From Candidatus Buchananbacteria bacterium (GTDB taxonomy: Bacteria; Patescibacteriota; Patescibacteriia; 2-01-FULL-39-33): a stretch of 33,985 nucleotides of DNA. The stretch lies in assembly GCA_017992755.1 (NCBI GenBank), contig JAGONZ010000004.1, positions 1-33,985 on the forward strand. Reading direction: 5' to 3'. Of the stretch, positions 1 to 33,985 are shown one piece after another. The notes under the pieces are model-generated. The model saw nothing but the letters and a program-made list of their open reading frames with translations, did not search any database and was not told the origin of the DNA. The translations under genes and the position numbers were made by a program. Each line of letters begins with the position of its first letter. The stretch's first letter is position 1.

Positions 1-439
1 GCGAAGTGGTGTGAATGTACGGAGTTTTTTTGAGCTTTTCCGAATCAAATGGCCAGAGTTTGAATAATTTCTGACCAAAGCGAAATGACGAATATGCAAA
101 TGACGCCTCGACATTGACTTCCAATGCTTTAACCATCTTTTCTAAATAATTACCATGCAACATCACGTCAGCATCGCAGAATAACAAATATTCTCCTTGA
201 GAAACCGCTGCACCCTGATTCCGGGCGGCTGGAGCGCCAGCATTTACCTGGTCAATGACATGCGCCAAGCGTTCGCGATGATGCTCAATTAGATCAGCGC
301 TGGCATCAGCTGAGCCGTCGTTAACGACTATCAGCTCCCAGTTGGTAAATGACTGCGCATAAATACTCTCCAGGCACGGCGTAAGTGTCTGAGCGGCATT
401 GTACACTGGAATAATGATGCTGACGCGTGGTGATGACAT
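1..439 (-). CDS. Family 2 glycosyltransferase, partial (N-terminal 146 residues)
   Basis: N-terminal part of a GT-A fold glycosyltransferase; the gene runs off the left edge of the window. The start MSSPRVSIIIPVYNAAQTL is the canonical GT2 first strand, followed by the nucleotide-binding VVNDGSAD motif, the N-A-G-A-P-A-A-R-N motif and the metal-binding CDAD motif near residue 90. The ATG at 439 follows the stop of the upstream glycosyltransferase with a single T between (TAA T ATG), so it is translated from the same transcript. By family it would transfer a sugar from a nucleotide donor in surface glycan assembly; donor and acceptor cannot be read from the sequence. The catalytic C-terminal half is not visible. 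Confidence 0.9.
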   Translation of the reverse strand, partial: MSSPRVSIIIPVYNAAQTLTPCLESIYAQSFTNWELIVVNDGSADASADLIEHHRERLAHVIDQVNAGAPAARNQGAAVSQGEYLLFCDADVMLHGNYLEKMVKALEVNVEASFAYSSFRFGQKLFKLWPFDSEKLKKTPYIHTTS

Positions 440-440
440 A

Positions 441-1307
441 TTAAGATTGTGTTGCATTAAGCTGCTTCCGCCACCCACCAAACGCACCCCACAAGTGCAT
501 GAGAGCGCCTAAACGCGCATACACCGCGATTTGTAATTTCTGAATGAATAGCGTTGGTCTTGGTTTAGCGGCATTATTAGTGCCCGTGCCAGGTCGTTGG
601 GCTTTTTTATAACACTCAAAAAATTCACTGAGCGTTTTTGCTTTCAAGTCTTTGACATGCCACAACTGCTCACCAAACTTTTTTTGTTTGCGGAGATAAT
701 GCTTGAGACTGACGGCATAGTCGTGATAAATAATCACCGTTGGATAATATCGATTAACAAATTTTGTCCCGACTTTTTGCAAAAACGATTCGCCTTCATG
801 GCCATAATCAATCGTGGCATCGAACATCCCGACTTCGTCAAAGACGCGCCGCTTAATCGCGCAATTACCTTCAAGTAAAATGCTCGACACATGAGGTTCG
901 TTGCCTTGATTGTAATGCGGCGCAAAGTACGGCCAAATGTTTTCACATAAGGGTTCCACCCGGCCGGTAATAATATCTTCCTGCTGCATAATTTTGAGAA
1001 TCAACTCAAGCCAATCTGGTTCGGCGCGAGCATCGTCGTCGAAGAAAACAATAATTTCCGAATCACTGGCCTGAATGCCCGCATTGCGAGCAGCGGAAAC
1101 GCCCGCGTGCTGTTGGTTGATAATAGTTAAGGGCAAAACACCCTCGTAGGTGGCCAGCACCGCCTCTGTATCATCGGTACTGCCGTCATCAACAATAATG
1201 ACGTCAAACTGACTGCGTGATAACGTTTGCTTAAGCAAACTGCCCAATGATCGCGGCAAGGTGTGGGCTCGATTATAGGTCGGAATGATAACAGAGATTG
1301 GTTTCAT
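441..1307 (-). CDS. Family 2 glycosyltransferase
   Basis: A 288-residue GT2 enzyme. The N-terminus MKPISVIIPTYNRAHTL is the donor-binding strand; VDDGSTDDTE follows, then GVSAARNAG and the metal-binding FFDDDA (DXD-type) near residue 90. The C-terminal third is basic and has no strong membrane segment, so it is probably a cytoplasmic or membrane-peripheral transferase. It sits between a flippase and a second GT2 in one leftward operon; its ATG is one base after the flippase stop. The likely role is sugar transfer during polysaccharide or lipid-linked oligosaccharide assembly (inferred from context). Family is secure; substrate is unknown. Confidence 0.9.
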   Translation of the reverse strand: MKPISVIIPTYNRAHTLPRSLGSLLKQTLSRSQFDVIIVDDGSTDDTEAVLATYEGVLPLTIINQQHAGVSAARNAGIQASDSEIIVFFDDDARAEPDWLELILKIMQQEDIITGRVEPLCENIWPYFAPHYNQGNEPHVSSILLEGNCAIKRRVFDEVGMFDATIDYGHEGESFLQKVGTKFVNRYYPTVIIYHDYAVSLKHYLRKQKKFGEQLWHVKDLKAKTLSEFFECYKKAQRPGTGTNNAAKPRPTLFIQKLQIAVYARLGALMHLWGAFGGWRKQLNATQS

Positions 1308-1308
1308 A

Positions 1309-2742
1309 TTAGCGAGACAGCATTTGTTTCAACTGACGAATGTCGTCAGTCGTAAAACCCTTGACGATATAGAGCATCGCTACATAACAAATACCGGCAA
1401 TTGGAATTACTAATACTACGGGCACTAGATCTCGCAGGAGCAAAATAACAACGGCCATTACCGCGGTACTAATGAGAACACGGATAAAAATACCAACCAC
1501 GATTCGTTTCGGATACGCCACAATTTTTGAAGCCGCCACGAAGCTTAAAGCGACTAATACAAAATAACTAATAAGAGTGGCTGCCGCAGCGCCGTTATAA
1601 CTCCATAGCGGAATAAAAAAGGCATTCAGAACAGCATTGGTTAGCGCAGTGATGCCAAGATGAATCGTGTTGCGGGTTTGTTTGTGAGCGGCGTTTAATA
1701 GCGATGTTAGTGGATATGCGATAAAAGCAAATACAAGTGCCACCATCATCAATGATAACGGTTCTAAGGCTTCCTGGTATTCACTGCCAAACACCGGCAC
1801 TAACACGACCGGTGCCAAAGCGACAACACCTGCAGCGAGCGGCAATGAGAGAATCGTCAGATACCGAATTGATTCGACGAATGTTTGTGATAATTTTTCT
1901 GATGACTCATGCACATAGCGACAAAAAGCTGGGTAGACACTCGCAGAAAATGCGGTGCCGATAAATTGCAGCGCGAAACTTACTTTATACGCCACACTAT
2001 AAATTCCGAGGTCGTGCTCCGAAGACATCTTTGACAAAAACACCATGTCAATCGAGCCATAGATCCGCATAAACAATCCGGCCACTGCAAAAGGTGCCGC
2101 CAAAAGAATTAATTTCTTCACATATTGCCAATCAAAGTGCGGCCGCAGTGGCCAGTGATAGCGCCGCCACAGCGTTGTCACTGATAGCAATAAGTTAAAT
2201 GTACTGCCAACTAAATAAGCGGCAACCACGTAGCGCACTCCAAGCTGTAACCAAATAACGAGCACTCCCGTTGCCATCACGAGTAGTTGATTGCAAATTA
2301 CTCCCAAGCTTTCGAACATCAAATTTTGCTGCCCGCGCAACACGCCATAAAAACTCGTCGCAAATGAGTCAACAATCATGATGACTCCGGAGATGTAAAT
2401 CAGCTGACGTAACTCTGGCGGATAATTAAGAGCAAAAGCCGACGCAATCAAGGCGCCATAAATTACCAAGGCACCGATTAGTTTTAACGCCAAAACCGTT
2501 GATAAATATTTTCGCCCTTCATCGTTATTTTTGGCGCTTTCGCGAATCAACACTTGCGTCAACCCAAAATCAAGCAACATTGCAAAGATTGTCGTAAAGC
2601 TCATGGCAAATGAATATCGTCCGGTGTCGATAACACCGAGGCTACGAGCAATGATGATGAAATACCCAAAAGCGAGCGCTTTTTGGAAGGCTAAAGCGAG
2701 GGTAAAAAAACTAGTATTTTTGGCTAAATTAAGACGTGACAT
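1309..2742 (-). CDS. Wzx-type polysaccharide flippase (MOP/MATE superfamily)
   Basis: A 477-residue polytopic membrane protein with about 12-14 hydrophobic segments. The start SRLNLAKNTSFFTLALAFQ and the pattern ALxxGYFIIIARSLGVIDTGRYSFA are typical of polysaccharide-biosynthesis flippases, which move lipid-linked sugar repeat units across the cytoplasmic membrane. Two GT2 genes follow directly downstream, which fits a surface-glycan operon. A TATAAT box lies only 8 bp before the ATG, so the mRNA is probably leaderless or almost so. No Shine-Dalgarno sequence is visible. Length and topology match the Wzx/RfbX family; the exact substrate is unknown. Confidence 0.88.
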   Translation of the reverse strand: MSRLNLAKNTSFFTLALAFQKALAFGYFIIIARSLGVIDTGRYSFAMSFTTIFAMLLDFGLTQVLIRESAKNNDEGRKYLSTVLALKLIGALVIYGALIASAFALNYPPELRQLIYISGVIMIVDSFATSFYGVLRGQQNLMFESLGVICNQLLVMATGVLVIWLQLGVRYVVAAYLVGSTFNLLLSVTTLWRRYHWPLRPHFDWQYVKKLILLAAPFAVAGLFMRIYGSIDMVFLSKMSSEHDLGIYSVAYKVSFALQFIGTAFSASVYPAFCRYVHESSEKLSQTFVESIRYLTILSLPLAAGVVALAPVVLVPVFGSEYQEALEPLSLMMVALVFAFIAYPLTSLLNAAHKQTRNTIHLGITALTNAVLNAFFIPLWSYNGAAAATLISYFVLVALSFVAASKIVAYPKRIVVGIFIRVLISTAVMAVVILLLRDLVPVVLVIPIAGICYVAMLYIVKGFTTDDIRQLKQMLSR

Positions 2743-2750
2743 GATATGTG

Positions 2751-2756
2751 ATTATA
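2751..2756 (-). promoter_or_regulatory. Probable -10 box of the flippase operon
   Basis: Perfect TATAAT on the minus strand, 8 bp upstream of the flippase ATG. The region 17 bp further upstream is the T-tract of the recQ terminator and has no good -35 box. Transcription from this box would start 0-3 bases before the start codon. Confidence 0.5.
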
Positions 2757-2771
2757 GCGCATTTCAAGCAA

Positions 2772-2805
2772 TAAAAAAAGCCCGCCACAGGAGGTGACGA
2801 GCCTT
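2772..2805 (-). terminator. Rho-independent terminator after recQ
   Basis: On the minus strand a stem of about 10 bp with one bulged G and a CTCCT loop is followed by seven T residues. It lies 22 bp beyond the recQ stop and just upstream of the flippase -10 box, separating the two units. Confidence 0.8.
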
Positions 2806-2827
2806 ATAAATAGGGGTTACAACTTAA

Positions 2828-4969
2828 TTACGTCCGCATCAACACCCGCACTAACTTCAACTCATCATACTCATATTTGCCTTTTAAACGCTCAAATACG
2901 GGCTTCAGGCGTTCATCCCCACAAGCTTCATAAGCAGCGCAGATTTCTTCATACCGCGTCTTTGGCAGCTTCAAATACTCCAAATCCAGTCGCTCACCGG
3001 CATCAATCATTTTCTCAATATGATTAATGACCGTCCCCGGCTTCAGATCTTGATTTTTAGCCATCCGTTCAATCGAAGTTTTTTTGATTAATAGTTGTCG
3101 CGTTTGAGCATACGCCGCTGATGGTCGTTCTTTGACTATTAATGGCGCGGTTTTCGCTTGCTTAGATGGTTGTGGCGTTGGCTCGATCGCATGTGCTGTT
3201 GCAAAGCTAGAAATTAATTCTAGAAACAGCGCGCCGAACTTTTCATATTTCTTCGCACCGACACCGGTAATTTGCAAAAACTCATTGTCAGTCCGAGGCA
3301 CATACGCCGCCATTTCTCGCAATGATACATCGCCGAAGATTACAAACGACGGTACACCAGCTTCGTCGGCTAACTGCTTGCGCAAGCCTCGGAGCTCTTC
3401 AAATAACTCATGATTATACGCCAACTCCCCTTCTGGCACCGGTGCAGCGATGATATCGGCTTTGATTCGAGTAATTTCTAAGTGCTCAGCGCTCTTCAAA
3501 AAATCAGCACCTTTTTGCGTAATCGCCAAGGTAGCATACTCACCTGGTTTTTTGCGCAATAAGCCTCGCTCAATTAAATACGTCACCACCTGGCCGAGAT
3601 CACTTTCAGGCATATTTTTGATTATGCCAAATACCGACAATTCATTATGGCCGTTGCGCATAATTTTCTGAATCTTTTTGCCGAGCAAGACATCAATAAT
3701 ATAATTTTTACCAAAGCGATTTTCAGTGCGAATTACTGCGGATAAGATTTTCTTGGCGGCTTCGGTCACATCAACCGTTTCTTTTTCTGCAAGGCAAACA
3801 TCACACGCCCCGCATTGCTCGCGTGCCATTTCTTCACCAAAGTAACTCAACAGAAACTTTTTTCGGCACGTCATTAGTTCCGCATACGTCGAAACCTCCT
3901 CAAGTTTTTCTTGAGCTCGGCCCTTGAGGATATCATCATCCATCCGATTGATGAAAAATTCGTGCTTGTGGGTATCGGCATAGGTGTACAGCATAATACA
4001 CTCACTCGGCAACCCGTCACGACCAGCGCGGCCAATTTCTTGATAATACCCTTCTAAAGTTTTTGGGTAGGTATAATGGACTACTAGTCGCACATCTGGC
4101 TTATCAATCCCCATTCCAAACGCAATCGTGGCCACGATAATATTGACCTCATCTTTGATAAACAAATCTTGAACCCGACTCCGCTCATTCGCCTCAAGCC
4201 CTGCATGGTACGCCCGAGCACTAAAGCCATTAAGGGTCAGATTCTCAGCGAGCGTCTCGGTATCTTTGCGTGAAAAGCAATAAATAATTACCGATTCGTG
4301 CTTGTATTTTTGCAGCAAATGAACGAGCTTGGTAAACGCCTGCTTTTTTTCAATCACGCTCACCCGCAAGTTTTCGCGATCAAAACTCGAAACAAAGACG
4401 CGCGCCTGTTGGAGCTCTAATTGATTGACGATGTCTTCACGGACTTTTTGAGTGGCGGTTGCTGTCAGTGCAATCAGCGGTGTTTCTGGAAACAGTTTTT
4501 TGAGTCGATTCAAATTGCGATAGTCGGTACGAAAATCATGCCCCCATTCCGAGATACAATGTGCTTCATCAACAGCAATCAAGGCCAATGGAAGTGATTT
4601 TAAAAACTCTTGAAACTTCGAAAGCGCAAACCGTTCAGGCGCCACATACAAAATCTTTACCTCCCCTGCTTGCACTCGCTCACAAATCGTTTCAATGTGC
4701 TCCGCTGACAAACTAGAATTAATATATTCAGCCTTCACCCCACACGCCCGCAACGCATCCACCTGATCTTTCATCAGCGCAATCAGTGGTGAAATGACAA
4801 GCGTCACGCCATCAAGCTTCAAAGCCGGTAATTGATAACATAGGGACTTACCGCCACCAGTCGGCATCAACACAAAACAATCATTCTGCGCCACCACATG
4901 ATTAATAATTTCCTCCTGTAACGGACGAAATTCATCGTAACCAAAGTATTGTTTGAGTAATGTCTTCAC
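2828..4969 (-). CDS. recQ: ATP-dependent DNA helicase RecQ
   Basis: A 713-residue 3'-5' superfamily 2 helicase for recombination and repair. Visible elements in order: motif 0 FRPLQEEII, Walker A MPTGGGKS (residues 35-42), Walker B/DEAH VDEAHCISEWGHDFR (from 133), motif V/VI with IGRAGRDG, then a zinc-binding region (CRKKF...CGACDVC), the RQC winged helix, an HRDC domain (about 530-600) and a C-terminal helix-turn-helix module of the kind found at the end of many RecQs (TSIERMAKNQDLKPGTVINHIEKM region). Translation starts at a GTG (4967-4969); the encoded start KTLLKQYFGYDEFRPLQ matches the family. A weak -10 (TACAAT, 4996-5001) lies upstream. Full length, no broken motif. Confidence 0.96.
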   Translation of the reverse strand: MKTLLKQYFGYDEFRPLQEEIINHVVAQNDCFVLMPTGGGKSLCYQLPALKLDGVTLVISPLIALMKDQVDALRACGVKAEYINSSLSAEHIETICERVQAGEVKILYVAPERFALSKFQEFLKSLPLALIAVDEAHCISEWGHDFRTDYRNLNRLKKLFPETPLIALTATATQKVREDIVNQLELQQARVFVSSFDRENLRVSVIEKKQAFTKLVHLLQKYKHESVIIYCFSRKDTETLAENLTLNGFSARAYHAGLEANERSRVQDLFIKDEVNIIVATIAFGMGIDKPDVRLVVHYTYPKTLEGYYQEIGRAGRDGLPSECIMLYTYADTHKHEFFINRMDDDILKGRAQEKLEEVSTYAELMTCRKKFLLSYFGEEMAREQCGACDVCLAEKETVDVTEAAKKILSAVIRTENRFGKNYIIDVLLGKKIQKIMRNGHNELSVFGIIKNMPESDLGQVVTYLIERGLLRKKPGEYATLAITQKGADFLKSAEHLEITRIKADIIAAPVPEGELAYNHELFEELRGLRKQLADEAGVPSFVIFGDVSLREMAAYVPRTDNEFLQITGVGAKKYEKFGALFLELISSFATAHAIEPTPQPSKQAKTAPLIVKERPSAAYAQTRQLLIKKTSIERMAKNQDLKPGTVINHIEKMIDAGERLDLEYLKLPKTRYEEICAAYEACGDERLKPVFERLKGKYEYDELKLVRVLMRT

Positions 4970-5106
4970 GAATTGATAGTGGTATTAGTAGTTCTATTGT
5001 ACCTGAATTCGGATGAAAATAATCTAAAGAATTAAGAGACCAATAGCAAGATTTCAATACTCGTACAAGTTTAACACATTCTAGTTATTTTAAATAAAAA
5101 ATAAAT

Positions 5107-5136
5107 GCGCCGGACTCATGTAAGTCCGGCGCTTTT
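5107..5136 (-). terminator. Rho-independent terminator
   Basis: Perfect 10-bp GC-rich arms (5107-5116 and 5123-5132) with a 6-base loop. On the minus strand a T-rich stretch follows, fitting termination of the membrane-protein gene that ends at 5170; four T residues on the plus side could make it work both ways. Confidence 0.75.
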
Positions 5137-5169
5137 GCGTCTAGGGATTTCTAGAAGCAGGTCTTGTAG

Positions 5170-5676
5170 CTAACTAACAACCGCGTTCGATGGCGCGTTG
5201 CGAACGGTTCTGACGCCGCGCTCTCCCGCGGTGATTTTCCGCATCCCTGCCTCGATGATGGTAACCAACCCAGCGACGTGCAGGATCAGCACCACGACAC
5301 TCAGGCCAAACCGAGGATCGGCGAGCGCAAATCGCCAGTCGAACAAGATCCAGCCCGCAGCGCTTTCCATGCTATGCAGCCCCACCAATGGAAAGAGGGC
5401 GTGGGACACGAGCCCCGTAAGCACAACAGAAAGCGCCAACTGCCAAAACAGTCGCGGGGGCAGGTCTTGCCGGAAAAGACGTCCCTGCTGAAACGAAATC
5501 TCCATCTCAACCCACATCACGTAAGCCCCCGTCAGAACAATAAGGGGGGCGAACGTGATTACGGCCACGTTCTGGCTTCCATCCCACCAGTACGAAGCCA
5601 GTGCGAGCAGCGCGTTCATGAGCAAATAGCCCACCGACGCCAACACCGCAACACCGAAATACTTGATCGTCCGCAT
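5170..5676 (-). CDS. Unknown four-helix membrane protein
   Basis: A 168-residue protein with about four hydrophobic segments (near residues 5-25, 38-57, 75-97 and 122-145) and a basic C-terminus. I do not recognise a family. The start at 5676 is chosen because an AGGAG ribosome site (5685-5689) lies 8 bp upstream; the frame stays open a further 15 codons, but that extension has no ribosome site. It is a single-gene unit: a perfect consensus promoter upstream and a hairpin terminator downstream. The coding sequence looks richer in G+C than its neighbours, which could mean transfer. The strong promoter suggests an abundant product; function is unknown. Confidence 0.75.
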   Translation of the reverse strand: MRTIKYFGVAVLASVGYLLMNALLALASYWWDGSQNVAVITFAPLIVLTGAYVMWVEMEISFQQGRLFRQDLPPRLFWQLALSVVLTGLVSHALFPLVGLHSMESAAGWILFDWRFALADPRFGLSVVVLILHVAGLVTIIEAGMRKITAGERGVRTVRNAPSNAVVS

Positions 5677-5735
5677 ACAAAATTCTCCTGTAAAGTACCG
5701 AGTTTCCGAAAATTGAGCCACATTGACTCGAAAAT

Positions 5736-5764
5736 ATTATAGCACGGTTAGGACGGCTTGTCAA
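5736..5764 (-). promoter_or_regulatory. Perfect consensus sigma-70 promoter
   Basis: TTGACA (5759-5764), a 17-bp spacer and TATAAT (5736-5741) on the minus strand, with TGC just before the -10 giving an extended -10. It reads into the membrane-protein gene at 5676 with a leader of about 50 bases. Confidence 0.88.
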
Positions 5765-5781
5765 TAGGCACAATCCGAAAC

Positions 5782-5809
5782 AAAAAGCCCTGATAACAGG
5801 GCTTTTTTT
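5782..5809 (-). terminator. Terminator of the ribosomal protein operon
   Basis: A-tract, GCCCTG stem, ATAA loop, CAGGGC stem, T-tract. The symmetry would let it work in both directions; on the minus strand it closes the infA-rpsI operon 20 bp after the rpsI stop. Confidence 0.88.
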
Positions 5810-5828
5810 CGACTGTGTGATATGGGTA

Positions 5829-6242
5829 TTACCGTTTGCTCCACTGTGGAGCACGTCGAGCGCGCTTCAAACCTGGCTTTTTACGTTCTTTGACGCGTGG
5901 ATCGCGCTTGAGGTAGCCTTCGGCTTTGAGGGCGCCACGGAGCTCAGGATCGACGATGATCAGGGCGCGTGACAGGCTGTGGCGGGTCGCTTCAGCCTGG
6001 GAGTGAATACCGCCTGAATGCGTCTTAATGGTGATGTTAACCGTTTCTACGCGGTTAGCAATCTTCAACGGGGCTAAGACGATCTCCTGGAGGGCTTCCG
6101 TTGGGAAGTACTCAGTCATTGGCTTATCGTTGACCGTAATTTCGCCCTTGCCGTTGAGGAACAGCCGCGTTTGAGCAACTGACGTTTTGCGTCCGCCCTT
6201 GGCGTAAATGTATTCTTGAGTTGTTGTAGTTTTGGTCGCCAT
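5829..6242 (-). CDS. rpsI: 30S ribosomal protein uS9
   Basis: A 137-residue uS9. YAKGGRKTSVAQTRLFLNGKGEITVN near the N-terminus and the C-terminal RRAPQWSKR tail, which reaches towards the tRNA in the P site, are diagnostic. It is the last gene of the ribosomal operon and follows rplM with a 5-bp gap, the usual L13-S9 pair; the operon terminator lies just downstream. Length is normal for the family. Confidence 0.97.
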   Translation of the reverse strand: MATKTTTTQEYIYAKGGRKTSVAQTRLFLNGKGEITVNDKPMTEYFPTEALQEIVLAPLKIANRVETVNITIKTHSGGIHSQAEATRHSLSRALIIVDPELRGALKAEGYLKRDPRVKERKKPGLKRARRAPQWSKR

Positions 6243-6247
6243 ACTCG

Positions 6248-6604
6248 TTATTTGATTTTCAATCGTTTCATCATCTTATCGCGAAGCGAGTTTTTTGGCA
6301 GCATTCCGTAGACAGCGCGACGAAGAATATCGGCTGGATCAGTCTTCATTAAAGTTGATGCCTTGAGCGTCTTCAAGCCACCTGGGAAATTAGTGTGCCA
6401 GCGGTATACTTTCTGGTCAAGCTTTTTGCCAGTAAATTTAATATCAGCAACACCAATAACCTGGACGTGATCGCCTTGGTCAAGATGCATTTCAAAATTA
6501 ACCTTGTGTTTGCCACGAAGTAAGGTTGCTACCTGCGCCGCTAAGCGGCCAACTGGTTGCCCAGTAGCATCAAGCGTGTGAGTTGTGCGGGAAATTGGTT
6601 TCAT
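6248..6604 (-). CDS. rplM: 50S ribosomal protein uL13 (short form)
   Basis: A 118-residue uL13. The core LDATGQPVGRLAAQVATLLRGKHK and the C-terminal GMLPKNSLRDKMMKRLKIK region identify it. The usual bacterial protein is about 142 residues; this one is shorter at the N-terminus and ends right after the KRLK segment, without the last roughly 20 residues. The ATG follows the rplQ stop by two bases. The trimming looks like a lineage trait rather than damage, because the conserved core is intact. Confidence 0.96.
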   Translation of the reverse strand: MKPISRTTHTLDATGQPVGRLAAQVATLLRGKHKVNFEMHLDQGDHVQVIGVADIKFTGKKLDQKVYRWHTNFPGGLKTLKASTLMKTDPADILRRAVYGMLPKNSLRDKMMKRLKIK

Positions 6605-6606
6605 AA

Positions 6607-6960
6607 TTACTCAACAAATTCAAGGACAGCCATTTTGGCGTTATCGCCGCGACGTGGTGCCAACTTAGTGATCCGAGTGTAGCCACCTGGACGCTCTTTA
6701 AAACGTGGGCCAAGGACTTCAAACAACTTACGAACAGCGCCTTCAACGTACAGCGTCTTTAAGGCTTGCCGTCGACCGTGAAGCGAATCAACCTTGGCGA
6801 GCGTTACCAAACGTTCAACTACTGGACGCAAGGCCTTAACCTTCGTTTCGGTGGTTTCGATTCGTTCGTAGATCATAAAGCTCGTCACCATACTTCGCAT
6901 CATAGCGACGCGTGGCGCTTTAGTTCGTCCAAAAGTTTTTCCTTGCTTGCGATGTCGCAT
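6607..6960 (-). CDS. rplQ: 50S ribosomal protein bL17
   Basis: A 117-residue bL17, normal length. MRHRKQGKTFGRTKAPR, the SFMIYERIETTETKVKALRP region and the C-terminal GYTRITKLAPRRGDNAKMAVLEFVE are all typical. It follows rpoA by 28 bp, the standard alpha-operon order. Confidence 0.97.
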   Translation of the reverse strand: MRHRKQGKTFGRTKAPRVAMMRSMVTSFMIYERIETTETKVKALRPVVERLVTLAKVDSLHGRRQALKTLYVEGAVRKLFEVLGPRFKERPGGYTRITKLAPRRGDNAKMAVLEFVE

Positions 6961-6988
6961 ATTCAGTGCTTAATCTTCCTTAATCAAT

Positions 6989-7864
6989 TTATTCGTCGTT
7001 TTTCTTTGGTCGGCCGCGCTTCTTTGGCTTATCGTCGGCTTCCGACTCAGCTTCACCATCAGTCTCAGTTGCTGATTCAGCTTTTTCAATAATTTCTTCA
7101 GCTTCATCAATGGTCATTGGAGCCTCAACCTCTGCTACTGGTGCCTCGACGTCAACCTCTTCGAGGTCGTTGTTGCCACCGCCAGCCATAATCCAAGTAA
7201 ATTGGTTGGTGAGAATTTCGGCGGCCTTCTGAACCGCGTCCGCTGGGGCAATTGAACCATCAGTCAGGATATCAAGCACGAGCTTGTCATAATCAGTCTT
7301 CTGACCAACACGAGTCGCTTCAACACTCAAGCCAACATTGATAATAGGAGTGAAAATAGCGTCAGTCAAGATCAAGCCGATCTCGCCTTTGCCTTTCCCC
7401 TGCTCTTCAGTTGGCACATAGCCAATACCTTTTTGAACGGTGAGCTCCATATCGAGTTCACGCTTGTCATCATTGATCGTCGTGATCAAGAGATCGGTAT
7501 TAACAACTTCAGCGTCTGATGAAGACTCGATGGCCGCGGCTGTAACTTTGCCTTCGCCTTTTGCCTGGAGCTTCAAAGTAACTGGCTCGTCAGTAAACAT
7601 CCGAATCCGCAATTGCTTGAGATTCAAAATGATTTCTAAGATATCATCACTGACATCAGCCAATGAACTGAATTCATGCTGAACGCCTTTGATCTTAACC
7701 GCAGTGACCGCGCCACCAGCAAGTGATGACAACAGTACCCGGCGGAGGGTGTTACCAAGCGTCATGCCGTAACCCGGAAAGCACGGTTCGATGATCACCT
7801 TGGCGTGTGAGCCCGGGATGATATCCTCGACACTGAACTTTTTTGGCAGAGAAATATGTTTCAT
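6989..7864 (-). CDS. rpoA: DNA-directed RNA polymerase subunit alpha, CTD replaced by acidic/AT-hook tail
   Basis: A 291-residue alpha subunit. The N-terminal assembly domain is intact: EPCFPGYGMTLGNTLRRVLLSSL near residue 30-50, the GVQHEFSSLADVSDDILEIILNLK segment and VEATRVGQKTDYDKLVLDILTDG. After residue about 230 the usual helix-hairpin-helix CTD cannot be found. Instead there is a 61-residue acidic, alanine-rich tail ending in KKRGRPKK (about 281-288), an AT-hook-like sequence. The start at 7864 is fixed by an AGGAGG site 6 bp upstream; a longer open frame upstream would overlap rpsD. It assembles beta and beta' and sits in the S4-alpha-L17 cluster. Confidence 0.95.
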   Translation of the reverse strand: MKHISLPKKFSVEDIIPGSHAKVIIEPCFPGYGMTLGNTLRRVLLSSLAGGAVTAVKIKGVQHEFSSLADVSDDILEIILNLKQLRIRMFTDEPVTLKLQAKGEGKVTAAAIESSSDAEVVNTDLLITTINDDKRELDMELTVQKGIGYVPTEEQGKGKGEIGLILTDAIFTPIINVGLSVEATRVGQKTDYDKLVLDILTDGSIAPADAVQKAAEILTNQFTWIMAGGGNNDLEEVDVEAPVAEVEAPMTIDEAEEIIEKAESATETDGEAESEADDKPKKRGRPKKNDE

Positions 7865-7870
7865 ACGATG

Positions 7871-7876
7871 CCTCCT
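7871..7876 (-). promoter_or_regulatory. Ribosome binding site that fixes the rpoA start
   Basis: Perfect AGGAGG on the minus strand, 6 bp before the ATG at 7864. It is one of the few full Shine-Dalgarno sequences in the ribosomal operon and argues against the upstream in-frame ATG at 7918. Confidence 0.88.
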
Positions 7877-7898
7877 ACGGTTATGATTAGTAGTGTAA

Positions 7899-8507
7899 TT
7901 ATCGTGAATAGAACTCAACGATCATCTGCCAATTGACGGCGATTTCAACATCGCCCAACGTTGGCTGGCCAGTAACTTTGCCCGTCAGATTAGCGGCATC
8001 AAGAGTTAACCACGGCATAATCGTTTCTTTTTTACTCAAACGCTCGCTGAGATCAGCAAATAACGGTGACTTGGCGCTTGATGGTACCAAAGTAATCACG
8101 TCACCAGATTTGACCTGGGCTGATGCAATATCGAGTTTCTTGCCGTTTACCTGGATATGACCGTGACCGACCAACTGACGAGCCTGAGCCCGAGTAGCGG
8201 CAAAACCAAGACGATACACCGTGTTATCGAGACGATTCTCGAGCATCCGGAACAAACCTTCAACCGTGTTACCAACCTTCTTAAAGGCAACATCAAAATA
8301 CTTACGGAATTGGTTTTCACGCAAATTATACATCGTCTTCGCTTTTTGCTTTTCGGCCAATTGGCGACCGTAGGCGGTAAGCTTCTGGCCCATTTGGGTT
8401 GGACCGTGAGCACCTGGCGCATAGCTGCGCTTATCAAGTGGACATTTGGCTGACTGACAGAGTTTAACTCCGTAGCGGCGGCATTTTTTGTGAGTAAATC
8501 GTTTCAT
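7899..8507 (-). CDS. rpsD: 30S ribosomal protein uS4
   Basis: A 202-residue uS4, normal length. An N-terminal cysteine cluster (C9, C17, C22) suggests a zinc-binding form; the S4 RNA-binding domain follows with LENRLDNTVYRLGFAATRAQARQLVGHGHI. In many bacteria S4 is the autoregulator of the alpha operon in which it lies. The rpsK stop is 8 bp upstream. Confidence 0.97.
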   Translation of the reverse strand: MKRFTHKKCRRYGVKLCQSAKCPLDKRSYAPGAHGPTQMGQKLTAYGRQLAEKQKAKTMYNLRENQFRKYFDVAFKKVGNTVEGLFRMLENRLDNTVYRLGFAATRAQARQLVGHGHIQVNGKKLDIASAQVKSGDVITLVPSSAKSPLFADLSERLSKKETIMPWLTLDAANLTGKVTGQPTLGDVEIAVNWQMIVEFYSR

Positions 8508-8515
8508 AGGTAAAA

Positions 8516-8983
8516 TTAGACGCGACGTGGTTTCTTGGCACGGCAGCCGTTATGTGGAATCGGCGTAATATCTTTGATACTTGATACCGCCAAGCCGTTA
8601 GCATTGAGGGCACGAATTGATGACTCGCGACCACCACCAATACCGCGGACAAAGACTGCGACTTCTTTAAGGCCATGCTTCTTGGCTTTCTCAAAAGCAT
8701 CCTTAACGATAACTGAGGCGGCATATGGCGTGGCTTTCTTTGGGCCCTTAAATCCACATTGACCAGCTGATGACCATGACAAGACATTGCCGTTTTGGTC
8801 GGTCAGGGTGACGATAGTATTGTTATAACTCGCTTTCACGTAAGCGCGGCCAGTGGCTACTTGCCGAGTGGCCCCAACTTTCTTTTTGCGGCGGGCTTTT
8901 GAACCGGCAGCAGCACCCTTAGCTGCTTTTGGTTCGGCAGCTGGTGTTTCTGGAGTTACTGATTGTGTCTCGATATCACTCAT
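8516..8983 (-). CDS. rpsK: 30S ribosomal protein uS11
   Basis: A 155-residue uS11 with YVKASYNNTIVTLTDQNGNVLSW, the GIGGGRESSIRAL motif and the C-terminal PHNGCRAKKPRRV. The N-terminus carries an extra roughly 25 residues rich in A, P, T and E before the basic ARRKKK stretch; the usual length is about 129. It lies between rpsM and rpsD in the standard order. Confidence 0.97.
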   Translation of the reverse strand: MSDIETQSVTPETPAAEPKAAKGAAAGSKARRKKKVGATRQVATGRAYVKASYNNTIVTLTDQNGNVLSWSSAGQCGFKGPKKATPYAASVIVKDAFEKAKKHGLKEVAVFVRGIGGGRESSIRALNANGLAVSSIKDITPIPHNGCRAKKPRRV

Positions 8984-8991
8984 AGTACAGA

Positions 8992-9387
8992 TTATGTCTT
9001 TTGACCAGCGTCCTTGCGTCCAGAGCCGGCGGTCTTACGTTTGTTACCACGAACGGTGCGGTTGTTGGTTTTGGTGCGCTGACCGCGAGCTGGTAAACCA
9101 CGAGTATGGCGGGTGCCACGGTATGATTTAATTTCTTTCAAGCGCTTAATATTGCTCATGACCTCCCGGCGCAATTCGCCTTCAACTGGATAATTTTTTT
9201 CAATCGTGCTGCGCAGGGTGTTGGCCTGTTCTTCTGATAAGTTTTGAACGCGGATACTGCGATCAATCTTAAGCTGATCTAAAATCTTCTCAGATAAAGT
9301 ATCACCAATACCGTAGAGGTATGTGAGCGCGATGACTACGCGTTTGTTGGCTGGTAAAACGGTACCAGCGATACGGAGAGCTGCCAT
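8992..9387 (-). CDS. rpsM: 30S ribosomal protein uS13
   Basis: A 131-residue uS13. ALTYLYGIGDTLSEKILDQLKID (helix-two-turns-helix) and the C-terminal GTRHTRGLPARGQRTKTNNRT basic tail that contacts tRNA are diagnostic. It starts 3 bp after the rpmJ stop, so the two are co-translated. Slightly longer than the E. coli protein, with an extra basic tail. Confidence 0.97.
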   Translation of the reverse strand: MAALRIAGTVLPANKRVVIALTYLYGIGDTLSEKILDQLKIDRSIRVQNLSEEQANTLRSTIEKNYPVEGELRREVMSNIKRLKEIKSYRGTRHTRGLPARGQRTKTNNRTVRGNKRKTAGSGRKDAGQKT

Positions 9388-9390
9388 AAA

Positions 9391-9504
9391 TTAACCTTGT
9401 CGTTGCTTATGTTTCGGAGTTTTGCAAATTACCACCACGCGGCCACGGCGCCGAATCACTTGGCAGTCTTTGCACATTTTTTTTACTGAGGATCGAACTT
9501 TCAT
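9391..9504 (-). CDS. rpmJ: 50S ribosomal protein bL36 (zinc-binding form)
   Basis: A 37-residue gene: [19 protein letters not shown], then [18 protein letters not shown]. The four zinc ligands C11, C14, C27 and H33 are all present, so this is the C+ form. It sits between infA and rpsM, its usual place. The initiating ATG is at 9504, 7 bp after the infA stop. Confidence 0.97.
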
Positions 9505-9511
9505 AACTATT

Positions 9512-9760
9512 TTAATATCGATAGGTAATGCGACCGCGAGTGAGATCGTATGGTGTCATCTGAACCTTAACTTTATCACCTGGCAAAATCTTGATTTTGA
9601 ACATCCGCATCTTGCCGGCTAAGTGAGCATGGATCTCATGCCCGCTTTCGAGTTTAACCTTAAATGTCGCTGCTGGCAACATCTCGACGACCTCACCATC
9701 AACTTCAATGAAGTCTTTGGAACTGGCAATGGCCTCGGACGCGTCTGAGTGCGTGCTCAT
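9512..9760 (-). CDS. infA: Translation initiation factor IF-1
   Basis: An 82-residue IF-1: [60 protein letters not shown], a single S1-like OB fold that binds the 30S A site. The usual length is about 72; there is a short N-terminal extension rich in S, A and D. The ATG at 9760 is preferred over an in-frame TTG at 9778 that would add six residues; neither has a good Shine-Dalgarno sequence. It is the first gene of the ribosomal operon, about 100 bases downstream of the proximal promoter. Confidence 0.94.
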
Positions 9761-9869
9761 CGGTATTTTATGGCTCAAAATAAAACTCTGGGCGGCCGCT
9801 CAACTGAGTGGCGTCAGCCAGAATTATGACTAAAATATATAGAATTGTTGCTCTTTCCTGTCTGCGATT

Positions 9870-9897
9870 ACTATAGCAGATTGGAGTTATTTGTCAA
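9870..9897 (-). promoter_or_regulatory. Proximal promoter of the ribosomal operon (P2)
   Basis: TTGACA (9892-9897), a 16-bp spacer and TATAGT (9870-9875) on the minus strand, with TGC before the -10. The predicted leader to infA is about 100 bases and contains several short self-complementary segments between 9770 and 9820. Confidence 0.88.
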
Positions 9898-9907
9898 CAA
9901 TATGATT

Positions 9908-9936
9908 AGTATATGCTATCCCTGGATGGGTGTCAA
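9908..9936 (-). promoter_or_regulatory. Distal promoter of the ribosomal operon (P1)
   Basis: TTGACA (9931-9936), a 17-bp spacer and TATACT (9908-9913) on the minus strand. It lies directly upstream of P2, so the ribosomal operon has tandem near-consensus promoters placed just after the alaS stop. Confidence 0.85.
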
Positions 9937-9971
9937 GGGATTATATAGGCTTTTTCGGCAAATACCAACCC

Positions 9972-11756
9972 CTAAGACCCTGATTCTACAATCGCCTTAA
10001 TCCGCCGTACCCCCGCACTACTCGCTTCTTCCTTCACAATCTTAAAATGCCCCAGTTCTGAAGTATTCGTCACATGCGGTCCGCCACAGATTTCTTTGGA
10101 GAACGCTACCTCTGGATTCTCACCCATAATATAGACTTTTACCATGTCGCCGTATTTGTGTTCGAATACGCCAGTGGCACCCAAAGCCTTAGCTTCATCA
10201 AGTGAGACTTCAACGAAATTAACTGGGAGGGCTTTTTGGATTTGTTCATTGACCAGCGCTTCAACGGCCGCAATTTGCTCAGCGGTTAATTTATCTGGAT
10301 AATTAAAATCAAAGCGCAAGCGCTCGGCAGTAATATTTGAACCCTTTTGCGAAATTTGATCACTGACAATTTGACGCAATGATTGTAATAACAAATGAGT
10401 GGCGGTGTGCAAGCGCGTTGTTTCGGCGCTGTGATCCGCTAAACCACCTTTAAACTTACCAGCCGTGGCGGTGCGGGACAGGTCTTGATGCTTGGCGAGC
10501 TCTGCGGCATAGGTCGCTTCATCCACGCGAATCCCCTGCTCGCGCGCTAATTCTAAGCTCATCTCAAATGGGAAGCCATAGGTAGAAAATAACGTGAAGG
10601 CATCTTCACCGCTCAAGGTTTTATCTTTGGTTAATTTTTCGAAATGCTTCAAACCCTTTTCCAAGGCTTTTGCAAATTTCTCTTCTTCTTTAACAAGCTC
10701 ATCTTCAATTACTGATCGCTGCTCGCGGAGCTCAGAATAAGCACCGCCCATCTGGGCAATCACCACTTCTGCAATTACCGCTACAAACGGGTCGTTGATG
10801 CCTAATTGCTTACCATAACGCACGGCACGGCGAATCAAGCGGCGTAACACATAGCCACGCTCGACGTTGGATGGCGCTACCCCAGCCGCGAGCATAAACG
10901 TCGCTGCCCGCAGATGATCAGCAATAATCCGCGCGGCCTTTAATTGATCAGGGGTTACTTCTTCAGTAATAATATTAGCCGAGGCCAGCACTTGAGCCAC
11001 AATTGTTGATAGCGGTTCGACTTCAAACACACTGGCTTTACCGCACAAAACGGCAGTCGTTCGCTCTAAGCCCATGCCGGTATCGACATTTGGTTTCGCT
11101 AATGGTTCATAAGTACCGTCTGCGGTTTTATTAAACTGCATGAACACATTGTTCCAGATTTCTACCCAGCGCTTATCCGCTGGATCATACAGAGTCGGAG
11201 CTGGCTCGGTGCCGGTCCAGTAAAATATTTCCGTGTCAGGGCCACAGGGACCAGTAGCGCCAGCAGGACCCCACCAATTATCATCCCGTCCCAGATACGC
11301 AATGCGGTCCTTAGAAATGCCCAGCGATAGCCACAAAGCAACTGATTCTTCATCACGCTCCGCATGTTCATCGCCGGCAAAAACCGTGACCGCCAAGCTT
11401 TCCAAGGGAATATTAAGCCACTCACTACTCGTCAAAAATTCAAAGCTCCATTTGATCGCGTCTTCTTTGAAATAATCCCCCAGCGACCAATTGCCAAGCA
11501 TTTCAAAGAATGTCAGATGAGTGTTATCACCGACTTCATCAATATCACCGGTACGAATACATTTTTGGACATCCACTAAGCGCGTACCGCCAGGATGTTT
11601 GCCGCCAAGCAAATACGGCACTAATGGTTGCATACCGGCAGTCGTAAAGAGCACTGTCGGGTCATTTTCCGGCACAATTGAAGCGCTTGGAATCACGGAG
11701 TGTCCATGAGCTTCGAAAAACTGTAAATATTTTTGTTTGAGTTCCTTGGCGGTCAT
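9972..11756 (-). CDS. alaS: Alanyl-tRNA synthetase without C-terminal domain
   Basis: A 594-residue AlaRS; most bacterial forms are about 870. The catalytic core (LKQKYLQFFEAHGHSVIPSAS, TTAGMQPLVPYLLG, the GPCGPDTEIFY loop, VDTGMGLERTTAV) and the tRNA-recognition helices are complete. The editing domain is present with HTATH (HxxxH) and CGGPHV zinc-site motifs, and the protein stops at RRIKAIVESGS, right after it. The oligomerisation and C-Ala segments are absent. The stop is clean and followed by the next operon's promoters, so this looks like a natural short form. A promoter (TTGCAC-17-TAAAAT) places the transcript start within a few bases of the ATG. Confidence 0.96.
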   Translation of the reverse strand: MTAKELKQKYLQFFEAHGHSVIPSASIVPENDPTVLFTTAGMQPLVPYLLGGKHPGGTRLVDVQKCIRTGDIDEVGDNTHLTFFEMLGNWSLGDYFKEDAIKWSFEFLTSSEWLNIPLESLAVTVFAGDEHAERDEESVALWLSLGISKDRIAYLGRDDNWWGPAGATGPCGPDTEIFYWTGTEPAPTLYDPADKRWVEIWNNVFMQFNKTADGTYEPLAKPNVDTGMGLERTTAVLCGKASVFEVEPLSTIVAQVLASANIITEEVTPDQLKAARIIADHLRAATFMLAAGVAPSNVERGYVLRRLIRRAVRYGKQLGINDPFVAVIAEVVIAQMGGAYSELREQRSVIEDELVKEEEKFAKALEKGLKHFEKLTKDKTLSGEDAFTLFSTYGFPFEMSLELAREQGIRVDEATYAAELAKHQDLSRTATAGKFKGGLADHSAETTRLHTATHLLLQSLRQIVSDQISQKGSNITAERLRFDFNYPDKLTAEQIAAVEALVNEQIQKALPVNFVEVSLDEAKALGATGVFEHKYGDMVKVYIMGENPEVAFSKEICGGPHVTNTSELGHFKIVKEEASSAGVRRIKAIVESGS

Positions 11757-11765
11757 ATGCCCATA

Positions 11766-11794
11766 ATTTTAGTATAAAAAACGATTCGGTGCAA
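11766..11794 (-). promoter_or_regulatory. Promoter of alaS
   Basis: TTGCAC (11789-11794), 17 bp, TAAAAT (11766-11771) on the minus strand. The -10 ends 9 bp before the alaS ATG, predicting a leader of about 2-3 bases. The -35 box touches the end of the upstream lipid-kinase gene. Confidence 0.6.
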
Positions 11795-12664
11795 TCATCT
11801 CACAATTACCCTCAAGGCCTGGGGTAATAATCGAACATTAATTTCGGTTCCAAGGATAATGGGGTCGCCATCAATTTGCGCCGGTGCCTCAGCATCAAGT
11901 GTGATTTGGAATTGATCGCCATCCCGCACCACTAAGTGCTGCGGTGGCATGTGGTACCACAAAAAATCAAACGCTAAGCGAATCATCGTAAAAATATTTT
12001 GCCGCCGAATGGCGTAGAGATTTAAAATGCCGTCAGCGGAACTAATTGTCCGGCGCGGTTTCAACCCATAAATGTTAACCGCATTAAAAATAATCAAACT
12101 ATTGGCTTTGAAATGTTCGGTGGCATCGCGATGAGTCAAAGTAAATATTTGCTCTTGCTTAGGGGGATTAATAATTGCCTGCAATAAATAAGCGGCCAGC
12201 CCAAAATAACTTTTAATCTGATGCGTGGTAGCGGTCACAATTTCTGACACGTGACCAACTGATACCCCCACCACAAAATAGTGTTTATTATTAATTAAAC
12301 CGACATCGATTATTTTTTCGGCACCACGGGAGTCAAGATTTCTAAAAGCTCGGGTAATTGATTTCGATATCCGCAAAGATTTGGCAATAATATTTGCCGA
12401 GCCGCGCGGGATAATTAATAACGGCACGTTGAGCGCTTTGCTAATAATTAATTGAGCCGCTGACCGCACGGTACCATCACCGCCAATAGCAACAACCAAC
12501 CCTAAATCAGCGACATCAACATGTACGAGTTCGTTTTCGAACAATGGCGATAAGTGAAGCACCGCAACGTCATACTGACGTTGCGCTAATTCTTTTTGGA
12601 CCGCCAACACTGCCTGCTCGGCACTTCGCGTTGGCGCCACGATTATGAGGGCTTTAGAAGTCAT
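11795..12664 (-). CDS. Diacylglycerol/lipid kinase family protein (YegS/BmrU-like)
   Basis: A 289-residue soluble kinase. AIGGDGTVRSAAQ (nucleotide site, residues 60-71) and IPRGSANIIAKSLRI (86-100) are the two hallmark motifs of the DAGK catalytic family, followed by the second beta-sandwich with SADGILNLYAI and the C-terminal PAQIDGDPI. Members phosphorylate diacylglycerol, sphingosine or related lipids using ATP at the membrane face. It starts 9 bp after the upstream gene and precedes alaS. The lipid substrate cannot be deduced. Confidence 0.9.
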   Translation of the reverse strand: MTSKALIIVAPTRSAEQAVLAVQKELAQRQYDVAVLHLSPLFENELVHVDVADLGLVVAIGGDGTVRSAAQLIISKALNVPLLIIPRGSANIIAKSLRISKSITRAFRNLDSRGAEKIIDVGLINNKHYFVVGVSVGHVSEIVTATTHQIKSYFGLAAYLLQAIINPPKQEQIFTLTHRDATEHFKANSLIIFNAVNIYGLKPRRTISSADGILNLYAIRRQNIFTMIRLAFDFLWYHMPPQHLVVRDGDQFQITLDAEAPAQIDGDPIILGTEINVRLLPQALRVIVR

Positions 12665-12673
12665 TACAAAGCT

Positions 12674-13198
12674 TCATTTAGATTCAATTACACCGCGCAA
12701 TCTCCTCGCGTTTTCAGATTCGAGGTCTTTTAAAAAAGTATATTTCGGCTGTTTACTCTCGAGCATGGTCTGATATTTTTCTTGCTCAACAAAATATACT
12801 TGCACCCCATGCTCAATCATCGCCTCGAGCACCGATTCAAACCGTATCTTTTCAAGTGGTTTCACGGGCACCGATGATGCCCATTCATATTCTCCCATCC
12901 CTCGTTGAGGATCTGAACTAAATGTCTTAGCGTCGAGCATATATACATAACCCCCGTGGTCATTAGCAATGAATATATCGCGATCCATTGGGATAATAGC
13001 ATATAAAACGTTGTTGCCCGTTAACCCAGTTGACCAAGGAACTGAAACATTCGCCATGAACATTATCGCTGTTGCCTTGTCTGGCGAAGCATACACCAAT
13101 GCACCATGAGATTCGCCACTACCTTTACTTACTCGGGGCAGGAACTCCTCGATCTCCCCATTTGGTGAGCCGTGATACAGTACGCTTGTTTTTTCCAT
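12674..13198 (-). CDS. Uncharacterised protein, possible ADP-ribosyltransferase fold
   Basis: A 174-residue soluble protein. The start MEKTSVLYHGSPNGEIEEF is chosen because the ATG lies one base after the uvrD stop (TAA T ATG); an open frame upstream only overlaps uvrD. Three features suggest an ART-like fold with an H-Y-E type triad: LYHGSP at the N-terminus, ALVYASPDKATAIMF in the middle, and GEYEWASSVPVKPLEKI later. That is inference from pattern only; I cannot confirm the family. Lying between a helicase and a lipid kinase in one operon tells little about its role. Confidence 0.6.
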   Translation of the reverse strand: MEKTSVLYHGSPNGEIEEFLPRVSKGSGESHGALVYASPDKATAIMFMANVSVPWSTGLTGNNVLYAIIPMDRDIFIANDHGGYVYMLDAKTFSSDPQRGMGEYEWASSVPVKPLEKIRFESVLEAMIEHGVQVYFVEQEKYQTMLESKQPKYTFLKDLESENARRLRGVIESK

Positions 13199-13199
13199 A

Positions 13200-15158
13200 T
13201 TAGAATTCATCGGCTTCATATCTAATTTCATCACTTGATCCAGATGATTGTTTACCATCCTCATCATACAAATCCGGATCAAGTTCGGTCAAAAACTGCG
13301 ATGGCCGGGCGTAAAAATCCGTGCGGGTAATCTTTGGATATAACAAATATAGTTCACGTTTCGCGCGGGTCACTGCCACATAGAATAGGCGGCGCTCTTC
13401 TTCCATTTCTTCCGGGCGCTCAAACACTTTACTATGCGGAAATTGACCATCACACAAACCAATGAGCAATACAACTGCCCACTCCAAGCCCTTCGCTTGA
13501 TGAATTGTCGACAACACCACCACATCGCGATTCCCCTCATCCGCTTCGTGGCCAAAGCCTTCGCTTAAGGCGCTATCAATCAAAAGTTCTTCCAGGGTGG
13601 CGTAGCGACCAGAAAAAGCAGCCAACTGTTTAATATCTTCCAAGCGATCATTGAAATTTTCATATCGCGCGCTCAGGTGACGTTCGTAGCCAGCGGCCAG
13701 CACTTGCTCGATCATACTCGGCGGATTCGTTCGCTCTCCTTGATTAAGCACGCTAACAATTCTAATCGCTCGTTGCCAGCCAGCCAAAACTTTACCACTG
13801 CCCGGTGGCATCCCGCTGATTACTTGCTCCAAATCGGACTGCGATACCGCCCATGATGCGAGCTTGGCCGCACTGACTTCACCAATCCCCGGCTCTAGCT
13901 GCAATAAGCGCTCCCAAGAGATATGATCGTGATGATTCGCAACCACTTTTAAATAGCTAATCACGTCTTTAACGTGCGCTTGTTCAAAAAACCGCATCCC
14001 GCCGCGAACGATATATTGAATCCCGCGGCTACCGAGTTCAATTTCCATTTCAAGTGACTGGTAATGCGACCGAAAAAGCACCGCCACTGCTGATGGTCGA
14101 TGGCCACGCGCGAGCACCTCTTCAATCTTGTCAGCCACGCGCTGGCCTTGATCATACACGTCATAACACGCAAAAAGTTGCGGCTTCATAAACGACTCGG
14201 AATTGGCGCGCAATTGCTTGTCGTATTGCTTTTCATTGTGGGCAATTGATGCATTGGCCAGCCCCAAGATTTCTGGTGAGGAACGGTAATTCTGATCCAG
14301 ATGAAAAACTTTACACTCCGGATACTTTTTCGGGAACGCTAAAATATTTTGAACCGCCGCGCCACGAAAACTATAAATACTCTGAGCATCATCACCCACC
14401 ACTAAAATATTTTGCTCAATGCCCGCGAGTTGGGTAATAATAGCGTTTTGCAAATGATTAGTATCCTGATACTCATCAACTAAAATATATTTAAACTGCT
14501 GCTGTAAATGCCGGCGCGTTTCTTCGCTGCGTTGCAATAACTGCAACCAAAAAACTAACATGTCGTCATAGTCCAATACTTGAGCAGCCCGTTTACGCTC
14601 AGCGTATTTTTCCGCTACAGCAATGATTAATTGATGGATGCGGCGATCAAGATAACCATATCGATCGGCGAGTAGTTGTTCAAGTGGCACTTGCGTATTA
14701 AGCGCTAAGCTCATCACCGATTGAATAAGGCGCGGTTTGGGCAATTCCAGGCCAGTCGGCGTTGGTAATTCCTTGAGACTGCTTTTGATCATCGATAACG
14801 AATCATCGCTATCGAGAATCGTATAATTCGGCTCAATCCCGATCGCTCGGCCATACCGCCGCAACAAGCGATTACTGACATGATGAAACGTGCCACCCCA
14901 TAAACCACGCGGATCCGTCCCGATCAATTCCTCAATCCGGCCCAGCATTTCTTTAGACGCTTTGTTGGTAAACGTCACCAATAAAATTTCCTGCGGCCTA
15001 ATCCCCTTTTCAATCAGATACGCCACGCGATACACCAACGTTCGAGTCTTACCCGAACCGGCGCCAGCCAACACTAAACACGGCCCATCGGCCGTGGTGA
15101 CGACTTGATATTGCTCCGGATTGAGCTCTTTTTGATAATCGATGTGGCGCCCAGACAT
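13200..15158 (-). CDS. uvrD: UvrD/PcrA-type superfamily 1 DNA helicase
   Basis: A 652-residue 3'-5' helicase. LNPEQYQVV (Q motif), LAGAGSGKTRTL Walker A (about 32-38), DEYQDTN Walker B, VGDDAQSIYSFRGA, LDQNYRSSPEIL, the STIHQAKGLEWAVV motif and FYVAVTRAKREL are all present in order. It unwinds DNA in nucleotide-excision and mismatch repair. The start at 15158 (MSGRHIDYQKELNPEQ) is preferred; the open frame continues far upstream, but through a terminator and another gene. The ATG lies 6 bp after a -10 box, so the message should be leaderless. The C-terminus lacks the Tudor-like extension of PcrA. Confidence 0.95.
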   Translation of the reverse strand: MSGRHIDYQKELNPEQYQVVTTADGPCLVLAGAGSGKTRTLVYRVAYLIEKGIRPQEILLVTFTNKASKEMLGRIEELIGTDPRGLWGGTFHHVSNRLLRRYGRAIGIEPNYTILDSDDSLSMIKSSLKELPTPTGLELPKPRLIQSVMSLALNTQVPLEQLLADRYGYLDRRIHQLIIAVAEKYAERKRAAQVLDYDDMLVFWLQLLQRSEETRRHLQQQFKYILVDEYQDTNHLQNAIITQLAGIEQNILVVGDDAQSIYSFRGAAVQNILAFPKKYPECKVFHLDQNYRSSPEILGLANASIAHNEKQYDKQLRANSESFMKPQLFACYDVYDQGQRVADKIEEVLARGHRPSAVAVLFRSHYQSLEMEIELGSRGIQYIVRGGMRFFEQAHVKDVISYLKVVANHHDHISWERLLQLEPGIGEVSAAKLASWAVSQSDLEQVISGMPPGSGKVLAGWQRAIRIVSVLNQGERTNPPSMIEQVLAAGYERHLSARYENFNDRLEDIKQLAAFSGRYATLEELLIDSALSEGFGHEADEGNRDVVVLSTIHQAKGLEWAVVLLIGLCDGQFPHSKVFERPEEMEEERRLFYVAVTRAKRELYLLYPKITRTDFYARPSQFLTELDPDLYDEDGKQSSGSSDEIRYEADEF

Positions 15159-15164
15159 AGGACA

Positions 15165-15193
15165 ATTGTCACACGCGAGCGACTCATTGTCAA
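15165..15193 (-). promoter_or_regulatory. Promoter of uvrD with 10-bp palindrome over the -10
   Basis: TTGACA (15188-15193), 17 bp, GACAAT (15165-15170) with TGT before it on the minus strand. The -10 is part of the perfect palindrome GACAATTGTC (15161-15170). Transcription should start at or beside the ATG. Confidence 0.6.
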
Positions 15194-15195
15194 TG

Positions 15196-15226
15196 AAAAA
15201 GCCCGCGCAATAACTTTCGCGCGGGC
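15196..15226 (-). terminator. Rho-independent terminator
   Basis: 8-bp perfect GCCCGCGC arms (15201-15208 and 15219-15226), a 10-base loop and five T residues on the minus strand. It ends the small gene at 15238 and lies against the -35 box of uvrD. Confidence 0.88.
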
Positions 15227-15237
15227 GCTGATACGGC

Positions 15238-15616
15238 TTACAATTCGCCACGAATCTCGATTTCATAATCGGGAAATGCAGCTTGCAGTAATTCCCTTGT
15301 TTGATTTGGATCACGGTCCGGACCATAATCTTCACTGGAATCGCCGATACGGACCGAGTTGGTATCACCCAATTGAAACAGCAGCGTCCCGCCGCCTTGA
15401 AACAAGACCGTGAAATCGGCCAGCTCTTCTTGGAGTTCGCAGGCGATATCACTGTGAAAACCTCGGTAATCTCCAATTCTACAGACTAGCTTGGACCCAG
15501 TCCCGTCACTGACTGTGGCCATAAGGTACAGATAGTAGTGCCGACTACCCCCCTGGCTGATGAGGTGTGAAGCGAAATATCGGCTTTATCAAGGCTTCGA
15601 CCGCGTCGAGTTTCAT
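15238..15616 (-). pseudogene. Small unknown gene interrupted by a frameshift in a run of six G
   Basis: An ATG at 15616, with a GGGAG ribosome site and a good promoter, opens a 23-residue frame (MKLDAVEALIKPIFRF...HQPGG) that stops at TAG just after six G residues (15548-15553). Removing one G joins it to the downstream frame, giving a 125-residue protein that continues SRHYYLYLMATVSDG and ends DYEIEIRGEL. The downstream frame alone (94 residues from an ATG at 15522) has no ribosome site. The joined product alternates strands and helices and is acidic at the end; I recognise no family. It is either a sequencing error, a recent pseudogene or phase-variable at the homopolymer. Confidence 0.65.
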
Positions 15617-15653
15617 TAGTAGTCTCCCGTTGTTGTAACCATGTGACACCAAC

Positions 15654-15682
15654 AATCTAACACTCACCGTCCTGCGTGTCAA
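15654..15682 (-). promoter_or_regulatory. Promoter of the small frameshifted gene
   Basis: TTGACA (15677-15682), 17 bp, TAGATT (15654-15659) with TGT before the -10, minus strand. It predicts a leader of about 30 bases to the ATG at 15616 rather than to the one at 15522, which supports the longer, frameshifted gene. Confidence 0.75.
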
Positions 15683-15684
15683 TC

Positions 15685-15716
15685 AATAAAGCAGACCCTG
15701 TCGGGTCTGCTTTATT
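15685..15716 (-). terminator. Terminator of the TraG/HerA-like operon
   Basis: Perfect 14-bp arms (15685-15698 and 15703-15716) with a 4-base loop, starting 1 bp after the ATPase stop. The outer arm is A/T-rich, so on the minus strand it ends in TTTATT. Confidence 0.85.
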
Positions 15717-15717
15717 A

Positions 15718-17430
15718 TTAACTATCTTTCTGTTTCTTCCCTTTAAAATCTACCGCCCCTTGCGACAACGCCGCATCGAGACTCAAAGTCGGCTCAGTAG
15801 GTGGTAATTCAATTACTTCTTCGGCCGCTTCCGGAATCACTTTCGCGGTCACTTGCCTGGATTTCTGTTCAGAATTGCCGCGTTGTTCTTTGATCTTAGG
15901 TAAACACTCCTTGCAATACACTGGCCGCTTACCATCTGGTTTAAACGGCACTTGAATATTTTTACCACAATTTGAGCAAACAGCATCAAACAATTCGAGG
16001 TTGCTTGGAGTTCGCTGTTCGCTGCGAGGCTTATCTGTAGTTGGTTTACGCGTCGTGTCCATTGAACCTCGCCCCTCATCTACAGGCTTCGGTTTTGGGC
16101 CAGATTTCTGTCGAGCATCATCCCCCATCGCCACCACCATCTTGTCACTCAAATCGTTACCGCTCCAACGATTGATCTTATCCTCAACCACTGTTCGACT
16201 ATTCGCATAGCGTTCGCGGGAGCCACGGACAATTTTATCGCTACTGTCGGTACGATAATTTTCAAACAACGGCGGCAAAGTCGCTGCCGAAAATGGATCA
16301 GACGAAACGCCATCAATCATCAATTTTAAATAAACTTCGCGCGCTGGAATATTGACCAAATCTTCTTCGGTGAAAAATGGCGTAAATTCTGGGACTAATT
16401 TCAAAGCATCAATCGAACCCACTCGGAAACAGATCATGGTACCGACGTTACCGAACACGGCATTAGACACTTCTTCTGGCAACTGTTCGATGTATTGATG
16501 AGCAACAATCAAATTCAAGCGATATTTGCGAGCTTCGGACAAAATATTAGCGAAGCTCTCGGTGGCAAAGTTTTGAAATTCATCGACATAGAGATAGAAA
16601 TCCTGACGTTCTTCTTCAGGAATATCAACGCGACTCATCGCCGCCAGATACAGCTTAGTCACAATCATTGAACCCAATAATTGCATCGTATCTTCACCGA
16701 TGCGCCCCTTAGATAGATTCAAAATCAGAATCTTTTTGTTGTCCATAATGTCGCGCAAATCGATGGTCGATTTAACCTGACCGACGATATTGCGGATCAT
16801 AAAGTTAGTCAAAAACTGACCGACTTTATTTTGGATTGGCGACACAACTTCTTGCAACACCCGCTCGTTCCACTTGGTAAATTCGTTCGTCCAAAATGAA
16901 CGGACAACCGGATCAGTGATTTTTTCAACTACTTTTTCCCGATACTCTTTATCAACGAGGATACGCATAATACCGAGCAAGGTGCTACCTGGATAATCAA
17001 GGAGCGCCAGCAAGGCATTGCGCAAAATATATTCGAGCCGAGGCCCCCAAGAGTCGGCCCAGAGCTTTTTGAAAATACTGATCAGACCGGAGGCAATGAA
17101 ATTTTTATCTTTTTCATCAACCGCCTCTAGCGCATTAAAAGCAATTGGAAAATCAGTATCGGCAGGATTAATGTAAATAACGTCGTTGATACGATGCGGC
17201 GGAATAAAGTTCAACAGTTTCTCCGCGGTGTCGCCGTGCGGATCAATATAGCAACAACCCTCGCCTTTGAGGATATCGGAAATAATCATGTTCTCAAGCA
17301 AGGTGGTTTTGCCCATGCCGGTCTTACCGATCACGTACATGTGTCGGCGACGGTCATCACGCTTGATCCCAAATGATTTTCGCTGGTGGCGGAAGTTAAC
17401 TTCGCCAAACAGCGTGATGTTATTTTCCAT
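15718..17430 (-). CDS. TraG/TraD/HerA-like ATPase with C-terminal zinc ribbon
   Basis: A 570-residue P-loop ATPase of the type IV coupling-protein/DUF87 kind. The N-terminus ends in HMYVIGKTGMGKTTLLENM with Walker A at 35-42, then YIDPHGD; Walker B is in LYVDEFQNF, followed by the sensor region LIVAHQYIEQL. No transmembrane segment is visible, unlike classical VirD4, so membrane attachment probably comes from the partner gene just upstream. After a charged linker the tail has a four-cysteine zinc ribbon (CSNCGK ... YCKEC) and then a low-complexity end. It starts 2 bp after the partner's stop. Such ATPases pump DNA or protein in secretion and pilus systems; substrate here is unknown. Confidence 0.85.
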   Translation of the reverse strand: MENNITLFGEVNFRHQRKSFGIKRDDRRRHMYVIGKTGMGKTTLLENMIISDILKGEGCCYIDPHGDTAEKLLNFIPPHRINDVIYINPADTDFPIAFNALEAVDEKDKNFIASGLISIFKKLWADSWGPRLEYILRNALLALLDYPGSTLLGIMRILVDKEYREKVVEKITDPVVRSFWTNEFTKWNERVLQEVVSPIQNKVGQFLTNFMIRNIVGQVKSTIDLRDIMDNKKILILNLSKGRIGEDTMQLLGSMIVTKLYLAAMSRVDIPEEERQDFYLYVDEFQNFATESFANILSEARKYRLNLIVAHQYIEQLPEEVSNAVFGNVGTMICFRVGSIDALKLVPEFTPFFTEEDLVNIPAREVYLKLMIDGVSSDPFSAATLPPLFENYRTDSSDKIVRGSRERYANSRTVVEDKINRWSGNDLSDKMVVAMGDDARQKSGPKPKPVDEGRGSMDTTRKPTTDKPRSEQRTPSNLELFDAVCSNCGKNIQVPFKPDGKRPVYCKECLPKIKEQRGNSEQKSRQVTAKVIPEAAEEVIELPPTEPTLSLDAALSQGAVDFKGKKQKDS

Positions 17431-17432
17431 AG

Positions 17433-18932
17433 TTAAACCGTTGGCAAATTAGTTGGCGGCGTCGCCATGCGCTCGGTTGATTCAGAAGCCGGCACGCCCA
17501 CATTTCGATTTTGGGTAATCTCGGCTGAAACCGCTTCATCACTACCGGGCGGCGGCGTATCCATAGGCTCCGGCAAGATTTCCGCAGCCGAGGCTCGGAA
17601 TTCGTATGGCAACCGAGTTGGCGGTGCCAATTTCTTGCTTTGAATCTTCTCAACCTGCGGCGCTTTAACCGTCAGTACTGGGAAGTGCCACAGCGTGGCC
17701 AACTCTTCAGAATTGAGATACATATTTTCAACTGGATCGCCACTACTATTATCGCGATTGACATAGTTACGCAAAATATCGTTTTGGCGACGAGCCACTC
17801 GCTGCTTAACCCGGAAATAATCGGCGCCAGTTTTCGATTTGGCTCCAGGCTTAAACCCATTGCCATTAGCAGTGTTAAATTGCTGAATCGCACTGATCAC
17901 CGAAGCCACACCGCGGCCTTTATTGAAAACCGCGTTTTCACCGATATACACTAAGCGGAATTTCACGCGAAAAGGATGCTTCGACAACTTTTGTTGAATC
18001 TTTTCCAGCATTGAGCGTTCTCCAGGCGACATCTTAGCGAGGGCTGACACCGCTGGTTTAACCTCAGCTACAGCATGTCCAAATTCAACGCCCGTCACTT
18101 GGCGAATCATCTCTTCAAACCAACCCCAGGCCCAAGTCACCGGCGAGCTCAGACGCTCGAGTAATGATGGAGGCGCAACAAATTTTTCCCCCATCAACTC
18201 CTTCACTACTTTTTTTCCAGTACTGCCCCAGCCGGGTGGTGGTGTAATCACTAACTGCAACCATAATTGTTCACCCGGGCCAAAACGACTCAAATTTTCG
18301 AGCATGGAGGCCATCGGGTCAATAAAGCCACCAGTTAAAATGACTTCAAATTCTGGATAGGTCCGAATTGGAAATGGGTATTCCTTATAGAGTAAAAACT
18401 CGGTACCCCAGAGGTTATGCTCACGATTCGGAAATCGAAGCTGGGCATACTTAGTTGCATAATCTTCAACTTCGGTAATTTCGGCGTCCGGGTACTGCGC
18501 ATAAATCGACGCCTCAATCAGGTCGCGGAAATGGCTCGGGGTGCGGATAATAAATTGAATGTACCCCTCAAGGCTAACAATTTCAAATGAAAAACTTTCC
18601 TGGACTTTGCCGTGCCAATAGATATCAATTAAGTTGCCATTCGATTGAGCGCCGGCCAGCGCCACAAAAATGCTCTCGGCGGCTTTTGGTAATTGCTCGT
18701 TATTACGTGGAATATCAATCGCGAGCACGACATGCTGCCACTTGGATGCAAATTTGCTACGGCGAGCGCTAATCCAGGCTTCGTACAAGACCGCCATCAG
18801 CATAATGCAGAGGACAATCCAGCCGCCATGGGTAAACAAAAACCAGGAGATCGCTAACGGTCCCTGATCAGAAAGTGTATAAAAAAATGATGTATCGATG
18901 GTGGGTTCGAAATCCATATCGTCAATTGCCAC
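17433..18932 (-). CDS. Membrane-anchored partner of the TraG/HerA-like ATPase
   Basis: A 499-residue protein with one or two hydrophobic segments near residues 25-50 (WFLFTHGGWIVLCIMLMAVL) and a long cytoplasmic region. It matches in layout the large conserved protein next to TraG-like ATPases in CPR genomes (family knowledge from memory, not a search). The body has alternating strands and helices like the N-terminal portions of VirB4-type proteins, but no Walker motif. The GTG at 18932 is the longest start; an ATG at 18917 with AGGTGG upstream is an alternative. An extended -10 (TGC-TATACT) lies 29 bp before the GTG. Probably the membrane anchor of the ATPase complex. Confidence 0.75.
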   Translation of the reverse strand: MAIDDMDFEPTIDTSFFYTLSDQGPLAISWFLFTHGGWIVLCIMLMAVLYEAWISARRSKFASKWQHVVLAIDIPRNNEQLPKAAESIFVALAGAQSNGNLIDIYWHGKVQESFSFEIVSLEGYIQFIIRTPSHFRDLIEASIYAQYPDAEITEVEDYATKYAQLRFPNREHNLWGTEFLLYKEYPFPIRTYPEFEVILTGGFIDPMASMLENLSRFGPGEQLWLQLVITPPPGWGSTGKKVVKELMGEKFVAPPSLLERLSSPVTWAWGWFEEMIRQVTGVEFGHAVAEVKPAVSALAKMSPGERSMLEKIQQKLSKHPFRVKFRLVYIGENAVFNKGRGVASVISAIQQFNTANGNGFKPGAKSKTGADYFRVKQRVARRQNDILRNYVNRDNSSGDPVENMYLNSEELATLWHFPVLTVKAPQVEKIQSKKLAPPTRLPYEFRASAAEILPEPMDTPPPGSDEAVSAEITQNRNVGVPASESTERMATPPTNLPTV

Positions 18933-18961
18933 CTTCCAAAGCGGCGTAGGGTGGTACCGTC

Positions 18962-18967
18962 AGTATA
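18962..18967 (-). promoter_or_regulatory. Extended -10 of the ATPase/partner operon
   Basis: TATACT with TGC immediately before it, minus strand, 29 bp before the GTG start. No convincing -35 box lies 16-18 bp upstream, so this would be an extended -10 promoter located just after the sigma-4/winged-helix gene. Confidence 0.5.
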
Positions 18968-18996
18968 GCACGGCGACCCCAAGAAGTAACAGAGAT

Positions 18997-20136
18997 TTAG
19001 ACGACGAGGGCGTATTTACCGTCAGCTGAGCGCGTAATCTTTTTGTTATTCATCAATGACAAATAAATCGTTGACTGCTTAACGTTACGGCGCTCGAGGA
19101 CTTTCGTGATAATATCAGCCTTTGAGAGTGGGCCGTTTTCACGAAGGACTTCTTCGATCACTTGAGCCACATTGCCCGGAGTATAGCCCCATTCGCGCAA
19201 GGCATAGGTGCCACGGCCGACGAGGACGTATTTATTGTCCAAGATTAATTCATTATGAACCGTTGGCGGATAGGCAATCTTTTCATCGAATTTCATTTCG
19301 TTGATCTGACTGGCGATGTCGACGAAGTGCAGCGGTTTACCAGCTTTTTTCAAGACAATATAAATCTTGTCGTTAATCTTTTTTGGGCGAACACTGCCCC
19401 AAGAAACCAAGCCCCAATTCTCGAAGAAATCTTGCTTGATGCGGCGTGAAGCGCGGAGATAGCTTTCTAAAATCTTATCAATATCTTCCTCAGAAGCTTC
19501 AAGGAAAGTCGTGGCGGCAATAATTCGTTCACGATTTTGTTTGTAATACTCGCTTGATTTAAATTCAGTGAGGAGCTCGGCTAATGGCATTGGTTCGCCC
19601 CGGCGCTCGATAATCGCGACCATTTCGTTGATCACTTCTTTAATTGGATCAACATCAGCTGAACCAACCTGCCAAATTGGGTTAAAATGCTTATCCTGCT
19701 TCACTTTGGCGACATTTTCAGAAAAAATGTATTCTGCCAAAAACAACAGGGCGTTTTCGCTCCGTGGGTGGGTATTGAGGTAATTCAAAAGATGCTCCAA
19801 GAAGAACTGTTCTTCCATAACACCGCCATATTGCTCAAGTAAATCAGCAACAACACGCTCGGCTTCTTTAATTTCGGTGCGGAGCGCCTCAAGCTGCTTA
19901 AGCTTTTTGATGCTCAAGCTTTCAATTTGGCGAACGCGCTCACGGGTAATACCGTAATGCTGGCCAATTTCCTCTAGCGTCTGGCGTTCGCGTTCGGACA
20001 AGCCAAAGCGACGCTCGATGACATCGCGTTCTTTTTGCGACAAATGCGCAAATAAGGTGTTGAGCGTTTCGACTGGATTAAAGTTGGCGATACTATCGCG
20101 GAACTGATTTTTTCGAACTTGGTCAAGGATAGACAT
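18997..20136 (-). CDS. Sigma region-4 domain fused to tandem winged helices (HARE-like)
   Basis: A 379-residue putative transcription factor. Residues 33-82 form a sigma-70 region 4 (LSQKERDVIERRFGL ... TLEEIGQHYGITRERVRQIE ... IKKLKQL), which would contact a -35 element or the polymerase flap. Regions 1-3 are missing, so it is not a complete sigma factor. The C-terminal half has three repeats around the pattern G-x-P-x-x-x-x-x-I/L near 180-193, 266-278 and 335-346, the latter two fitting HARE-HTH winged helices like those of the RNA polymerase delta subunit. A perfect consensus promoter drives it and an 80-base leader precedes it. Its target genes are unknown. Confidence 0.8.
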   Translation of the reverse strand: MSILDQVRKNQFRDSIANFNPVETLNTLFAHLSQKERDVIERRFGLSERERQTLEEIGQHYGITRERVRQIESLSIKKLKQLEALRTEIKEAERVVADLLEQYGGVMEEQFFLEHLLNYLNTHPRSENALLFLAEYIFSENVAKVKQDKHFNPIWQVGSADVDPIKEVINEMVAIIERRGEPMPLAELLTEFKSSEYYKQNRERIIAATTFLEASEEDIDKILESYLRASRRIKQDFFENWGLVSWGSVRPKKINDKIYIVLKKAGKPLHFVDIASQINEMKFDEKIAYPPTVHNELILDNKYVLVGRGTYALREWGYTPGNVAQVIEEVLRENGPLSKADIITKVLERRNVKQSTIYLSLMNNKKITRSADGKYALVV

Positions 20137-20222
20137 ACAAATATGACTGTAAGGACAGCCGACAAGTACTGTTTTTTATCTAAATTTGGATAATAAAGCG
20201 AAGCAGGCACTTCGATGACATA

Positions 20223-20251
20223 ATTATAGCAAAATTGATGGTATTTGTCAA
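20223..20251 (-). promoter_or_regulatory. Perfect consensus promoter of the sigma-4/winged-helix gene
   Basis: TTGACA (20246-20251), 17 bp, TATAAT (20223-20228), with TGC before the -10, minus strand. Predicted start near 20216, giving a leader of about 80 bases to the ATG at 20136. Confidence 0.88.
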
Positions 20252-20260
20252 ACCTTCAGA

Positions 20261-20289
20261 TTGACAGTCTGCATTAATTTGCCTAAAGT
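20261..20289 (+). promoter_or_regulatory. Promoter of the P-loop kinase gene
   Basis: TTGACA (20261-20266), 17 bp, TAAAGT (20284-20289), plus strand. Its -35 box lies 9 bp from the -35 box of the divergent promoter, so the two may compete for or share regulation. Confidence 0.75.
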
Positions 20290-20321
20290 AACTAATCAGC
20301 ACCTTAAAAAAGGAGGGAACG

Positions 20322-20885
20322 ATGCGACGAGCCATTCTGACGATCGGACCGCGCGGTTGCGGGAAAAGCACGTATTGCCAACAAATTATTAAGGAACGTC
20401 CCGATATATCGTTAGTGAGTCGTGATCAGATAATGTTGGAAATCTATGGGAAAGTAGGACTAAATCTCAAGCGGGAATCACCAGTCCCTATCTTCGAAAC
20501 AATGTGGGCGCGAATCGCGGAACATTTTGAACGCGAAGAAGTAATTGTAATTATTGATTGCTGGAATGGCTGGGGTGATGACCGGCAATTTCTCACAAAG
20601 AAACTGCGACAACTAGGCGCGGATACAATTGATGGTTGGTACTTTGTAGTACCAGAGAATGTCTGTGCTCAGTGGTGCGTTGAGAAAGAAGTTATTAATC
20701 ACCCAGCATTACGTGACGAAGATGACTCTTGGCAACTAAAGCTACGAGCAGCTTCTGCACGACAGGAATACCGTCGATATCACGACCAGCCAGTGGAGCT
20801 TGACCAAGGATTTGATGCCATCCATATCATCAATCCGCTACAGCTAGCTTTCCTAACCTTTATCCCAATACTAAATACGACCTGA
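20322..20885 (+). CDS. Small P-loop kinase (AAA_33/polynucleotide-kinase-like)
   Basis: A 187-residue P-loop phosphotransferase. Walker A is GPRGCGKST near the N-terminus; SLVSRDQIMLEIYGK resembles the SRD substrate motif of polynucleotide-kinase-like enzymes; VIIDCWNGWGD is the Walker B region; and an arginine-rich lid (RAASARQEYRRY) follows. By family it would phosphorylate a small molecule or nucleic-acid end with ATP; the substrate is unknown. It has its own promoter, an AGGAGG site (20311-20316) 5 bp before the ATG, and a terminator, and it is an isolated plus-strand gene among minus-strand neighbours, which may mean later acquisition. Confidence 0.8.
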   Translation: MRRAILTIGPRGCGKSTYCQQIIKERPDISLVSRDQIMLEIYGKVGLNLKRESPVPIFETMWARIAEHFEREEVIVIIDCWNGWGDDRQFLTKKLRQLGADTIDGWYFVVPENVCAQWCVEKEVINHPALRDEDDSWQLKLRAASARQEYRRYHDQPVELDQGFDAIHIINPLQLAFLTFIPILNTT

Positions 20886-20908
20886 GTCATCTCAGGTCGT
20901 ATTCTTTT
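20874..20908 (+). terminator. Terminator between convergent kinase and secF genes
   Basis: Perfect 13-bp arms (20874-20886 and 20891-20903) with a TCAT loop, then a T-rich run on the plus strand. The kinase stop codon (20883-20885) lies inside the left arm. It may also stop secF transcription from the other side. Confidence 0.85.
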
Positions 20909-20926
20909 CTAATATTGACCAAGTTA

Positions 20927-21844
20927 TTAACGCGCCCCTTTCCGTCGTCGATCAAAATTGAACCAATCAACTACGAGCGGGCTAGCGACGAAGATTGAGG
21001 AGTAGGTACCAATAGCGATACCAACGATCAGAGCCAAGACGAAGTCATGAATTGTTTCACCGCCGAAGATGAATAATGAGGTCAGCACAATCAACGTCGT
21101 GACTGAGGTATTAATTGATCGCGCCAGGGTTTGATTAATACTGTCATTAACTACCTCTTCAAAACCACCGCCATGATGTCGAGACAGGTTTTCACGAGTC
21201 CGATCAAACACCACAATCGTGTCATGAACTGAGAAGCCGAGAATGGTCAGGAGGGCTGTAATAAATAAACCATCAACTTCCGTACCATAGAAATGCCCCA
21301 GGATTGAAAACAAGCCAGCAACGATTGTAATATCATGCACGAGCGCGATAATCGCCGCTACACCAAATTTCCACGACTCAACAGGCTTTGACACCTTACG
21401 AAACGCAAACGCAATATAGGCCACGATCGCTAAGACAGTAACCGCGATTGCCTGCCAAGCTTTCTGGGCCAATTCTTGACCAATGGCTGGACCGACAGCC
21501 TCAAATCGCAATTCTTTGACTGTCGTTGATGGTGCTAGTTGATCGGAATAGGCTTTGATCAATTGTTGGTGCTGAGCTTCATCAATATGCTTAAAGCGCA
21601 ACAGACTATCCCGCTCGCCTGCTTGCTGCACCCGCACATCTTCAATACCCTGAGCGCGCGCAATTTCTTCAATTTGTGCGGACTCTGGTCGGTTCGGTTC
21701 AAAGCTTAACTCCATTAAGCTGCCACCAGTAAAATCCAAGCCTGGCTTAAGACCCCAGGTAACCAAGGCAACCACGCTCACGACGAACAAGACGACAGAG
21801 AAAATATAATTATATTTGCGGTTTTTGACGATTTGCAGTTTCAT
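20927..21844 (-). CDS. secF: Protein translocase subunit SecF
   Basis: A 305-residue SecF with six transmembrane segments and one periplasmic domain. LKPGLDFTGGSLMELSF near the N-terminus and the TM4 motif LGFSVHDTIVVFDRTRENL are diagnostic. The start at 21844 is one base after the secD stop (TAG T ATG), which implies coupled translation; a longer open frame overlaps secD. With SecD it uses the proton gradient to help pull proteins through SecYEG. Length is normal. Confidence 0.96.
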   Translation of the reverse strand: MKLQIVKNRKYNYIFSVVLFVVSVVALVTWGLKPGLDFTGGSLMELSFEPNRPESAQIEEIARAQGIEDVRVQQAGERDSLLRFKHIDEAQHQQLIKAYSDQLAPSTTVKELRFEAVGPAIGQELAQKAWQAIAVTVLAIVAYIAFAFRKVSKPVESWKFGVAAIIALVHDITIVAGLFSILGHFYGTEVDGLFITALLTILGFSVHDTIVVFDRTRENLSRHHGGGFEEVVNDSINQTLARSINTSVTTLIVLTSLFIFGGETIHDFVLALIVGIAIGTYSSIFVASPLVVDWFNFDRRRKGAR

Positions 21845-21845
21845 A

Positions 21846-23681
21846 CTATGAATTTCGTTTGATTCGGGCATACAGCGGCAACGCTTTGAGGCCGCGCCAT
21901 TTAGTAATGAGCAACATCAAATTGCGAGTAATGGTAATCGATGAGAACATCGACACGATAATACCCAAGGCCAACGTCAACGCAAAGCCTCTAATGATAC
22001 TGGTGCCAAACCAGAACAAGATGCTGCAGGTAATCAAGGATGACACATTCGAATCGCGAATTGAACTCCACGCCCGGTGGAAGCCTTCACGAACAGCAAA
22101 TGTCAGCTCTCGGCCAGCGCGCAATTCTTCTTTGATGCGTTCAAAAATGAGCACGTTAGCATCAACTGCCATGCCGATCGATAAGATGAAGCCAGCGATA
22201 CCGGCAAGGGTCAAAGTCACTGACAACAATTTAAATAGTGCCAAAGTAATACTGATATACATCAATAAGGCAATGACTGCGACGACGCCCGGTAAGCGGT
22301 AGTAGATAATCATGAAGAGAGCAATGATCGCAAACCCAATGAGGCCGGCGAATAAACTCTTAGTCATGGAGTCCAAGCCAAGACTGGCGCCAACAGTTGT
22401 CTGAGACACCAATTGTACTGGCACTGGCAAAGCACCAGCATTGAGTCGTTGAGCTAATTGTTTTGCTTCAATCACAGTGAAGCTACCAGTAATCTGTGCT
22501 TGGCCAGCATAAATTGGCTCATTAACTCGTGGAATACTGATCGGCTCGCCATCAAGGAAAATTGCCACCAACTTACCGCTATTACGCTCGGTAATTTCAC
22601 CAAATAATTTTGCCCCTTCATCATCAAATTGCAATGATACTGTTGGTGCTCCTGATTGCTGGTCAAGCTCCACTGATGCTCGCTTCAAGTTTTTACCCGT
22701 CAGCTTTGTGCCCTGCCACTGCATGTCAGCGACCACCCCAACATCAGCAGGAGTTGGCGTGAGCAACAGTATATGGCGAGTATCAACTTCCATCGCTTCA
22801 CCGATACCCCGCTCAGCTTCTTTTTTAATAATGTGGTACCCAAAATCTGATTTCACCAACTGCGGATAGACTTCACCAACTTTCAACTTGGTAAATAGCA
22901 CGTCATCAAATTCGGGCACAAATTCACCGCGCTTAATACCTGTATACAAACCACCCGTATCTTTACTGCCTGAGTCATCGGTATTGTCACGAGCTAATTG
23001 CGCAAAATCAGCGCCGCCCTTAATCTGGTCAAGTAAACCTTGAGCTTTCTTTTGAACTTCGGCGGTGCGGCGGTTGAGCTCTTGTTCCTGCTCCCCTGTC
23101 ATCGCGGCGGCAGCGCCATCTGGGTTTTCTTCTTTGAATTCAAGGAGTGGGGTTTCACCGATTTTGTTGATCGCCTCATTAATGTCATACACGCCCGCTA
23201 ACTCAACCAATACGCGATATTTGTCGCCCACACGGTTAGTTTGGACTAATGGCTCGCTCACACCAAGTGAATTCACGCGTCGCTCAATAACATCACGAAC
23301 ACCAGCAATGGCTTCGGTACGATCAGATTCAGCCACAGCGCTAACATCAGCTTCGTACACTAAGTGAGCGCCGCCAAGCAAATCAAGGCCAAGTCGGAAT
23401 GGCTGACCAAAATTTTGAAGATCGACTTCGCGCACTGAATGCCAAACGACAGAACGGGTATTATTCTGGGTGTCGTGTTTAATTTCTGGCCATACTTTCA
23501 GATCATTAACAACTGGAATTACTGAAAGGGTGGCGTCAAGCTGTCGCGTCACCACTGTTGGCACGTGCAAGACGTTAATCCAAGTGGCAATCAAGACTAA
23601 TGCCAAGATGCCGATAAGCGCCCAGCGGAGCTTGCCGCGAGGACCAGGAGTGAAGATATTTGAAATAGGATTCTTAGGCAT
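21846..23681 (-). CDS. secD: Protein translocase subunit SecD with inserted parvulin-like domain
   Basis: A 611-residue SecD. TM1 is at about 20-36, the P1 domain begins with FRLGLDLLGGAHLVYEAD, and the C-terminal RND-type membrane domain carries GMAVDANVLIFERIKEEL (about 503-520) with the conserved aspartates. Between LLEFKEEN (about 179-186) and the returning P1 sequence TKLTGKNLKRASVELD (325-340) is an extra roughly 140 residues that read as a PpiC/parvulin prolyl isomerase: KGGADFAQLARDNTDDSGSK, GEFVPEFDDVLFTKLKVGEV and SDFGYHIIKKEAE, then TRHILLLTP. This would place a folding factor on the outer face of the translocase. Its promoter is 12 bp from the ATG. Confidence 0.95.
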   Translation of the reverse strand: MPKNPISNIFTPGPRGKLRWALIGILALVLIATWINVLHVPTVVTRQLDATLSVIPVVNDLKVWPEIKHDTQNNTRSVVWHSVREVDLQNFGQPFRLGLDLLGGAHLVYEADVSAVAESDRTEAIAGVRDVIERRVNSLGVSEPLVQTNRVGDKYRVLVELAGVYDINEAINKIGETPLLEFKEENPDGAAAAMTGEQEQELNRRTAEVQKKAQGLLDQIKGGADFAQLARDNTDDSGSKDTGGLYTGIKRGEFVPEFDDVLFTKLKVGEVYPQLVKSDFGYHIIKKEAERGIGEAMEVDTRHILLLTPTPADVGVVADMQWQGTKLTGKNLKRASVELDQQSGAPTVSLQFDDEGAKLFGEITERNSGKLVAIFLDGEPISIPRVNEPIYAGQAQITGSFTVIEAKQLAQRLNAGALPVPVQLVSQTTVGASLGLDSMTKSLFAGLIGFAIIALFMIIYYRLPGVVAVIALLMYISITLALFKLLSVTLTLAGIAGFILSIGMAVDANVLIFERIKEELRAGRELTFAVREGFHRAWSSIRDSNVSSLITCSILFWFGTSIIRGFALTLALGIIVSMFSSITITRNLMLLITKWRGLKALPLYARIKRNS

Positions 23682-23693
23682 AAAACGGTATTT

Positions 23694-23722
23694 ACTGTAG
23701 CAGATGGGTTAGAATTTGGCAA
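23694..23722 (-). promoter_or_regulatory. Promoter of secDF
   Basis: TTGCCA (23717-23722), 17 bp, TACAGT (23694-23699) with TGC before it, minus strand. The -10 ends 12 bp before the secD ATG, predicting a leader of about 5 bases. Confidence 0.7.
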
Positions 23723-23755
23723 ACCGACGTGACTCAATTTTATAAGGATTAAATA

Positions 23756-23779
23756 GAAGGGCTGCCGAAACAGCCCTTC
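23756..23779 (-). terminator. Probable terminator of pyrB
   Basis: Perfect 9-bp arms (23756-23764 and 23771-23779), 6-base loop, 15 bp beyond the pyrB stop. The following T-tract is weak (TATTT), so efficiency is uncertain. Confidence 0.6.
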
Positions 23780-23794
23780 AGACCACTATCTACA

Positions 23795-24736
23795 CTACCA
23801 CACCTTCAGCACCCATTCGAGCAGGGCGGCGCGGACGTAAAATCCATTTGCCGCTTCCTCAAAGTAGATCGCGCGCGGATCAGCATCAACCTCGGGTGTA
23901 ATTTCGCCGACACGCGGCAACGGATGCATCAACAAGGCAGTTACCGGCGCTAAGGCCATGAGCTCAGGCGTGATCACAAACTGGGCGCGGCAGCGCTCAT
24001 AATCGTCAATACGATCACCAAAGTATTCTTTTTGAACCCGAGTCATATAAATAACATCGGATTGGGCGATCGCTGAACGTAGATCCTCAGTTTTTTCATA
24101 CGGGATCCCGTGCTCAAACAAGTGCTGCAAAATATCCGGCCGCATCCCTACGGGTTCCGGCGCCACAAAAATAAATTTGGCTACCCGCAATTTTGTCAGG
24201 AGATACACAAGCGAGTGCACCGTCCGCCCATTTGCCAGATCACCGACAAATGTCACCACAAGCTGACTGGTATCTTGATGATATTCGCCGATAGTGAACA
24301 CATCGAGCAAGGCTTGTGTGGGGTGCTGTCCTTGCCCATCACCGGCATTGATAATCGGGATTGGACTCACTGCCGCAGCGCGCTTCGCACCACCCACTTC
24401 GTGGTAGCGCAAAACGGTCACATCAGCATACGCGCCCAGGACTTTTACAGAATCCTCAAGTGATTCGCCTTTCGCAACCGATGAAAACATGCCCGCGTTC
24501 TCGGTGCCGATAACTTGCCCACCAAGGGCTTGCATGGCTGCCAAAAAGCTCGTGAATGTGCGCGTCGACGGCTGGTAGAAAAATGCACACATCCGCTTGC
24601 CGCGCAAGGTTTCGGGCCAGAGTTGGTGCTTGTGTTTCAGCGTTTTAAGTTCCCGCGCTCGCCGAAAAAGTTGGTCGAGCCAATCACGTTCAAATTGCTG
24701 TGAACGTATAATGTGTCGAGGAGTTAAAGGTACCAT
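23795..24736 (-). CDS. pyrB: Aspartate carbamoyltransferase catalytic subunit
   Basis: A 313-residue transferase making N-carbamoyl-L-aspartate, the first committed step of pyrimidine synthesis. Carbamoyl-phosphate site PSTRTFTSF, 80s-loop SVAKGESLEDSV with its lysine, NAGDGQGQHPTQALLDVFTI and HPLPRVGEITPEVD are present. The phosphate loop reads STRTF rather than the usual STRTR, but the catalytic S-T-R-T is intact. The ATG at 24736 is chosen over an in-frame TTG at 24751 because GGAGGT (24744-24749) lies 7 bp upstream. No other pyr gene is nearby. Its promoter has a perfect 12-bp palindrome between the boxes. Confidence 0.95.
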   Translation of the reverse strand: MVPLTPRHIIRSQQFERDWLDQLFRRARELKTLKHKHQLWPETLRGKRMCAFFYQPSTRTFTSFLAAMQALGGQVIGTENAGMFSSVAKGESLEDSVKVLGAYADVTVLRYHEVGGAKRAAAVSPIPIINAGDGQGQHPTQALLDVFTIGEYHQDTSQLVVTFVGDLANGRTVHSLVYLLTKLRVAKFIFVAPEPVGMRPDILQHLFEHGIPYEKTEDLRSAIAQSDVIYMTRVQKEYFGDRIDDYERCRAQFVITPELMALAPVTALLMHPLPRVGEITPEVDADPRAIYFEEAANGFYVRAALLEWVLKVW

Positions 24737-24768
24737 TAGTTCTACCTCCAATGTTGTGAACTACGGCT

Positions 24769-24797
24769 ATTTTAAAGGGTTAACCCTCAAAAAGCAA
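24769..24797 (-). promoter_or_regulatory. Promoter of pyrB
   Basis: TTGCTT (24792-24797), 17 bp, TAAAAT (24769-24774), minus strand. The -35 box is in the T-tract of the gap terminator. The spacer holds a 12-bp palindrome. Confidence 0.6.
24776..24787. promoter_or_regulatory. Perfect 12-bp palindrome in the pyrB promoter, candidate operator
   Basis: AGGGTTAACCCT reads the same on both strands and lies between the -35 and -10 boxes, where a dimeric repressor would block polymerase. No matching regulator is seen in the window. Confidence 0.45.
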
Positions 24798-24821
24798 GTC
24801 CGCCGCGGATACGCGGCGGAC
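24798..24821 (-). terminator. Terminator of gap
   Basis: Perfect 10-bp GTCCGCCGCG arms with a 4-base loop, followed on the minus strand by TTGCTTTTT. It lies 8 bp after the gap stop, and its T-tract supplies the pyrB -35 box. Confidence 0.88.
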
Positions 24822-24829
24822 TCATTATT

Positions 24830-25879
24830 TTATACTTGCTGCGCCATCTCCACCAACCGATTTGAGTAACCCCATTCATTATCATACCAAGCCAGAATTT
24901 TGACGAGGTTACCGCCGACGACGCGGGTAAACGCTGTATCAACAATTGCTGAATAACTAGTCCCAACAATATCAGAAGACACCAATTCCTCGTCTGCGCC
25001 CGTTACCGCCAAAATTCCTTGGTAACGTGCCTGCTTACTCGCAACAGTAAATGCTTTATTAAGTTGTTCAACAGTGACGTCCTTTTTTAAAATCGCGGTG
25101 ATATCTGATAATGACCCGGCGGGTACGGGCACCCGAATGGAAATCCCGTCGAATTTTGATTTGAGTTGTGGAATAACTTCAGTCGTCGCCTTAGCCGCGC
25201 CAGTTGATGAAGGCACTAAATTGGCAGCCGCAGCCCGGCCCCGCCGAACATCTCCTGGATCAGGACTATCAACTAATTTTTGCGTAGCGGTATACGCATG
25301 AATCGTCGTCATCATCGCCTTTTCAACACCGAACTTTGATTCTAAAATTTGAATTACCGGTGAGATGCAATTAGTCGTACACGAAGCATTAGACACGATT
25401 TGCTCTTTGCCGAGCTTGTCATAAGTCGTATCAGTACCAAACACCAACGTTGGCGTTTCAACACCTTTAGCTGGAGCTGACAACACGACTTTCTTAGCGC
25501 CTGCTTTGAGATGCAACTTTAAATCTTCGTGCTTTTCGAAGACGCCGGTGCACTCAAGAACAACATCAACGTCCAAAGCTTTCCATGGCAACTTTGCTGG
25601 TTCTTTAATTGCATACACCGGATACTTCTTGCCATTAACAATCAAATTCTTGGCGTCGTAAGTAACTTTTTTTCCGTAGCGACCGTACACAGTGTCATAG
25701 CGAAGTAAATATGCAAGCGTGCGAGTATCAGTCAGATCATTAATCGCGACGATCTGAACATTTTTTTTCTCGAGCGCAATCTTAAACGCTGCTCGACCAA
25801 TACGGCCAAACCCGTTAATCGCCACGCGACGAACTTTTTTATTGATCATAGGAGTTTGTGGTTTTGAAAATAATGCCAT
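24830..25879 (-). CDS. gap: Glyceraldehyde-3-phosphate dehydrogenase
   Basis: A 349-residue GAPDH that oxidises glyceraldehyde 3-phosphate to 1,3-bisphosphoglycerate in glycolysis. RRVAINGFGRIGRAAFK is the NAD-binding start, SNASCTTNC holds the catalytic cysteine, and STGAAKA and WYDNEWGYSNRLVEM are standard. The ATG at 25879 gives ten residues before the family's usual start (MINKKVRR); it fits an extended -10 box 9 bp upstream and a leaderless transcript. A start at the second methionine (25849) remains possible. Single-gene unit bounded by two terminators. Confidence 0.96.
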   Translation of the reverse strand: MALFSKPQTPMINKKVRRVAINGFGRIGRAAFKIALEKKNVQIVAINDLTDTRTLAYLLRYDTVYGRYGKKVTYDAKNLIVNGKKYPVYAIKEPAKLPWKALDVDVVLECTGVFEKHEDLKLHLKAGAKKVVLSAPAKGVETPTLVFGTDTTYDKLGKEQIVSNASCTTNCISPVIQILESKFGVEKAMMTTIHAYTATQKLVDSPDPGDVRRGRAAAANLVPSSTGAAKATTEVIPQLKSKFDGISIRVPVPAGSLSDITAILKKDVTVEQLNKAFTVASKQARYQGILAVTGADEELVSSDIVGTSYSAIVDTAFTRVVGGNLVKILAWYDNEWGYSNRLVEMAQQV

Positions 25880-25888
25880 AATGGAATT

Positions 25889-25897
25889 ATTATAACA
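25889..25897 (-). promoter_or_regulatory. Extended -10 promoter of gap
   Basis: TGT-TATAAT on the minus strand, with the hexamer at 25889-25894, ending 9 bp before the ATG at 25879. No good -35 box is seen, as the region is the T-tract of the upstream terminator. Confidence 0.6.
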
Positions 25898-25907
25898 CGT
25901 GACAAAG

Positions 25908-25938
25908 AAAAAAGCCGCTACCACGATGAGTAGCGACT
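25908..25938 (-). terminator. Rho-independent terminator
   Basis: 9-bp arms with one G-T pair (25913-25921 and 25930-25938), 8-base loop and six T residues on the minus strand. It ends the unknown gene at 25960. Confidence 0.82.
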
Positions 25939-25959
25939 ATGAATTCGATTCGGTTGCGA

Positions 25960-26433
25960 TTAAGCGACGTCTTGCATGAGAAGCACTTCGCCCTTAGGCA
26001 GGTGTTCCTTGAGTTTCGGCAAGTGGTCTTCACTCCAAGCAGTCAAGAGCTGATCGCGCTTGAGCTTCAATTGCGAGATAACCCGGTTAATTTCAGGAAC
26101 CGTATTGATTCCGTCCGGGTACTCACCCAAGACACCCGTAGCCGCAGCGAGCAATGCCCGCTTCTCGTCAAGCAAGGCGATGTGATCAAGTGCACTAATC
26201 GCCGCTTGAAGCTCAGCCGAGAGCTCCACGTCCTGGTCAATCACCTTGAATACCTGAAGTGCGGTCGTCACGCCGCTTTGTCGGTGTACCAGCGATAAAA
26301 TTGGCGGCAAGTGATTGACACGATCGGTAAACAGCGCCGGCACCTTACCCGCACCGGCACCACACTGCAAAAGTTCCAAAACATTTTTGACGGTCATCCG
26401 ACCCCTGACTGGAAACGTGCTCAGTAACTCCAT
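25960..26433 (-). CDS. Unknown helical protein
   Basis: A 157-residue soluble protein, mostly predicted helix by eye, with no signal peptide or membrane segment and a single cysteine. I do not recognise a family. The ATG at 26433 has an AGGAGG site 11 bp upstream, a little far but the only candidate. It has its own terminator on each side, so it is likely a single-gene unit between tsf and gap. Base composition looks slightly more G+C-rich than the neighbours. Function is unknown. Confidence 0.65.
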   Translation of the reverse strand: MELLSTFPVRGRMTVKNVLELLQCGAGAGKVPALFTDRVNHLPPILSLVHRQSGVTTALQVFKVIDQDVELSAELQAAISALDHIALLDEKRALLAAATGVLGEYPDGINTVPEINRVISQLKLKRDQLLTAWSEDHLPKLKEHLPKGEVLLMQDVA

Positions 26434-26528
26434 GACTCTGATTTCCTCCTGCAGTTAAGTTGTTTTCCGTAACCAAAAAACCCGTATTCGCATTCAACCA
26501 TAAACTTAGAAAAATGGCAAGTGCAAAA

Positions 26529-26556
26529 CAAAAACAGGCTTGTGGGCCTGTTTTTG
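26529..26556 (-). terminator. Terminator of rpsB-tsf
   Basis: 11-bp perfect arms (26529-26539 and 26546-26556) with a 6-base loop; the arms themselves contain the A- and T-tracts. It lies 15 bp after the tsf stop. Confidence 0.87.
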
Positions 26557-26571
26557 TGACTAATACCTATT

Positions 26572-27345
26572 TTACAGCTGATACCGTCGGTAATCAGTGA
26601 TTGTCTGCTCGCCGAGTAAATCTTTAATCGACTGAGAATCATCTTTGATAAACGCCTGGTTCAGTAAACAAACTTCTTCGTAATACTTCGCCAACTTACC
26701 ATCAACAATCTTATCCCAAATCGCTTCTGGCTTACCTTCTTGAGCCAACAAGGTTTTGTAGATTTCAGTTTCTTTCGCAACTTCTTCAGCAGGCACATCT
26801 TCCGGCGCCAAATATTTTGGGTTCATCGCTGAAACATGCATCGCGATGTCATTCGCCAATGATTCATCACCACCAGAAAGCGCGACTACTGCCGCCACTT
26901 TGCGCGTTGAGTGAACATAGCTACCAACAACCGCACCAGAAATAATATCAGCAGTAATTAGTTGGATATTCTCACCAACTTTAAGCACTACTTCATTTTT
27001 GATCCGGTTTTCAGCTTCAACTCGGAATTCAGCTGGATCCTGGCCGATTAACTGAGTGGCAAACTCTTCAGTAATCTTAATAAAGTCATCGGTCCGGGCT
27101 ACGAAATCAGTTTCGCTGCCAAGCGCCACGACAGCAACAGCGCCGCCAGCCTTGGCAATCGCGATCACCCCTTCGGTCGTACCGCGATCAGCTTTTTTAG
27201 CCGCTTTAATCTCCCCTTTTTTGCGGAGGAATTCAATTGCCTTATCGATATCGCCACCAGCTTCTTCTAAAGCCGCGCGGCAATCACCGATTCCAGCACC
27301 GGTCCGGTCACGCAATTGCGTGATGAGCTTAATGTCAATTGGCAT
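26572..27345 (-). CDS. tsf: Elongation factor Ts
   Basis: A 257-residue EF-Ts, the nucleotide exchange factor of EF-Tu. The UBA-like N-terminus LRDRTGAGIGDCRAALEEAGGDIDKAIEFLR and the core motif GSETDFVAR, which contacts the EF-Tu nucleotide site, are present. Slightly shorter than the E. coli protein (283). It follows rpsB by 14 bp, the standard pair, and a strong terminator closes the operon. Confidence 0.97.
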   Translation of the reverse strand: MPIDIKLITQLRDRTGAGIGDCRAALEEAGGDIDKAIEFLRKKGEIKAAKKADRGTTEGVIAIAKAGGAVAVVALGSETDFVARTDDFIKITEEFATQLIGQDPAEFRVEAENRIKNEVVLKVGENIQLITADIISGAVVGSYVHSTRKVAAVVALSGGDESLANDIAMHVSAMNPKYLAPEDVPAEEVAKETEIYKTLLAQEGKPEAIWDKIVDGKLAKYYEEVCLLNQAFIKDDSQSIKDLLGEQTITDYRRYQL

Positions 27346-27359
27346 GGTACAAAGGATTA

Positions 27360-28067
27360 TTAATTCGTAGGAGTTGGAGTTGCAATTTTGGTTTTACCTT
27401 CCTTAATCGCTTCGGCAATGGTCCGGGTGATGATTTCAATTGAATTGATCGCATCATCGTTCGCCGGAATTGGGTAGGTCAAAGAATCAGGGTTGATGTT
27501 GGCGTCAGCGAAACCAATGATTGGCACTTTGCGCTTGGTCGCTTCAGTTACAGCAGTCTTCTCACGCTTGACGTCGAGCACGAAGATCGCATCAGGAATT
27601 TTATCCATCCCTTCAAGACCACCGACAAGCTTTTTAAGTTTTTCAATTTCTTTGGCAAATTCAACTTGCTCTTTCTTGGTGTACTTCTTAAGTTCACCAG
27701 ATTCTGTTTGCTCCTGCAAGTCTTTGTATTTGCGGATCAGTTTGCTGACGTTGGCGAAGTTGGTGAATAAACCACCGACCCAGCGCTCAACAATAAATGG
27801 CATGCCGCAGTCGCGGGCATATTTTTCGATAATTTCCTGGCCCTGCTTTTTGGTACCAACAAAGAGGACGGTACCGTTGCGAGCAGCGATTTCGGTGACA
27901 AACTGGCAGGCTTCTTCAAGCTTAATGACGGTTTGTTCGAGATCGAGGATGTATACACCACCACGCTCAGTAAAGATATACGGCTTCATTTTCGGGTGCC
28001 AGCGGCTCCGATGATGGCCGAAATGGACGCCTGCTTGGAGTAGGTCGGTAATTGCGGGAATTGACAT
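27360..28067 (-). CDS. rpsB: 30S ribosomal protein uS2
   Basis: A 235-residue uS2. LLQAGVHFGHHRSRWHPKMKPYIF at the N-terminus, FVGTKKQGQEIIEKYA and VPIIGFADANINPDSLTYPIPANDDAI are diagnostic. A weak AAGGA site lies 12 bp before the ATG. The leader between the promoter (28172-28200) and the gene is about 97 bases and folds into two hairpins, which fits autogenous control of rpsB-tsf by S2, as known in other bacteria. Confidence 0.97.
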   Translation of the reverse strand: MSIPAITDLLQAGVHFGHHRSRWHPKMKPYIFTERGGVYILDLEQTVIKLEEACQFVTEIAARNGTVLFVGTKKQGQEIIEKYARDCGMPFIVERWVGGLFTNFANVSKLIRKYKDLQEQTESGELKKYTKKEQVEFAKEIEKLKKLVGGLEGMDKIPDAIFVLDVKREKTAVTEATKRKVPIIGFADANINPDSLTYPIPANDDAINSIEIITRTIAEAIKEGKTKIATPTPTN

Positions 28068-28165
28068 AGTTTAGATAATTCCTTTTTAACCTCGACGTCG
28101 GTAGCCCAGCTAGGGGCAAGGAAGTAATCGACGTCTGAGAGATGAATAAAACGCCTAATTGGCGT
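28068..28165 (-). promoter_or_regulatory. Structured rpsB leader, candidate S2 autoregulatory site
   Basis: On the minus strand the transcript should open with a 5-bp hairpin (arms 28151-28155 and 28161-28165). A second element pairs 28129-28135 with 28094-28100 over 7 perfect base pairs and encloses a GCCC/GGGC hairpin. The weak ribosome site follows about 10 bases later. Similar leaders bind S2 in other bacteria, but I cannot match this one to a defined motif by eye. Confidence 0.5.
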
Positions 28166-28171
28166 ACCCAG

Positions 28172-28200
28172 ACTGTAACAAAAAATGGCTTTGGTGTCAA
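28172..28200 (-). promoter_or_regulatory. Promoter of rpsB-tsf
   Basis: TTGACA (28195-28200), 17 bp, TACAGT (28172-28177), minus strand. Start expected near 28165. Confidence 0.87.
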
Positions 28201-28249
28201 ACTATTTACTAATTATCAAATATTGGCAATTACCAGCAAATAACTGTCT

Positions 28250-28277
28250 TGACACCGCTCTCCCCTCCTGGTATACT
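28250..28277 (+). promoter_or_regulatory. Promoter of rpmE
   Basis: TTGACA (28250-28255), 16 bp, TATACT (28272-28277), plus strand. The predicted leader is about 15 bases with no Shine-Dalgarno sequence. It diverges from the rpsB promoter with about 50 bp between the -35 boxes. Confidence 0.85.
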
Positions 28278-28298
28278 GGTTTTGATATTCACATATTT

Positions 28299-28640
28299 AT
28301 GAAAAAAGACCTCCACCCAACTTACTACCCAGACGCCACGGTCACTTGTGCTTGTGGCAATAGTTTTACTGTCGGTTCGACTGTAGAGGCAATTTCAGTT
28401 GAAATTTGCTCCAGCTGCCACCCATTCTACACCGGCAAACAGAAACTGCTCGATACCGCCCGCCGGGTCGACAAGTTCCACAAGCGTGTTGAAGCCAAGG
28501 GCGTCACCGTTCGTGGCCAAGGCAAACAAGCCAAAAAGGCCAAGCAACAGACCATCAAAGCTGCTAAGAAAGCTGTTGACGAATCTGAGCCAAAGAAGCC
28601 AGCTAAGAAGCCAGTCAAAAAAGCGACTAAGAAAAGTTAG
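28299..28640 (+). CDS. rpmE: 50S ribosomal protein bL31 with lysine-rich tail
   Basis: A 113-residue bL31; the usual length is about 70. [23 protein letters not shown], then [26 protein letters not shown] identify it, and the cysteines (CAC and CSSC) make it the zinc-binding form. After residue about 75 comes a lysine/alanine-rich tail with repeated KK, PAKKP and KKA units, likely disordered and RNA-binding. The frame is open upstream, but the promoter at 28250-28277 and the family N-terminus fix the ATG at 28299. Confidence 0.95.
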
Positions 28641-28653
28641 CGACCCTCAAAAA

Positions 28654-28685
28654 ACGGTACCGCCGCTTGGTGGACCGTTTTTTTG
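28654..28685 (+). terminator. Terminator of rpmE
   Basis: About 10-bp stem with a bulged A and a GCTT loop, flanked by A- and T-tracts, 14 bp after the rpmE stop. The T-tract overlaps the -35 region of prfA. Confidence 0.85.
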
Positions 28686-28711
28686 TATCTCGAACTCATT
28701 CAAGCTATAAT
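28683..28711 (+). promoter_or_regulatory. Promoter of the prfA operon
   Basis: TTGTAT (28683-28688), 17 bp, TATAAT (28706-28711), plus strand, ending 16 bp before the prfA ATG. The leader would be about 10 bases. Confidence 0.7.
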
Positions 28712-28727
28712 TCTCTTATCAAGCACT

Positions 28728-29795
28728 ATGGAAGAAAAACTCGGACAACTCCAAACCCGCTTTGACGAACTGGAACGCCTGTTGCAGGATCCGGCCACTC
28801 AAGCCAACCATGAGGAACTCAAAAAAGCTTCTCAGGAATACGATGATCTCAAAGAGATCATCGCCGTTAAACGCGCGCTCGAAAAAAACGCGTCCGATTT
28901 AGCAGAAGTTCAACAAATGATTACGGAAAATGCTGATGATGCCGAATTGCTAGCCGTTTCAAAAGAAGAAGCGCAAACCCTAGAACAAAATCGCGAGGAC
29001 CTTAATATCCAATTGAAATCATTGTTGGTGCCAAAAGATCCTAATGATAAAAAGAATGCGATTATTGAAATTCGCGCCGGTGCTGGTGGCGATGAAGCTT
29101 CCCTTTTTGCTAGTGAACTATTCCGCATGTACGCGCGCTTCTGTGAAGCTCACAAATGGAAAATTGCTTTAGTCGATTCAGCACCCACCGATTCGGGCGG
29201 TTTCAAAGAAGTCATCGCCGAAATTAAAGGTGCGGGCGCTTTTGGCTTAATGAGATTTGAAAGTGGTGTTCATCGCGTCCAGCGCGTACCAGCGACTGAA
29301 AAGAAAGGCCGCGTCCATACCTCAACCGTAACCGTGGCCGTCTTGCCGGAAGCGGAAGAAGTTGACCTCGTCATCAACCCAAGCGACCTGCGCATTGATA
29401 CTTTTTGTGCTGGCGGTCATGGCGGTCAAAGTGTTAACACCACGAAATCGGCGGTGCGTATTACCCATATCCCAACTAATATTGTGGCAGCGTGCCAAGA
29501 CGAACGTTCACAGCTCCAAAACAAAGAAAAAGCGATGATCGTTTTGCGAACCCGTATCTTAGCCAAGAAACTCGATGAAGAACAAGCGGCACTGGGCAGC
29601 GCCCGTAAAGCCCAGATTGGCTCAGGCGATCGCAGTGAAAAGATTCGAACCTATAACTTTCCACAAGACCGGATTACCGACCATCGGATCAATCAAAACT
29701 TCAACAATATTCCGAATATTCTTAACGGCCAACTAGAGCCCTTAGTCATGTCAGTGAAAGCCGCGGCTGAAGCTGAAGCTTTAGTGCAAGTGTAA
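28728..29795 (+). CDS. prfA: Peptide chain release factor 1
   Basis: A 355-residue RF1. The [21 protein letters not shown] segment carries the GGQ peptidyl-hydrolysis motif, and [14 protein letters not shown] carries the PAT-type codon-recognition motif of RF1 (RF2 has SPF), so it reads UAA and UAG. The start at 28728 matches the family ([16 protein letters not shown]); the open frame upstream overlaps the promoter. It is co-transcribed with prmC, which methylates the GGQ glutamine. Confidence 0.96.
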
Positions 29796-29799
29796 TCAC

Positions 29800-30459
29800 A
29801 TGTCAGTCACCCTGATCATCCCTGCTCACAACGAAGCTGATAATATCAGCTCGGTATTAGAAACAGCCACGAAATCTAAGTTTCTCGATGAGATTATTGT
29901 GGTGGCCGACGCCTGCTCAGACACTACAGCCGAGCTGGCACGATCATTTGGCGTTACCGTAATTGAAAAAGCTACCACGCGCGGCAAAGGTGATGCCATG
30001 ATTCATGGCGTCCAACAAGCCAGCGGCGATATTCTAATGTTCGCAGACGCCGATCTTAAAGGTTTTACCACTCGTCACATTCAACAAGTTTTAGAACCAG
30101 TTATTAAAGGCAAGGTCACCATGTCTGTTGGCCTGCGTGATCGGGCCTTAGGTCTCGGGGCGTTAATTCCTAAAGTGGCACCAACATTCGCAATCGGTGG
30201 CGAACGGGCAATGACCCGAAAGTTTTTTGATTCGCTGCCAAAAGATCAGAATTTATTGGATTTCGGCATCGAAACGGTGATGAATTATTACGCCAAGATG
30301 AATCGATTGCGCGTCGCCTATCCAGTCCTTAAGAATCTCAAGCATACGATCAAAGAAAAGAAATGGGGGTGGCAGGATGGAGTTAAACAGCGCATGAAGC
30401 TTAATCGCCAGGTATTGCGAGCCCGGAAGATGATGAAGCAACGAGCAAAATCAGTATGA
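29800..30459 (+). CDS. Family 2 glycosyltransferase (GT-A, small)
   Basis: A 219-residue GT-A enzyme. SVTLIIPAHNEADNISSVL, EIIVVADACSDTT and FADADLKGF (DXD) are typical of dolichol-phosphate-mannose or glucosyl-phosphoglycerate synthase-like enzymes. There is no membrane segment, and the C-terminus is basic. It lies 4 bp after prfA, and its stop overlaps the prmC start (ATGA), so a glycosyltransferase sits inside the usual prfA-prmC pair. Substrate unknown. Confidence 0.85.
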   Translation: MSVTLIIPAHNEADNISSVLETATKSKFLDEIIVVADACSDTTAELARSFGVTVIEKATTRGKGDAMIHGVQQASGDILMFADADLKGFTTRHIQQVLEPVIKGKVTMSVGLRDRALGLGALIPKVAPTFAIGGERAMTRKFFDSLPKDQNLLDFGIETVMNYYAKMNRLRVAYPVLKNLKHTIKEKKWGWQDGVKQRMKLNRQVLRARKMMKQRAKSV

Positions 30460-31304
30460 CCATCGCCGACGCGCTACAGCAAGCAACGCTCAAATTGAAA
30501 CAAAATAATATCCTCAGCGCCCATTTGGATGCTGAGGTTTTATTGATGCACGTCTTAAAAAAAGACAAGGCATTTTTATATGCACATAACGAGAAAAGAT
30601 TAACGCCGACCCAACATAAAAAACTCCAACTATTCATTCGTCAACGAGCTCGCCAGATGCCGATCGCCTATATCATTGGTCACAAAGAATTTTATGGGTT
30701 TGATTTCCAAGTTACCCCAGCAGTCTTAATCCCCCGTCCGGACACTGAATTATTAATTGAAAAATTTTTAGAATTGTTTCCAAACAAAAAACAAACATTT
30801 ACACTTGCCGACATTGGTACCGGCTCTGGTTGCATTGCGATTACACTCAAGAAATTATTTCCAAAAGCGACCGTGTTTGGCACTGATATTTCAGCAGCTT
30901 CTTTAAAGGTAGCGCGAACGAATTCCAAAAAACTCAGTGTCACGATTAATTGGCTTAAGGGTAATTTATTGCAGCCGATAGTCAATAAAAAGATTGATTT
31001 ACTTGTTGCAAATTTGCCGTACGTGCCGCTCACTGATTTTAAAAAGTTACCGAAACTACACCCTTTGCGCCATGAACCTAAGTCGGCTTTATGGAGCGGC
31101 GATGATGGGCTTGATTTATATGCGAAGTTTTTTGAGCAGCTTGCAAAATTAAAATACCAACCGTCGTTTGTGTTGTTTGAATTTGATCCGCGGCAATATC
31201 GGACGATTCAAAAGTTACTAAAACAAAAACTGCCGGGGCACCGACAGCAAGGGTTTAAAGATTTGGCTGGGATGTGGAGGGTTATTCTTTTGGAAAACGA
31301 GTAA
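30456..31304 (+). CDS. prmC: Release factor glutamine methyltransferase PrmC/HemK
   Basis: A 282-residue SAM-dependent methyltransferase that modifies the glutamine of the GGQ motif of release factors. The N-terminal helical domain with AHLDAEVLLMHVL is followed by FYGFDFQVTPAVLIPRPDTELLIE, the SAM motif DIGTGSGCIAITL and the substrate motif NLPYVP. The last is normally NPPY; here the first proline is leucine. The ATG overlaps the stop of the preceding gene by four bases. Length is normal. Confidence 0.94.
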   Translation: MTIADALQQATLKLKQNNILSAHLDAEVLLMHVLKKDKAFLYAHNEKRLTPTQHKKLQLFIRQRARQMPIAYIIGHKEFYGFDFQVTPAVLIPRPDTELLIEKFLELFPNKKQTFTLADIGTGSGCIAITLKKLFPKATVFGTDISAASLKVARTNSKKLSVTINWLKGNLLQPIVNKKIDLLVANLPYVPLTDFKKLPKLHPLRHEPKSALWSGDDGLDLYAKFFEQLAKLKYQPSFVLFEFDPRQYRTIQKLLKQKLPGHRQQGFKDLAGMWRVILLENE

Positions 31305-31321
31305 CTTGGTATTCATGTGCC

Positions 31322-31338
31322 ACTTTTTTAGAAAAAGT
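31322..31338 (+). terminator. A/T-rich hairpin after prmC
   Basis: 7-bp arms of ACTTTTT and AAAAAGT around a 3-base loop, 17 bp beyond the prmC stop. It resembles a weak terminator, but the stem has little G+C. Confidence 0.35.
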
Positions 31339-31350
31339 AGCGCAAAAATC

Positions 31351-31498
31351 GCGAGTCGTTATGCTGAAGCGCTGCTCCAGTGGCGAAAACCCTAAGAAGA
31401 TTCAAAACTCGCAGTGGGACCCAGCTGCTCAAACAGTTGAATTCTTCTAAGGGTTTTCACCACTTCCGCTGGTTCGCGCTTCATCATAAAAGTCTCGC
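31351..31498. repeat. Long imperfect palindrome in a convergent spacer
   Basis: Arms of about 50-55 bases (31351-31404 and 31438-31498) pair with a few gaps. The best block is GAAAACCCT-AGAAG-ATTCA, near 31385-31404, against 31438-31459. The central part holds its own GCAG-TGGG/CCCA-CTGC hairpin. It fills most of the 217-bp gap between prmC and the DUF3048 gene. It could be a large bidirectional terminator, a structured RNA, or a small mobile palindrome. Confidence 0.65.
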
Positions 31499-31521
31499 AG
31501 CCAACGCCTATATTATTGGCA

Positions 31522-32544
31522 TTAGAATGTTATAACTGACTCGTCAGGTACGATCTCGATCCAAATCTTTCCTGGTTTCAGGCTGACATCGCCGCCGAAT
31601 TGGTCTTTGAACTGCGTCCGATCGGGGGCGCTGTTTTTGTGCCAGGTAATTGCTTGCCGTTGGCCGTTGCGGATGAGGTAGCCTTTGCCGCTACCAATAA
31701 GATCAATATCGCGACGACCGACCGCATCAAGGATTTCAGTCGGGGCGATTTGAATAATAATAGTGTCAGCAGTAATCACACCGGATTCATCCTGATGCTC
31801 TTCGTTGCCCTGGAAACGAATATAGCGCGTTGAAGTCGCATCATACTGCCACGTTACTCGATGAGTGTCGTATGAGGAATAATTGAGTGAGACCGTTGGT
31901 GTTGAAGTGCCAAATGATTGGTCGCCAAATTTCCAACTACTAACAGTGCTCGTAGCTAATTCTTTAGCAATCGCTGCAGCGCGCAATTTTTCTCCGGACG
32001 TTAACAAATCATGAGGCGCATAGCGCACTGAATCACGCCAGAAATACTTACCGTTAGAATACTCATTGAGATCAGTGACGTGCGAATCATTTTTTAAACG
32101 CGCCAACGCTTCAGGACTACCACCAGAATGTCCATACAACGCTCCGTATTCTGAAGCTAAATCAATGTAATACGGCCGAGCTGAACGTACCGGACCAACT
32201 CGCTCTGGGATAGTCGATACCGGGTAAATTGCTAAGAATCTCGTGATGCCACCCTCAGCCAAGGCCTCATAAACAATTGAAGCCGCTGCCAATCCAGCTT
32301 GCGGTCGAGCATCAACGTGATTTTCGATCATGAGACCGACGATTGGTTCTTGGACCAACTCTGGCGCTACCAACTCACCGTTAAGCGCTCGTGGCTGCCG
32401 GTTGTCAGCTGGTTGATCCTGTCTATTGGTTTCCCATGGCGCCTCCACCCGACTATTAAACGTCCAAACGAAAAAGCCGACAGCGATAATCGCTGCGGCT
32501 ATAATCGCCAGTAGGATACGAATCCGTACTGATGGAAGCTTCAT
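31522..32544 (-). CDS. DUF3048/YerB-like cell-surface protein
   Basis: A 340-residue protein with an N-terminal membrane anchor (VRIRILLAIIAAAIIAVGFFVWTF), then an extracytoplasmic domain. GLMIENHVDARPQAGLAAASIVYEALAEGGITRFLAIY and PERVGPVRSARPYYIDLASEYGALYGHSGGSPEAL are the typical signature of the DUF3048 family, found in Firmicutes YerB and many CPR genomes. The family's biochemical role is not established. The start at 32544 is chosen from the signal-anchor; the longer open frame overlaps rplY. It begins 4 bp after the rplY stop. Confidence 0.85.
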   Translation of the reverse strand: MKLPSVRIRILLAIIAAAIIAVGFFVWTFNSRVEAPWETNRQDQPADNRQPRALNGELVAPELVQEPIVGLMIENHVDARPQAGLAAASIVYEALAEGGITRFLAIYPVSTIPERVGPVRSARPYYIDLASEYGALYGHSGGSPEALARLKNDSHVTDLNEYSNGKYFWRDSVRYAPHDLLTSGEKLRAAAIAKELATSTVSSWKFGDQSFGTSTPTVSLNYSSYDTHRVTWQYDATSTRYIRFQGNEEHQDESGVITADTIIIQIAPTEILDAVGRRDIDLIGSGKGYLIRNGQRQAITWHKNSAPDRTQFKDQFGGDVSLKPGKIWIEIVPDESVITF

Positions 32545-32548
32545 GAAT

Positions 32549-33229
32549 TTATTCTTTGCCGGTACTATTTTTGCCTTCAGCCTGAGCTTCAGTATTTTCA
32601 CCAGCGGCACCGCCCTCAGCTGCAACAGTAGCTGCTTCGCCTTCAGGTGTTGGAGTAGGTTCTTCAACTTCTTCTTGAATGCGGGCGACCATCGCAACGA
32701 CGTCTTCTGGTTCGTGGCCCATGATTTCAACTGATGCTGGAACTTTAAGGTCAGCGATCGTAATTACCTTGTCGTAATCATCCAAGCTAGAAACGTCGAC
32801 TTCGATACTATGGATAAGTTCGGTTGGTAAACAGCGAATCTCAACTTCGGTCATATTCTGAACGAGTGAGCCACCTTCGGCTTTAACGATTGGAGCTTCA
32901 CCGATAAAGTGGAATTCAACTGGTACGGTGATCTTCTCTTTCATGTTTACCTGCTGGAGATCAACGTGGTCGATTGTTGATTTGACGGGATCATAGGTAA
33001 CGCCAGCAACCAGAACTTTGTGGTTAGCGCCGCCATCGACTGCGAGGTCGATAATAGTACTCTCACCAGCTGTAGCGTAGAGCTTTTCAAATTCGCTGTA
33101 GTTCAACTGAATATTGGCGTTTTCGATGCCATGACCATACAGAACGGCAGGGATCTGTCGTTCGGCTCGTAATTTGTAGACTTGTTTGCCAGTCACGGTC
33201 CGGGTGACGGCTCCTAATTTGATATCCAT
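32549..33229 (-). CDS. rplY: 50S ribosomal protein bL25 (CTC family)
   Basis: A 226-residue bL25 that binds 5S rRNA. The N-terminal domain (RTVTGKQVYKLRAERQIPAVLYGHG) is followed by the CTC-type C-terminal beta domain (VPVEFHFIGEAPIVKAEGG... VEIRCLPTELIHSIEVDVSSL). An acidic, Pro/Ala/Glu-rich tail of about 45 residues ends the protein. A consensus promoter starts the transcript about 27 bases before the ATG. It is co-transcribed with the DUF3048 gene. Confidence 0.96.
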   Translation of the reverse strand: MDIKLGAVTRTVTGKQVYKLRAERQIPAVLYGHGIENANIQLNYSEFEKLYATAGESTIIDLAVDGGANHKVLVAGVTYDPVKSTIDHVDLQQVNMKEKITVPVEFHFIGEAPIVKAEGGSLVQNMTEVEIRCLPTELIHSIEVDVSSLDDYDKVITIADLKVPASVEIMGHEPEDVVAMVARIQEEVEEPTPTPEGEAATVAAEGGAAGENTEAQAEGKNSTGKE

Positions 33230-33262
33230 AGATACTGTTCAAAGTTAAATTATGCTCCCGCT

Positions 33263-33291
33263 ACTGTAGCACGGAGCGTGTCTGATGTCAA
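33263..33291 (-). promoter_or_regulatory. Promoter of rplY
   Basis: TTGACA (33286-33291), 17 bp, TACAGT (33263-33268) with TGC before it, minus strand. The -35 overlaps the end of the upstream zinc-ribbon gene. Confidence 0.87.
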
Positions 33292-33653
33292 TGTTGCTCC
33301 GGACCCCGGCCAGAACTGATCCAGGCATCAATAGCGCCTGATTGGATTGATTCGTGAATGTCGAGGACATCATCCCCACTAATCGCCTGCTCAAAACGCG
33401 TGACTTCGTAGCTATCGAGGTCCGTAATAACCCCAATCGAGCTCACACCCATCTGATTGGCCATTACTAAGGCCAAAATAGCCGCGTGACACTGCCGGCA
33501 CTTGATATAGAGTAAATGGGCAGTTTCGGTCTCGTTAATCACCTTAGCCTCAATTGGGTTGTACTGATGGTGACAAACAGGGCAATTTGAGATAAATTTG
33601 AGCCCTTCCTCAAATGAACGGTGACTATGTTGTGGCGGAATGATGTTATCCAT
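33288..33653 (-). CDS. Unknown small zinc-ribbon protein
   Basis: A 121-residue protein. Two cysteine pairs (CPVCHHQY and CRQCHAAI) about 30 residues apart look like a zinc ribbon, followed by a helix and the segment ITDLDSYEVTRFEQAISGDDVLDIHESI. Proteins of this shape occur in CPR genomes but I cannot assign a function. The ATG at 33653 is chosen because a promoter's -10 ends 6 bp upstream, giving a leaderless message; the frame stays open for 12 codons upstream through the promoter. Confidence 0.75.
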   Translation of the reverse strand: MDNIIPPQHSHRSFEEGLKFISNCPVCHHQYNPIEAKVINETETAHLLYIKCRQCHAAILALVMANQMGVSSIGVITDLDSYEVTRFEQAISGDDVLDIHESIQSGAIDAWISSGRGPEQH

Positions 33654-33659
33654 GCGTAT

Positions 33660-33689
33660 AGTATACAAAAAATAGGGGTCGGAAGTCAA
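33660..33689 (-). promoter_or_regulatory. Promoter of the zinc-ribbon gene, leaderless
   Basis: TTGACT (33684-33689), 18 bp, TATACT (33660-33665), minus strand, ending 6 bp before the ATG at 33653. Confidence 0.75.
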
Positions 33690-33721
33690 AAAACGCCGTC
33701 TACTTTGGATAGTAGACGGCG
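33688..33721 (-). terminator. Rho-independent terminator
   Basis: Perfect 10-bp arms (33694-33703 and 33712-33721), 8-base loop, six T residues on the minus strand. It closes the partial gene at 33734 and touches the next gene's -35 box. Confidence 0.88.
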
Positions 33722-33733
33722 CGAGACTATTTC

Positions 33734-33985
33734 TTAATCAACCGCATTGCGGAATGTATGTCGTAACCCCAGTCGAGTCCACCAAGACTCTGTCGAAACG
33801 CTAGCATCAAAAGAAATTTGACCCGTTCGATTCGAAATTTTGAAGTGCCCTTCAACGAACGTTTTTTTCAAGTGCGTCACATTACCCCGAAAAAAGAATT
33901 CTCCAGTCGAGGCGTTAATGACATCGATAGCTGATAGATTGACCTGGACTTCGTCGCTATTAATTCCACGGTCAGCGGAATATAC
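33734..33985 (-). CDS. C-terminal part of an unknown protein
   Basis: The last 83 codons of a gene whose start lies beyond the right edge. The visible end has alternating polar and hydrophobic residues typical of beta-strands (DEVQVNLSAIDVINASTGEFFF ... KISNRTGQISFDASV) and finishes TRLGLRHTFRNAVD. No family recognised; it is the end of a separate unit, as a terminator follows 13 bp after the stop. Confidence 0.7.
   Translation of the reverse strand, partial: VYSADRGINSDEVQVNLSAIDVINASTGEFFFRGNVTHLKKTFVEGHFKISNRTGQISFDASVSTESWWTRLGLRHTFRNAVD

Follow-up and report, generated by a model that had tools for sequence, protein, structure and literature searches.

What stands at the end of an RNA polymerase alpha subunit from which the C-terminal domain (CTD) has gone? 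The question is raised by the rpoA gene of a Candidatus Buchananbacteria bacterium, a member of the Patescibacteria, a group of tiny, uncultured bacteria. The alpha CTD is both the reader of upstream DNA and the main target of activators, and is usually called well conserved and common to most bacteria. A class that has lost this domain and bears selected AT-hook tails offers a natural test of whether DNA contact or activator docking is kept by a reduced genome, and the RpoA tail described here is a candidate case of an RNA polymerase domain replaced by a non-homologous element. It is established knowledge that the alpha CTD binds A/T-rich UP elements through the minor groove, as the passage of PMC8321222 that deals with the domain also describes.

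The window analysed was the whole stretch of 33,985 nucleotides (contig JAGONZ010000004.1), in which rpoA lies among its usual neighbours, in the standard gene order S13-S11-S4-rpoA-L17-L13-S9 (5829-9387; Pfam; Table 1). Its translation is intact, running from an ATG start to a clean stop, as had been claimed in an earlier account made from the letters alone (hereafter the sequence-only reading). The N-terminal domain (NTD) matched PF01000 (108 bits, E 3.9e-31) and PF01193 (70 bits, E 1.1e-19), both above the Pfam cut-offs, and the product scored 248.8 bits against TIGR02027 (NCBIfam cut-off 227.8). No match to the CTD family PF03118 was obtained with the product, even at E<=10 (Pfam). In the AlphaFold2 model, for which an alignment of 32 relatives was the input, the NTD was ordered (block pLDDT mostly 85-96; last helix at residues 207-226), no folded CTD was present, and the tail was predicted to be disordered (pLDDT <50 at about 234-280, in two runs, 234-251 and 253-280). 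The claim of an alpha subunit without a CTD was borne out by these two results.

Table 1. Features of the rpoA region (positions in the window).
Feature	Position	Strand	Evidence
rpsM (S13), upstream of rpoA	8992-9387	minus	Pfam
rpsK (S11), upstream of rpoA	8516-8983	minus	Pfam
rpsD (S4), upstream of rpoA	7899-8507	minus	Pfam
rpoA, CTD-less RNA polymerase alpha subunit, 291 aa	6989-7864	minus	ORF and translation, Pfam, NCBIfam
alpha N-terminal domain (dimerisation and insert domains), residues 1-228	7181-7864	minus	Pfam; AlphaFold2
disordered acidic linker, residues 231-278, net charge -19	7031-7174	minus	composition; AlphaFold2 pLDDT
putative AT-hook tip KPKKRGRPKK, residues 279-288, then NDE and stop	7001-7030	minus	PF02178; kept in relatives
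RGRP core of rpoA tip, residues 283-286	7007-7018	minus	
rplQ (L17), downstream of rpoA	6607-6960	minus	Pfam
rplM (L13), downstream of rpoA	6248-6604	minus	Pfam
rpsI (S9), downstream of rpoA	5829-6242	minus	Pfam

RpoA was located in 91 of 95 related genomes and its tail was read from 90 loci. A CTD was sought in these 90 class tails and found in none (0/90), one example being the relative L012, whose tail has 36 residues; counted from where the last NTD helix begins, the tails ranged from 16 to 96 residues. A phylum-wide sample of 380 genomes gave PF03118 in 313 (306 above the family cut-off). In the class it was detected in 29 of 240 genomes, where every such ORF encoded a protein other than RpoA. 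The CTD therefore appears to have been lost from RpoA throughout the class, which we take to be ABY1, holding the Buchananbacteria family together with the Uhr-, Magasanik-, Kerfeld- and Falkowbacteria. The absence of the CTD is thus established as genuine, as the sequence-only reading had supposed, and a normal rpoA that has been frameshifted, truncated or mis-assembled is ruled out for practical purposes by the architecture common to all the relatives, with rplQ next in its usual place and PF03118 found nowhere in the genome (86.7% complete), so that a CTD encoded elsewhere in that genome was also rejected. Some Nealsonbacteria, outside the class, have also lost the CTD, and their neighbours retain it. 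A 113-row NTD tree gave at least 9 changes of CTD state, a rough count given that the tree is weakly resolved.

Several other observations were made in these searches. A sigma-70 region 4 (PF04545) was joined to PF03118 in three proteins (L186 688-1725, plus strand; L189 1444-2280, minus strand; L185 487-1737, plus strand), in genomes whose own RpoA lacks the CTD, and stand-alone CTD proteins were found at L188, L198 and L204. Both kinds may be detached CTDs working in trans. A CTD in another protein was present in 3 of the 6 genomes with an RpoA tail of <30 residues (L055, L044 and L081; genomes G031, G054 and G010) and in 4 of the 84 others (Fisher p 0.005, kinship uncorrected), a comparison which assumes the inclusion of each of the 90 genomes in the class scan and is offered as a lead. 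One Uhrbacteria group (L112-L116, L130, L136, L137, L141 and L142) has a conserved RpoA end of 35 residues, NHFTWIQ.QL.HASLTEQIA.A, with no basic tip. The RpoA search also gave six records titled Lysobacteraceae, Phycisphaerales and Leptolyngbya. An ordinary CTD was present in the RpoA of five of them (L170, L173, L174, L179 and L180), and the contig of the sixth (L156) is probably mis-binned, because its RpoA has a CTD-less, lysine-rich tail like that of the Patescibacteria.

The tail that follows the NTD (6989-7174, 61 codons plus stop) encodes 22 acidic and 8 basic residues. Residues 231-291 consist of the 48-residue acidic linker followed by KPKKRGRPKKNDE. The sequence-only reading had given the length and acidity of this tail correctly and had placed its end at KKRGRPKK, the true end being KKRGRPKKNDE. 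AT-hooks are short motifs by which other proteins grip A/T-rich DNA, and RGRP is the classical motif for the A/T minor groove. The last 22 residues of RpoA scored 18.9 bits against the Pfam AT_hook family (PF02178, cut-off 17.4), and against the same cut-off the motif scored 14.0-16.4 bits within longer RpoA sequence (14.0 in the full-length protein). PF02178 also matched the C-terminal ends of 16 of 20 relatives at E<=0.1. In the alignment of 20 sequences the GRP core and its basic flanks were invariant as K.RGRP.K.

RGRP was found in 20 of the 90 class tails, always 3-8 residues short of the C-terminus, with 19 of the form K-K/R-RGRP-K/R-K and one K-T-RGRP-K-K. When residues were shuffled, 0.011 of the 90 tails were expected to contain it if the whole tail was used and 0.065 if only the last 14 residues were, which rules out composition alone as its origin. 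Seven of the 10 species of the Buchananbacteria family carry RGRP, as do 13 further class tails; the terminal motif, whose absence from relatives would have counted against the sequence-only reading, is thus kept in most of the family, but not in genus L008-L010 within it, in which RGRP is gone and KKKRAKK or KKKK is found instead. Across the eight tip codons of the seven family members, 6.1 of 24 nucleotides differed per pair, versus 0.48 of 8 amino acids; the arginine codons alternated between CGN and AGA, and the sole amino-acid change was K to R at one site. On the NTD tree, RGRP required 11 changes, whereas 300 shuffles required 18.1 on average and never fewer than 14; RGRP is therefore inherited, yet has been repeatedly gained or lost. 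That the AT-hook motif at the end of RpoA is real and under selection is hardly in doubt. A functionless remnant, in which the CTD decayed and left neutral filler, would account for a linker that varies freely in sequence and length among relatives, and for lineages that are nearly tailless (16-27 aa), but it is very improbable given the purifying selection on the tip and the way the motif clusters on the tree, none of the 300 shuffles being as low. An alpha subunit without a CTD and tipped with a putative AT-hook is supported, as no CTD is found in RpoA of the class and the tip is conserved through synonymous change in most of its own family.

The motif background was assessed by pattern searches and in sampled loci, and establishes that the motif is specific to RpoA. 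Among 958 class-locus ORFs, RGRP was present in the last 20 residues of eight, all of which were RpoA. DNA encoding K[RS]G[RS]PKK was found at 23 sites in 95 class genomes, of which 14 lay at rpoA 3' ends when positions were compared, and the rpoA tip is the only exact site of this kind in its own genome. Outside the class there were 11 such sites in 347 phylum genomes (~0.03 per genome), none of which overlapped a CTD-bearing rpoA among the rpoA places listed. A general vogue for KRGRPKK tails in class genomes was rejected, the C-terminal motif being nearly confined to RpoA. Another readable class site is the end of a membrane protein. In one Buchananbacteria relative, a near-identical pair of helix-turn-helix (HTH_17) proteins (L213 182-580 and L214 1437-1841, both plus strand) has an acidic stretch and then a C-terminal KKRGRPKK, an association by which the motif points to DNA. 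N-terminal extensions of S9 with KKRGRPKK or RKRGRPKK were seen in two genomes (L125 5245-5829 and L026 3066-3713, both plus strand), in each case three genes downstream of rpoA, and suggest general nucleic-acid binding by the motif.

These S9 extensions, and the position of rpoA among ribosomal protein genes, would suit a tip that binds nascent or ribosomal RNA, by which transcription would be coupled to translation or RNA polymerase held near the nucleoid edge. Such an RNA or ribosome tether is improbable, as RGRP is a DNA minor-groove motif, the helix-turn-helix pair of the family carries the tip as well, and S9 extensions with the motif are rare.

A less specific role of the tip deserves more weight. 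RGRP is absent from 70 of the 90 tails, and in most of the class the tips are lysine-rich instead. The general class trait is an acidic linker with a basic tip, of which RGRP is a specialised form, because a basic tip (five or more K/R among the final 16 residues) was found in 68 of 90 tails, versus RGRP in 20. Once the CTD was lost, the cationic end of any flexible tail might accordingly provide the polymerase with weak, non-specific electrostatic contact to DNA, with RGRP as one frequent build of it and no reading of A/T content. The retention of the basic cluster in L008-L010 after RGRP was shed, and the lysine-rich tails without RGRP of the CTD-less Nealsonbacteria outside the class, are consistent with this explanation. 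It is nevertheless rather unlikely, since a mere cationic tip would not require a set order of G and P, while RGRP occurs far above the expectation from composition and its two R, G and P are held through synonymous codon change.

The reading preferred here, to which we give a probability of about 0.5, is that the tip stands in for part of the CTD by binding A/T-rich DNA upstream. The helix-hairpin-helix CTD of the housekeeping alpha subunit has been lost, as throughout the class, and a flexible acidic tether with a terminal AT-hook would have taken its place. As alpha is a dimer, two hooks would be presented at the upstream side of RNA polymerase, which would help, as single hooks bind weakly. 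From simple chain dimensions, a disordered tether of ~60 residues should be able to span the distance between the alpha dimer and DNA upstream of -35; its acidic linker might keep it off the enzyme and off random DNA, limiting non-specific sticking. Upstream of -35, the RGR of each KKRGRPKK tip would enter the minor groove of A/T-rich DNA, and the result would be a weak, sequence-biased promoter affinity, that is, the UP-element share of the work of the CTD, minus activator docking. Activator contact by the tail would not be expected, because it has no folded surface. DNA binding by the tail, its position and its effect on transcription are what we infer. A wider proposal, put forward tentatively, is that a non-homologous swap occurred in one class of the Patescibacteria, in which two tethered AT-hooks read A/T-rich upstream DNA for two alpha CTDs and the purely basic tips are a degenerate form.

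In CarD of Myxococcus and in HMGA proteins, RGRP AT-hooks and a highly acidic region occur in one flexible stretch, as in the RpoA tail; these proteins differ in having multiple hooks and in being separate proteins outside the core RNA polymerase. The best precedent is WhiB7 of mycobacteria, in which a C-terminal AT-hook (KRPRGRPRKDAV) contacts an A/T-rich motif directly upstream of -35 while the protein holds sigma-A; loss of either the AT-hook or the A/T-rich motif abolishes activation (PMC3905903, PMC10245118, PMC10432532). In both cases an RGRP hook with basic flanks stands at the C-terminus of a protein attached to RNA polymerase. WhiB7, however, is an inducible activator on region 4 of sigma-A, whereas the core enzyme would carry the RpoA hook permanently, as two copies, each at the end of a long acidic tether. 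Compared with the PF03118 domain, the tail occupies the same place after a flexible linker and has the same proposed target, the A/T-rich minor groove upstream of -35, but is without the helix-hairpin-helix fold, homology or an expected surface for activator docking. CTD-less alpha subunits are already known, and are listed for Hodgkinia, Tremblaya, Euglena plastids and Parcubacteria in the passage of PMC8321222 concerned, which gives the Parcubacterial loss one sentence. As here, those subunits retain the NTD only, and that passage mentions neither an AT-hook nor any other C-terminal replacement in them; the main text of PMC4508563, which is cited beside it, does not contain the words RNA polymerase, rpoA or CTD. 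A literature search, with most subscription journals outside its coverage, found no report of an AT-hook in RNA polymerase alpha, and thus no earlier report of a selected AT-hook tip on this subunit.

The DNA upstream of exact TTGACA-N16-18-TATAAT sites was compared in three genome groups. The A/T rise, taken as the A/T fraction between about -36 and -59 less that between -95 and -145, was 0.068 (SE 0.018, n=74) for the RGRP genomes that lack a CTD, 0.051 (SE 0.017, n=69) for the CTD-bearing ones and 0.023 (SE 0.027, n=31) for those with neither CTD nor basic tip, a small group that was not clearly apart from the other two. The rise was broad and not centred on the UP position, with composition and kinship uncorrected. 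Its direction fits the proposal of a CTD substitute, which it neither supports nor refutes. The promoters of rRNA genes, few in number, were mixed and presented no clear contrast between groups. The suggestion that the tail is a substitute for the CTD is thus partly supported: the putative AT-hook tip on a CTD-less alpha subunit has stood, replacement of CTD function is plausible, and promoter A/T content did not separate the genome groups. Exact TTGACA/TATAAT promoters numbered 338 in 20 RGRP-tailed genomes versus 119 in 20 CTD-bearing genomes, a difference of ~3x with base composition uncorrected. An extended -10 element (TGn) was present at a frequency of 0.50 in the CTD-less RGRP genomes versus 0.29 in each of the other two groups.
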